From assembly GCA_018343915.1 (NCBI GenBank), contig JABRWF010000003.1, forward strand, positions 1,984,001-2,048,000: a stretch of 64,000 nt of DNA. The letters are read 5' to 3'. The DNA comes from Agroathelia rolfsii (taxonomy: Eukaryota; Basidiomycota; Agaricomycetes; Amylocorticiales; Amylocorticiaceae). The notes under the pieces were generated by a model, which was not told the origin of the DNA, did not search any database, and worked only from the letters and a program-made list of their open reading frames with translations. The stretch's first letter is position 1, and every line of letters begins with the position of its first letter. Shown here piece after piece: positions 1-64,000 of the stretch. Position numbers and translations under genes: made by a program.

Positions 1-116
1 TAGTTAGTATGATACAATAATCATGCTATTATGCTCAGTCATCTATTTATACTATCTTTAATATTATAGGTTGGACTTATAGGAATAATTTTTTGGCAAT
101 TTTTTGGTTATTTTCT
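1..116 (+). repeat. LTR-B-like fragment and AT-rich filler
   Basis: The first ~60 bases match the middle of LTR-B (compare 355-405). The rest is T-rich with no feature I recognise. It is cut by the window edge and ends where a second LTR-B begins. Confidence 0.45.
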
Positions 117-938
117 TGTAATGGGTACACCCAGACTCTTCTGATTTTTCTCTACATTTTCATATTTTTCTTGTATTTTTACAATTTTTCCTTGATTTTC
201 TACACCTTATTTATTATTTATAAACATTTCTGAAGGACAATTAGTTACATAATACTTAGTTACATGACCAGCCATCATGATACCCTTGTACTAGTGTCTA
301 TTAGTAAGCAGAGTCTAGACTATTCTATTATTAGACTTGGATTAGTCAGCATAATACAATAATTATGCTATTATGCTTAGTCATCTATTTGTGCTATCTT
401 TAACTATTTCTTGTTATTTCTGGAGGTCATACACAGACCATTGCACAGCCCCTGCTCTAGTATATAAGGACCCTGTAATACTCTCTGAAGGCCTTAGCTT
501 CAATCTTTTGCCTTCAGGTGAGTAAAAGTACATGTATTAAAGTAACTTACTAATAAATTTGTCTTCAGGCTTATTGTCCTAGCCCATACACCCTTCTGCC
601 CTCCTAGTGTGCTTAGTCAGCCTCTAGGTTGTATAAGGACTGAACCAAGCCTTATGCCTTACCTCCTCCTTTTGTTAAAGTCCCTAATAAATTAGGGCAA
701 TGTATGAACTTAGGGTACATACCCTTTAAGCTAAAACCTCTGAATGTCTCAAGAGTTTAGTGCTTAAGCCCTCTACTAAGCACCCTGCATACATCATTAG
801 CAAACAGTAGGCCTTAGTGGAAAGTCTTAAAGACTTGAAGTACACCAGTGTGACTTATTAGTAGTACAACATCCTAGTGTAGTATATAGGCTTAAGCCAC
901 TTTTATTATTGAGGTAGTCAAGAGTGCAAGCCTTGACA
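117..938 (+). repeat. LTR-B, 5' LTR of a truncated chromovirus
   Basis: This 822-bp LTR begins TGTAATGGG (consensus TGTCATGGG) and ends CCTTGACA. It has a TATA-like TATATAAGG near 473 and a consensus intron in R (donor after the CTTCAG near 517, branch site TACTAAT, acceptor TCTTCAG near 569). It is followed by a primer-site region related to that of LTR-A, so it is a 5' LTR. Many C/T and G/A differences from LTR-A suggest old, hypermutated sequence. Confidence 0.75.
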
Positions 939-1098
939 TCAGGTCAAAGCTGATACCTGAACCTATCCTGTTAAGCCATAGCTCTAGGATAGTGTAAGAA
1001 AAGAATTGCTTACAAATTAGCACAAGCAAGGAAAAATTTTATATACAAACTACTATACTTTTCATTTGTGAGCCTTAATTTGTTATTGAACTATTAGT
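939..1098 (+). other. Leader of the LTR-B element, truncated
   Basis: This untranslated leader is homologous to 36138-36290 of the intact element. It starts TC then AGGTCAAAGCT, a transition-decayed form of the self-primer site AGGTCGAAGCT. It stops at the insertion of the LTR-A element at 1099. The rest of this element is not found downstream. Confidence 0.6.
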
Positions 1099-1954
1099 TG
1101 TCATGGGTACACCCAGACTCTCCTAATCTTTCTTTATTTTCTTGTATTTTTCTTGTATTTTTACGATTTTTCTTGGACTTTCTAAACATTATTTATTCAT
1201 AATAGATAGCCTAGGATAATTGGTTACAGAGTACTTAGTTATATGACCAGCCATCATTGTACCTTTGTACTAGTACCTATTAGTAAATAGAGTCTAGACC
1301 CTTCTAGTTCCTTCCAAGTCTAGACTCTTGATCAATTAGCTGATAATGCAATAATTGCACCATCATACTTAGTCATCCATTTGTACTATGTTTAGCATTC
1401 CTTTCTATTTCTATCTCTGTACACAGACCATTCAGAAGCACACAGACCACCCCTGAAACTTATATAAGGACCCTATAACACTCCCTGAAGGCCTTAGCTT
1501 TAACCTTTTGCCTTTAGGTGAGTAAATAAGTATATACATCTCTCTTTACTATTTACTAATACATTTGCCTTCAGGCTCATTGTTCTAGCCCTCTCACCCT
1601 TGCCCTCCCTTTGTGCCTTGTCAGCCTAAGGGTTGTATAAGGACCTAAGCAAGCCATAGAACAGGCTGTATTACCTGCCTCCCCCTCTCTATATCAAGTT
1701 CCTTAATAAATCAGGGCAAAGTGTGACTTAGGGTTGTTACCCTCTAAGAAAGAATCTAAGCGTCTCAGAGTGTTTAGCACTCCCTTCTTTACTAAGCAAG
1801 CAATAACAAGTCATTAGCCAACAGTAGCCTTTGGTAGAAAGTCTTCTAGACTTGGAGTATACCTTTGGGACCTAGTAGCGGTACATTGTTCTGTTTGTGG
1901 TGTGAGTAGGGGTCACCTCTGTTGTTTAGATAGTCAAGAGTGTAAGCCTTGACA
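1099..1954 (+). repeat. 5' LTR (LTR-A) of copy 1
   Basis: It is 856 bp, TGTCA...TGACA, the same length as every undamaged LTR-A in the window. TATATAAGG, R-intron signals and AATAAA are present. The primer segment reads AGCTTTAACCT instead of AGCTTCGACCT, a transition-only decay. Confidence 0.9.
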
Positions 1955-3485
1955 TCAGATTGAAGCTGATACCTGATCCAGTCTTGTAGAGCCTTAGCTC
2001 CAAGATTGTGTAAGAAACAAATTGCTTACAAGTCAGCACAAGCAAGGAAAAGATTTTGTAGATATAAGTACTATACCTTTCACTTGTGAGCCTTATTTGT
2101 CATCAAACTGTTAGCAGAAGCAATTGGGGACCTTAATTATGTCCTTTCAATCTATTAAGGCATAGCTGTAAAAGTACCAGTACATTCCTGGGAAATTGTG
2201 GGCCATTACCCGAAGGCGTTACTGCTGAGTTAGTCAGCTGCTTCTAGGGACTCCTCATAAGGAAGTATTGTTGAACTATTATAGTTCTTGGGTTGTATAG
2301 TATGGCTATATGCTAGCTCACAAGTTACCTGTTGTAAAGCAAACACTTACTTGTAAAGAAAAGTGTAGGCTTTGGGTTGTTCCTAAGATAAGGCAAGGTT
2401 TCCTAGGATAGGAAGCAATTAGTAACTCTGCTATACTGAATATAAGACTATAGCCAGTGTCCCTTTAAGACTACCTACTTATTTTCCCTTTAGGAAAGGC
2501 TTGTTGTCTTATGGTAGACTTAGTAAGTCTGTTAGTGAAGTTAGTACTCTAGGAGCTAGTCTTGTAGACTATTTAACTCACTATTTTTGAGTGAAATAAC
2601 TTGTCATTTCCAGCCAAATTTGCTGGTGCTTATATAATACAAAATATTCTAATTTCTACAAGATTAGTAAGCCAATCCTGTGCTTATCTAATCCGCTTAG
2701 TAAGAAGGGTTGCTTACAAATCAGCTTATAAATCAGCTTAGTAATATTCCTATTTGCTGAATAATATGCTTGGTAAGCAATCTGTGTGCTTAGTAAGTAA
2801 TTTGTATAGTATTAGTAAGTAAAATGTCTATTGATCTCAATATCCTATTATTAGATCTGTATTAGTAATATTTTATAAATATTACTAATATTATGAACTT
2901 GCTTAGTAAATATTTTGGTGATTTATAAGCAAGGATCTAGGGCGTGAAAAATTAATTAGTAATATTCACAATAATTATTTAGAAATGAATATTTAAATGG
3001 AATTGTTTAATATTTATGAAAAGATATTCATAAATGATAAAGTCAAGTGACTTCAGATATAATAATCTTATCTCTGATAAGATTAGATATAATGAAATAT
3101 TGAAAATATTAAATAAAAGAATATATGCATATTATTTCAATGAATATATGCATGTAAAGAATTGTTAATATCTCAACAATGAACGGTTGTAAAATCATGA
3201 AATAAATAATCATGTATGACATGATGTTAGATGATTATTTGAAGTATTCATTGGAATTATTGGAAAGATATGAAGCTTGTAAATATTCAATCTTTCAACA
3301 AGTATAACTACTTTGACAAATAAGGAGCTTTTGTAGATAGTATCTTTACTACACTACCAGAAGGCTGTCCGCTTGCAGCCTTAGGAAGAAGAAGACCAAA
3401 GGATTTATATAGTGTTGAGCTATAGCTCCACTATTACACATAGGATCACCAATTACTCCCCTCCTCTCCAATACTACATCCAATC
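1955..3485 (+). other. Leader of copy 1
   Basis: This is the untranslated leader between the 5' LTR and gag, equivalent to 36138-36631 in the intact copy. It is about 1 kb longer because a solo LTR-D sits at 2269-3300. No gene lies in it. Confidence 0.75.
2269..3300 (-). repeat. Solo LTR-D (copia LTR)
   Basis: The 1032-bp insertion runs TGTTGAAC...TTTCAACA and is flanked by the duplication AGTAT (2264-2268 and 3301-3305). Its ends match the copia LTR at 45580-46470 in reverse orientation. It is very AT-rich. It is ~140 bp longer than the other two LTR-D copies, so it is a length variant. Confidence 0.85.
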
Positions 3486-5641
3486 ATGTCTAGAGCCCCA
3501 TCATATTATGGAAAACGCAAAGAGGAAACAGAGGAAGGTGAACTTGAAGGAGTTAAGGGCACTTCAGGAGCCCCTGCAACCTTAGAGGGAGCTATTTCTT
3601 GGTTATCTCGGACTATGGAGCTTCTAGCTCTAGGTCAAGTGGATATCCTCAAAATGATAGGTGGCATACAGGATTAGTATGTAGATATGACACACTTTGC
3701 TAGTGGACAAAAAATCCACTTTACTACAAAGAAGTCCAAGATAGGAGAAGACAAGGAAATTGAGGAGTGGTATACTCCTAGTCCCCCCAAACCTAAAGAG
3801 GTCAGAACAAGGCCAGAGAAATATGATGGGGATGCACGCAAATTCCGGACCTTCTTCTATAACTGGAAGCTATGGATGTCAGACAATGAAGAATTGTATG
3901 GAGACCCTCAGAGTGAGGCCAAGCAGTTCATTTGCTGTCTAACTGGATCTGCAGCAGACTGGGCAGCTCACTTCATTCCTGAAATTATAGAAGCTAAGAA
4001 GCCTAGAAACCTAGATTTTCGAATCACTGAATTGTATGAGGAGTTTATTGCTACATATGGCAACTTTGACTATAAGGCAGATGCCCTAACAAAGATCCAG
4101 AACTTCTGGCAAGGGATACACTCTGTTAGGGACTATACAGCTCAGTTCACAGAGTTAGCACATACAGCAGAGCTAGAAAAAGGGGATATGTACATTCGCT
4201 ACTGTGCTGGACTAAACTGGCGGATGAGGAACCTAATGATAGGGTGGAAGGGATCGATGGTAACCTTTCAGAGCACCATAGAAAATGCAGGAGAAGCAGA
4301 ACGTGTACTTAAGGAGATGGGGGTTTGGAATCCAAAGTCTCAAAACCAAGGAAAAGGACCTTCCTCGATAAGTACCACAGTAGCAGCTACTACAAGCTCC
4401 AACCCAAGCCCAGGATCTATAAACCCAGGGATTTCTACCCTAGGAACTACCCCTATGTGTCATGGAACACTCATGACTCAACCAACATAACCCTAAGATG
4501 CCTAGCCTAGAAGGGCTAGAAGCAAATAGGGGGGGGGGGTACAACTGATATCTTTAAGCTCCCCCAGCAGGGAGGTGCAACTCATGTTTAAAGACCTAGA
4601 GGCAAGGTCTCCCACTGTTTCATAGAGGCTTCCATGCAACATACAATTACTGGTATTCTTAAAGTCCTTTGCCAGGTAGGATATGCTGTCTTCAGCTTTG
4701 ACATAATTCTTTATACTCCCTCATCCTAGGAGTCTATGTTCACACATCCTGGTGACACATGCATAGCTTTACTCAGTTTTATACTCCCTTAGAGCATGGA
4801 GTCACAGCATATCCCCTTAACCTTGGGGTCTAGGTATAATAATAAAGATAATGATGGGGGGGGGGTAAAACACACAAGAAAGAGAGTGGGGGAAGGAACT
4901 TCAGGTGTGAGTGAGAGTGACACAGAGGGCAAAAGGTGGTCAAGCTAAATTGCAAAGGTCTTAAGGGCAGGCCTCTATATACTATTTACAAGTACTCTAA
5001 GAATAGTTCTTAACTCCACATCAAGGGAAATAGAAGTAAGGAAAGAAAAAGGATCAGAGGAGTTAGAACAGAAGTATAGTGTGGGAAGAAATCAAAGATG
5101 AAAGAAGCATCAAAGATGGGAGAAGCAAATCAATGATGTATATCAGAAGATTTAGAAGTATACCTAAATGAAGTATAGTACCATATAAACAATGCAACAA
5201 GAAACCAAAAATAAAGAAATAAAGCCTATGCACTCAAATCAAAAGATAAAAAGTCAAGAAAAATAGTAGAAAATAGAGAAAAATTAGGGGAACAAAATAA
5301 TCATGGGATCAACCCATGACACTATGAGCTAGGTGCAATGCTTTAACTGCCAGCAGTTTGGCCATGTACAAGCAGATTGTACAAGTCCTAAAGTCAGAAG
5401 AGCGCCAGGAACTAGACCCTGGAAACAGGCCCCACCTCCTTGTACAGCTAGGAATCCAGCTAGGGTTGTAGCATCCACTTTAAGTGCCCCTAGCGTACCT
5501 ACTACTTTGACTACAACTCCAGTGCCTCAACAAGTAGCAGCAAGTATAACACCATCTATAGGGGACCTTATGACAAGATTTGAAGCATATGAGGAGCAAA
5601 TTGCACAGATGCGCAACCAACTTGCATTAGCAGGTTTTTAA
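3486..5641 (+). pseudogene. Broken gag of copy 1
   Basis: Homologous to the intact gag at 36632-37918. The start context is kept, but a CAG codon has become TAG at 3675-3677. A solo LTR-C interrupts the frame at 4458-5322. The part after the insertion carries the CCHC zinc knuckle (CFNCQQFGHVQADC) and the C-terminal tail ending ...LAGF and TAA. The frameshift heptamer is degraded at its first base (AGGTTTT instead of GGGTTTT). Confidence 0.88.
4458..5322 (-). repeat. Solo LTR-C in gag of copy 1
   Basis: 865 bp, TGTCATGGAAC...CCCATGACA, with the target duplication CTATG on both sides (4453-4457, 5323-5327). It is in reverse orientation relative to 43753. It contains two long G runs (near 4531 and 4857) that vary in length between copies. 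Confidence 0.88.
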
Positions 5642-8600
5642 AAGGCTCCCAGGTTGAGGCCAAAACCCAGGAGCCAAAAGAACAGAGTACTGAATACTAT
5701 ATACCATTTTCTGATGTTTCTTCTTTTTCTATTTCTGCTTCTATACTAGGGGTAAATACCCAACATTTATACATACCTATAGAATTACATGGACAGTCCT
5801 TTTCTATTGATACTCTTGCAATAATTGATTCTGGCGCTTCTTCTACTTTTGTAAATAAACACTTTGTATATAAAAATCAAATCCCAAAAAAATCGCTTTC
5901 CCAACCAATTCCTTTGTACAATATTGATAATTCCTCAAACAAAATTGGTAAAATTACAGAGTATATTACAGTTAGTTTGGTGACAGGAGGAGTAGAGCAA
6001 GAGATATATATAAGTATAGTTGATATTAGAGAGGAAGATGTTATCTTGGGGATAGACTGGCTAAGAGCAGAGAATCCTGAGATTGACTGGAAGGAGGCAA
6101 CAGTGGAGTTGAGGAAGGAACATATACATGCTGCAAAGGTCTTGGATGCAGTGGAAATACCAACAGAGTACCTCCTATATAAACAAGTCTTTTCAAAAGA
6201 GGAGTCTACTAGGATGCCTACACGGAAACCTTGGGATCACAAAATAATCCTAAAGGAAGGGGCATCTATAGGCAGATTTAAGGTATATCCACTTGTAGTC
6301 AAGGAAAGGAATTCTTTAGATGAATACATTAGGGAAAATCTTGCTAAGGGTTATCTTAGAAAATCTGAAAGCCCTATGAGCTCCCCCTTTTTCTTTATTC
6401 CAAAGGAATCTGGAGTACTACAACCAGTACAAGACTATTGCAAACTCAATGATATCACGGTAAAGGATAGTTACCCCCTCCCCCTCATTAGTACAATTAT
6501 AGATAAGCTAAGTGGAAGTAAAATCTTCACCAAGCTAGATCTTAGATGGGGATATAACAATGTCCGGATCCAAGAAGGAGATAAGTATAAAGTGGCTTTT
6601 GTGACGCCTCTAGGACTGTTTGAACCTACAGTAATGACCTTTGGCTTAACAAATACACCAGCCACATTTCAGCGCATGATGGATGAGATTCTAGCCAATT
6701 TGATTGTATTAGGAAAAGTCTTTGTTTATATTGATGATATTCTAATTGCATTAAACACTCAGAAGGAACACTCTGAGCTAGTCCTAGAAGTGCTGTGGTG
6801 CTTGAAAGAAAACAACTTGTATGTGAATGCAGAGAAATGTAAATTCAATGCAAACCAAGTCAAATTCCTAGGACTAATAATTGGTTATAATTCCATCTGC
6901 ATGATGCCTAAAAAGGTGCAAGCTATTAAGGACTAGCCAATCCCTAAGACAGTCAAAGAAATTAGACAGTTTAGGGGATTAGCCAACTATTACCGTTGGT
7001 TTATAAAGAGGTTTGGTGACCTGTGCAAACCTCTGGATTGGTTAACAGGCAATGTAGCATGGCAATAAACTAAAGAGGAGCAAAACTCCTTTGATGCGCT
7101 AAGGAATGCATTTGTTTCTGCACCAGTATTGGCAATGTTCAACCCAAAAAGAAAAACTAGGGTTGAAACAGACTCCTCTAACTTTGCCACTGGGGCAGTA
7201 ATCTCTCAAATGCAGGATAATAGTAGCTGGCACCCTATCACATATCTATCTCAATCTCTCAATCCAGCAGAGCAAAACTATGAGATCTGGGATAAGGAAA
7301 TGCTAGCAATTATTAGAGCACTTAAGGAGTGGAGGCACTATCTGATAGGAACAGAGGAACCATTTGAAATCTGGTCAGATCATAAAAACTTAGAATACTG
7401 GAAAACATCTAAGGATCTGACTAGATAACAAGCAAGATGGTCATTATTCCTATCTGAATACAACTTCATCATTCACTACAAGAAAGGAAGTGATAATGGT
7501 AGAGCTGATGCCCTCTCCCGCTGCCCTGACTTCCATAAAGATGATGCAGAAGACAATAAGGCGTAAATTGTACTAAACCCACGCCTATTTCATATCAATG
7601 CTGGAAGAAGGGGATATGTTACAGTTGAAGGAGAAAAAGATCTTCTAACCCAGATCAGAAAAGCAAATCCAGAACCAGAAGTAGCAGAAGCTCTTCAGGT
7701 GCTAAAAGATCTAGGGCCAGTAAAGCTCCAAAATAGAATTGAGGAGTGGAACCAAGAAGAAGGCCTAGTTCTATACCGGGGAAAGGTTTATGTACCAAAG
7801 GATACCCAACTGCATGCAGAAATTGTAAAGAAATTCCATGATGCGCTAGCTGCAGGACATCCAGGGAAACATAAAACCTTAGAACTAGTATCACACAATT
7901 ATTGGTGGCCAAGCATGACTAAATTCATTAATGAATATGTGACTACATGCCTCCATTGTATTGCAAATAAGAGTTCACGCCAACTACCCCCTGGTTTACT
8001 TCAACCACTGCCTGCTCTGCAGAAACCCTGGGAACATATGACAGCTGATATGATTGTGAAACTACCCAAGTCAGGAGAATTTGACTCTATCCTAGTGATT
8101 GTAGACAAACTCACAAAGATGCATCACCTAATCCCAACTGTTGAAGCAGTGACTGCAGTAGAGGTAGCAGGATTATATCTAAAGCATGTGTTTAAACTCT
8201 ATAGTGTTCCTAAGGTCTGGACTACAGATAGAGGCCCCCAATTTGCAAGCCAGGTTATAAAAGAGATTCATCGTAAATTAGGCATTAAAACAGCCTTGTC
8301 CACTGCTTATCATCCACAAAGTGATGGACAAATAGAAAGGCTAAATCAAGAAATTGAAACCTATTTATGAATTTACTCTAACCAAAGGCAGACCAATTGG
8401 GCAGAAAACCTAGAGATGGCAGAATTTACATTAAACCAAAGACAGAGTATGGCAACAGGGTTTACACCCTTTGAACTCAACTATAGGTTTGTGCTAGAAA
8501 TGGAGATTCTCCCTCAGCCTCAGCCTAAGACCATAGGAGTACAAGACTGGTTAGGTAACCTAAAAGAGGTCCAACTGGAAGCTCAAGCAGCTCTAGCTAA

Positions 8601-9216
8601 AACAGCGGAAACTATGAAACAGTACTATGATCAGAAAAAGAAAAGTTTCCCCCAGTTAGAACTAGGAGCTAGAGTATGGCTAGATGCACGAAATATCAAG
8701 TTTGCTAAACAACTAAGTAGGAAACTTAGCCCTAAAAAGCTAGGCCTCTATAAGGTAGTCAAAAGAATTGGGAAATTAAACTATGAAATTGATATCCCAA
8801 AAAATTGGCATGTGCACAATATCTTCCATGTAAACCTTCTACAACCATACCAGGAAAGTGAGATTCCAGGTAGAACCCCAGAAGAGCTGCCACTAGTAGA
8901 GGTAGAAGGAGAAGAGGAATAGGAAGTGTCACATATTAAGGATGCTCAACTACATGGAAGATGGAAGAAACTCCAGTTCTTAGTAGAGTACAAGGGATAT
9001 CTAGGAGAAGATAGCTAGGAATTTGCACAAGATATACATGCAAAAAGACTGATTACCCAGTTTTATTAAGAAAATCCAAGTGCTCCTAGAAGAATCTCAG
9101 CAACTACATTTGATAGTCTTCCATTTAGGATAGTAGAGAACCTAATACAAGTAGAAAGATCTATTACTGGTTCATGGTGTATTGGACATAGGCGGTTTTG
9201 GGGAAATGCCCCTTAG
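5641..9216 (+). pseudogene. Broken pol of copy 1 (PR-RT-RH-IN-chromodomain)
   Basis: Collinear with pol at 37916-42354. Recognisable in order are a protease (DSGAS near 5829), reverse transcriptase with YIDD (near 6730), RNase H, the integrase core and a chromodomain. Stops interrupt the frame, each explained by transitions relative to the good copy: TGG to TAG near 6935 and 8920, TGG to TAA near 7066, CGA to TAA near 7426 and 9067, CAA to TAA near 7564, CGA to TGA near 8368. The native stop TAG is at 9214-9216. No functional product is expected. Confidence 0.9.
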
Positions 9217-9227
9217 AAGGGGGGTAA
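9217..9227 (+). other. Polypurine tract of copy 1
   Basis: AAGGGGGGTAA lies directly before the 3' LTR. This is the expected primer site for second-strand synthesis. Confidence 0.7.
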
Positions 9228-10083
9228 TGTCATGGGTACACCCAGACTCTCCTAATCTTTCTTTATTTTCCTGTATTTTTCTTGTATTTTTACGATTTTT
9301 CTTGGACTTTCTAAACATTATTTATTCATAATAGACCACCTAGGACAATTGGTTATAGAGTACTTAGTTATATGACTGGCCATCATTATACCTTTGTACC
9401 AGTACCTATTAGTAAACAGAGTCTAGACCCTTCTAGTTCCTTCCAAGTCTAGACTCTTGATCAATCAGCTGATGATGCAATGATTACACCATCATGCTCA
9501 GTCATCCATTTGTACTATGTTTAGCATTCCTTTCTATTTCTGTCTCTATGCACAGACCATTCAGAAGCACACAGACCACCCCTGAAACTTATATAAGGAC
9601 CCTGTAACACTCCCTGAAGGCCTTAGCTTCAACCTTTTGCCTTCAGGTGAGTAAATAAGTATGTACATCTCTCTTTACTATTTACTAATACATTTGCCTT
9701 TAGGCTTATTGTCCTAGCCCTCTCACCCTTGCCCTCCCTTTGTGCCTTGTCAGCCTAAGGGTTGTATAAGGACCTAAGCAAGCCATAGAACAGGCTATAT
9801 TGCCTGCCTCCCCCTCTCTGTATCAAGTCCCTTAATAAATCAGGGCAAAGTGTAACTTAGGGTTGATACCCTCTAAAAAAGAATCTAAGTGTCTCAGAGT
9901 GTTTAGCACTCCCTTCTTTACTAAGCAAGCAGTAACAAGTCATTAGCCAACAGTAGCCTTTAGTGGAAAGTCTTCTAGACTTGGAGTACACCTTTGGGAC
10001 CTAGTAGCAGTACATTGTTCTGTTTGTGGTGTGAGTAGGGGTCACCTCTGTTGTTTAGATAGTCAAGAGCGTGAGCCTTGACA
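9228..10083 (+). repeat. 3' LTR (LTR-A) of copy 1
   Basis: 856 bp, TGTCA...TGACA. It abuts integrase-region sequence of the minus-strand LTR-H element. Its right flank ACTGG does not match the left flank of the element. Confidence 0.9.
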
Positions 10084-10391
10084 ACTGGGATGACCAGCAA
10101 GGGCTGAATCATGGTATTTAGCCATAATTCTTTCTTTAAGTTCCCTTTTTGGGGGCACAAAGACCTTTTCTCTGTATAAAACCAATCCATCTTCTATTTC
10201 CCAATCCTACAATCCTAGTGTAATCCATTGTAGGCCAATCTTAACAATTTGATAGAGGGATTCTAGCAACTTAGTGCTCTCCCTTCTAATTTCTACCAAG
10301 ATCTCCTTTTCACCTTCAAATAGTATATGTCCTCTCTTAGTAGCCATTATTTTGAAGTGGGAGGATTGGAGTATAGTGGCATTGAGGTTAT

Positions 10392-11247
10392 TGTCATGGG
10401 TACACCCAGACTCTCCTAATTTTTCTTTATTTTCCTGTATTTTTCTTGTATTTTTACCATTTTTCTTGGATTTTCTATACATTATTTATTCATAATAGAC
10501 CGCCTAGGACAATTGGTTACGGAGTACTTAGTTATATGACCGGCCATCATTATACCTTTGTACCAGTACCTATTAGTAAACAGAGTCTAAACCCTTCTAG
10601 TTCATTCCAAGTCTAGACTCTTGATTAATCAGCTGATGATGCAATGATTGTACCATTATGCTCAGTCATCCATTTGTACTATGTTTAGCATTCCTTTCTA
10701 TTTCTGTCTCTGTGCACAGACCATTCAGAAGTGCACAGACCACCCCTGAAACTTATATAAGGACCCTGTAACACTCCCTAAAGGCCTTAGCTTCGACCTT
10801 CTGCCTTCAGGTGAGTAAATAAGCATGTACATCTCTCTTTACTATTTACTAATACATCTGCCTTCAGGCTCATCGTCCTAGCCCTCTTACCCTTGCCCTC
10901 CCTTTATGCCTTGTCAGCCTAGGGGTTGTATAAGGACCTAAGCAAGCCATAGAACAGGCTGTATTGCCTGCCTCCCCCTCTCTATATCAAGTCCCTTAAT
11001 AAATCAGGGCAAAGTGTGACTTAGGGTTATTACCCTCTAAGAAAGAATCTAAGCGTCTCAGAGTGTTTAGCACTCCCTTCTTTACTAAGCAAGCAGTAAC
11101 AAGTCATTAGCCAACAGTAGCCTTTGGTGGAAAGTCTTCTAGACTTGGAGTACACCTTTGGGACCTAGTAGCAGTACATTGTTCTGTTTGTGGTGTGAGT
11201 AGGGGTCACCTCTGTTGTTTAGATAGTCAAGAGTGTGAGCCTTGACA
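10392..11247 (+). repeat. Solo LTR-A
   Basis: 856 bp with the target duplication GTTAT (10387-10391, 11248-11252). It sits in pol of copy 2a. Confidence 0.92.
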
Positions 11248-12035
11248 GTTATCCTGGGAGTCTTTGGTATAAAAATCTGGTCTTCTAGATAGGGCATCAG
11301 CTTATCCATTAGTTGATCCTTTTTTGTAACATAATACAAAATTATATTCTTGTAGGATCCAATACCAACATACTTATTGATGGTTCAGGTATTGACTTAT
11401 TGCCCAATATTCCAAGTTTTTGTGATCTAACTAGATCTCCACTGGTTTAGGTAACCTAATAATGTAGTGGCACTATTCTTCTAGTGCTTGAATAATTGCA
11501 AGTATTTCCTTATCCCAAATATTATAATTTCTTTGTGTATCATCTATGGATTTGGAATAGAAGGTAATAGGGTGTCATTTACCATCATCCTGTAACTAGG
11601 AGAATACTCCTCCTATTGTATATTCTGAGGCATTAGTTTTAATCCAACTTTCTCACTGGTGATTATAGATAGCTAATACTAGAGCAGTAGTAAAAGCCTT
11701 CTTGAGATAGTTAAATGATTCTTGTTTCTCTTTTTCCCATTTCCAAGTGCCTTTGCTAGTTAACCTATCTAGGGGTTTAGTAATCTTACTGAACCCTTTG
11801 ATAAATCTTTGGTAATAGTTGGCTAGACCTCTGAACTTCTGAACATCCTTGACTGTTATAGGGGTTGGCTAGTTAAGAATGGCTTGGACTTTTTCATTGG
11901 TCATTTATACACAATTGTAGCCAATTATTACACCTAGGAATTCCACCTTAGAGACTTTAAATAGGCATTTTTCCAAATTAGTAAAAAGATTGTTTTCTGC
12001 TAATCTCTTAAGTACTTCATACACTAAACACTGGT

Positions 12036-13560
12036 TATCAAGACTTGTGCTCTTAACTACCTCAACCAACTAAAGTGACGTCACCCACTATACCATACAA
12101 TACGCATTGTACCACTAATAGGTCTTCCTATGTACTCTAAGCTTACAAAGCTTTCCACTGGGCTACTGTTTACTAATAACACATGTATAATGCTTAGTAA
12201 TGGTATGTAGTACTATACTTTTGTTATGTATAGAGGTTTTTAGCTTAAAAGGAATAGCACCCTTAAGTTCACACAAATACCCTTATATATTAGGGACTTA
12301 AAACAAGGAGGGACAGGGGGCATGTGTGTATAGGGCTTACGTAGTCCTGGTACAATCTAGGGGCTGACTAAGCATACTAGGAGGGCTAGTTGGTGTATAG
12401 GCTAGGATAATAAGCCTGAAGGCAAATTTTATTAGTAAGCATATCTATTACATGAGCTACTACTCACCTAAAGGTAAAAGGTCAAAGCTAAGGCCTTTAG
12501 AGAGTTGTCAGGGCATGGCCAGAAGCCATAACCAACCACTCTAAACAACCATAAAAGGGGGGGGGGTAAGGAGTAATGAGAAGGTGGTGGGAAACTAAGA
12601 AATATAACATGGTGGGAATACCCCTGGCAAGGGCTAACAAATGCTAATCATTATAGAACTTTACATACCTGTACCCCTAACAGAGCAGGCTTTTGGGATA
12701 TCCTATCCCTCACTGATTATTAGAGCCCACAGCCTTTCCTGAGTACATAGACAAAGAATATAAGCTAGAGTGAGCCAGCATCATCATCACTAAGTCATAA
12801 GAAAGTAAAAGAGTGGATTGAGCAAAGAATACTGAGTGGTGAACAGAGTGGTCTAAACTAGAGAAGCATTCTCTAGGACAGCCAGCCTTAAGTATCTACA
12901 TGAACTATATAGTAGCTGAGTCTCAATATTAAAGAGGAGCATGAAAGTGCAGCTATATCAGCCACAAAGTGAAGAAATGAAGACATGTACAGTAAAATGC
13001 AAAACTAAGGAGATCAACCAAGAGATAAGAAGATCAGAATGGAAAATAAGGTAAAGGAACAGTACCAAATAGACCCTAAAAAGTAAGATGTTGATCCAAG
13101 AAGAATTGCAAGTACAGTAAGCAAAATACTAATCCACAAAATAAAATAAAATGATGAAAAATCAAAGGAAGTGAAAAATTCAAAAGATCAACCCCTGACA
13201 GGAGTGTTACAGGGTCCTTATATACATGAACAAGGGCTGTGCTAAGGTCCTTGCACTGCCTCTTGGAAATAATAAGGAAAGCTTTAATAGTGGATAACTG
13301 AGCATAATGGCATACTTGTTGCATCATGCTGAGTAATCCTTAGCCTAACAATAGAACAGTCTAGACTGTGCTTACTAACTAGACACTGGTACTAGGGAAC
13401 TATGATGGCCAGTCATGTGACCAAGCACCATGTGATTTTTTGCCTTGTTAGGCAAATAAATAATGAAAGAGATATAGAAAATGGAAAATAAATCGTAAAA
13501 ATACAAGAAAAATAGAGAAAAATAGAGAAAAATTAGGAGAGTCTAGGTGTACCCATAATA
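12036..13560 (-). repeat. Solo LTR-B with nested LTR-F
   Basis: Reverse-oriented, ends TATCA...CATAATA (decayed TGTCA...CATGACA), target duplication CTGGT (12031-12035, 13561-13565). Without the LTR-F it is about 825 bp. The R-intron signals are kept on the minus strand (donor, TACTAAT and acceptor between about 12420 and 12475). Confidence 0.85.
12506..13200 (-). repeat. Solo LTR-F
   Basis: 695 bp, TGTCAGGGCATGG...CCCCTGACA. The target duplication GGAGT is AGAGT on the left, one G-to-A change. It is nested in the solo LTR-B. Confidence 0.85.
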
Positions 13561-14735
13561 CTGGTGTTCTTCTGAGCTGGCTATGGCAACTATAATGTTG
13601 TCAATATAGACATACACTAATCCTTGTACAATTAGGTCTGTAAATATTTCATCCATCATAGCTTGAAAAGTGGCCGGGGTATTGCATAAACTAAAGGTCA
13701 TCACAAGGGGTTCAAACAGTCCTCAAGGGGTTATGAAGGCTGCTTGTTCTTAGTGTCCATCTTTAATTAAGATATTATTATATCCCTATCATAAGTCTAA
13801 TTTGGTAAATACTTTTGCCTAAGAAAGTCCATCCACAATAGAGGAGATTAGAGGAAGCAGGTAGGAGTTTTTTATTGTGATATTATTGAGTTGACAATAA
13901 TCTATTATAGGCCTGAGTTTCCTATTCTTCTTTGGAATAAAGAAAAATGGAGATGCATAAGGACTTTGCAATTTTCTTATATATCCTTTAGCCAAGTTTT
14001 CCTCTAAATATGCATCTAATTCTTTCAACTCTGGGATTAATAACAGATATACCTTAGCCATCTTCATTTTGGCTCCCTCTACTAACTCTATTTTATAATC
14101 ATAGGGTTTGCTAGTAGGGAATTATTGGGACTCTGCTTCAGAGAAGACTTTGGCATATTTCTGGTATTGAGGCAGTAAACCCAAGGTTACTGCCAATAAT
14201 GGAGGAGACTCCTTATCTTTTATGATTTTTTTTTTTTTGTATTCCTCATCTTTTAACAAATTGTCCATTAGAGTAACATGCCCTTTTTTCTAGTTGATAA
14301 GAGGATTTTCTAGTCATAACCAATCAATACCTAGGATTACATCCTCTGTACCAATATCTACTACTAAGAAAACTAGCCTTGGTCATTCCATACCTATCTG
14401 GGTTAAAAGTATGATATATTCCGAGATGAATCCAATTACATTAGGTAAATTATCAATATTATATAGAGGAATTGGTTTTTGTAATTTTAGTGTTTTTATA
14501 TTATTTTTGTCTATGAATTTTTTATTAATAAAAGTAGAGGAAGCTCCTGAATCAATCATTGTAGAAATAAAAATAGTAGAAAAATGTCCATGGAACATAA
14601 GAGGAATTTTTAGGTATTGTCTATTCATACCTTGTACAGCAGAAGAGGAAATTGAAAGTGAAGAAGAAACAGAGAAAGAAGAGATTCTATTTTGTACATA
14701 ATGGTTAGAAGCATTGGCCTCATACTCTGACCATT

Positions 14736-16751
14736 CTAAAAACCCAGTTTGTCTTTAAGGGCTATAATTATTTAGCCCTGTTCTTATAGCATGTTGAGCA
14801 TATCTTGCTGTATCATAGTGGATGAATTCTAGCCATCCACTGCCAGTATTGGTGTTGGCATTGTTGATGAAGCCGCCACCACTTTTTGGAATAGGTTATT
14901 GGTTTTAACTCTATCTACTTTAGGGCTTCAACAATTCCTTGCAATATGTCCCTTTTTTTAATAGTTGTAGTATACAATGTCATTTTGTTGGAAGGGGTTG
15001 TTAGATGTTGTAGCAGATTGATTTTGCATTGCAGCTACTTGCAATAGGGAGGACTACTGGGCAGATCCTGTACTTATGAATAGGTTTTTTAATGATATGC
15101 ATTTTCCTCATAAGATGGTTGCTAAAATATCTATAGCATCTGGATCACTTTATTAGAGATCTACCTGCGGGTTATTGTTGTACCAATATCTCTAATTAGA
15201 CAAAATTTCCTCCTTCATAAGATTGACTTCTATGCCATGTGCTGTGCTCATGAGGAGTTAGAGGGTAGATGTATCCCTATCCCAACCTATAATAATACAT
15301 CTGAGTTTGATGTTCATTCTCTCTAGGTATTTCTCTCTCAGATCATCATCTGATAACCCCATCCTTCTTTCCAATAGCATGAATGCCATTCCAAAGTTCC
15401 AAGTAGAGGTGGATCCTTATCTAAGATTTTGCAGCTAGTCTCTTACTGCAATTTTTTTGTTAAAGGCTCTAAACAATGTTTTGAAACTCCTTAGAACTTT
15501 GGCAAAGGTTATAGGTCCTTCTACCCTTGTTCCTTCTCCTGCATGTCTTATCTCATCATACCATAAGCTAGACCATGTAGTTGTACCATCCACCATTAAG
15601 CCTAAGAGGTACTTGACTTTCTCTTCCTTGGTTATATATACTCTAGGGTTGAGTTTAAAGTGAGCTTGGAATTTTTTGGTAAATGGGTGGAAATTAATCC
15701 ATTGCCCATCAAAGGTAGGAGGTAGGTGCCCAATTTCCTTAGGTTTGGATGTAGATCCTTACTGGTTTTGAATCCATTGCATCATAGTGGTTTAGTTTGC
15801 TACTAATATTTGCAAGAGATCTGTATTAGTAACTGGCATAGGGGGTTTGTCACAGGTCTATAACTGAAGGGCAAACTATGACTATGAATACTATGAATAT
15901 TGTAAAGAATTACTATGAAAAGACTGTAGATAAAGCTTAAGGAAAAAACAGTAGGTTACCTAGCCTAATCCAAGGCTAGGAATGACGCTCTTAGGGTTTC
16001 CAACCCTAATGTTGATTATAAGGGAGTCTACTATGACTTTGACAACTATAATGCTATAACTATGACTTAGGACAAGGAAAGCAATACAGTGGGAACTTAG
16101 GGGCTTAGAGGAAGCTTAGGACAGTAAATAACAATGATGGTATTGACAAAAGAGGTCTGTGAGATGGGGAACATCTCTTAGACCTTAAAGGTTTAAATAC
16201 ATGGCTGTACACTATTGTTCTCTACTTTGGTACGCTCTACTGACTTCTAACCTTTACTAAATAATCCAATATAATCCCTAAGTTCCTCCTTGATTGTTCC
16301 AGTGATTATCAGCATGTGTTGTAGTTCCTGTGTACCTGTGATAGTGCCTGAAGATAGGAAAATGTAAAGTTACGCTCTTTTGTGTGACGTGACCGTGACA
16401 TGTCACAACCAGCGCGGCAGTGATAGTAAGGGAGCGGAAGTAACAATAGGCTTATTTCTGAGTCTTAGCTCAGAACTAAGCTATAGCTAAGTAGTGAACT
16501 ATGATCCACTATAATATACTGTGACTTAGAAATAATATACTATGACTTATACTTTACTATGGCATCTATAGCTTGATTTATAGCTTGATAAAATAAAACT
16601 TAAACACCTAAGTAATTCCATAGCTATCCTGAATAAACCTAGGTATATACTTGGTAAACCTGGATATATGCTTGGTAAACTTGAATAAATGCTATTGAAG
16701 CTATGATATGGCATAACCAGGGTTGTGACAGGGTTGGGGTTGCTCAGCCAT
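14736..16751 (-). pseudogene. Broken gag of LTR-H copy 2a
   Basis: The reverse-strand gag is homologous to 23229-24354. It starts at the CAT near 16749-16751 and is interrupted by LTR-G (15848-16730). The stop TAG (14736-14738) follows directly on the heptamer GGGTTTT read on the minus strand (14739-14745). The frame carries several stops. Confidence 0.75.
15848..16730. repeat. LTR-G insertion (solo LTR, unknown family)
   Basis: 883 bp, TGTCACAGG...TTGTGACA, with target duplication GGGTT on both sides. It has no homologue elsewhere in the window and no long ORF. Its size, TG...CA ends and 5-bp duplication fit a solo LTR. Orientation is unknown. An internal TGACATGTCA near 16396 could be a second junction. 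Confidence 0.7.
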
Positions 16752-16888
16752 AGGAGAACGTATACATAGGGTGAAAGGTATCAAGAGCACACCTGCCTCT
16801 TGCCACCAAAACTCAACCAGTGCCTATGTTAATCCCTGTAAGGTGCGGGGTAGCCTATAATGGCTGTTTTACAACTCCCAAGGCCTAG

Positions 16889-17744
16889 TGTCATAGGTAC
16901 ACCCAGACTCTCCTAATTTTTCTTTATTTTCCTGTATTTTTCTTGTATTTTTATAATTTTTCTTGGATTTTCTACACATTATTTATTTATAATAGACTGC
17001 CTAGGACAATTGGTTACAGAGTACTTAGTTATATGACCAGCCATCATTGTACCTTTGTACCAGTACCTATTAGTAAACAGAGTCTAGACCCTTCTAGTTC
17101 CTTCCAAGTCTAGACTCTTGATCAATCAGCTGATGATGCAATGATTGCACCATCATGCTTAGTTATCCATTTGTACTATATTTAGCATTCCTTTCTATTT
17201 CTGTCTCTATGCACAGACTATTCAGAAGTGCACAGACCACCCCTGAAACTTATATAAGGACCCTATAATACTCCCTGAAGGCCTTAGCTTTGACCTTTTG
17301 CCTTCAGGTAAGTAAATAAGCATGTACATCTCTCTTTACTATTTACTAATACATTTGCCTTCAGGCTCATCGTCCTAGCCCTCTTACCCTTGCCCTCCCT
17401 TTGTGCCTCATCAGCCTAGGGGTTGTATAAGGACCTAAGCAAGTCATAGAACAGGCTATATTGCCTGCCTCCCCCTCTCTATATTAAGTCCCTTAATAAA
17501 TTAGGGCAAAGTATGACTTAGGGTTATTACCCTTTAAGAAAGAATCTAAGCGTCTCAGAGTGTTTAGCACTCCCTTCTTTACTAAGCAAGCAGTAACAAG
17601 TCATTAGCCAACAGTAGCCTTTGGTGGAAAGTCTTCTAGACTTGGAGTACACCTTTGGGACCTAGTAGCAGTACATTGTTCTGTTTGTGGTGTGAGTAGG
17701 GGTCACCTCTATTGCTTAGATAGTCAAGAGCATGAGCCTTGACA
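16889..17744 (+). repeat. Solo LTR-A
   Basis: 856 bp inside the solo LTR-H. Target duplication CCTGG, with the left copy CCTAG (G to A). Its first bases read TGTCATAGG. Confidence 0.9.
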
Positions 17745-17841
17745 CCTGGGATACAAGGATGGATACACCTTGTGCACTGTCTTTATTCTCACTCAACTCT
17801 GAGCTCACTGATCACCAAGCTTTACTCTAGACTTGCAAAGT

Positions 17842-18802
17842 TGTCAAGAGCACACCTGACTCTTGCCACCAAAACTCAACCAGTGCCTACGTAAACCTCT
17901 CTAAAGTGCAAGGTAGCCTATAATAGCTGTTTTACAACTCCCAAGGCCTGGGATACATAGGTATACATGCCTTGTGCCCTGTCTTAACTCTCACTCACTT
18001 CAGAGTGTTCCAGTTACCAAGCTTTACTCTAAGTTCACTAAACTTTCAAGTGAGGTCTACTGTTACAACACCAAAGGTCTTGTGTATGTTAATAGGGGTG
18101 CAGGGTATCTTAACTGTGATAAGTGTAGGGCAGAGCCTTTACTTGCTTGAGTGCACTGAGCACTATGTTTTATTGTGTTATTGCAGATGCAAATGGTCAC
18201 TACAAAGGCTGGACCTGTCTTATGCATGCACACAGAGACTTGCACTGAGCGTGTCTCTTCTGTAAGCAGTACCAAGCATGCTCACAGCCTCCTAGCACTG
18301 AGCAGAGAGGATTTTAGTGGGGAGAGAGAGAGAAGGAGATAGGGCCTCTAAAGACAAAGTTTTTATTGTGTTAGCTAACTATTTTAGATACAAAGTACTA
18401 CTATGCTTACCTAAAGACAAAGAGAATGAATCTAGGGTCTTCAGGTAAAACACTACAGGGTTATATACTATTTCTACCTGGTCTGTGCACTGGTACATGG
18501 TCTGTGCATAGAGGTACTAAGTATGATGTGATATTGTACCATAGTAAGTCTATGATAGTATTATGTTCTAGATCCATGCTCTAGACCTGCTTACATAATA
18601 AGTTATATGACTAGTGGTTACATGATGGCCAGTTACATGATGACTGATCACATGACTTTGCTTAGTCATCAGGGTACTTATGTAATGTTTGCTTATATAA
18701 TATTTATATTATACACCAGAAAATAGAGAAAAATTGGAGAAAAATCAGAAAAATAATGAGAAATCTTAAATAAATTCATAGTATAGTGATCGTCTCGTAA
18801 CA
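17842..18802 (-). repeat. 3' LTR (LTR-H) of copy 2b
   Basis: 961 bp. On the minus strand it starts TGTTACGAG and ends CTCTTGACA. TATATAA is at 18461-18467. The 11-mer AGATTCATTCT (18433 down to 18423) starts 35 nt after the TATA start and is exactly complementary to the primer site at 24926-24936. A candidate R intron spans 18348-18410. Confidence 0.92.
18348..18410 (-). other. Candidate 63-nt intron inside LTR-H R region
   Basis: On the minus strand the donor is GTAAGC (18410 down), there is a CTAAC-like branch site in GTTAGCTAACA, and the acceptor is CTTTAG at 18348. The 12 nt before the donor (CTTTGTCTTTAG) are repeated exactly as the last 12 nt of the intron. Size and signals match host introns. 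Splicing has not been observed. Confidence 0.6.
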
Positions 18803-18813
18803 TTACCCCCTTC
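18803..18813 (-). other. Polypurine tract of copy 2b
   Basis: On the minus strand GAAGGGGGTAA sits next to the 3' LTR, just after the pol stop. This is the second-strand primer site. Confidence 0.75.
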
Positions 18814-21800
18814 TTAGGGGCAATCTGTCTTAGGTTGCCATTCTATTAGATTATCCCAGTTTTGGAATGGAAGGAGATTAAATAATGTGGCACTAATTTT
18901 TCTTGGAGCACTAGGATTGGATTTATAGAATTCTCTGATTGCATTGTCTGCATGCATATCTGATTCTCTAACCCATGTTTGTTCCCCTGGGTATCCTTTC
19001 TATGTTACCAGAAATTCTAGTTTTCCCTGCCGCATTCTTGAGTTGAGTACTTCTTCCATTTTGTACTCTTCTTCTCCTTCTACCTCTACTAGTGGTAAAG
19101 GCTTTTAGTGTCAATCTGAGGCATAATGTGGTTTTAGCAAATGTACGTAGAACACATTATGGATTCTGAGGTTAGTTGGGAGGTCCAACTGGTAGTTCAA
19201 GTTGTTTAGCTTTTTCTCTACTTTATAGGGGCCAATCTATTTCTGACTTAACTTCTTGGATGGTCTATCAAGTTTTAAATTTTGTGTATTTAGCCAAACT
19301 TCTTGTCCCTCTTCTAAATCCGGGAACATCTTTTTTCCTTTATTATACAATTGTTCCATTTGTTCTCTTGCTAACCCTAATGCTGCTTGTGCCTCTTTTT
19401 GTGCTTCCTTAGCGTTTTCAATCTAGTTAAAGGCTGCTGGAGTCAGATTTAGGATATCCTTTGCTTCCTAATTTGGAATATAGCCATAGGTTAATTCAAA
19501 AGCACTAGCATATGTACTCTTATTTTTCCTATTATTGTGCATGAATTCTGCATAAGGTAACAATTCTACCCAATTTATTTGTCTGTGATTACAGAAGATT
19601 CTTAAATATTGTTCTACTTCTTGATTAACATGCTCAGTCTGTCCATCACTTTGTAGATGATAGGCGGTGGACAGGGCTGTTTTGATGTGTAAACTAGCAT
19701 GTATATCTTTTATTACTTGACTAGCAAATTGAGGTCCTTGGTCCGATATCCATATTGATGAGGCACCATGTAATTTAAACACATTTTTAACATATAGGTC
19801 GGCTACATCTTTAGCTAATATATTTTCATTGGTTGGTATGAAGTGTGCCAATTTTGTAAGCCTGTCTACTACTACTAGAATTGAGTCAAACCCTTATGAC
19901 TTAGGTAGTTTGACTATTAAATCTAAAGTAATGTATTCCTATGGTTTTCCAGGTACAGGTAAGGGTTGGAGGAGTCTAGGTAACGCTTGTTGACTTGGTT
20001 TGTTTGCTTGACAGAGTAAGCAAGAGTCTATGTATTGGTTTATTTCCTTTGTTATGTTAATCCAATAGTAGTTTCTGCTAATAAGTTCTAAGGTTTTTGT
20101 ATGTCCAGGATGACCTACAAGGGCTGAATCATGGTATTTAGCCATAATTTTTTCCTTGAGTTCCTTTTTTGGGGGTACAAAGACCTTTTCTCTGTATAAA
20201 ACCAATCCATCCTCTGTTTCCCAATCCTGTAATCCTAGTGTAATCCGTCGTAGGCCAATCTTGACAATCTGATAGAGGGATTCCAGCAACTTGGTGCTCT
20301 ACCTTCTAACTTCTGCCAGGATCTCCTTTTTGCCTTCAACTAGTACATGTCCTCTTTTAGCAGCCATTACTTTAAAATGGGAGGATTGGAGTACGGTGAC
20401 ATTGAGATTATCCTGGGAATCTTCCATATAAAAATCTGGTCTCCTGGATAGGGCATTCACTCATCCGTTGGTTGATCCTTTTTTGTAACATAATACAAAA
20501 TTATATTCTTGTAGGATCTGATACCAACATGCTTGTTGATAGCTTAGGTGTTGACTTATTGCCCAATATTCCAGGTTTTTGTGGTCTGACCAGATTTCTA
20601 CCGGTTTAGGTAATCCAATAATGTAGTGGCACCATTCTTCCAGTGCTCAAATAATTGCAAGCATTTCCTTATCCCAGATATTGTAATTTCTTTGTGCATC
20701 ATCCATGGATTTGGAATGGAAGGCAATAGGGTGCCATTCACCATTATCTTGCAACTGGGAAAATACTCCTCCTGTTGCATATCCTGAGGCATCCATTTCA
20801 ATCCGACTTTCTCGCTGGTGATTGTAGATAGCTAATACTAGGGCAGTTGTAAAAGCCTTCTTAAGATAATCGAATGATTCTTGCTCCTCTTTTTCCCATT
20901 TCCAAGTGCCTTTGCCAGTTAACCTATCTAGGGGTTTAGTAATCTCACTAAACCCTTTGATAAACTGTTGGTAATAGTTAGCTAGACCTCTGAATTTCTG
21001 AACATCTTTGACTGTTGTGGTAGTTGGCCAGTCAAGAATTGCTTGGACTTTTTCATTGGTTATTTGTACATGATTATAGCCAATTATTACGCCTAGGAAT
21101 TCTACCTCAGCAACTTCAAATAGGCATTTTTCCAAATTAGCAAAAAGATTATTTTCTGCTAATCTTTTGAGTATTTCATACACTAAACACTAGTGTTCTT
21201 CTAGGCTAGCTATAGCAACTATAATGTCATCAATATAAATATACACTAATCCTTGTGTAATCAGGTCTGTAAATATTTTGTCCATCATAGCTTGGAAGGT
21301 GGCCAAGGTATTGCATAAACCAAAGGTCATTACTAGGGGTTCAAACAGTCCTTGGGGGGTTATAAAGGCTGCTTGTTCTTGATGTCCATTTTTGATTAGA
21401 ATATTATTATATCCCCATTGTAAGTCCAATTTAGTAAACACTTTTACCCAAGAGAGTCCATCCACAATAGAGGAGATTATCAAGGCTCACGCTCTTGACT
21501 ATCTAAACAACAGAGGTGACCCCTACTTACACTACAAACAGAACAATGTACCACTACTAGGTCCCAAAGGTGTACTCCAAGTCTAGAAGACTTTCCACCA
21601 AAGGCTACTATTGGCTAATGACTTGTTACTGCTTGCTTAGTAAAGAAGGGAGTGCTAAACACTCTGAGATGCTTAGATTCTTTCTTAGAGGGTAACAACC
21701 CTAAGTCACACTTTGCCCTGATTTATTAAGGGACTTGATATAGAGAGGGGGAGGCAGGTAATACAGCCTGTTCTATGGCTTGCTTAGGTCCTTATACAAC

Positions 21801-23238
21801 CCTTAGGCTGACAAGGCACAAAGGGAGGGCAAGGGTGAGAGGGCTAGGACGATGAGCCTGAAGGCAAATGTATTAGTAAATAGTAAAGAGAGATGTACAT
21901 GCTTATTTACTCATCTGAAGGCAAAAGGTCAAAGCTAAGGCCTTTAGGGAGTGTTACAGGGTCCTTATATAAGTTTCAGGAGTGGTCTGTGTGCTTCTGA
22001 ATGGTCTGTGCATAGAGACAGAAATAGAAAGGAATACTAAACATAGTACAAATGGATGACTGAGCATGATAGTGTAATCATTACATCATCAGCTGATTGA
22101 TCAAGAGTCTAGACTTGGAAGGAACTAGAAGGGTCTAGACTCTGTTTACTAATAGGTACTGGTACAAAGGTACAATGATGGCTGGTCATATAACTAAGTA
22201 CTCTGTAACCAATTATCCTAGGCTATCTATTATAAATAAATAATGTGTAGAAAGTCCAAGAAAAATTGTAAAAATACAAGAAAAATACAGGGAAATAAAG
22301 AAAGATTAGGGGAGTCTGGGTGTACCCATGACAGAGATTAGAGGAAGTGGGTAGGAGTTTTTTATTGTAATATTGTTGAGTCAACGATAATCTACTATAG
22401 GCCTGAGTTTCCCATTCTTTTTAGGAATAAAGAAAAAAGGAGATGCATAAGGGCTCTGTAACTTTCTTATGTATCCTTTGGCCAAGTTTTCCTCCAAATA
22501 CGCATCCAATTCTTTCAACTCTAGGATTGATAACGGATATACCTTAGCCCTTTTCATCTCAGCTCCTTCTACTAGTTCTATTTTATGGTTGTAGAGTTTG
22601 CTAGTAGGGAATTATTGGGATTCTGCTTCCAAAAAGACCTTGGCATATTTTTGATATTAGGGTAGTAACCCCAAGGTTGCTGCTAGTAATAGAGGGGAGT
22701 CCTCATCTTTTATGATTTTATTTAATTTTTTGTATTCCTTATCTTTTAGCAAATCATCCATTAGAGTAACATGTCCTTTTTTCCAGTTAATAAGGGGGTT
22801 TTCTAGTTGTAACCAATCAATACCTAGAATTACATCTTCTGTACTGATATCTACTACTAAGAAAACCAGCCTTTGCCATTCTGTACCAATTTGGGTTAAA
22901 AGGATTATATATTCAGAAATGAATCCTATTATATTTGGTGAATTGTCTATATTGTACAAAGGAATTTGTTTTTGTAATTTTAAAGTTTTTATTTTGTTTT
23001 TATCTATAAATTTTTTGTTGATAAAAGTGGAGGAAGCTCCAGAATCAATCATTGCAGAAATGGAAATAGTAGAGGAATGTCCATGGAACATAAGAGGAAT
23101 TTTCAGGTATTGTCTATTCATACCTTGTACTGATGAAGAAGAGATTGAAAATGAAGAAGAAATAAAAAAGGAGGAAATTTTATTTTGTACATACTAGTTA
23201 GAAGCATTGGCCTCATACTCTGACCGTTCTAAAAACCC
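18814..23238 (-). pseudogene. Broken pol of LTR-H copy 2b
   Basis: It reads leftwards from the -1 frameshift site (23232-23238): protease with DSGASSTF (in 22657-23121), RT (KLDLQWGY and YIDD in 21190-21483), RNase H (20647-21183), integrase with zinc-binding and core domains (20289-19468), and a chromodomain with KGYPGE near 18980-19010. It is interrupted by a solo LTR-A at 21478-22333 and by stops, for example TGG to TAG before KGYPGE. The order fits a Tf1/sushi-like chromovirus. Confidence 0.88.
21478..22333 (-). repeat. Solo LTR-A in pol of copy 2b
   Basis: 856 bp in reverse orientation. Its end is decayed (TATCAAGG for TGTCAAGG). Target duplication GAGAT on both sides. Confidence 0.9.
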
Positions 23239-24354
23239 AATTTGTCTTTAAGGGCTGCAATCATCTGACCCTATTCTTGCAGCATATTGATCATGTCTTG
23301 CTGCATCATGATGGATAAATTTTGGCTATCTACTGCCAGTGAGGGCGTTGGTTTTGTCAATGAGGCTGCAGCCACCTTTTGGAATAGGTTATTGGGTTTA
23401 ACCCTGTCTACTTTTGGGCTTCTGCAATCCCGTGCAATATGACCCTTCTTCTGACAATTGTAATATACAATGTCATTCTGTCAGAAGGGATTATTGGATG
23501 TTGTAGTAGTTTGATTTTGTATTATAGCTACTTGTAACGGGGAGGATTGCTAGGCAAATCCTGCACTTGTGAATGGGTTTTTTGATGACTTGGGTTTCCC
23601 TCCCAAGATTGTTGCCAAAATATCCATGGCATCCGGATCACTATACTGGAGATCTACTTGCAGGTTATTGTTATACCAATATCTCTTATTGGATAACATC
23701 TCTTCCTTCATAAGGTTCACCTCTGTATTGTGTGCGGCACTCATAAGAAGTTGGAGTGTGGACATATCTCTATCCCAACCCATGATGATACGCCTAAGTT
23801 TAACGTTCATCCTTTCTAAGTATTTCTCCCTTAGATCATCATCTGACAACCCTGTTCTTCTCCCTAGTAGCATGAAAGCCATCCCAAAGTTCCTGGTTGA
23901 AGTGGTTCCCTATCTGAGGTTTTGCAGCTGGTCTCTTGCTGCTATTTTTTTGTCAAAGGCTCCAAACAAGGTTTTAAAACTTTGTAGTACTTCTGCAAAT
24001 ACTATGGGTCCTTCTACCCTTGTTCCTTCTCCTGCACATCTTATTTCATTGTACTATAGACTAGACCATGCAGTAGCACCATCCACCATTAAACCCAAGA
24101 GATATTTGACCTTTTCCTCCTCAGTTACATATACTCTAGGGTTAAGTTCAAGGTGGGCTTGGAATTTTTGGACAAATAGATGGAAATTAATCCATTGTCC
24201 ATCAAAGGTAGGGGGTAGGTATCCAATTTCTTTGGGCTTGGACATAGACCCTTGTTGATTCTGAATCCATTACATTATAGTGGTTTGGTTTGCTACTAGT
24301 ATTTGTAGTAGTTCTGCATTAGTGACGGGAGTGGGGGTTTGGGGTTGTTCAGCC
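23229..24354 (-). pseudogene. Broken gag of LTR-H copy 2b
   Basis: The start codon is at 24354-24352 on the minus strand. A stop near the sequence for IM*WIQNQ, then in-frame segments 24245-24054 and 23882-23550, mark a decayed Gag. The zinc knuckle near 23425-23465 reads YYNCQKKGHIARDC; its first cysteine is lost by TGT-to-TAT. The gag stop TAG (23231-23229) directly follows the slippery heptamer. This Gag is unlike the LTR-A Gag in sequence except for this general layout. Confidence 0.8.
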
Positions 24355-24938
24355 ATAGGGGATTATGCACGTGGGGTAAAAGGGGTAGGAAGGGCGGATA
24401 CTTGTGAAAAGGGGAATGGAGGGAGAAAGGTGGGGTTTTCTTTGTCAGAGGATTTGTATTCTCCTGAAGAGGTATCTTCACCACTTTCTTCCTCTAGGGT
24501 TGAACTGGGGTTATAGTCTAGGTGTAAAATGGTGGGCAAGCTCAACAGTGATTACTGGAGACTCCCAAAGTGATTTGTACAAATGGATAAAAGTGTTTTT
24601 TGCCCTTTGAGCTAGGCCTAATTCTACTAAAGTATTTACTTATTTTGGGCTACTTGTAGCAACTAGAGTCTTTTTCATCTATCCACTTGGGTGTTGTTCC
24701 CTTTAATAGCTCAAAAAAACCAATACAACCATGGATACTAATACCACTTGCAAGCTGGCCAAGAATACTCCTAAAACAAGAAATGTGCAAAGATAAAGGC
24801 TACTACTTTTGTATGTAGAATGACTGTGGTAATCTACTAAAATTCTACTATAATTGATTTTTGCTCAAAATAATGTGGCTTACTACACCACCTCTAGTGC
24901 ACAGAGCAGCTAGTGCAGAAAGGGGAGATTCATTCTAA
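24355..24938 (-). other. Leader and self-primer site of copy 2b
   Basis: Untranslated leader between 5' LTR and gag. On the minus strand the LTR end is followed by TT and then the 11-mer AGAATGAATCT (24936 down to 24926). This is exactly complementary to the predicted first 11 nt of the transcript in the 3' LTR (18433-18423). No tRNA-type TGG primer site is present. Confidence 0.7.
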
Positions 24939-25899
24939 TGTCAAGAGCACACCTGACTCTTGCCACCAAAACTCAACCAGTGCCTACGTAAACCTCTCTA
25001 AAGTGCGAGGTAGCCTGTAATAGCTGTTTTACAACTCTCAAGGCCTGGGATATGCAGGTGTACACGCCTTGTGCCCTATCTTAACTCTCACTCACTTCAG
25101 AGTGTTCCAGTCACCAAGCTTTACTCCAAGTTCACTGAACTTTCAAGCGAGGTCTACTGTTACAACACCAAAGATCTTGTGTATATTAATAGGGGTGCAG
25201 GGTATCTTAACTACGACAAGTGCAGGGCAGAGCCTTTACTTGCTTGAGTGTACTAAGCACTATGTTTTGTTGTGTTAATATAGATATAAATAGTCACCAT
25301 AAAGGCTAGACCTGTCTTATACACGCATATAGAGACTTGCACTGAGCGTGTCTCTTCTGTAAGCAGTACCAAGCATGCTCATAACCTCCTAGCACTGAGC
25401 AGAGAGGATTTTAGTGGGGAGAGAGAGAGAAGGAGATAGGGACTCTAAAGACAAAGTTTTTATTGTGTTAGCTAACTATTTTAGATACAAAACACTACTG
25501 TGCTTACCTGAAGATGAAGAGAATAAATCTGGGGTCTTCAGGTAAAATACTACAGGGTTATATACTATTTCTACCTGGTCTGTGCACTGGTACATAGTCT
25601 GTGCACAGAGGTGCTAAGTATAATGCAATATTGCACTATAGTAAGTCTATAATAGTGTCATGTTCTAGATCCATGCTCTAGACCTGCTTACATAATAAGT
25701 CACATGACTAGTGGTCACATGATGGCCAGTTACATGATGACTGATCACATGACTTTGCTTAGTCATCAGGGTACTTATGTAATGTTTGCTTATGTAATAT
25801 TCATATTATACACTAGAAAATAGAGAAAAATTGGAGAAAAATCAGAAAAATAATGAGAAATCTTAAATAAATTCATAGTATAGTGATTATCTTGTAACA
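24939..25899 (-). repeat. 5' LTR (LTR-H) of copy 2b
   Basis: 961 bp, same length as the partner LTR. Its R 11-mer is AGATTTATTCT, one transition away from the exact complement of the primer site. Confidence 0.92.
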
Positions 25900-26607
25900 A
25901 AAGTCTTCAAGCAAGGTCTACCTTTGAGACACAGAGTTTTTTGTGTATACAAATAGGCGTACAGGGTCTCTTAGCCTTGATAAACGCAGGGCAAGCCTTT
26001 GTTTACTTAGGTACACTTAGCACTATGATATTTGTGGTCAACAACTGTAAGTAGCTAGCACAAAGCCTGAGCCTATATTATACAGTATACACATAGAGGA
26101 GCACTAAGCAGCCTCTAAACAATAGGTAGCACAGAGTACACCTATTACTTCTTAGCACAAAGCAGGGAGGATTTTGTGGGACAGAGAGGGAGAGGGGAGA
26201 TAAGGACTCTAAAGACAAAGTTTTATTATGTTAGTTACTTATTTACTACAAAGCACTATAGGATTATATACTAATTTTACCTGGTCTGTGCACCTGGTAT
26301 ATAGTCTATGCACAGAGGTGCTAAGTGTGATGCAATATTGCACCATAGTGAGTCTATGATGGTGTTATGTTCTAGATCCATGCTCTAGACCTGCTTTATA
26401 TAATAAGTTACATGACTAGTGGTCATATGATGGCTAGTTACATGATGACTAATCACATGACTTTGCTTAGTTATCAGGGTACTTATGTAATGTCCACTTA
26501 TGTAATATACATATTATACACCAAAAAATAGAGAAAAATTGGAGAAAAATCAGAAAAATAATGAGAAATCTTAAATCAATTTATAGTACAGTGATTGTCT
26601 TGTAACA

Positions 26608-27167
26608 AAAGGGGTAGAAAGGGTGGATACTTATGCAAAGGGGAATAGAGGTAGAAAAGTAGGGTTTTCTTTATTGGAGGATTTGTACTCTTCTAAAGAG
26701 GTGTCTTTACTACTTTCTTCCTCTGGGGTTGAACTAGGGTTATAGTCTGGGTGTGAAATAGTGGGCAAGCTTAATAGTAATTACTAGAGACTCCCAAAGT
26801 GATTTGTACAAATGGATAAAAGTGTTTTTGCCCTTTGAGCTAGGCCTAATTCTACTAAAATATTTACTTGTTTTAGGCTACTTATAGCAACTAGAGTCTT
26901 TTTTGTCTATCTACTTAGGTGATGTTCCCTTTAATAGCTTAAAAAAACCAATGCAACCATGGATACTAATACCACTTGCAAGCTGGCCAAGAATACTCCT
27001 AAAACAAGAAATATGCAAAAATAAAGACTACTACTTTTGTATGTAAATTACCCATGGTAGTCTAATAAATTTTTATGGTAATAGTTTTTTGCTCAAAGTA
27101 ATGTGGCTCACCACACCACCTCTAGTGCATAGAGCAACTAGTGCAGAAAGGAAGAGATTTGTTCTAA
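26608..27167 (-). other. Leader and self-primer site of copy 2a
   Basis: Homologous to the leader of copy 2b. Next to the LTR, after AA on the plus strand, lies AGATTTGTTCT (27155-27165). Its complement AGAACAAATCT occurs exactly at the R start of this element's own LTR (29328-29338). Confidence 0.7.
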
Positions 27168-27547
27168 TGTCAAGAGTATACCTAACTCTTGTCACCAAAA
27201 CTCAACTAGAGCCTATGTTAACCCCTGTAAGGTATGAGGTAGCCTGTAATGGCTGTTTTACAACTCCCAAGGCCTAGAATACAAGGATGTATATGTCTTG
27301 TGCATGGTTTCCACTATCACTCAAGACAGAGCTTTGCTGTCACCAGGCTTTACTTTAAGTCTATAAGACTTTCAAGCAAGGTCTATAGTTAGGACACCAA
27401 TCTGTCTTGTGTATGTAGATATATATGCAGGGTATCTTAGCCTTGATAAATGCAGGGCAAGCCTTTGTTTACTTAAGTGCACTAAGCACTATAATTTTTA
27501 TAATCAATAACTGCAAGTGGCTAGCACAAAGCCTGAGCCTATATTAT

Positions 27548-28403
27548 TGTCATGGGTACACCCAGACTCTCCTAATCTTTCTTTATTTTCCTGTATTTTT
27601 CTTGTATTTTTACCATTTTTCTTGGATTTTCTACACATTATTTATTCATAATAGACCGCCTAGGACAATTGGTTACAGAGTACTTAGTTATATGACCGGC
27701 CATCATTATACCTTTGTACCAGTACCTATTAGTAAACAGAGTCTAGACCCTTCTAGTTCCTTCCAAGTCTAGACTCTTAATTAATCAGCTGATGATGCAA
27801 TGATTGCACCATCATGCTCAGTCATCCATTTGTACTATGTTTAGCATTCCTTTCTATTTCTGTCTCTGTGCACAGACCATTCAGAAGTGCACAGACCACC
27901 CCTGAAACTTATATAAGGACCCTGTAACACTCCCTGAAGGCCTTAGCTTCGACCTTTTGCCTTCAGGTGAGTAAATAAGCATGTACATCTCTCTTTACTA
28001 TTTACTAATACATTTGCCTTCAGGCTCATCGTCCTAGCCCTCTCACCCTTGCCCTCCCTTTGTGCCTCATCAGCCTAGGGGTTGTATAAGGACCTAAGCA
28101 AGCCATAGAACAGGCTGTATTGCCTGCCTCCTCCTCTCTATATCAAGTCCCTTAATAAATCAGGGCAAAGTGTGACTTAGGGTTATTACCCTCTAAGAAA
28201 GAATCTAAGCGTCTCAGAGTGTTTAGCACTCCCTTCTTTACTAAGCAAGCAGTAACAAGTCATTAGCCAACAGTAGCCTTTGGTGGAAAGTCTTCTAGAC
28301 TTGGAGTACACCTTTGGGACCTAGTAGCGGTACATTGTTCTGTTTGTGGTGTGAGTAGGGGTCACCTCTGTTGTTTAGATAGTCAAGAGCGTAAGCCTTG
28401 ACA
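27548..28403 (+). repeat. Solo LTR-A
   Basis: 856 bp, target duplication ATTAT on both sides, in the 5' LTR of copy 2a. Close to the family consensus. Confidence 0.92.
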
Positions 28404-28472
28404 ATTATGTAGTGTACATATAGAGGAGTACTAAGCAGCCTCTAAACAATAGGTAGCACAGAGTACACCTAT

Positions 28473-29165
28473 TATCAGGGGTTAATCTTTTGAATTTTTC
28501 ACTTCCTTTGATTTTTCATTATTTTATTTTATTTTGTAGATTAGTATTTTGCTTACTGTACTTACAATTCTTCTTGGATCAAGATCTTACTCTTTAGGGT
28601 CTATTTGGTACTGTTTCTTTACCTTATTCTCTATTCTAATCTTCTTATCTCTTGGTTGATCTCCTTAGTTTTGCATTTTACTGTATATGTCTTCATTTCT
28701 TCACTTTATAGCTGATATGGCTGCACTTTCATGCTCCTCTTCAATATTGAGACTCAGCTACTATATAGTTCATGTAGATACTTAAGGCTGGCTGTCCTAG
28801 AGAATGCTTCTCTAGTTCAGACCACTCTGTTTACCACTCAGTATTCTTTGCTTAATCCACTCTTTTACTTTCTTATGACTTAGTGATGATAATGCTAGCT
28901 TACTCTAGCTTATGTTCTTTGTCTATGTACTCAGGAAAGGCTGTGGGCTCTAATAATCAGTGAGGGATAGGATATCCTAAAAGCCTGCTCTATTAGGGGT
29001 ATAGGTATGTAAAGTTCTATGATGATTGGCATTTGTTAGCCCTTGCCAGGGGTATTCCCACCATGTTATATTTCTTAGTTTCCTACCACCTTCTTATTAC
29101 TCCTTACCCCCCCCTTTTATGGTTGTTTAGAGTGGTTGGTCATGGCTTCTAGCCATGCCCTGACA
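28473..29165 (+). repeat. Solo LTR-F
   Basis: 693 bp, TATCAGGGG...GCCCTGACA (first G decayed to A), target duplication CCTAT. It contains a C run near 29107 and ends with the hairpin CATGGCT-TCT-AGCCATG. Confidence 0.88.
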
Positions 29166-29709
29166 CCTATTACCTCTTAGCACAAAGTAGGGAGGATTTT
29201 GTGGGAGAGAGAGAGAGAGGTAGGACAGACTCTACAAGCCTAGAGTACAGTGACTCTGAAGACAAAGTTTTATTATGTTAGTCAACTATTTAATACAAAG
29301 CACTACTATGCTTACCTAAAGACAAAGAGAACAAATCTAGGGTCTTCAGGTAGAGACACTACAGGGTTATATACTAATTCTACCTAGTCTGTATACTTGG
29401 TACATGGTCTATACATGGTAATGCTAAGTATGATGTGATATTGCACTATAATGAATCTATGATGATATCATAGTCTAGACCTATACTTTAGGCCTTGCTT
29501 ACATAATATGTCATATAACTAGTAGTCACATAATGGCTAGTTATATGATGACTGGTCATATGACTTGCTTAGTCATTAGGGTGCTTATGTAATGTCTGCT
29601 TATATAATATACATATTATATACCAAAAAATCAAGAAAAATCAGGAAAAATTCGGAAAAATAATAAGAAATTCTAAATAAATTTATGGTATATAGATCAA
29701 CTTGTAACA

Positions 29710-30048
29710 AGAAGCATTCTCTAGAACAACTAGCCTTAAGTATATACATGAACTATACAGTAGCTAAGTCTTAATATTAAAGAGGAGCATAAAAGTACAG
29801 CCACATCAGCCACAAAGTAAAGAAATGAAGACATATACAGTAAAATGCAAAACTAAGGAGATCAACCAAGAGATAAGAAGATCAGAATGGAAAATAAGGT
29901 AAAGGAACAGTACCAAATAGACCCTAAAAAGTAATATCTTGATCTAAGAAGAATTACAAGTACAGTAAGCAAAATACTAATCCATAAAATAAAATAAAAT
30001 GATGAAAAATCAAAGAAAGTGAAAAATTCAAAAGATCAACCCCTGACA
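29710..30048 (-). repeat. LTR-F right half
   Basis: It matches 12862-13200 and ends CCCTGACA. The left half is missing because copy 2a inserted here and its other flank was later lost. Confidence 0.75.
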
Positions 30049-30730
30049 GGACATATGGTTACATATTTGTTGATAAACCATATCATGCTAGGCCACCAAT
30101 AATTGCATAATACTAGTTCTAAGGTTTTGTGCTTTCCTGGGTGCCCTGCTGCTGGTACATTATAGAATTTCTTCACAATCTATACTTATAGCTAGGTATC
30201 TTTTAGCACATAAACCTTGCCTCTATAGAGAATTAGTCCTTCCTCCTAGTTCCACTCCTCAATTCTATTTTGGAGTTTCACCAGTCCAAAATCCTTAAGC
30301 ATTTAAAGGGTATCTACTACTTCTAATTCTGGGTTTGCTTTCCGGATTTGGTTTAGAAGTCCCTTTTCTCCTTTAACTGTAATATAACCCCTCCTTCCTG
30401 CATTGATATAGGTTAAGTACTACCTATGCCTTATTATTATCCACATCTTCTTTGCAAAAATCTAGGCAGTGTGACAGTGTATTGGCTCTACTATTTTCAC
30501 TTCCCTTTTGGTAATGAATTAGGAAGTTATATTTGGATAACAATAGAGACTATTAGGCTTGTCTTCTATTTAGATCCTTGGAGGTTTTCCAATACTCCAA
30601 GTTTTTATGATCTAACCAGATCTTAAATAGTTCCTCTATTCCAATCAGATAGTGCCTCTATTCCTTAAGCGCTTGGATGATAGCTAGCATTTCTTTATCC
30701 TAAGTCTTATAGTTACATTCTGCTGATCCT
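30049..30730 (-). pseudogene. Chromovirus pol fragment (RNase H to integrase zinc region)
   Basis: The reverse complement matches pol of the LTR-A/B group from RNase H (conserved KEMLAIIRALKE-like stretch near 30670-30700) to the integrase N-terminal zinc-binding part near 30060. Heavily mutated. It is cut at 30731 by an LTR-B. Confidence 0.7.
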
Positions 30731-31569
30731 TGTCATAGGTACACCCCAGACTCTCCTGATTTTTCTCTACAATCTTATATTTTTCTTGTATTTTTACAAT
30801 TTTTCCTTGATTTTCTACATTTTATTTATTCTTTACAAATATTTTGAAAGGACAATGGGACATATGATACTTGGGCATATGACTAGCCATCATAATACCC
30901 TTGTACTAGTGTCTGTTAGTAAGTAGAGTCTAGACCTTCCTATTATTAGACTTAGATTAGTCAGTATAATACAATAATTATGCCATTATGCTTAGTCATC
31001 CATTTTTGCTATCTTTAATCATTCCTTGTTATTTCTGGATGCTGTATATAAACTATTGCATAGCCCTTGCTCTAGTATATAAGGACCCTGTAACACTCCT
31101 TAAAGGCCTTAGCTTTGATCTTTTGCCTTTAGGTGAGTAGATAACACATGTAGTACAATAGCCTACTAATATATTTGCCTTTAGGCTTATCATCCTAGCC
31201 CATACACCCTTCCGCCCTCCTGGAGTGCTAAGTCAGCCTCTAGGTTGTATAAGAACTAACCTAAAAGCCCTACACCTTACACCTTCCCTCCTCTCCCTTT
31301 TGTCAAAAAGTCCCTAATAAATAAAGGCAATACATGAACTTAGGGTATATACCCTGTAAGCTAAAACCTCTAGATATCTCAAAAGTTTAGTGCCTAAGCC
31401 CTCTACTAAGCACTTTTCATGCGTCATCAGCAAACAGTAGGCCCTGATAGAAAGTCTTGTAGACTTGAAGTACGCTGGCATAACTTATTAGCAGTACAGC
31501 ATCCTAGTATGGTGTATAGGCTTAAAGCCACTTTTATTGTTAAGGTAGTCAAGAGTGCAAGCCTTGACA
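30731..31569 (+). repeat. LTR-B, 5' LTR of another truncated element
   Basis: 839 bp, TGTCATAGG...CTTGACA. It has TATATAAGG, R-intron signals and a following primer-site region (AGGTCAAAGCT at 31572-31582), whose R partner AGCTTTGATCT differs by one transition. Confidence 0.82.
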
Positions 31570-32067
31570 TCAGGTCAAAGCTAATATCTGAACCTAGTCT
31601 GTAGAGCCTTAGCTCAAGATTAGTGTAAGAAAAGAATTGCTTACAAATTAGCATAAGCAAGGAAAGATTTATATATATAAATAGCTATATTTTTCCTTTG
31701 TAAGCTATCTTTATCATTGAACTGTTAGCAGAAGCAATTGGGGACCTTAATTATGTCCTTTCAACCTGTTAAGGTATAGCTACAAAAGTACTAGTATGTT
31801 CCTAGGAAATTATGGGCTGTTACCCAAAGGTATTACTGCTGAGTTAGTCAGCTGCTTCTAGGGACTCCTCATAAGGAAGCATAACTACTTTGATAAATTT
31901 GGAGCTTTTAGAATTAGCATTTTCTTACTATTACCAGAAGGCTGTCTACTTACAGCCTTACCAAGTCAAAGAAGACAAAAGATATTCTATGTTGAGCTCT
32001 AGCTCTGCTACATACACCCACTTTCTCCTAAAGAAAACCCTCTATACAATGTCAAGAGCTCCATCAT
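31570..32067 (+). other. Leader and first gag codons of LTR-B element
   Basis: Homologous to 36138-36650. It ends with ATGTCAAGAGCTCCATCA, the first codons of gag (MSRAPS). It is broken by a truncated LTR-A at 32068. Confidence 0.7.
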
Positions 32068-32295
32068 TATCATGGGTACACCCAGACTCTTGTAATTTTT
32101 CTTTATTTTCCTGTATTTTTCTTGTATTTTTACAATTTTTCTTGGACTTTCTACACATTATTTATTCATAATAGACAGCCTAGGACAATTGGTTATGGAG
32201 TACTTAGTTATATAACCAGCCATCATTATACCTTTGTACCAGTACCTATTAGTAAACAGAGTCTAGACCCTTCTAGTTTCTTCCAAGTCTAGACT
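32068..32295 (+). repeat. Truncated LTR-A (first 228 bp)
   Basis: It starts TATCATGGG and follows the LTR-A sequence until CAAGTCTAGACT, where it stops abruptly. The next 15 bp match the end of LTR-D (ATATCTTTCAACA). Confidence 0.8.
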
Positions 32296-32310
32296 GCATA
32301 TCTTTCAACA

Positions 32311-32938
32311 AGGAGTAATAAGAAGGTGGTGGGAAACTAAGAAATATAACATGGTGGGAATACCCCTGGCAAGGGCTAACAAATGCTAATCATTATAGAA
32401 CTTTACATACCTGTGTCCCTAACAGAGCAAGCTTTTGGGATATCCTATCCCTCACTAATTATTAGAGCCCACAGCCTTTCCTGAGTGCATAGACAAAGAA
32501 TATAAGCTAGAGTGAGCCAGCATCATTATTACTAAGTTATAAGAAAGTAAAAGAGTGGATTGAGCAAAGAACACTGAGTGGTGAACAGAGTGGTCTGAAC
32601 TAGAGAAGCATTCTCTAGGACAGCTAGCCTTAAGTATGTATATGAACTATACAGTAGCTAAGTCTCAATATTGAAGAGGAGCATGAAAGTGCAGCCACAT
32701 CAGCCACAAAGTGAAGAAATGAAGACATGTACAGTAAAATGCAAAACTAAGGAGATCAACCAAGAGATAAAAAGATCAGAATGGAAAATAAGGCAAAGGA
32801 ACAGTACCAAATAGACCCTAAAAAGTAAGATGTTGATCCGAGAAGAATTGCAAGTACAGTAAGCAAAATACTAATCCATAAAATAAAATAAAATAATGAA
32901 AAATCAAAGGAAGTGAAAAATTCAAAAGATCAACCCCT
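32311..32938 (-). repeat. LTR-F fragment, both ends truncated
   Basis: It matches LTR-F from the AGGAGTAATAAGAAGG segment to AAAGATCAACCCCT. Neither end nor a target duplication remains. Confidence 0.75.
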
Positions 32939-33388
32939 AATATATAGGCTTTATTTCTTTATTTTTGGTTTCTTGTTGCATTATTTATTTGGTACTATAC
33001 TTCATTTGGGTATACTTCTGAATCTTCTGATGTACATTATTGATTTGCTTCTCCTATCTTTGATGCTTCTTTCATCTTTGATTTCTTCCCACACTGTACT
33101 TCTGTTCTAACTCCTCTAATCCTTTTTCTTTCCTTGCTTCTATTTCCCTTGATGTAGAGTTAAGAACTATTCTTAAAGTACTTGTAAACAGTATATAGAG
33201 GCCTGCCCTTGAGACCTTTGCAATCTAGCTTGACCACCTTTTGCCCTCTGTGTCACTCTCACTCATACCTGAAGTTTCTTCCCCCACTCTCTTTCTTGTG
33301 TATTTTACCCCCCCCCCCCTATTATCATCTTTATTATTATACCTGGACCCCAAGGTTAAGGGGATATACTGTGACTCCATGCTCAAAG

Positions 33389-34244
33389 TGTCATGGGTAC
33401 ACCCAGACTCTCCTAATTTTTCTTTATTTTCCTGTATTTTTCTTGTATTTTTACAATTTTTCTTGGACTTTCTACACATTATTTATTCATAATAGACTGC
33501 CTAGGACAATTGGTTACAGAGTACTTAGTTATATGACCGGCCATCATTATACCTTTGTACCAGTACCTATTAGTAAACAGAGTCTAGACCCTTCTAATTC
33601 ATTCCAAGTCTAGACTCTTGATCAATCAGCTGATGATGCAATGATTGCACTATCATGCTCAGTCATCCATTTGTACTATGTTTAGCATTCCTTTCTATTT
33701 CTGTCTCTGTGCACAGACTATTCAGAAGTGCACAGACCACCCCTGAAACTTATATAAGGACCCTGTAACACTCCCTAAAGGCCTTAGCTTCGACCTTTTG
33801 CCTTCAGGTGAGTAAATAAGCATATACATCTCTCTTTACTATTTACTAATACATTTGCCTTCAGGCTTATCGTCCTAGCCCTCTCACCCTTGCCCTCCCT
33901 TTGTGCCTCGTCAGCCTAGGGGTTGTATAAGGACCTAAGCAAGCCATAGAACAGGCTGTATTGCCTGCCTCCCCCTCTCTATATCAAGTCCCTTAATAAA
34001 TCAGGGCAAAGTGTGACTTAGGGTTATTACCCTCTAAGAAAGAATCTAAGCATCTCAGAGTGTTTAGCACTCCCTTCTTTACTAAGCAAGCAGTAACAAG
34101 TCATTAGCCAACAGTAGCCTTTGGTGGAAAGTCTTTTAGACTTGGAGTACACCTTTGGGACCTAGTAGCGGTACATTGTTCTGTTTGTGGTGTGAGTAGG
34201 GGTCACCTCTGTTGTTTAGATAGTCAAGAGCGTGAGCCTTGACA
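33389..34244 (+). repeat. Solo LTR-A
   Basis: 856 bp in LTR-C. Flanks are CAAAG and CTAAG, a target duplication with one mismatch. Confidence 0.88.
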
Positions 34245-34269
34245 CTAAGGGAGTATAAAACTGAGTAAA

Positions 34270-35130
34270 TATCATGGGACACTCATAACTTAACCAACAT
34301 AACCCTAAGATGCCTAGCCTAGAAGGGCCAGAAGCAAATAGGGGGGGGGGGTACAACTGATATCTTTAAGCTCCCCTAGCAGGGAGGTACAACTCATGTT
34401 TAAAGACCTAGAGGCAAGGTCTCCCACTGTTTCATAGAGGCTTCCATGCAACATACAATCACTGGTATTCTTAAAGTCCTTTGCTAGGTAGGACATGCTG
34501 TCTTCAGCTTTGACATAATTCTTTATACTCCCTCATCCTAGGAGTCCATGTTCATACATCCTGGTGACACATGTATAGCTTTACTCAGTTTTATACTCCC
34601 TTAGAGTATGGAGTCACAGTATATCCCCTTAACCTTGGGGTAGGTATAACAATAAAGATGATGATGGGGGGGGGTAAAACACACAAGAAAGAGAGTAGGG
34701 GAAGGAACTTTAGGTGTGAGTAAGAGTGATACAGAGGGCAAAAGGTAGTTAAGCTGAATTGCAAAGGTCTCAAGGGCAGGCCTCTATATACTGTTTACAA
34801 GTACTCTAAGAATAGTTCTTAACTCCATATCAAGAGAAATAGAAGCAAGGAAAGAAAAAGGATCAGAGGAGTTAGAACAGAAGTATAGTGTGGAAAGAAA
34901 TCAAAGATGAAAGAAGCATCAAAGATAGGAGAAGCAAATCAATGATGTACATTAGAAGATTCAGAAGTATACCCAAATGAAGTACAGTACCATATAAACA
35001 ATGCAACAAGAAACCAAAAATAAAGAAACAAAGCTTATACACTTAAATCAAAAGATAAAAAGTCAAGAAAAATAGTAGAAAATAGAGAAAAATCAGGGGA
35101 ACAAAATAATCATGGGATCAACCTATGACA
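34270..35130 (-). repeat. Solo LTR-C nested in LTR-C
   Basis: 861 bp in the opposite orientation to its host LTR, TATCATGGG...CCTATGACA, target duplication GTAAA on both sides. Confidence 0.88.
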
Positions 35131-35643
35131 GTAAAGCTATGCATGTGTCACCAGGATGTATGAACATGGACTCCTAGGATGAGGGAGTATAAAGAATTAT
35201 GTCAAAGCTGAAGACAGTATATCCTACCTAGCAAAGGACTTTAAGAATACTAGTGATTGTATGTTGTATGGAAGCCTCTATTGTCATGGGTACACCCAGA
35301 CTCTCCTAATTTTTCTTTATTTTCCTGTATTTTTCTTGTATTTTTACAATTTTTCTTGGACTTTCTACACATTATTTATTCATAATAGACCGCCTAGGAC
35401 AATTGGTTACAGAGTACTTAGTTATATGACCGGCCATCATTATACCTTTGTACCAGTACCTATTAGTAAACAGAGTCTAGACCCTTCTAGTTCATTCCAA
35501 GTCTAGACTCTTGATCAATCAGCTGATGATGCAATGATTGCACCATCATGCTCAGTCATCCATTTGTACTATGTTTAGCATTCCTTTCTATTTCTGTCTC
35601 TGTGCACAGACCATTCAGAAGTGCACAGACCACCCCTGAAACT

Positions 35644-35689
35644 TATATAAGGACCCTGTAACACTCCCTGAAGGCCTTAGCTTCGACCT
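35644..35689 (+). promoter_or_regulatory. TATA box and predicted transcript start / self-primer
   Basis: TATATAA at 35644-35650. AGCTTCGACCT at 35679-35689 begins 35 nt downstream of the first T. It is placed as the transcript start because it is exactly complementary to 36140-36150 beside the LTR, as the first 11 nt of Tf1 mRNA are to its primer site. The start itself is inferred. Confidence 0.6.
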
Positions 35690-35700
35690 TTTGCCTTCAG

Positions 35701-35757
35701 GTGAGTAAATAAGCATGTACATCTCTCTTTACTATTTACTAATACATTTGCCTTCAG
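35701..35757 (+). other. Candidate 57-nt intron inside LTR-A R region
   Basis: Donor GTGAGT, branch site TACTAAT (35737-35743) and acceptor CTTCAG. The branch A lies 15 nt from the acceptor. The 11 nt before the donor (TTTGCCTTCAG, 35690-35700) equal the last 11 nt of the intron (35747-35757). The signals are kept in essentially all LTR-A and most LTR-B copies, and host introns are the same size. Splicing is predicted only. Confidence 0.65.
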
Positions 35758-35887
35758 GCTCATCGTCCTAGCCCTCTCCCCCTTGCCCTCCCTTTGTGCC
35801 TCGTCAGCCTAGGGGTTGTATAAGGACCTAAGCAAGCCATAGAACAGGCTGTATTGCCTGCCTCTCCCTCTCTATATCAAGTCCCTT

Positions 35888-35893
35888 AATAAA
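35888..35893 (+). promoter_or_regulatory. Polyadenylation signal in LTR-A
   Basis: AATAAA within CCCTTAATAAATCAGGG, kept across LTR-A and LTR-B copies. It is the likely signal for the 3' end of R. Confidence 0.5.
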
Positions 35894-36137
35894 TCAGGGC
35901 AAAGTGTGACTTAGGGTTATTACCCTCTAAGAAAGAATCTAAGCGTCTCAGAGTGTTTAGCACTCCCTTCTTTACTAAGCAAGCAGTAACAAGTCATTAG
36001 CCAACAGTAGCCTTTGGTGGAAAGTCTTCTAGACTTGGAGTACACCTTTGGGACCTAGTAGCGGTACATTGTTCTGTTTGTGGTGTGAGTAGGGGTCACC
36101 TCTGTTGTTTAGATAGTCAAGAGCGTGAGCCTTGACA

Positions 36138-36631
36138 TCAGGTCGAAGCTGACACCTGATCCAGTCTTGTAGAGCCTTAGCTCCAAGATTGTGTAAGAAA
36201 CAAATCGCTTACAAGTCAGCACAAGCAAGGAAAAGATTTTGTAGATACAAGTACTATACCTTTCACTTGTGAGCCTTATTTGTCATCGAACTGTTAGCAG
36301 AAGCAATTGGGGACCTTAATTACGTCCTTTCAACCTGTTAAGGCATAGCTGCAAAAGTACCAGTACATTCCTGGGAAATTGTGGGCCGTTACCCGAAGGC
36401 GTTACTGCTGAGTTAGTCAGCTGCTTCTAGGGACTCCTCACAAGGGAGTATAACTGCTTTGACAAATAAGGAGCTTTTGTAGATAGTATCTTTACTACAC
36501 TACCAGAAGGCTGTCCGCTTGCAGCCTTAGGAAGAAGAAGACCAAAGGATTTATACAGTGTTGAGCTATAGCTCCACTATCACACATAGGATCGCCAATC
36601 ACTCCCCTCCTCTCCAACACTACATCCAATC
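36138..36631 (+). other. Leader of copy 3 with self-primer site
   Basis: After the LTR come TC and then AGGTCGAAGCT (36140-36150), complementary to the transcript start. The arms ATCAGGT (36137-36143) and ACCTGAT (36154-36160) could fold over this site. No TGG-type tRNA primer site is present. The rest of the leader is non-coding up to the gag start at 36632. Confidence 0.75.
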
Positions 36632-37918
36632 ATGTCTAGAGCCCCATCACGTCATGGAAAACGCAAAGAGGAAACAGAGGAAGGCGAACTTGAAGGAGTT
36701 GGGGGCACTTCAGGAGCCCCTGCAACCTTAGAGGGAGCTATTTCTCGGTTATCTCGGACTATGGAGCTTCTAGCTCTAGGTCAAGCGGATATCCTCAAAA
36801 TGATAGGTGGCATGCAGGATCAGCATGCAGATATGACACGCTTTGCTAGTGGACAAAAAATCCGCTTTACTACAAAGAAGTCCAAGACAGGAGAAGACAA
36901 GGAAATTGAGGAGTGGTATACTCCTAGTCCCCCCAAACCTAAAGAGGTTGGAACAAGGCCAGAGAAATATGATGGGGATGCACGCAAATTCCGGACCTTC
37001 TTCCGTGACTGGAAGCTATGGATGTCAGACAATGAAGAATTGTATGGAGACCCTCAGAGTGAGGCCAAGCAGTTCATTCGCTGTCTAACTGGATCTGCAG
37101 CAGACTGGGCAGCTCACTTCATTCCTGAAATTATAGAAGCTGAGAAGCCTGGAAACCCAGATTTTCGAATCACTGAATTGTATGAGGAGTTTGTCGCTGC
37201 ATATGGCAACTTTGACTACAAGGCAGATGCCCTAACAAAGATCCAGAACTTCCGGCAAGGGACACACTCTGTTAGGGACTATACAGCTCGGTTCACAGAG
37301 TTAGCACATACAGCAGAGCTAGAAAAAGGGGATATGCGTATTCGCTACTGTGCTGGACTGAACTGGCGGATTAGGAACCTAATGATAGGGTGGAAGGGAT
37401 CGATGGTAACCTTTCAGAGCGCCGTAGAAAATGCAGGAGAAGCAGAACGTGCACTTAAGGAGATGGGGGTTTGGAATCCAAAGTCTCAAAACCAAGGAAA
37501 AGGACCTTCCTCGATAAGCACCACAGTAGCAGCTACTACAAGCTCCAACCCAAGCCTAGGATCCATAAACCCAGGGATTCCTACCCCAGGAACTACCCCT
37601 ATGAGCCAGGTGCAATGCTTTAACTGCCAGCAGTTTGGCCATGTACAAGCAGATTGTACAAGTCCTAAAGTCAGAAGAGCGCCAGGAACTAGACCCTGGA
37701 AACAGGCCCCACCTCCTCGTCCAGCTAGGAATCCAGCTAGGGTTGCAGCATCCACTTCAAGCGCCCCTAGCGTACCTACTACTTTGACTACAACTCCAGT
37801 GCCTCAACAAGTAGCAGCAAGTACAACACCATCTATAGGGGACCTTATGACAAGATTTGAAGCATATGAGGAGCAAATTGCACAGATGCGCGACCAACTT
37901 GCATTAGCGGGTTTTTAA
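36632..37918 (+). CDS. Gag protein of chromovirus copy 3
   Basis: A complete 428-residue Gag, the structural protein that packages the element RNA into virus-like particles. The N-terminus is charged and low in complexity. A retrotransposon-gag capsid-type region (about residues 95-290) contains the EKYDGDARKF and TGSAADWAA stretches. A single CCHC zinc knuckle, CFNCQQFGHVQADC, lies at 329-342. The proline/threonine-rich tail ends in a short predicted coiled segment (EAYEEQIAQMRDQLALAGF). The start is the first ATG after the leader and is the one kept in copy 1 and in the LTR-B remnant at 32050. The stop TAA touches the frameshift heptamer. Confidence 0.93.
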   Translation: MSRAPSRHGKRKEETEEGELEGVGGTSGAPATLEGAISRLSRTMELLALGQADILKMIGGMQDQHADMTRFASGQKIRFTTKKSKTGEDKEIEEWYTPSPPKPKEVGTRPEKYDGDARKFRTFFRDWKLWMSDNEELYGDPQSEAKQFIRCLTGSAADWAAHFIPEIIEAEKPGNPDFRITELYEEFVAAYGNFDYKADALTKIQNFRQGTHSVRDYTARFTELAHTAELEKGDMRIRYCAGLNWRIRNLMIGWKGSMVTFQSAVENAGEAERALKEMGVWNPKSQNQGKGPSSISTTVAATTSSNPSLGSINPGIPTPGTTPMSQVQCFNCQQFGHVQADCTSPKVRRAPGTRPWKQAPPPRPARNPARVAASTSSAPSVPTTLTTTPVPQQVAASTTPSIGDLMTRFEAYEEQIAQMRDQLALAGF

Positions 37919-37952
37919 AAGGCTCCCAGGTTGAGGCCAAAACCCAGGAGCC
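37909..37952 (+). promoter_or_regulatory. Gag-pol -1 ribosomal frameshift signal
   Basis: The heptamer GGGTTTT (37909-37915) reads G_GGT_TTT in the gag frame and is followed at once by the stop TAA. After a 5-nt spacer a stem pairs GGCTCC (37921-37926) with GGAGCC (37947-37952), with an inner GGTT/AACC helix. The pol frame (-1) is open from here with no stop. Copy 1 keeps the stem. The LTR-H elements have the same heptamer at the same place. Confidence 0.75.
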
Positions 37953-40900
37953 AAAAGAACAGAGTACTGAATACTATGTACCATTTTCTGATGTTTCTTC
38001 TTTTTCTATTTCTGCTTCTATACTAGGGGTAAATACCCAACATTTACATGTACCTATGAAATTACGTGGACAGTCCTTTTCTATTGATACTCTTGCAATG
38101 ATTGATTCTGGCGCTTCTTCTACTTTTGTAAATAAACACTTTGTACATAAAAATCAAATCCCAAAAAAATTGCTTCCCCAACCAATTCCTTTGTACAATA
38201 TTGATAATTCCTCAAACAAAATTGGTAAAATTACAGAGTATATTACAGTTAGTTTGGTGACAGGAGGAGTAGAGCGAGAGATACATATGAGTGTAGTTGA
38301 TATTGGAGAGGAAGATGTTATCTTGGGGATAGACTGGCTAAGAGCAGAGAATCCTGAGATTGACTGGAAGGAGGCAACAGTGGAGTTGAGGAAGGAACAT
38401 ATACATGCTGCAAAGGTCTTGGATGCAGTGGAAATACCAACAGAGTACCTCCTATATAAACAAGTCTTTTCAAAAGAGGAGTCTACTAGGATGCCTACAC
38501 GGAAACCTTGGGATCACAAAATAATCCTAAAGGAAGGGGCATCTATAGGCAGATCTAAGGTATATCCACTCGCAGTCAAGGAAAGGAATTCTTTGGATGA
38601 ATACATTAGGGAAAATCTTGCCAAGGGTTATCTTAGAAAATCTGAAAGCCCTATGAGCTCCCCCTTTTTCTTTATTCCAAAGAAATCTGGAGTACTACGA
38701 CCAGTACAAGACTATCGCAAACTCAATGATATCACGGTGAAGGATAGTTACCCCCTCCCCCTTATTAGCACAATTATAGATAAGCTAAGTGGAAGTAAAA
38801 TCTTCACCAAGCTAGATCTTAGATGGGGATATAACAATGTCCGGATCCAAGAAGGAGATGAGTACAAAGCGGCTTTTGTGACGCCTCTAGGACTGTTTGA
38901 ACCTACAGTAATGACCTTTGGCTTAACAAATGCACCAGCCACATTTCAGCGCATGATGGATGAGATTCTAGCCGATTTGATTGCATTAGGAAAAGTCTTT
39001 GTTTACATTGATGATATTCTAATTGCATCAAACACTCAGAAGGAACACTCTGAGCTAGTCCTAGAAGTGCTGCGGCGCTTGAAAGAAAACGACTTGTATG
39101 TGAATGCAGAGAAATGTAAATTCAATGCAAACCAAGTCGAATTCCTAGGACTAATAATTGGTTATAATTCCATCCGCATGATGCCTGAAAAGGTGCAAGC
39201 TATTAAGGACTGGCCAATCCCTAAGACAGTCAAAGAAATTAGACAGTTTAGGGGATTAGCCAACTATTACCGTCGGTTTATAAAGGGGTTTGGTGACCTG
39301 TGCAAACCTCTGGATCGGTTAACAGGCAATGTAGCATGGCAATGGACTAAAGAGGAGCAAAACTCCTTTGATGCGCTAAGGAATGCATTTGTTTCTGCAC
39401 CAGTATTGGCAATGTTTGACCCAAAAAGAAAAACTAGGGTTGAAACAGACTCCTCCAACTTTGCCACTGGAGCAGTAATCTCTCAAATGCAGGACAATAG
39501 TAGCTGGCACCCTATCGCATATCTATCTCAATCTCTCAATCCAGCGGAGCGAAACTATGAGATCTGGGATAAGGAAATGCTAGCAATTATTAGAGCGCTC
39601 AAGGAGTGGAGGCACTATCTGATAGGAACAGAGGAACCATTTGAAATCTGGTCAGATCATAAAAACTTAGAATACTGGAAAACATCTAAGGATCTGACTA
39701 GACGACAAGCAAGATGGTCATTATTCCTATCTGAATACAACTTCCTCATTCACTACAAGAAAGGAAGTGATAATGGTAGAGCTGATGCCCTCTCCCGCCG
39801 CCCTGACTTCCATAAAGATGATGCAGAAGACAATAAGGCGCAAATTGTACTAAACCCACGCCTATTTCGTATCAATGCTGGAAGAAGGGGACATGTTACA
39901 GTTGAAGGAGAAAAAGGTCTTCTAACCCAGATCAGAAAAGCAAATCCAGAACCAGAAGTAGCAGAAGCTCTTCAGGTGCTAAAAGATCTAGGGTGTCAAG
40001 GCTCACGCTCTTGACTATCTAAACAACAGAGGTGACCCCTACTTACACCACAAACAGAACAATGTACCGCTACTAGGTCCCAAAGGTGTACTCCAAGTCT
40101 AGAAGACTTTCCACCAAAGGCTACTGTTGGCTAATGACTTGTTACTGCTTGCTTAGTAAAGAAGGGAGTGCTAAACACTCTGAGACGCTTAGATTCTTTC
40201 TTAGAGGGTAATAACCCTAAGTCACACTTTGCCCTGATTTATTAAGGGACTTGATATAGAGAGGAGGAGGCAGGCAATATAGCCTGTTCTATGGCTTGCT
40301 TAGGTCCTTATACAACCCCTAGGCTGACGAGGCACAAAGGGAGGGCAAGGGTGAGAGGGCTAGGACGATGAGCCTGAAGGCAAATGTATTAGTAAATAGT
40401 AAAGAGAGATGTACATGCTTATTTACTCACCTGAAGGCAAAAGGTCGAAGCTAAGGCCTTCAGGGAGTGTTACAGGGTCCTTATATAAGTTTCAGGGGTG
40501 GTCTGTGCACTTCTGAATGGTCTGTGCACAGAGACAGAAATAGAAAGGAATGCTAAACATAGTACAAATGGATGACTGAGCATGATGGTGCAATCATTGC
40601 ATCATCAGCTGATTGATCAAGAGTCTAGACTTGGAATGAACTAGAAGGGTCTAGACTCTGTTTACTAATAGGTACTGGTACAAAGGTATAATGATGGCCA
40701 GTCATATAACTAAGTACTCTGTAACCAATTGTCCTAGGCGGTCTATTATGAATAAATAATGTGTAGAAAGTCCAAGAAAAATCGTAAAAATACAAGAAAA
40801 ATACAGGAAAATAAAGAAAAATTAGGAGAGTCTGGGTGTACCCATGACATAGGGCCAGTAAAGCTCCGAAATGGAATTGAGGAGTGGAACCAAGAAGAAG

Positions 40901-42354
40901 GCCTAGTTCTATACCGGGGAAAGGTTTATGTACCAAAGGATACCCAACTGCGTGCAGAAATTATAAAGAAATTCCATGATGCGCCAGCTGCAGGACATCC
41001 AGGGAAACATAAAACCTTAGAACTAGTATCACGCAATTATTGGTGGCCAAGCATGACTAAATTCATTAATGAATATGTAACCACATGCCCCCAGTGTATT
41101 GCAAATAAGAGTTCACACCAACCACCCCCTGGTTTACTTCAACCACTGCCTGCTCCGCAGAAACCCTGGGAACATGTGACAGCTGATATGATTGTAAAAC
41201 TACCCAAGTCAGGAGAATTTGACTCTATCCTAGTGATTGTAGACAAACTCACAAAGATGTGTCACCTAATCCCAACTGTTGAAGCAGTGACTGCAGTAGA
41301 GGTAGCAGGATTATATCTAAAGCATGTGTTTAAACTCCATGGTGTTCCTAAGGTCTGGACTACAGATAGAGGCCCCCAATTTGCAAGCCAGGTTATGAAA
41401 GAGATTCATCGTAAATTAGGCATCAAAACAGCCTTGTCCACTGCTTATCATCCACAAAGTGATGGACAGACAGAAAGGCTAAATCAAGAAATTGAAACCT
41501 ATTTACGAATTTACTCTAACCAAAGGCAGACCAATTGGGCAGAAAACCTAGAGGTGGCAGAATTTGCATTAAACCAAAGACAGAGTATGGCAACAGGGTT
41601 TACACCCTTTGAACTCAACTATGGGTTTGTACCAGAAATGGAGATTCTCCCTCAGCCTCAGCCTAAGACCATAGGAGCACAAGACTGGTTAGGTAACCTA
41701 AAAGAGGTCCAACTGGAAGCTCAAGCAGCTCTAGCTAAAACAGCGGAAACTATGAAACAGTACTATGATCAGAAAAAGAAAAGTTTCCCCCAGTTAGAAC
41801 CAGGAGCTAGAGTATGGCTAGATGCACGAAATATCAAGTTTGCCAAACAACCAAGTAGGAAACTTAGCCCTAAAAAGTTAGGCCCCTATAAGGTAGTCAA
41901 AAGAATTGGGGAATTAAACTATGAAATTGATATCCCAAAAAATTGGCATGTGCACAATGTCTTCCATGTAAACCTTCTACAACCATACCAGGAAAGCGAG
42001 ATTCCAGGTAGAACCCCAGAAGAGCCACCACCAGTAGAGGTAGAAGGAGAAGAGGAATGGGAAGTGTCACGCATTAAGGATGCTCGACTACATGGAAGAT
42101 GGAAGAAACTCCAGTTCTTAGTAGAGTACAAGGGATATCCAGGAGAAGATAGCTGGGAATTTGCACAAGATATACATGCAAAAAGACTGATTACCCAGTT
42201 TTATCGAGAAAATCCAAGTGCTCCTAGAAGAATCTCAGCAACTACATTTGGTAGTCTTCCATTTAGGACAGTAGAGAACCTAATACAAGTAGAAAGATCT
42301 ATTACTGGCTCATGGTGCATTGGACATAGGCGGTTTCGGGGAAACGCCCCTTAG
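37916..42354 (+). pseudogene. Pol polyprotein of copy 3, broken by a solo LTR
   Basis: Pol is read in the -1 frame relative to gag. The first in-frame ATG is 38056, but the frame is open from the gag end, which supports frameshift expression. Order: aspartic protease (IDSGASSTF, Asp near 38104), RT with YIDD (near 39004), RNase H (DSSNFATGAV; WDKEMLAII), integrase zinc region, core with the D, D and E residues (TADM near 41177, TTDRGPQF near 41362, SDGQTERLNQE near 41467), a GPY/F-type module (LGPYKVVKRIG), and a chromodomain (YKGYPGEDSWE). A reverse LTR-A of 856 bp plus a 5-bp duplication splits it before integrase. The insertion is 861 bp, so the frame is kept, but stops lie inside it. Otherwise no lesion is visible. 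Confidence 0.9.
39994..40849 (-). repeat. Solo LTR-A inside pol of copy 3
   Basis: 856 bp in reverse orientation, target duplication TAGGG (39989-39993, 40850-40854). It is close to consensus, so recent. Its right end is open in the pol frame, giving an ORF from 40759 that runs from LTR into integrase. Confidence 0.93.
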
Positions 42355-42365
42355 AAAGGGGGTAA
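42353..42365 (+). other. Polypurine tract of copy 3
   Basis: AGAAAGGGGGTAA directly before the 3' LTR, overlapping the pol stop codon TAG (42352-42354). Second-strand primer site. Confidence 0.8.
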
Positions 42366-43221
42366 TGTCATGGGTACACCCAGACTCTCCTAATTTTTCT
42401 TTATTTTCCTGTATTTTTCTTGTATTTTTACGATTTTTCTTGGACTTTCTACAAATTATTTATTCATAATAGACCGCCTAGGACAATTGGTTACAGAGTA
42501 CTTAGTTATATGACCGGCCATCATTATACCTTTGTACCAGTACCTATTAGTAAACAGAGTCTAGACCCTTCTAGTTCATTCCAAGTCTAGACTCTTGATC
42601 AATCAGCTGATGATGCAATGATTGCACTATTATGCTCAGTCATCCATTTGTACTATGTTTAGTATTCCTTTCTATTTCTGTCTCTGTACACAGACCATTC
42701 AGAAGTGCACAGACCACCCCTGAAACTTATATAAGGACCCTGTAACACTTCCTGAAGGCCTTAGCTTCAACCTTTTGCCTTTAGGTGAGTAAATAAGCAT
42801 GTACATCTCTCTTTACTATTTACTAATATATTTGCCTTCAGGCTCATCGTCCTAGCCCTCTCACCCTTGCCCTCCCTTTGTGCCTCGTCAGCCTAGGGGT
42901 TGTATAAGGACCTAAGCAAGCTATAGAACAGGCTGTATTGCCTGCCTCCCCCTCTCTATATCAAGTCCCTTAATAAATCAGGGCAAAGTGTGACTTAGGG
43001 TTATTACCCTCTAAGAAAGAATCTAAGCGTCTCAGAGTGTTTAGCACTCCCTTCTTTACTAAGCAAGCAGTAACAAGTCATTAGCCAACAGTAGCCTTTG
43101 GTGGAAAGTCTTCTAGACTTGGAGTACACCTTTGGGACCTAGTAGCGGTACATTGTTCTGTTTGTGGTGTGAGTAGGGGTCACCTCTGTTGTTTAGATAG
43201 TCAAGAGCGTAAGCCTTGACA
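42366..43221 (+). repeat. 3' LTR (LTR-A) of copy 3
   Basis: 856 bp. It differs from the 5' LTR at about 13 positions, mostly C-to-T or G-to-A in this copy, including CG to CA in the primer segment. Confidence 0.93.
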
Positions 43222-43752
43222 AATCACTTCCAACTTCTTGTAGATCTAAGCCTATCTAACAAGATAACAACCCTGCACTTTTCTTCAATAAGTAAGTGTT
43301 TGGTTTAAACAAGGTTTACAGTAGTGCACACGTGCATTACATTCTATATTATAACCCTTTCATTAGACCAAAAATCAACTACAGGATATATTACAATGAT
43401 GTGCAAAGGTGCTATATCTTGGTCAGCCAGGAGGCAGCATACTACATCATTATCCAGTATAGAAGCAGAATATATGGCACTCACAGAAACAGCAAAACAA
43501 GTCTATTGGCTAAGAAAACTACTTAATGATATAGGTAAAGATATATCTGACCTAACAATAATCTATACAGATAATCAAGGTGCAATCAGTCTAGCAAATA
43601 ACCCTAAACATGGAGGAAGAGGAACAAAGCACATTAAAGTAAGATATCACTTCATTAGAGAAGCTATTCAAAATAAAGCTGCTAAACTAGAATACATCAA
43701 CACTAACCAACAATTAGTAGATATCTTAACCAAAGCCTTAGCTGAAACTAAG

Positions 43753-45473
43753 TGTCATGGGTTGATCCCATGATTATTTTGTTCCCCTAATTTTTCTCTA
43801 TTTTCTACTATTTTTCTTGACTTTTTATCTTTTGATTTGAGTGCATAGGCTTTATTTCTTTATTTTTGGTTTCTTATTGCATTGTTTATATGGTACTGTA
43901 CTTTATTTGGGTATACTTCTAAATCTTCTGATGTACATCATTGATTTGCTTCTCCCATCTTTGATGCTTCTTTCATCTTTGATTTCTTCCCATACTGTAC
44001 TTCTGTTCTAACTCCTCTGATCCTTTTTCTTTCCTTACTTCTATTTCCCTTGATGTGGAGTTAAGAACTATTCTTAGAGTACTTGTAAACAGTATATAGA
44101 GGCCTGCCCTTGAGACCTTTGCAATTCAGCTTGACCACCTTTTGCCCTCTATGTCACTCTCACTCACATCTGAAGTTCCTTCCCCCACTCTCTTTCTTGT
44201 GTGTTTTACCCCCCCCATCATCATCTTTATTGTTATACCTGGACCCCAAGGTTAAGGGGATATGCTGTGACTCCATGCTCTAAGGGAGTATAAAACTGAG
44301 TAAAGCTATGCATGTGTCACCAGGATGTGTGAACATGGTGTCATGGGTACACCTAGACTCCCCTAATCTTTCTTTATTTTCCTGTATTTTTCTTGTATTT
44401 TTACCATTTTTCTTGGACTTTCTACACATTATTTATTTATAATAGACAGCCTAGGACAATTGGTTACAGAGTACTTAGTTATATGACCAGCCATTATCAT
44501 ACCTTTATACTAGTACCTATTAGTAAACAGAGTCTAGACCCTTCTAGTTCCTTCCAAGTCTAGACTCTTGATCAATCAGCTGATGATGCAATGATTGCAC
44601 CATCATGCTCAGTCATCCATTTATACTATGTTTAGCATTTCTTTCTATTTCTGTCTCTATGCATAGACCATTCAGAAGTACACAGACCACCCCTGAAACT
44701 TATATAAGGACCCTGTAACACTCCCTAAAGGCCTTAGCTTTGACCTTCTACCTTCAGGTGAGTAAATAAGCATGTACATCTCTCTTTACCATTTACTAAT
44801 ATATCTGCCTTCAGGCTCATTGTCCTAGCCCTCTCACCCTTGCCCTCCCTTTGTGCCTCGTCAGCCTAAGGGTTGTATAAGGACCTAAGCAAGCCATAGA
44901 ATAGGCTATATTACCTGCCTCCCCCTCTCTATATCAAGTCCCTTAATAAATCAGGGCAAAGTGTGACTTAGGGTTGTTACCCTCTAAGAAAGAATCTAAG
45001 CATCTCAGAGTGTTTAGCACTCCCTTCTTTACTAAGCAAGCAGTAACAAGTCATTAGCCAACAGTAGCCTTTGGTGGAAAGTCTTCTAGACTTGGAGTAC
45101 ACCTTTGGGACCTAGTAGCGGTACATTGTTCTGTTTGTGGTGTAAGTAGGGGTCACCTCTGTTGTTTAGATAGTCAAGAGTGTGAGCCTTGACACATGGA
45201 CTCCTAGGATGAGGGAGTATAAAGAATTATGTCAAAGCTGAAGACAGCATATCCTACCTGGCAAAGGACTTTAAGAATACCAGTGATTGTATGTTGCATA
45301 GAAGCCTCTATGAAACAGTGGGAGACCTTGCCTCTAGGTCTTTAAACATGAGTTGCACCTCCCTACTGGGGGAGCTTAAAGATATTAGTTGTACCCCCCC
45401 CCTATTTGCTTCTAGCCCTTCTAGGCTAGGCATCTTAGGGTTATATTGGTTGAGTCATGAGTGTCCCATGACA
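43753..45473 (+). repeat. Solo LTR-C, split by a solo LTR-A
   Basis: TGTCATGGGTTG...CCCATGACA, about 860 bp without the insert, target duplication CTAAG (43748-43752, 45474-45478). The duplication shows it is a separate insertion and not the 3' LTR of the copia it follows. It starts with the hairpin TCATGGG-TTGAT-CCCATGA. Confidence 0.88.
44339..45194 (+). repeat. Solo LTR-A
   Basis: 856 bp in LTR-C, target duplication CATGG on both sides. Confidence 0.92.
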
Positions 45474-45579
45474 CTAAGCATAGCTATTTCACAAATCTTA
45501 CTGGATTAACTAATAATTTTAGATGGATCAAATCAAATAAATAACCTAATACACCAATAAAGCATTCATTAAGTAGGAG

Positions 45580-46470
45580 TGTTGAAAGATATGCATATTT
45601 CAATACATCCAATCTTTCTAAATATTCCAATGAATACTTCAATAAATCAGTTTATATCTCATCTATCACTATTATTTATTTCAAGAATTTACAACTATTA
45701 GTTGTGGAGATATAAAGCAATCATTCATTCACTTTATTCTGAATATTTCCAAAATATATTCATATTTCAATATTCATTTCTTAAAAATCATTTAAATATT
45801 CATTTTAAATATCTTTTGTTCAAACAATTCACTTTACTTACTAATACACAATTTTAATTATAAATCAGCTTATAAATCACACAAATAAATTAGTAATCAC
45901 CTTTAAAGATATTAGTAATATTTAAGATATATTACTAATATCACTTTCCTATTCATTCAAATATTCAATTTGCTTACAAATACTATACTTAGCTTATAGA
46001 GCGGATTTGTCAGCATAAACCTTACGCTCTTTGCTTACTAAGCAGATTACTTAAGCAAAAGACATTGCTTACAAATCCTTTAGAAATTAGAATATTTTGT
46101 AGTATATAAACCCTAGCTAAATCAGCTGTAAAATATAAGTTATTTCACTTAAAAATAATGAGTTAAATAGTCTACAAGACTAGCTCCTAGGGTACTAACT
46201 TTACCCTAGACTTACAAAGTCTACAAGACAAGATCAGAAGCCTTTCCCAAGGGAAATTAAGTAGGTAGTCTTAAAGAAACACTGGCTATTGTCTTATCTT
46301 AAGTATAGTATAGTTACTAATTGCTTCCCATCCTAGGAAACCTTGCTTAACTTTAGGAACATTACACAAGCCTGCACTTTTCTAATAAGTAAGTGTTTGC
46401 TTTATAACAGGTAACTTGTGAGCTAGCATATAGCCATACTATACAACCTAAGAACTATAATAGTTCAATA
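45580..46470 (+). repeat. LTR-D, 3' LTR of the copia remnant
   Basis: 891 bp, TGTTGAAAG...GTTCAATA (consensus end TTCAACA). It follows the copia polypurine tract. AT-rich and heavily mutated. Confidence 0.78.
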
Positions 46471-46848
46471 TAAGGGGGAGTGTTGTGACTGTACAGAATG
46501 CCCTAGTGGCTGTGCCAAAGACACAACAAGGGAAATTAGAGTGGAGCTCCAATATTCAGTAGGAGATTAAAATATAGTATATATACAAGGTAGTAATGTA
46601 TTTTAATAAAAAATGGTTTTTACACCTGAACCACCACCACCATATTGCACCCATACACATACCTAAGCCTCACCGCTTATTACCTCCACCTATGTAAGTC
46701 TAATACTGTATATATTAGCTAGTGTGTAGTGTAGTACATAAGTATAAGTATAATAGTGGTAGTACACCATATAATATAGTGTACAGTGTAGTGGTGGCCA
46801 GATGTACATGCTGCCGGTCTTAGGACTGGCACTATTCATTACTGTGGA
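46471..46848 (+). other. Possible start of another copia LTR, fragment
   Basis: TAAGGGGGAG followed by TGTTGTGAC (46482) looks like a polypurine tract and LTR start of a different copia family into which the previous element inserted. No matching copy exists in the window. The sequence ends in unrelated AT-rich DNA before the integrase fragment. Confidence 0.35.
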
Positions 46849-47434
46849 AATGGTAACTACAGCAGAAATAGCAGGATTGTATCTGAAAAATGTATTTAAA
46901 CTTTACAGAGTATCTAAAATCTGGACTATAGACAGAGGACCCTAGTTTGCAAGTCAAGTTATGAAAGAAATATACCATAGATTAGGAATTAAAACAGCCT
47001 TGTCCATAGCATACTATTCCTAAAGCAATAGACAAACAAAAAGGCTGAATCAAGAAATTGAAACCTACCTATGGATATATTCAAACTAATGATAAACAAA
47101 CTAGGCGGATAATTTGGAAATTACGGAATTTGCATTAAACCAACAATATTATGGGACACTCATGACTCAACCAACATAACCCTAAGATGCCTAGCCTAGA
47201 AGGGCCAGAAGTAAATAGGGGGGGTACAACTGATATCTTTAAGCTCCTACAGTAGGGAGGTGCAACTCATGTTTAAAGACCTAGAGGCAAGGTCTCCCAC
47301 TGTTTCATAGAGGCTTCCATACAATATACAATCACTGGTATTCTTAAAGTCCTTTGCCAGGTAGGACATGCTGTCTTCAGCTTTAACATAATTCTTTATA
47401 CTCCCTCATCCTAGGAGTCCATGTTCATATATCC

Positions 47435-48126
47435 TGTCAGGGCATGGCTAGAAGCCATGACCAACTACTCCAAATAACCATAAAAGGGGGGATAAGGAGT
47501 AATGAGAAGGTGGTGGGAAACTGAGAAATATAACATAGTGGGAATACCCCTGGCAAGGGCTAATAAATGCCAATCATCATAGAACTTTACATACCTGTGC
47601 CCCTAACAGAGCAGGCTTTTAGGATATCCTATCCCTCACTGATTATTAGAGCCCACAGCCTTTCCTAAGTGCATAGACAAAGAACATAAACCAGAGTGAG
47701 CCAGCATCATCATCACTAAGTCATAAGAAAGTAAAAGAGTGGATTGAGCAAAGAACACTGAGTAGTAAACAGAGTGGTCTGAACTAGAGAGGCATTCTCT
47801 AGGACAGCCAGCCTTAATTATGTACATAAACTATACAGTAGCTGAGTCTCAATATTGAAGAGGAGCATGAAAGTACAGCTACATTAGCCACAAAGTGAAG
47901 AAATGAAGATATGTACAGTAAAATGCAAAACTAAGGAGATCAACCAAGAGATAAGAAAATCAGAATGGAAAATAAGGTAAAGGAACAGTACCAAATAGAC
48001 CCTAAAAAGTAAGATATTGATCCAAGAAGAATTGTAAGTACAGTAAGCAAAATACTAATCCACAAAATAAAATAAAATGATGAAAAATCAAAGGAAGTGA
48101 AAAATTCAAAAGATCAACCCCTGACA
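47435..48126 (-). repeat. Solo LTR-F
   Basis: 692 bp, TGTCAGGGC...CCCTGACA. Flanks TATCC and CATCC form a target duplication with one C-to-T change. Confidence 0.87.
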
Positions 48127-48405
48127 CATCCTGGTAATACATGCATAGCTTTACTCAGTTTTATACTCCCTTAGAGCATGAAGTCACAGTATATCCCCTT
48201 AACCTTGGGGTCCAGGTATAATAATAAAGATGATGATAGGGAGGGGTAAAACACACAAGAAAGAGAGTGGGGGAAGGAACTTTAGGTATGAGTGAGAGTA
48301 ACATAGAGGGCAAAAGATGGTCAAGCTGAATTGTAAAGGTCTCAAGGGCAGGCCTCTATATACTGTTTACAAGTACTCTAAGAATAGTTCTTAACTCTAC
48401 ATTAA

Positions 48406-49261
48406 TGTCAAGGCTCACGCTCTTGACTATCTAAACAACAGAGGTGACCCCTACTCACACCACAAACAGAACAATGTACCGCTACTAGGTCCCAAAGGTG
48501 TACTCCAAGTCTAGAAGACTTTCCACCAAAGGCTACTGTTAGCTAATGACTTGTTACTGCTTGCTTAGTAAAGAAGAGAGTGCTAAACACTCTGAGACGC
48601 TTAGATTCTTTCTTAGAGGGTAATAACCCTAAGTCACACTTTGCCCTGATTTATTAAGGGACTTGATATAGAGAGGGGGAGGCAGGCAATACAGCCTGTT
48701 CTATGGCTTGCTTAGGTCCTTATATAACCCCTAGGCTGACGAGGCACAAAGGGAGGGCAAGGGTGAGAGGGCTAGGATGATGAGCCTGAAGGCAAATGTA
48801 TTAGTAAATAGTAAAGAGAGATGTACATGCTTATTTATTCACCTGAAGGCAAAAGGTCGAAGCTAAGGCCTTCAGGGAGTGTTACAGGGTCCTTATATAA
48901 GTTTCACGGGTGGTCTGTGCACTTCTGAATGGTCTGTGCACAGAGACAGAAATAGAAAGGAATGCTAAACATAGTACAAATGGATGACTGAGCATGATGG
49001 TGCAATTATTGCATTATCAGCTGATTGATCAAGAGTCTAGACTTGGAAGGAACTAGAAGGGTCTAGACTCTGTTTACTAATAGGTACTGGTACAAAGGTA
49101 TAATGATGGCCGGTCATATAACTAAGTACTCTGTAACCAATTATCCTAGGCGGTCTATTATGAATAAATAATTTGTAGAAAGTCCAAGAAAAATCGTAAA
49201 AATACAAGAAAAATACAGGAAAATAAAGAAAAATTAGGAGAGTCTGGGTGTACCCATGACA
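48406..49261 (-). repeat. Solo LTR-A
   Basis: 856 bp in reverse orientation, target duplication ATTAA on both sides. Confidence 0.92.
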
Positions 49262-50352
49262 ATTAAGGGAAATAGAAGCAAGGAAAGAAAAAGGATCAGA
49301 GGAGTTAGAACAGAAGTACAGTGTGGGAAGAAATCAAAGATGAAAGAAGTATCAAAGATAGGAGAAGCAAATCAATGATGTATATCAGAAGATTTAGAAG
49401 TATACCTAAATGAAGTACAGTACCATATAAACAATGCAATAAGAAACCAAAAATAAAGAAATAAAGCCTATATACTCAAATCAAAAGATAAAAAGTCAAG
49501 AAAAATAGTAGAAAATAGAGAAAAATTAGGGGAACAAAATAATCATGGGATCAACCCATGACAAACAACAAAGTTCAGCCACAGGGTTTACCCTCTTTAA
49601 ACTAAATTATGGTTTTATACCCAGAATAGAAATCCTTCCCCAACCCCAAGTTAAGATGATAGGAGCATAAGACTAGTTAGGAAATTTGAAAGAAATATAG
49701 GAAGAAGCTCAGGCAGCCCTAGGAAAAGCAGTGGAAACTATGAAACAATACTACAACCAAAAAAAGAAAAACTTCCCACAACTAGAACTAAGGGCATGTA
49801 TATAGCTAGATGTACAAAACATCAAGTTTGCCAAACAACCAAGTAGGAAACTTAGCCCTAAAAGGTTAGGACCCTACAAGGTAGTCAAAAGAATTGGGAA
49901 TCTAAACTATGAAATTGATATCCCCAAAAATTGGTACATGCACAATATCTTCCATATAAACCTCCTACAACCCTACCAGGATAGTGAAATCCTAGGAAGA
50001 ACCCCAGAAAAACCCCCACCAGTAGAAGTAGAAGGAGAAGAGAAATGGGAGGTCTTACATATAAAGGATGCTTAACTACATAGAAGATGGAAAAGCTGCA
50101 GTTCTTAGTAGAATATAAAGGTTACCTAGGAGAAGAAAGTTGGGAATTTGCCAAAGATATACACACAAAATAACTCATTACCTAATTCTATAAAGAAAAC
50201 CCAAGTGCCCCCAGAAGAATCTCAGCAGCCATATTTGGAAAATTACCCTTCCAAAAAGTAGAAAATCTAATGCAGGTTGAGACTTCAATTATAGATTCAT
50301 GGCATTTTGGATATAGGCAATTCCAGGGGAATGCCTCTTAGAAGGGGGGTGA

Positions 50353-51984
50353 TGTCATAGATACACCCAGATTTTCCTAAAATTTTCATATTTTTCTTGT
50401 ATTTTTACAATTTTTCCTTGATTTTCTATAATTTATTTATTCTTTATAAACATCTTGAAGGACAATTAGTCACATGATACTTGGTCACATGACTAGCCAT
50501 TATAGTACCCTTCTACTAGTGTCCGTTAGTAAGCAGAGTCTAGACCACTCTATTATTGGACTTAGGATTAGTCAGCATAACATAATAATTATGCCATCAT
50601 GATTAGTCATCTATTTGTGCTATTTTTTAACTATTTCTTGTCATTTCCAGGAGGCTGTGCATGGATCACTGCACAGCCCTTGCTTTAGTATATAAGGACC
50701 CTATAATACTCCCTGAAGGCCTTAGCTTCAATCTTTTGCCTTTAGGTGAGTAGTAGCACTGTCATGGGACACTCATGACTTAACCAATATAACCCTAAGA
50801 TGCCTAGCCTAGAAGGGCCAGAAACAAATAGGGGGGGTACAACTGATATCTTTAAGCTCCCCCAGTAGGGAGGTGCAACTCATATTTAAAGACCTAGAAG
50901 CAAGGTCTCCCACTGTTTCATAGAGGCTTCCATACAACATACAATCACTGGTATTCTTAAAGTCCTTTGCCAGGTAGGACATACTGTCTTCAGCTTTGAC
51001 ATAATTCTTTATACTCCCTTATCTTAGAAGTCCATATTCATATATCCTGGTGATATATGCATAGCTTTACTCAGTTTTATACTTCCTTAGAGCATAGAGT
51101 CACAGTATATCCCCTTAACCTTGGGGTCCAGATATAACAATAAAGATGATAATAAAGGGGGTAAAACATACAAGAAAGAGAGTAGGGGAAGAAACTTCAG
51201 GTGTGAGTAAGAGTAACACAGAGGGCAAAAGGTAGTCAAGCTGGATTGCAAAGGTCTCAAGGGCAGGCCTCTATATACTGTTTATAAGTACTCTAAGAAT
51301 AGTTCTTAACTCTACATTAAGGGAAATAGAAGCAAGGAAAGAAAAAGGATCAGAGGAGTTAGAACAGAAGTATAGTGTGGGAAGAAATCAAAGATGAAAG
51401 AAGCATCAAAGATAGGAGAAGCAAATCAATGATGTATATCAGAAGATTCAGAAGTATACCCAAATGAAGTACAGTATCATATAAACAATACAACAAGAAA
51501 CCAAAAATAAAGAAATAAAGCCTATACACTTAAATCAAAAGATAAAAAGTCAAGAAAAATAGTAGAAAATAGAGAAAAATTAGGGGAACAAAATAATCAT
51601 GGGATCAACCCATGACACCCTCCTAGTGTGCTTAGTCAGCCCCTAGGTTGTATAAGGACTATATAAGCCCTATACATGCACCTCTCCTTCTACACTACCC
51701 CTATGCCCTTACCTCTTGCTTTAAGTCCCTAATATATAAGGGTATTTGTGTGAACTTAGGAGTAGTATCTCCTTTAAGCCAAACCTGTATACATAACTAA
51801 AGTATAGTATTACATACCATTACTAAGTATTGTATATGTGTCATTAGCAAACAGTAGCTTGGTGGAAAGCTTTGCAAGCTTAGAGTACACTAGGAGACTT
51901 ATTAGTGGTATAGCATATATTATGTGGTGTAGTGGGTGATGTCACTTCAGTTAGTTGAGGTAGTCAAGAGCACAAGCCTTGACA
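50353..51984 (+). repeat. LTR-B, 3' LTR, split by a solo LTR-C
   Basis: TGTCATAGA...CCTTGACA after a purine tract. It is interrupted at 50760-51617. About 90 bp covering the intron's 3' half and early U5 are missing at the junction. Confidence 0.78.
50760..51617 (-). repeat. LTR-C insertion with a flanking deletion
   Basis: 858 bp, TGTCATGGG...CCCATGACA. The flanks AGCAC and CCCTC do not match. The lost LTR-B bases suggest a deletion with or after insertion. Confidence 0.82.
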
Positions 51985-52501
51985 TATTAGGATGGAAATG
52001 TATATTGAGGGGGATTCCCTTCTTATGTCTTTGAAACTATTTGTAAATGTTTAATAGTCAATCCACTGGAATTCTTTATCAGTAGTAATCTGGGTTATCT
52101 CCTTGTTAATGTCTTCAAGGTTTTCTTCCTCCTATTCCTTGGTCTACTTATAGTTGCCTATAGTTACAAAGCTTGGGACCTCCTCTAGGTCTTCTGATTT
52201 TATAGAGGGGCTGAAGAGCAATGGGTAGCCTGATTAGGAAGGTATATCAGTTTCCTAATAGGGTATTTCCTTATCTATGCTTACTGTTAAGGTTTAGAAG
52301 CTACTGATGATCAATTTCTTGATCCTCAATGATCTACTGATCAAGTGTTTCTACAATGGCAACCTGATTAGCTGAGTTGATTGCCTGGGCAATAGTAATG
52401 TTGAAAGAGTTGGTGTTGGATTGGAAAGACACTAGATAAGGCAATTATTTAGTTAGCTACTCCTGATCTATCTAAGTTGCCTATTTAGGCAGGGCTCATA
52501 A
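51985..52501 (-). pseudogene. Copia leader and gag remnant
   Basis: On the minus strand this follows the LTR-D at 53206-54096, so it is the 5' internal part of a reverse copia element. It opens with a primer site resembling GGTTATGAGCCCTGC, complementary to the anticodon arm of initiator tRNA-Met. The rest looks like decayed coding sequence with stops and has no clear motif. Confidence 0.5.
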
Positions 52502-53198
52502 TGTCAGGGGTTGATCTTTTGAATTTTTCACTTCCTTTGATTTTTCATCATTTTATTTTATTTTGTGGATTAGTATTTTGCTTACTGTACTTGCAATTCT
52601 TCTCGGATCAACATCTTACTTTTTAGGGTCTATTTGGTACTGTTCCTTTACCTTATTTTCCATTCTGATCTTCTTATCTCTTGGTTGATCTCCTTAGTTT
52701 TGCATTTTACTGTACATATCTTCATTTCTTCACTTTATGGCTGATGTAGCTGCACTTTCATGCTCCTCTTCAATATTGAGACTCAGCTACTGTATAGTTT
52801 ATGTACATACTTAAGGCTGGCTGTCCTAGAGAATGCCTCTCTAGTTCAAACCACTCTATTTATCACTCAGTGTTCTTTGCTCAATCCACTCTTTTACTTT
52901 CTTATGACTTAGTGATGATGATGCTAGCTCACTCTAGTTTATGTTCTTTGTCTATACACTCAGGAAAGGCTATGGGCTCTAATAATCAGTGAGGGATAGG
53001 ATATCCTAAAAGCCTGCTCTGTTAGGGGCACAGGTATGTAAAGTTCTATGATGATTGGCATTTATTAGCCCTTGCTAGGGGATATTCCCACTATGTTATA
53101 TTTCTCAGTTTCCCACTACCTTCTCATTACTCCTTACCCCCCCCCCTTTTTATGGTTGTTTAGAGTGGTTGGTCATGACTTCTAGCCATGCCCTGACA
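52502..53198 (+). repeat. Solo LTR-F in a copia primer site
   Basis: 697 bp, TGTCAGGGG...GCCCTGACA, target duplication CATAA (52497-52501, 53199-53203). Confidence 0.9.
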
Positions 53199-53205
53199 CA
53201 TAACC

Positions 53206-54096
53206 TATTAAACTATTATAGTTCTTGGGTTGTATAGTGTGGCTATATGCTAGCTCACAAGTTACCTATTATGAAGCAAATACTTACTTGTAGGAAAAGT
53301 GCAGGCTTGGGGATTGTTTCTAGAATTAGGCAAGGTTTCCTAGGTAGGAAGCAATTAGTAACTTTGCTATACTAAAGATAAGACTGTAGCCAGTGTTCCT
53401 TTAGGACTACCTACTTATTTTCCCTTGGGAAAGGCTTGTAATCTTTGTCTTGTAGACTTAGTAAGTCTAGGGTGAAGTTAGTACCCTAGGAGCTAGTCTT
53501 GTAGACTATTTAACTTACTATTTTCAAGTGAAATAACTTATATTTTACAGCTGATTTAGCTAGGGTTTATATACTACAAAATATTCTAATATCTGAAGGA
53601 TTTGTAAGCAATGTCTTTTGCTTAAGTAATCTGCTTGGTAAGCAAAGAGCATATAGTTTATGCTGATAAATCCGCTCTGTAAGCTAAGTATAGTATTTAT
53701 AAGTAAATTGAATATTTGAATGAATAGGAAAGTGATATTAGTAATATATCTTAAATATTACTAATGTCTCTGAAGGTGATTACTAATTTATTTGTGTGAT
53801 TTATAAGCTGATTTATAATTACAATCATGTATTAGTAAGTAAAGTGAATTGTTTGAACAAAAGATATTTAAAATGAATATTTAAATGATTTTAAGAAATG
53901 AATATTGAAATATGAATATATTTTAGAAATACTCAGAATAAAGTGAATAAACAAATTGCTTTATATCTTCACAACTAATAGTTGTAAATTCTTGAAATAA
54001 ATAATAGTGATAGATAAGATATAAACTAATTTATTGAAGTGTTCATTGGAATATTTAGAAAGATTTAATGTATTGAAATATGTATATCTTTCAATA
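53206..54096 (-). repeat. LTR-D, 5' LTR of a reverse copia element
   Basis: 891 bp, the same length as 45580-46470, TATTAAAC...TTTCAATA (both ends decayed by G-to-A or C-to-T). It is the last transposable element before the gene region. Confidence 0.8.
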
Positions 54097-54529
54097 CTAG
54101 TACTATTTATATCTATTACCTTTATAATATATAATACTAGTCATGTGTATCAAGATGTTGCCTGCAAGGTATTTTCCTTATAACTTAATGTAGAAAAATT
54201 GTAAAATAAAATAAAATAAGGGAAAAAAAATATGTATAGAATTAGAAAAATACAGCAAAAATTGTCTATATCCTTGCCAACTCATAATATTCAACCACCA
54301 TAGAAGGGGGATGGAAAAAAAAATTGCATGCCACTATAAACATATGGATTTCTTGCTGGGGTTTAACATCCGACACTTACTTAATTTGGAGTTGTGTGAT
54401 TTCTATGACGGTTAAAGTCACACTGGCACCGTCCGCCGTTACCTGGTCTTCGAAACTTTTCGGAGATAATTCACCTTGATCTACCTATCCTCTTCTAGCT
54501 ACTACCTTTTGCAATAGCCACAATTCAAA
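54097..54529. other. Transposon-gene boundary and DDI1 upstream region
   Basis: The first ~250 bp are AT-rich with A runs and no LTR match. From about 54340 the composition shifts to that of the genes. No clear TATA or other known site. It presumably holds the DDI1 promoter. Confidence 0.5.
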
Positions 54530-56167
54530 ATGCAACTCACCTTCGTAACCGCACTGGGCGAGACATTCACTATTGAAATAGACCCCAATCTGGCACTTGA
54601 AGACATTAAGGCACTTCTAGAAGCAGAGGTCTGATACACACGTCTTGCCTCACTGTTCTTGGTTAACTCATATTCAGCTAGTCTAACATTCCAGTGGCAG
54701 AGCAAAGCATTAGCTTTGAAGGTCGCGAGCTGATGAACACTAATTCTACGATGAAAGATTGCGCCGTGCCGGATCATGCAGTCCTCCTCCTACAGAGGAA
54801 GGTCAGTAATGTCACTGGTGGAAGGTATTTCCGTTCCCACCATTAGCATGGCCTTTGACGGGTATTTACATATCTCTGCTAAGCTCCGTGCAACAAGATT
54901 CTGAAATGATGCGGCTCCAACTTCTTGGTGATACTGGTCTTATGCGCCAACTATCTGAGGCACTTCGCTCTATCTCTTGCATCATCGCATTCCTGGTGCT
55001 CATTCTAATGTCATTTTAGTCGCATCCCGAACTTGCAAATGCGGCTCGCAACAATCCTACTAGATTTGCTGAACTGCTAAGCCAGACCCGCGAACGACAA
55101 GCAAATGCTGAAGTGCAACGGCAGCGGGAAATCGAACGACTCAATGCAGATCCGTATGATGTTGAGGCCCAAAGACGTATCGAAGAAGCTATTAGGCAAC
55201 AAGCAGTCATGGAAAACTTGGAACATGCCCTTGAATATTCACCTGAAAGTTTTGGGAGAGTGACGATGCTCTAGTAATGCTATCGATCAACAAGCCACCT
55301 TGAGTTTATTTCTGATATCACTTCAGTATACCAGTGGAAGTGAATTCTCGACCAGTTAAAGCATTTGTTGATAGTGGTGCTCAGCAAACAATTAGCAAGT
55401 ATCCTTGCATATATTCATTTCAGATGTATTCTGACTGATAGGAGTCTACTTATAGTGAGCCCAGAATGTGCAGAGACATGCGGGTATGAGTTTTGTCCAT
55501 TTATTGTGCTTGCCACCTGACATACTGGGGCCTTAGCATAATGCGGCTCCTCGATACAAGGTTTTCCGGTGTCGCCCGCGGCGTTGGCACTGCGAAAATT
55601 CTGGGACGAGTTCATAGCGCCCAGCTGAAACTTGCGGATTTGTATTTGCCTTGTTCATTCACTATCATGGAGGTCGGAATTCATTATCATAATCATGTGT
55701 ATATCTTCGACATACAACTCAAGCATCATTCCTAGGGCCGAGATGTGGACCTTCTATTTGGACTGGATATGCTCAAAGCACACCAAGCATGTATCGACCT
55801 TGAAAAGAACGTCCTCCGCATCCAAGGCCGTGAAGTGCGTTTTCTATCCGAACACGAACTTCCTGATAATGCCAGACATTTTGGCACGGGGGAGGAAGAA
55901 ACGGATTCAAAACCCGGATCATCACGATTGTCATCCAATCCTGGCCAGCCATCAAGCAATCCTTCCTTCCCAGGCAGTGGAAACGCGCTTGGTGCACCCC
56001 CTGCCCCAAGGACATCTACCCGTCCAAATACATCAACGACTGCGACAGGACACTCTGAAGAGGCTATCGAGACCCTAATGTCTTTGGGAGCAACGAGAGA
56101 GGTTGCCATCAGTAGCCTGGATGCAGCTGGAGGTAACTTGGATGTAGCAGCGTCGCTGCTTTTCTGA
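54530..56167 (+). CDS. DDI1: DNA-damage-inducible protein 1 (Ddi1), ubiquitin shuttle protease
   Basis: Eight exons give a 411-residue protein: 54530-54628, 54682-54824, 54884-54959, 55020-55273, 55327-55398, 55460-55483, 55537-55672, 55736-56167. Domains are an N-terminal ubiquitin-like domain (1 to ~78), a helical middle region, a retropepsin-like aspartic protease with FVDSGAQ (Asp about 206) and the [13 protein letters not shown] stretch, and a C-terminal UBA domain (about 374-411). Ddi1 binds ubiquitinated proteins, brings them to the proteasome and cleaves some heavily ubiquitinated substrates. Intron 3 (54960-55019) appears to use a GC donor, since no GT fits the frame. The stop lies 87 bp from the convergent SPT3. 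Confidence 0.93.
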
Positions 56168-56254
56168 GCAAATAAAATGCATATTTAGAAGAAACGCAAA
56201 ATTCGGTTGTACATTAATGAGTCAAAATGGATCAAATACAATAAGCAAAACAAG

Positions 56255-57552
56255 TTAAATTAGGCTGACTCTCGTTCGAACTAATCCACCACGCCAATTC
56301 CGCATACCTGCTGAGCGATGGTGAGCCCAATCACTTTGCATCCTAGCAAATGCATCATGCATATGACCAGGCAGAAGAGCAGTCCTTGCCTCAGGAGGAG
56401 GGAGAAATAGGCTCGAAGAAGGCATAGTGGGCTCTCCGTCGGGAGATTCATCTCTCCTTCTTTTATTAGCAAGATCAGCAGCGGCTGATGCCATCTTACG
56501 TTTCCCACCATGCGATGTCTGTGATGTGAAGTCCTCGCGTAAAAGGTGTTCGGATTCCTCTAGCGATTTTTTAATGGAGAGAGCGGCGAGGGTTAGTGAC
56601 CGAACCATTTCAAATGCAAGAAAGCCAACGATATCGATGGTATCGTCGTTAGCTTTAAGATCAAGATGAGGAGGGAGATTGAGAAATTCTCTAAAACGCT
56701 TCGCTGGAGTGCCAAATCAGCGAGTAGATAAGTTATGAAAAAGGAATAGCCGGACCTTTGCGATAAGTGAAGGATGCTTGACGACAGTCAGAATAATGCT
56801 GATACTCTTCTCTAGTCATTTGGCGCGTAGCATCATCTGCTTCTTTCAACCGTAAGATGGATGCCTCATGTGCTTCAATATCATCTTCATCCTCTTCGTC
56901 ATCTGATTGATGGCCATTATTACGCAGAACCTCAGAATAAATCGTAGTAATCTCCCAAGGAAGCTTGATGGTAATCTTCTGAGCCTTGGGTGCAGCCTCT
57001 GTAAAGTGGAAGAGTTAAATGACAGTGTGACAAGTAGAAAACAACAGCACTAACCATCAGCTCCATCATCGCCAAGAGCTTCATCTACTCCCGCCCCACC
57101 ATCACCTCCAGAGTCTTTGGCATGCTTACGGACATCCTTCCATGACAGGTAAGTACGCAGCCGGTTTACTTTTGCTCTGTCATGCCTGATGAGAAAAATT
57201 AAGTCCTCCGCGGACAGATAACGAGCACCCCTTCGGTTCGCTAGGGCTCGAGCTTGCACAATCTAATTTCTTCAGCATTCATCATAGTAGGTAAGATTTA
57301 AATGCCAGAGAAGAAAATACCAATTCTATTATTTGTCCATGCACGATATCCTCTACTAGGTTGACCGTCTCCGAATTAGGATCTTGAACTTCGCCAAAGA
57401 CAAACATCTATGCTTGAACCGATGTTAATTTTGCTAGATGAGCCATACTACCGAAGAAGGCTGACCATCTGAGATATCTCTGAAGAATATTTATACTCTC
57501 TTACACCATGCCCTTCTTGAGTAACAGGTTTCTTTGATGATGAGGTCGCCAT
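56255..57552 (-). CDS. SPT3: SAGA complex subunit Spt3
   Basis: Five exons on the minus strand (57466-57552, 57321-57407, 57055-57262, 56756-56998, 56255-56703) give 357 residues. The N-terminal histone-fold half has [20 protein letters not shown], and a stretch beginning [15 protein letters not shown] leads to [20 protein letters not shown], hallmarks of Spt3. The second half has an acidic linker, a KRRR basic patch and the conserved C-terminus [14 protein letters not shown]. Spt3 helps SAGA deliver TATA-binding protein to promoters in the nucleus. It shares a ~1-kb upstream region with the divergent MET16. Confidence 0.93.
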
Positions 57553-58582
57553 TTTGTTGCAGGCAGGGTTGGCTTGCTCAGTACGAAGCTGGTGGTGGTA
57601 TCACAGTCAAGACGAGCGTCAAGTAACTTAAGAAGACGTTGGGAGGTATGTTTATGTTGATTTCGGGAAGAGCCTGATGTTTTAGACCTTGGTCGGTTGT
57701 CGACAAGGTGTGTCACATAAGGATGATTTGAAACAGTAATAAGCTAATACTGGTAACAGTAGCTTGACGTATTAATTTAGTTGTTTGTCCGTGTTTTGAC
57801 TTGCGGGACCCTTGAGAAAGGCGATTGTTACACCAATAGTATTGCCAGCTGTATTGGCTTGCACTACGGCCTCCTATTACAAGGGTGTGGAAAACGAATA
57901 AAACATGAGATACCAATGTTGCATCTGCTCATGATGCATAAATCCAGAGCCAGCGGATAGGGGGTCCTTGATAAATATTGATGAATAGTCATGACAGTCA
58001 ACGTCACCACATTGCAAAGGTCTCTAGCATCTCTACCCCACTTATTCCAGGCACACACAAAGGTCTCACAGCGCTTGCAAAATTTTTAGCGGGCTCTAAC
58101 GCCTTTGCAAAAGTTGCCAGCGCATCCCTATAACTAAAAACCCACATTACATTCCCCCAAATCAGGAACACCGTCTCTACCCCCTCCAACCTCTATCCGA
58201 CTATATACACACCCGCTTCCCCCCTTACTCTTGTGTGCCTCATTATAATCAGCTGGATTGTTAACCGGCCAGCATATATGTTACAATAACCCTATGCTAC
58301 CACACATCATACTTCCTTATCCTGCGTAACTTATATCACAGCCCTCTCTACACCGTAGTTTGTTTTTAGTACATGATGCGGTATATAAACGTAAAAAATT
58401 AAAAATTTAAAAAATTTAAAAAAAAGACATAGGTCACTCATAATAGCGTGATCCTAACGACTTCAAGTTTGTCAGCCTATTTACTACTTGAACGTCATGA
58501 CCGACCAACTATTCCCACCAGCCTTTCTTCTGCAAAACTATACACGCCTACCACTTTCATATTCTTCCTCTTGACATCAGAA
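57553..58582. promoter_or_regulatory. Divergent intergenic region between SPT3 and MET16
   Basis: About 1 kb without a convincing ORF or RNA gene. An A/T homopolymer stretch at 58395-58428 (AAAAATTAAAAATTT-like) lies ~155 bp before the MET16 start and could be a nucleosome-poor promoter element. I see no specific transcription-factor site worth naming. Confidence 0.4.
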
Positions 58583-59465
58583 ATGCCCTTGCCTACAGGA
58601 GTACTCCCTCATGGATCGATTGTCTCGTCAGAGGATCTCAAGGAAATCAACGATCACCTCACACAACTGACCCCGGAGCAGATTCTCCAATGGGGCATCG
58701 AGCATCTTCCCAACCTCTACCAGACGACTGCCTTCGGTCTGACAGGCCTGGTCGCGATAGACATGCTTTATAAGCTCACACCCTCCCCTCCCGAGCTCAT
58801 TTTTCTCGATACCCTTTATCATTTCCAAGAGACGTATGATTTAGTCGAAGAAGTGAAGCAAAAATATAACATTCCTGTACATGTTTACAAGCCAGATGGC
58901 TGCGAGGATGTTAAGGCTTTTGAAGCAAAGCATGGCGAAAGGCTATGGGAGAGGGATGAAGCCACATACGACTATCTTGTCAAAGTGAGCACCCATTGAC
59001 AACAAACCTTGATTTAATTTGGCTTTTTTATTTATCAATCCATCGGTAATCTAGGTTGAACCTGCACGCCGTGCATATGTAGAACTCGACGTCAGGTCAG
59101 TTATCACTGGACGCCGAGCGTCTCAGGGAGGTTCCCGTTCATCACTACAACCCCTTGAGATTGACTCAACTGGGCTGCTCAAATTAAACCCTCTTCATGC
59201 CTGGACTTTCGATTTCGTATCTTGGTATCTTGATACCCACCAAGTGCCTCGGAACAAGCTTCTTAGTCAGGGATACAAAAGCGTTGGTGATTGGCACAGC
59301 ACCGAGAAGAGTAAGGATGGGGATGCTGGTGAGCGTGCAGGTCGGTGGGCGCGTAGGGAGGAGAAGACCGAGTGTGGATTGCACGAGGATTATTTCGTCA
59401 AGAAGGCTCAGGCAAAAGGGAGCCTTGTTTATTCATCAGACCCAAGCACATTGCAATCCGTGTGA
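58583..59465 (+). CDS. MET16: Phosphoadenylyl-sulfate (PAPS) reductase
   Basis: Two exons (58583-58984, 59055-59465; intron 58985-59054) give 270 residues, the usual length for fungal PAPS reductase. It reduces PAPS to sulfite with thioredoxin in the assimilatory sulfate pathway leading to cysteine and methionine. Visible motifs are TTAFGLTGLVAIDML (nucleotide-binding loop region), FLDTLYHFQETYDL, GDWHST and the C-terminal KTECGLH, whose Cys241 is the catalytic cysteine. No extra cysteine pairs of the Fe-S APS reductase type were seen. The start MPLPTGVLPHG is preferred. The frame continues upstream to a GTG at 58448 without an ATG in family-like context. Confidence 0.94.
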
Positions 59466-60049
59466 CTTGAGACCTCTGCATTAATTGATATAAGCTCATT
59501 TGTATGTAATGTGTAATATCGTTAGATGATTATCTCCGTTAAATGCGATTTACCGCTGAATCAAAACATCACACGCAAACGACAAAAAGTTGCAGATCCC
59601 AGTTGCGTGAGAATTGGCAATAATCCCAAGACCTGTAGGTCTGTGCTAATTACCGATGACTATATGGCTCATGCATACGCCTTTCTGATATCCGCTAAGA
59701 TCGGTTTCTGATCTTAGGATGATATCTAAATGTATCGGTTGTGGGATTGATCATGTATGATGGGGTTGACGGTAAGTCATTTGAATGACACGCCCTTTCA
59801 CTACGGGTCGGATGATTGTCAAAAAGGTCAAGAATATCTGATATCTGGATATTTGGACACTTGAAATGCTTCCATCATGATTGGGTTGCTGGGACAAAAG
59901 GAACATCGAGAGTGAAAGCAAGAGATGATATCTTGAGGGATCAACGTATCAAGTGAACATACTGAACGTAAATTACGGTCGTAACATACGGCGACAATGT
60001 TGGTTTGAGTCACCATGAAGATAGAGTATAAACCCAAGGCGGTCTATAT
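59466..60049. other. Intergenic region between MET16 and ERV14
   Basis: Convergent 3' flanks. A short inverted repeat AAGATC...GATCTT sits near 59698-59716. No gene, tRNA or repeat recognised. Confidence 0.4.
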
Positions 60050-60788
60050 TCATTCGCTCTCAGAAATAAGAGCGACAATCATTCTGTACAATTTAATTAG
60101 CCATAATACTACATCGTCTCCAAGCAGTTACGAACCTATAGAGGTAGTAGAAAAAGGAAAGCAAGTAGAAACCGAGCTTGATGAAGCTTTCCTTCTTATG
60201 GTTTGGAAGAGTGCGGAAGATTTCCGTAGCATCGTACATGTGATTTTTGTTGCGTATCCTGTGTTATAGTGTCACAATACCGTTAAAAATATAAGAAAGC
60301 GGGGCGTACCTATTAACATTATAGGCGACCAAGGGGGCATTAAGGAGAAAGGCAATCCATTGTCCGGAAATCAAGAAAAGGAAGGTCAAAAAGGCGTGTA
60401 GAATATTCTCGGGTAAAACGAACTAAATTATCATGTAAGTATTAGGCGCTCACAAAATTTGAAGCAACGCACTTGGTTTAGTTTATTGCACAAGTCGATA
60501 GGGTTAATGTAATCGCATTCCAAGTCAGAAAACATGATTATCTGGACAAACAGGGAGTTGACACAACTGCGAGGGAGAAAGGCGTCGAACATTTTACGTA
60601 CGAAGAACACCATAGTGAAAAGTAGCGCGGCCGCTACGAGAACTGCAAAGAGAAACAGCCAGCCTGTTATCCCAATGTGTCCGAAGAGGATATGATGTGG
60701 GCGGGGGAGAATTGTGTCAGAATCATAAGGCGTGAGTCCATGCGAGTAAACCATGAGGAAAACGGTTAAGCAGACCTGCGCCTCCCAT
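60050..60788 (-). CDS. ERV14: Cornichon-family ER export receptor (Erv14-like)
   Basis: Six exons on the minus strand (60776-60788, 60602-60663, 60473-60541, 60310-60422, 60136-60258, 60050-60083) give 137 residues. It is a small integral membrane protein of ER-to-Golgi COPII vesicles that recruits membrane cargo. The family signature [20 protein letters not shown] is complete. Hydrophobic segments are [20 protein letters not shown], the [20 protein letters not shown] region and [11 protein letters not shown]. The conserved [12 protein letters not shown] and [11 protein letters not shown] stretches follow. The first exon holds only 13 coding nt (MGGA plus one base). All exon joins keep the frame. 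Confidence 0.93.
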
Positions 60789-61217
60789 AGTGATATTGTA
60801 TTATAGTATGAATATCTAGGTTTGCGATAGAAACTACAGAGAGTAACTTGAGCGCAGGAATGTTGCGATTATAGGTCAAACGCGAGAGTGATGGCAAAAC
60901 TTGCTCGCAGACGGACGTGAGGCAAGGTGGTACCACTGGCAATGTGAAGTTGACGTTATGATGTCGGCGTGACAAAGACCTATCAGTCACACTTCTTGCT
61001 TGTCCACGTGACCTGAGGACAATATAACAGCGCTGTTCAATCTATTCACACTCCTCCCGTTTTATTGCACTTGCATTACATGGGAATATGAGAAATCATT
61101 TCTATTCAAAGTACAATATAGCAATAATTCAAAGTGTCGTTACACTAGCCCATTCTCGTATTCCTGTTCTTCCGTGGTGATTCTCCTGGACCAGAAAACA
61201 GAGTTGCATTGGAATCC
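60789..61217. promoter_or_regulatory. ERV14 upstream region / deaminase 3' flank
   Basis: Between the ERV14 start and the deaminase stop. A palindromic CACGTG (61005-61010) about 220 bp upstream of ERV14 is a possible bHLH-factor site. No other feature. Confidence 0.3.
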
Positions 61218-62537
61218 TCATTCCATGCTGCCTACTTGTTGTTCACCACTAATAGATCCTTTTGCTTTCAATTCCGCTTGCCTTTCTTCGACCATGATCT
61301 GAACGCGTTCGATAGATTTGAAATATTTTACCGTCTTCACATGCAATTCTGTTAAATTCCTTAATCTCTGCAGTTATCACAGATTGTTTATAAGAATGTG
61401 CGTACCGGCAGTAGCGTCTTCATCCACCACTATAAGAGCCCAAGGGTGCAATTGTAATGCAGACAGCGTCCACTATGTTGTATTCGGCTTCAGGTCAACT
61501 CTGAGGTTTCTTTGAGAACTCACCAAGTGATTAACGCCTTCCTCTATCAACGAAATATAAGCACTCGAATCACACTGTCAAATTTATATTTAATGTCTAG
61601 ATGGACATACCGATTGCCTTGCTAAGTGCAAGACTCTTCCTTTGTCCAGTGACCACAACGACGACCTCCCGACTGTCCAAAACTGTTTTCACACCAACCG
61701 TCAAAGCCATGCGAGGTACAGCAGAAATGTCGTTGTTGAAAAATCGGGCATTGGCAAGGATGGTATCGTATGCCAAAGTCTTAATGCGTGTTCGTGAAAC
61801 AAGTGAAGATCCTGTTTACTGGTGTTTAGGAGCATCCACGGAGAATGGAAGGAGTAGTTTCGTGTTACCAGGTTCATTGAAAGCGATGTGGCCATCCTCG
61901 CCAATGCCTCCGAGGAATAGCTCGATACCACCGTAGGATTTGATGCGTTCTTCGTAAGAATTGCATTCTGCCACGAGGTCAGTAGCATTACCATCTAGGA
62001 TATTGACTTGTGATGGGAGGATATCAACTGGCAGACAGAATCAGGATCTTTTTCATGGAGATAATCATCTCTGTCGTACTATGAGAGAAGAATTCGCGGA
62101 ACATGAAGGTATGGTAAGACTCGGGATGATCTTGCGGAAGGCCAACGTATTCATCCATATTGAAGGTAACAACATGCTTGAACCTTTTTGTATGTGATTA
62201 GATTGTTTTACGAAAATAGAGCGTGTGAGGCTGTAATTACGAGAGTTTGCCTTCATTGACAAGTTTTATCAGTGCCTTGTATGTTGGGATCGGTGATGAT
62301 CCAGTAGGCAGACCCAGTACAAATGGCTTCTCTGCTGTGGGTGCGAAGTCATTAATCCTGCGAATAGTCGATTTAAATCAGAAGCGCCGTATAATCCGTT
62401 TAGATTAACCTACCGCTTGGATATGTAGTTGGCAATATAATCTCCAACAGCTTGGGGATCGTCTCGGATGATCAAACCTGAAGGCAGTAAATTAGAGCCA
62501 GTCAAGTTGTCATCGGAAGCGTTGGACACATACGCAT
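61218..62537 (-). CDS. NAG1: Glucosamine-6-phosphate deaminase
   Basis: Nine exons on the minus strand (62534-62537, 62414-62477, 62241-62357, 62080-62183, 61869-62027, 61611-61811, 61524-61543, 61406-61472, 61218-61348) give 288 residues. The enzyme converts glucosamine-6-phosphate to fructose-6-phosphate and ammonia in N-acetylglucosamine and chitin breakdown. The start [28 protein letters not shown] and [15 protein letters not shown] motifs are present. Asp72, Asp141, His143 and Glu148 fall at the positions of the bacterial NagB catalytic residues. The first exon is only ATGC. It is needed because the typical MR start spans the first intron. Confidence 0.92.
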
Positions 62538-63860
62538 ATTTATATGTAGAAACTGGTAGTAGGCGATGGGCTTGAAGATAAGACCCGAAGGAGCGTTGGA
62601 AGAGGGCACCGACGGGGGATGAGCCTACTTATCCATCTGAGGATCCGACGCTCCGAGAACAAAAAGATTGATTGGGAATGCACCTAAACTACAATGGACG
62701 TAAGAAATATTCACATGTCCCTTGGCTTTTTTGACGCACGCGGGTGGTCCTGGTGGTCCCCGATAGAGTTTATGCTCTCACCAACGTGCAGCACTACTCG
62801 AGCCGAGGAAACCAAACCTAGCCGAGGAAATGCCATACGGCTTCTGAGGTTGCCAGTGTGACGAGAGTCCGAAGATGGCAAAGTATAGTCTGGGCTCAGA
62901 ACGGCTTTGCGATTATCGATAATATAGATTTGATATCTCAATTTACGAAGGTTCCTCGACCACAAAACCAGTCAAGGAAACCAGCGCATCATGACGCATG
63001 ATGGACCTCGATGAATATCGATGAGACACTATATGCAAATAATGTTTAATGCCAGCTAATATTCGGATCTAACACAATCAATGCGGCTTGTGTCCCTTAT
63101 GGCCGGTAAAAGTGAAAGTTGTATCTGGTATTAGCTTAGTAGTGTTATTGCGCCTATTTTTTCGTGAATTTTATTGACGTCATAATCTCCTCTGCCGCCA
63201 GCAATGTTGGTGGATGCTCAAGCGATTTGCAGTGGTAGCCCTCTGATTAACCATATACAGCATAATGCAAGTCTAGATAAGCCCGGATCATCAGGGACAT
63301 TTAGGATCAAGAATGAAGATTCGGTTCAGAAGGCCAGTTATCAGCTCACGAATATGTGGGTGCACATTCTGTGTTTCAGGAGAAAAACCGAATTTATATG
63401 CATGGCGTGGATGCGCGCAATGATTTGTTGTGAATATGAAACAGAGTAAACAATCCCTATCATGCACCTCCCTCCAAGTGAATGTATATGCATGCGCAAG
63501 TGATGGAATAGGTTGAAATTTTGAAGGCATATACGCCATATACATGTAAGTGAATGTATGGGACAAGAGATATTTGGAAGTAGTCTGATAGACCAAACTT
63601 GTAGTTGGCAAGTATCCTCCGCTTAATTCGATCTAGACTCAGGGAGACGCAAGTAATGCATGAGCTGGAGGTATATTGAGGCAAAATTACAATGAGATTG
63701 GACTATCAGGTCAAAAGTAGTATCGAGTAAAATAATAGTGTTGGGCTAAATCAAGGACCAAATCTGTTCGCAGTAAAATCAAAGTAAAGAGAAATGTCAA
63801 CGCAAACCATTTGGGAATCATAGAGAGGATATGTTGTACAAATCAGTGCACAAACGGCAT
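62538..63860. other. Intergenic region
   Basis: About 1.3 kb upstream of the deaminase. Only short unrelated ORFs occur, none with recognisable motifs or a convincing spliced model. No RNA gene or repeat seen. It should contain the deaminase promoter. Confidence 0.4.
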
Positions 63861-64000
63861 TCAACCCCGGCCCCTCCTGCCTCTCGTCGCCCGTCTTCCA
63901 CGGTCTCTACCTCGAGGATGGATGCTTGAATTTAAACGCTCATGGTTGCTGGCCCCAGGAGGTGACACCATAATATGGGACCCAGGCTTATTCACGAGGG
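63861..64000 (-). CDS. C-terminal end of an RG-rich protein, partial
   Basis: Minus-strand frame open from the window edge (63998) to TGA at 63861-63863. It encodes about 45 residues ending in an arginine/glycine tail (RGRDRGRRATRGRRGRG). Such tails are common in RNA-binding proteins, but the rest of the protein lies outside the window, so no family can be given. It could be an intron-interrupted last exon. Confidence 0.4.
   Translation of the reverse strand, partial: LVNKPGSHIMVSPPGASNHERLNSSIHPRGRDRGRRATRGRRGRG

What the first reader, a model, noticed from the sequence alone, without database searches (positions are those of the whole stretch)
35690..35757. An intron inside the LTR that self-priming could restore after splicing
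R contains a consensus 57-nt intron (35701-35757). The 11 nt from transcript position 12 to the donor (TTTGCCTTCAG) equal the last 11 nt of the intron, and this repeat begins exactly where the 11-nt self-primer ends. If the primer is cleaved off, strong-stop cDNA made on spliced RNA ends in the complement of TTTGCCTTCAG joined to exon 2. That is also the sequence at the intron's 3' end in the 3' LTR RNA, so strand transfer there would copy the intron back. This would explain how an intron persists in an element that passes through RNA. I know of no description of such a design.
Basis: inference. Interest (0 to 1): 0.9.

Follow-up and report, generated by a model that had tools for sequence, protein, structure and literature searches.

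The report
Possibly self-restoring intron in retrotransposon LTR
In a fungal genome, families of a self-copying element carry a small intron in the repeat at each end, placed and flanked so that the step that copies RNA back into DNA could rebuild the intron after splicing; the sequence pattern is strong, but no RNA was seen.

Summary
The window element is a Tf1/sushi-like Ty3/gypsy retrotransposon with 856-nt LTRs. Its 11-nt 5' self-primer is followed by an 11-nt unit E ending at a splice donor; the intron ends in an identical unit I. Of 130 primer sites that I could read in this genome, 122 keep E, intron and I; 66 of the 122 have E equal to I, and all 76 mismatches are transitions. The rule holds with other letters: TCTGCCTTCAG, 12-nt TTTTGCCTTCAG and CTTTGCCTTTAG, and CTTTGTCTTCAG behind a different primer. 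The repeat starts at nt 12 in each. CTAAY branch motifs lie in 116 of 122 introns, against 1 of 122 control stretches. Two features fit the model: U3 just before the start can pair with the donor, which could keep the 3' copy unspliced (clear in families B, C and D, weak in A, the window's family), and the LTR end pairs best with the E|exon 2 junction. Precise intron-less junctions are rare (3 hits; 151 A-type sites). Splicing, primer cleavage and strand transfer were not observed. Restoration is the best reading; packaging of unspliced RNA and foamy-virus-like poly(A) control remain rivals.

The parts
35282..36137 (+). 5' LTR of the element (856 nt, TG...CA)
35663..35675 (+). U3 arm ACTCCCTGAAGGC, complementary to E and the splice donor (35693-35706, one bulged U); upstream of the inferred start, so transcribed only from the 3' LTR (42747-42759, there ACTTCCTGAAGGC)
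35679..35689 (+). inferred transcript start and 11-nt self-primer AGCTTCGACCT
   Evidence: exact complement of 36140-36150
35690..35700 (+). unit E TTTGCCTTCAG, end of exon 1, from nt 12 of the transcript to the donor
35701..35757 (+). predicted 57-nt spliceosomal intron, GTGAGT...CTAAT...CAG
35747..35757 (+). unit I TTTGCCTTCAG, last 11 nt of the intron, identical to E
35888..35893 (+). AATAAA, candidate poly(A) signal; if used, R reaches past the intron
   Evidence: sequence only
36119..36137 (+). LTR 3' end, whose best partner in the leader is the exon junction TTCAG|GCTCATCG
36140..36150 (+). primer-binding site AGGTCGAAGCT
36632..37918 (+). gag reading frame (Retrotrans_gag, zinc knuckle)
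37870..39990 (+). pol first part: protease, RT, RNase H
40850..42354 (+). pol second part: integrase, Tf2-type SH3, weak chromodomain; pol is interrupted by a solo LTR at 39994-40849
42366..43221 (+). 3' LTR (98% like the 5' LTR); intron copy 42785-42841; E here reads TTTGCCTTTAG

Best explanation
The LTR carries a real spliceosomal intron inside R. In the 5' R the donor is free and the intron is spliced out. In the 3' R, U3 RNA just upstream folds onto the donor and keeps that copy unspliced. The first 11 nt of the RNA are cleaved off as primer, so minus-strand strong-stop DNA made on spliced RNA ends in the complement of E joined to exon 2. Because E equals I, this end matches I|exon 2 of the unspliced 3' R perfectly to its last base; after strand transfer the intron is copied back, and the new I is written from the old E. 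Shown here: anatomy, E=I in several lineages with different letters, sharp edges at primer end and donor, branch motifs, U3/donor complementarity, rarity of intron-less copies. Inferred: splicing, primer cleavage after nt 11, the 3' intron staying unspliced, transfer to I.
For: E and I change together: unit position 2 in 107 A copies is T,T in 90, C,C in 14, discordant in 3. A2 (8 copies) and a set within A1 both carry C; holding all 13 C-bearing rows of the tree together is rejected (p-AU 1.4e-80); changes on the tree of 70 copies: E 5, I 5, joint 6. Other families: B TTTTGCCTTCAG twice, D CTTTGCCTTTAG twice, C CTTTGTCTTCAG twice behind primer AGATTYRTTCT with its own 11-nt PBS. The left edge is at nt 12 whether the unit has 11 or 12 nt. 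All 76 E/I mismatches in 122 copies are C/T or G/A. CTAAY in 116 of 122 introns against 1 of 122 control stretches. Genome-wide both units at 113 A-type, 315 C-type and 105 D-type sites. U3/donor hairpins: 0 or 1 of 500 dinucleotide shuffles as low in 5 of 6 copies tested. Intron-less junctions: 3, with 151 A-type sites.
Against: No RNA evidence. For A, the window's family, the donor is hardly more hidden in the 3' context: +1.0 kcal/mol on average, costlier in 57 of 98 distinct copies, and equal unpaired probability (0.13 and 0.13) for the window copy, because the intron also pairs with its own donor. In B (3 copies) own E/I mismatches (1.67) are no lower than against A1 (1.57); A1 and A3 share the unit, so their own values (0.48, 0.81) are only a little under each other's. 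One of two B hairpins tested is no better than shuffles (77 of 500 as low); one of 11 C copies folds without U3/donor pairing. Only 105 D-type sites fit the strict two-unit pattern, with 571 primer sites. Only 3 supported independent pairs for co-change within A, sign test p 0.25; the five A1 rows with C as one clade were not rejected (p 0.617). Precise intron-less LTRs also fit deletion between the repeats. E=I also serves pairing with the LTR end (TTCAG part).
Confidence: 0.55

Rival explanations
1. Only unspliced RNA is packaged and copied, as in retroviruses. The intron persists for that reason, splicing serves the gag mRNA, and E=I is a relic of intron birth by duplication, kept by separate constraints on exon end and acceptor.
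For: Needs no new step. Intron-less copies are rare under this model too. The unit is a good acceptor (pyrimidines, then CAG).
Against: Does not predict co-change of E and I or a left edge at nt 12 with 11- and 12-nt units.
Confidence: 0.22
2. Foamy-virus-like control: the donor in R binds U1 to block poly(A) addition at the 5' LTR, and the U3 hairpin hides it at the 3' LTR so poly(A) can be added. E=I then reflects pairing of the LTR end with both E|exon 2 and I|exon 2 in the priming structure.
For: Published precedent for U3-dependent structure at an R donor (PMC3694450, abstract and section 11). AATAAA downstream of the donor in R. The LTR end pairs best exactly at E|exon 2 or I|exon 2.
Against: The pairing covers TTCAG, not the first half of the unit, whose first three letters match at 95-100% in each family. 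Poly(A) control needs no acceptor, branch point or repeat. Not exclusive of the best explanation for the hairpin.
Confidence: 0.2
3. DNA-level exchange (slippage or gene conversion) between two 11-nt repeats about 57 nt apart keeps them alike and now and then deletes the intron.
For: Gives the same intron-less product; 3 such junctions seen, one in a complete 799-nt LTR with TSD.
Against: No reason to stop at the primer end in families with different primers and unit lengths; standing copies differ by decay-type transitions.
Confidence: 0.08

Closest known systems
Tf1/sushi self-primed Ty3/gypsy chromoviruses (Tf1, Tf2, Tosmo, Tj1, Tcn1)
   Same: PBS complementary to the RNA's own first 11 nt, 2 nt after the LTR end; pol with Tf2-type SH3 domain; LTR end can pair downstream of the primer as in the published 'pretzel' (PMC10085805, passages)
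   Different: No intron in R and no E/I repeat is mentioned in the passages that I saw (PMC10085805; PMC7175516); the Tf1 original that I asked for was not held
Foamy viruses (major splice donor in R)
   Same: Donor in R upstream of the poly(A) signal; U3 nt just before the start change the donor's structure in the 3' LTR RNA (PMC3694450, abstract and section 11)
   Different: There the acceptor is not in R, so the 3' copy is not an intron (recalled); here donor, branch point and acceptor all lie in R and the intron end repeats the exon end
Engineered split-intron retroviral vectors (recalled, no paper read)
   Same: Strand transfer in reverse transcription sets the intron arrangement of the product
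   Different: Man-made, tRNA-primed, intron assembled from two places

Membership tests
Tf1/sushi self-primed retrotransposons | 5' end of the RNA complementary to the PBS (about 11 nt) | tested here: met
   35679-35689 with 36140-36150, exactly 11 nt; family C likewise; the RNA end itself is inferred
Tf1/sushi self-primed retrotransposons | Ty3/gypsy domain order protease-RT-RNase H-integrase | tested here: met
   in two pieces either side of the solo LTR
Tf1/sushi self-primed retrotransposons | Chromodomain at the integrase end | tested here: inconclusive
   PF00385 20.0 bits, under its cut-off of 25.1; PF24626 SH3_Tf2-1 above cut-off
Tf1/sushi self-primed retrotransposons | Three-duplex 'pretzel' leader | tested here: inconclusive
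   Junction/LTR-end pairing is the best site in the leader and differs by family, but exon-2 shuffles reach it in 79 of 2000 (window copy) and 159-795 of 2000 (three C copies)
Tf1/sushi self-primed retrotransposons | RNase H cleavage releasing the 11-nt primer | not testable with these tools
   no biochemistry
Spliceosomal intron | GT/GC...AG ends, CTAAY branch site, fungal length | tested here: met
   lengths 47-63 nt; some copies have decayed ends (ATGAGT, ATAAGC, CAA)
Spliceosomal intron | Spliced RNA | not testable with these tools
   no RNA data held
Foamy-virus-like donor masking | U3-dependent RNA structure hides the R donor at the 3' LTR | tested here: inconclusive
   predicted costlier to open in B 3 of 3, C 11 of 11, D 1 of 1; A 57 of 98

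The most novel reading that the evidence does not exclude
A self-restoring intron: a retroelement reverse-transcribes its spliced RNA by rule and rebuilds the intron at each first strand transfer, using an exon-end/intron-end repeat that starts at the primer cleavage site, while a U3 hairpin keeps the 3' intron copy unspliced as the template. Splicing may even license priming, because the exon junction lies next to the primer and pairs with the LTR end.
Probability: 0.45. Interest if true: 0.92.

Novelty: new variant of a known kind. Interest (0 to 1): 0.82.

Why it matters
Elements that move through RNA are expected to lose introns. If this is right, an intron can be an inherited, self-repairing part of a retroelement, and strand transfer can put back what splicing removed. 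It also links intron, self-primer and LTR end in one testable leader, and offers a fungal parallel to donor masking in foamy viruses.

Tried and rejected
Rejected: 'not an intron' (branch motif 116 of 122 against 1 of 122 in control stretches); 'one odd LTR' (151 A-type and 420 C-type sites); 'E=I only because both pair with the U3 arm' (in B the arm pairs mainly with AGGTAAGGG, not with most of the unit, yet one of three B copies has E=I over 12 nt).

Led nowhere: viral contigs gave no relatives; Rfam gave no match at gathering thresholds in 35282-36300. Of 7658 pol homologues 120 were listed; those listed with an organism name are from basidiomycetes (Lentinula, Phellinidium, Psilocybe, Trametes, Ganoderma), but no DNA of another species was reachable, so all comparison is within one genome. 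The one host PAPS reductase homologue with an organism name in the 120 listed is from Lentinula; species not identified. Swap tests were not fully specific: C arms pair as well with B donors (-18.2) as with their own (-17.3), and D arms with A donors at -18.7 to -20.4 against -22.2. In one search I mapped minus-strand loci wrongly; one search corrected it. One search stopped with an error after its table; the shuffles were run. The single B row was dropped before because its LTR end looked like family C. The tree used 70 of 107 A copies, those with long flanks.

Full report
What is there. The window lies in a 37.67-Mb, 8-contig genome; among the homologues listed for its pol and its PAPS reductase, those with an organism name are from basidiomycetes. 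The element has a 5' LTR at 35282-36137 and a 3' LTR at 42366-43221, gag and a Ty3/gypsy pol with a Tf2-type SH3 domain; the chromodomain match is under its cut-off. Pol is split by a solo LTR at 39994-40849 with TSD TAGGG. A PBS at 36140-36150 complements 35679-35689 exactly, the mark of self-priming. The transcript start at 35679 is inferred from this.

The finding's letters are right. From nt 12 the RNA reads TTTGCCTTCAG (E), then a GTGAGT donor; the 57-nt intron ends in TTTGCCTTCAG (I).

More than one LTR. A 28-nt motif around primer and E occurs at 151 sites with up to 3 mismatches, 0 for the reversed control. I could read 130 primer sites of four families, picked by primer, upstream bases and E: 122 keep E-intron-I, 2 are intron-less, 6 are broken inside the intron or have no clear acceptor. 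They include 94 of the 100 sites listed. The parser chose the acceptor most like E, a small bias. Intron lengths run from 47 to 63 nt and interiors differ widely, but 116 of 122 carry CTAAY at a nearly constant distance from the acceptor within each family, against 1 of 122 in 34-nt control stretches. That is how a working fungal intron looks. No RNA was available.

E and I go together. E equals I in 66 of 122; all 76 mismatches over 1357 positions are transitions, as expected from decay of dead copies. Identity starts abruptly at nt 12: primer-side positions match at 0-34% in A2, A3 and C and in A1 but for one position at 73% (B and D, with 3 and 1 copies, say little), while the first three unit positions match at 95-100% in each family. 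The letters differ between lineages: A TTTGCCTTCAG, A2 TCTGCCTTCAG, B TTTTGCCTTCAG or TCTTGCC-type, D CTTTGCCTTTAG, C CTTTGTCTTCAG behind the primer AGATTYRTTCT, whose PBS, AGAAYRAATCT, again pairs over exactly 11 nt. In 107 A copies unit position 2 is T,T in 90, C,C in 14 and discordant in 3. On a tree of 70 A copies built without the units it changed 5 times in E, 5 in I, 6 jointly; holding all 13 C-bearing copies together is rejected (p-AU 1.4e-80), holding the five A1 copies together is not (0.617, the held tree scoring higher). So two co-changes within A are supported; supported independent pairs are only 3, sign test p 0.25. Against: B copies (n=3) have 1.67 own mismatches, no better than against A1 (1.57).

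Genome-wide counts. Both units around a donor: 113 A-type sites (151 primer sites), 315 C-type (420), 105 D-type (571 primer sites with up to one mismatch). The two-unit patterns allow no mismatch beyond named transitions, so they are lower bounds, but the D share is low and unexplained. Intron-less junctions: 3 exact for A (two read in context); for C 1 exact and 2 with one mismatch, the other 43 hits at three mismatches not checked. Of 58 complete A-type LTRs in readable DNA, 28 have a perfect 5-bp TSD; 27 of these have full length (836-857 nt) and 1 lacks exactly the intron (799 nt, C2:2138695-2139493, TSD TTGGC). Insertions thus normally arrive with the intron.

The U3 arm. Just upstream of the inferred start lies a stretch complementary to E plus the donor: A ACTCCCTGAAGGC with GCCTTCAGGtGAGT; B CCCTTACCTAAA with TTTAGGTAAGGG; C ACCTGAAGAC with GTCTTCAGGT; D ACTTGCaCTGAAGGC with GCCTTTAGGCAAGT. 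In 73 distinct A contexts on average 7.3 of 9 donor letters pair with U3; one of 11 C copies folds without this pairing. Six copies were tested against 500 dinucleotide shuffles: A, one B, two C and D had 0 or 1 shuffles as low; the other B copy had 77. U3 is transcribed only from the 3' LTR, so only the 3' intron copy could be masked. Cost to open the donor in the 3' context exceeds the 5' context by 5.6 (B, 3 of 3 copies), 7.4 (C, 11 of 11) and 6.8 kcal/mol (D, 1 of 1), but only 1.0 for A (57 of 98), because A introns pair with their own donor; for the window copy the unpaired probability of the donor is 0.13 in both contexts. With only 60 nt downstream, as in folding during transcription, the window copy differs more, 6.2 against 15.6. 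Arms and donors are partly family-specific: B arms pair at -19.0 with B donors and -7.9 to -9.2 with others; C arms prefer C (-17.3) over A and D donors but not over B donors (-18.2). Foamy viruses do something similar: the donor lies in R, and RNA with U3 nt -13 to -1 has a different structure at the donor, which the authors link to poly(A) addition at the 3' LTR (PMC3694450, abstract and section 11). So this part has a precedent, and poly(A) control is a serious rival or added function.

The priming structure. Tf1 needs a three-duplex leader in which PBS-neighbouring sequence pairs with LTR sequence downstream of the primer (PMC10085805, passages). Here the last 19 nt of the LTR find their best partner in the leader at the exon junction TTCAG|GCTCATCG, and equally at I|exon 2 in unspliced RNA. 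C junctions pair at -13.6 with C LTR ends against -6.4 to -7.4 with A ends; A1 junctions at -15.1 with their own ends against -10.1 with C ends, but A2 and A3 differ less (-11.8 and -11.0 own, -10.2 and -8.3 with C ends); unspliced E+intron pairs at -5.9 to -10.1 with own ends. Shuffling exon 2 reaches the observed energy in 79 of 2000 for the window copy and 159 to 795 of 2000 for three C copies, so this is suggestive only.

How it most likely works. The 5' intron is spliced; the primer is cut off; strong-stop DNA ends at nt 12 in the complement of E|exon 2; it anneals to I|exon 2 of an unspliced 3' R and copies the intron back, writing the new I from the old E. This explains both edges of the repeat and the co-changes. 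No step in this account was observed.

Novelty. Ten answered searches of an open-access library showed, in the titles and abstract starts listed (searches listed 15 of 51 and 12 of 50 papers), no description of an intron within R or of such restoration; most subscription papers, including the Tf1 original that I asked for, are not held. The element is a Tf1/sushi-like retrotransposon; the intron design would be new.

Noticed in passing
35663-35675 with 35693-35706; 3' LTR 42747-42759: U3 end complementary to the splice donor in four families with different letters; a possible donor mask at the 3' LTR only.
   Followed up: yes
36119-36137: LTR end pairs best with the exon junction, as if splicing could license the priming structure.
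   Followed up: partly
window 18433, 25530, 29338 (- strand): A second self-priming family (C) with primer AGATTYRTTCT and the same intron design; 420 sites in the genome with up to 3 mismatches.
   Followed up: partly
genome contigs C1, C2, C3, C4 and others: 571 primer sites of family D, against 105 sites that fit the strict two-unit pattern; what the others look like is unknown.
   Followed up: no
C2:2138695-2139493 (L031): Complete intron-less solo LTR, 799 nt, with TSD TTGGC.
   Followed up: partly
39994-40849: Solo LTR of the same family, TSD TAGGG, inserted into pol of the window element.
   Followed up: yes
35704-35711 with 35733-35740: The 57-nt A1 intron can fold AGTAAATA on TATTTACT, joining donor and branch region.
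   Followed up: no
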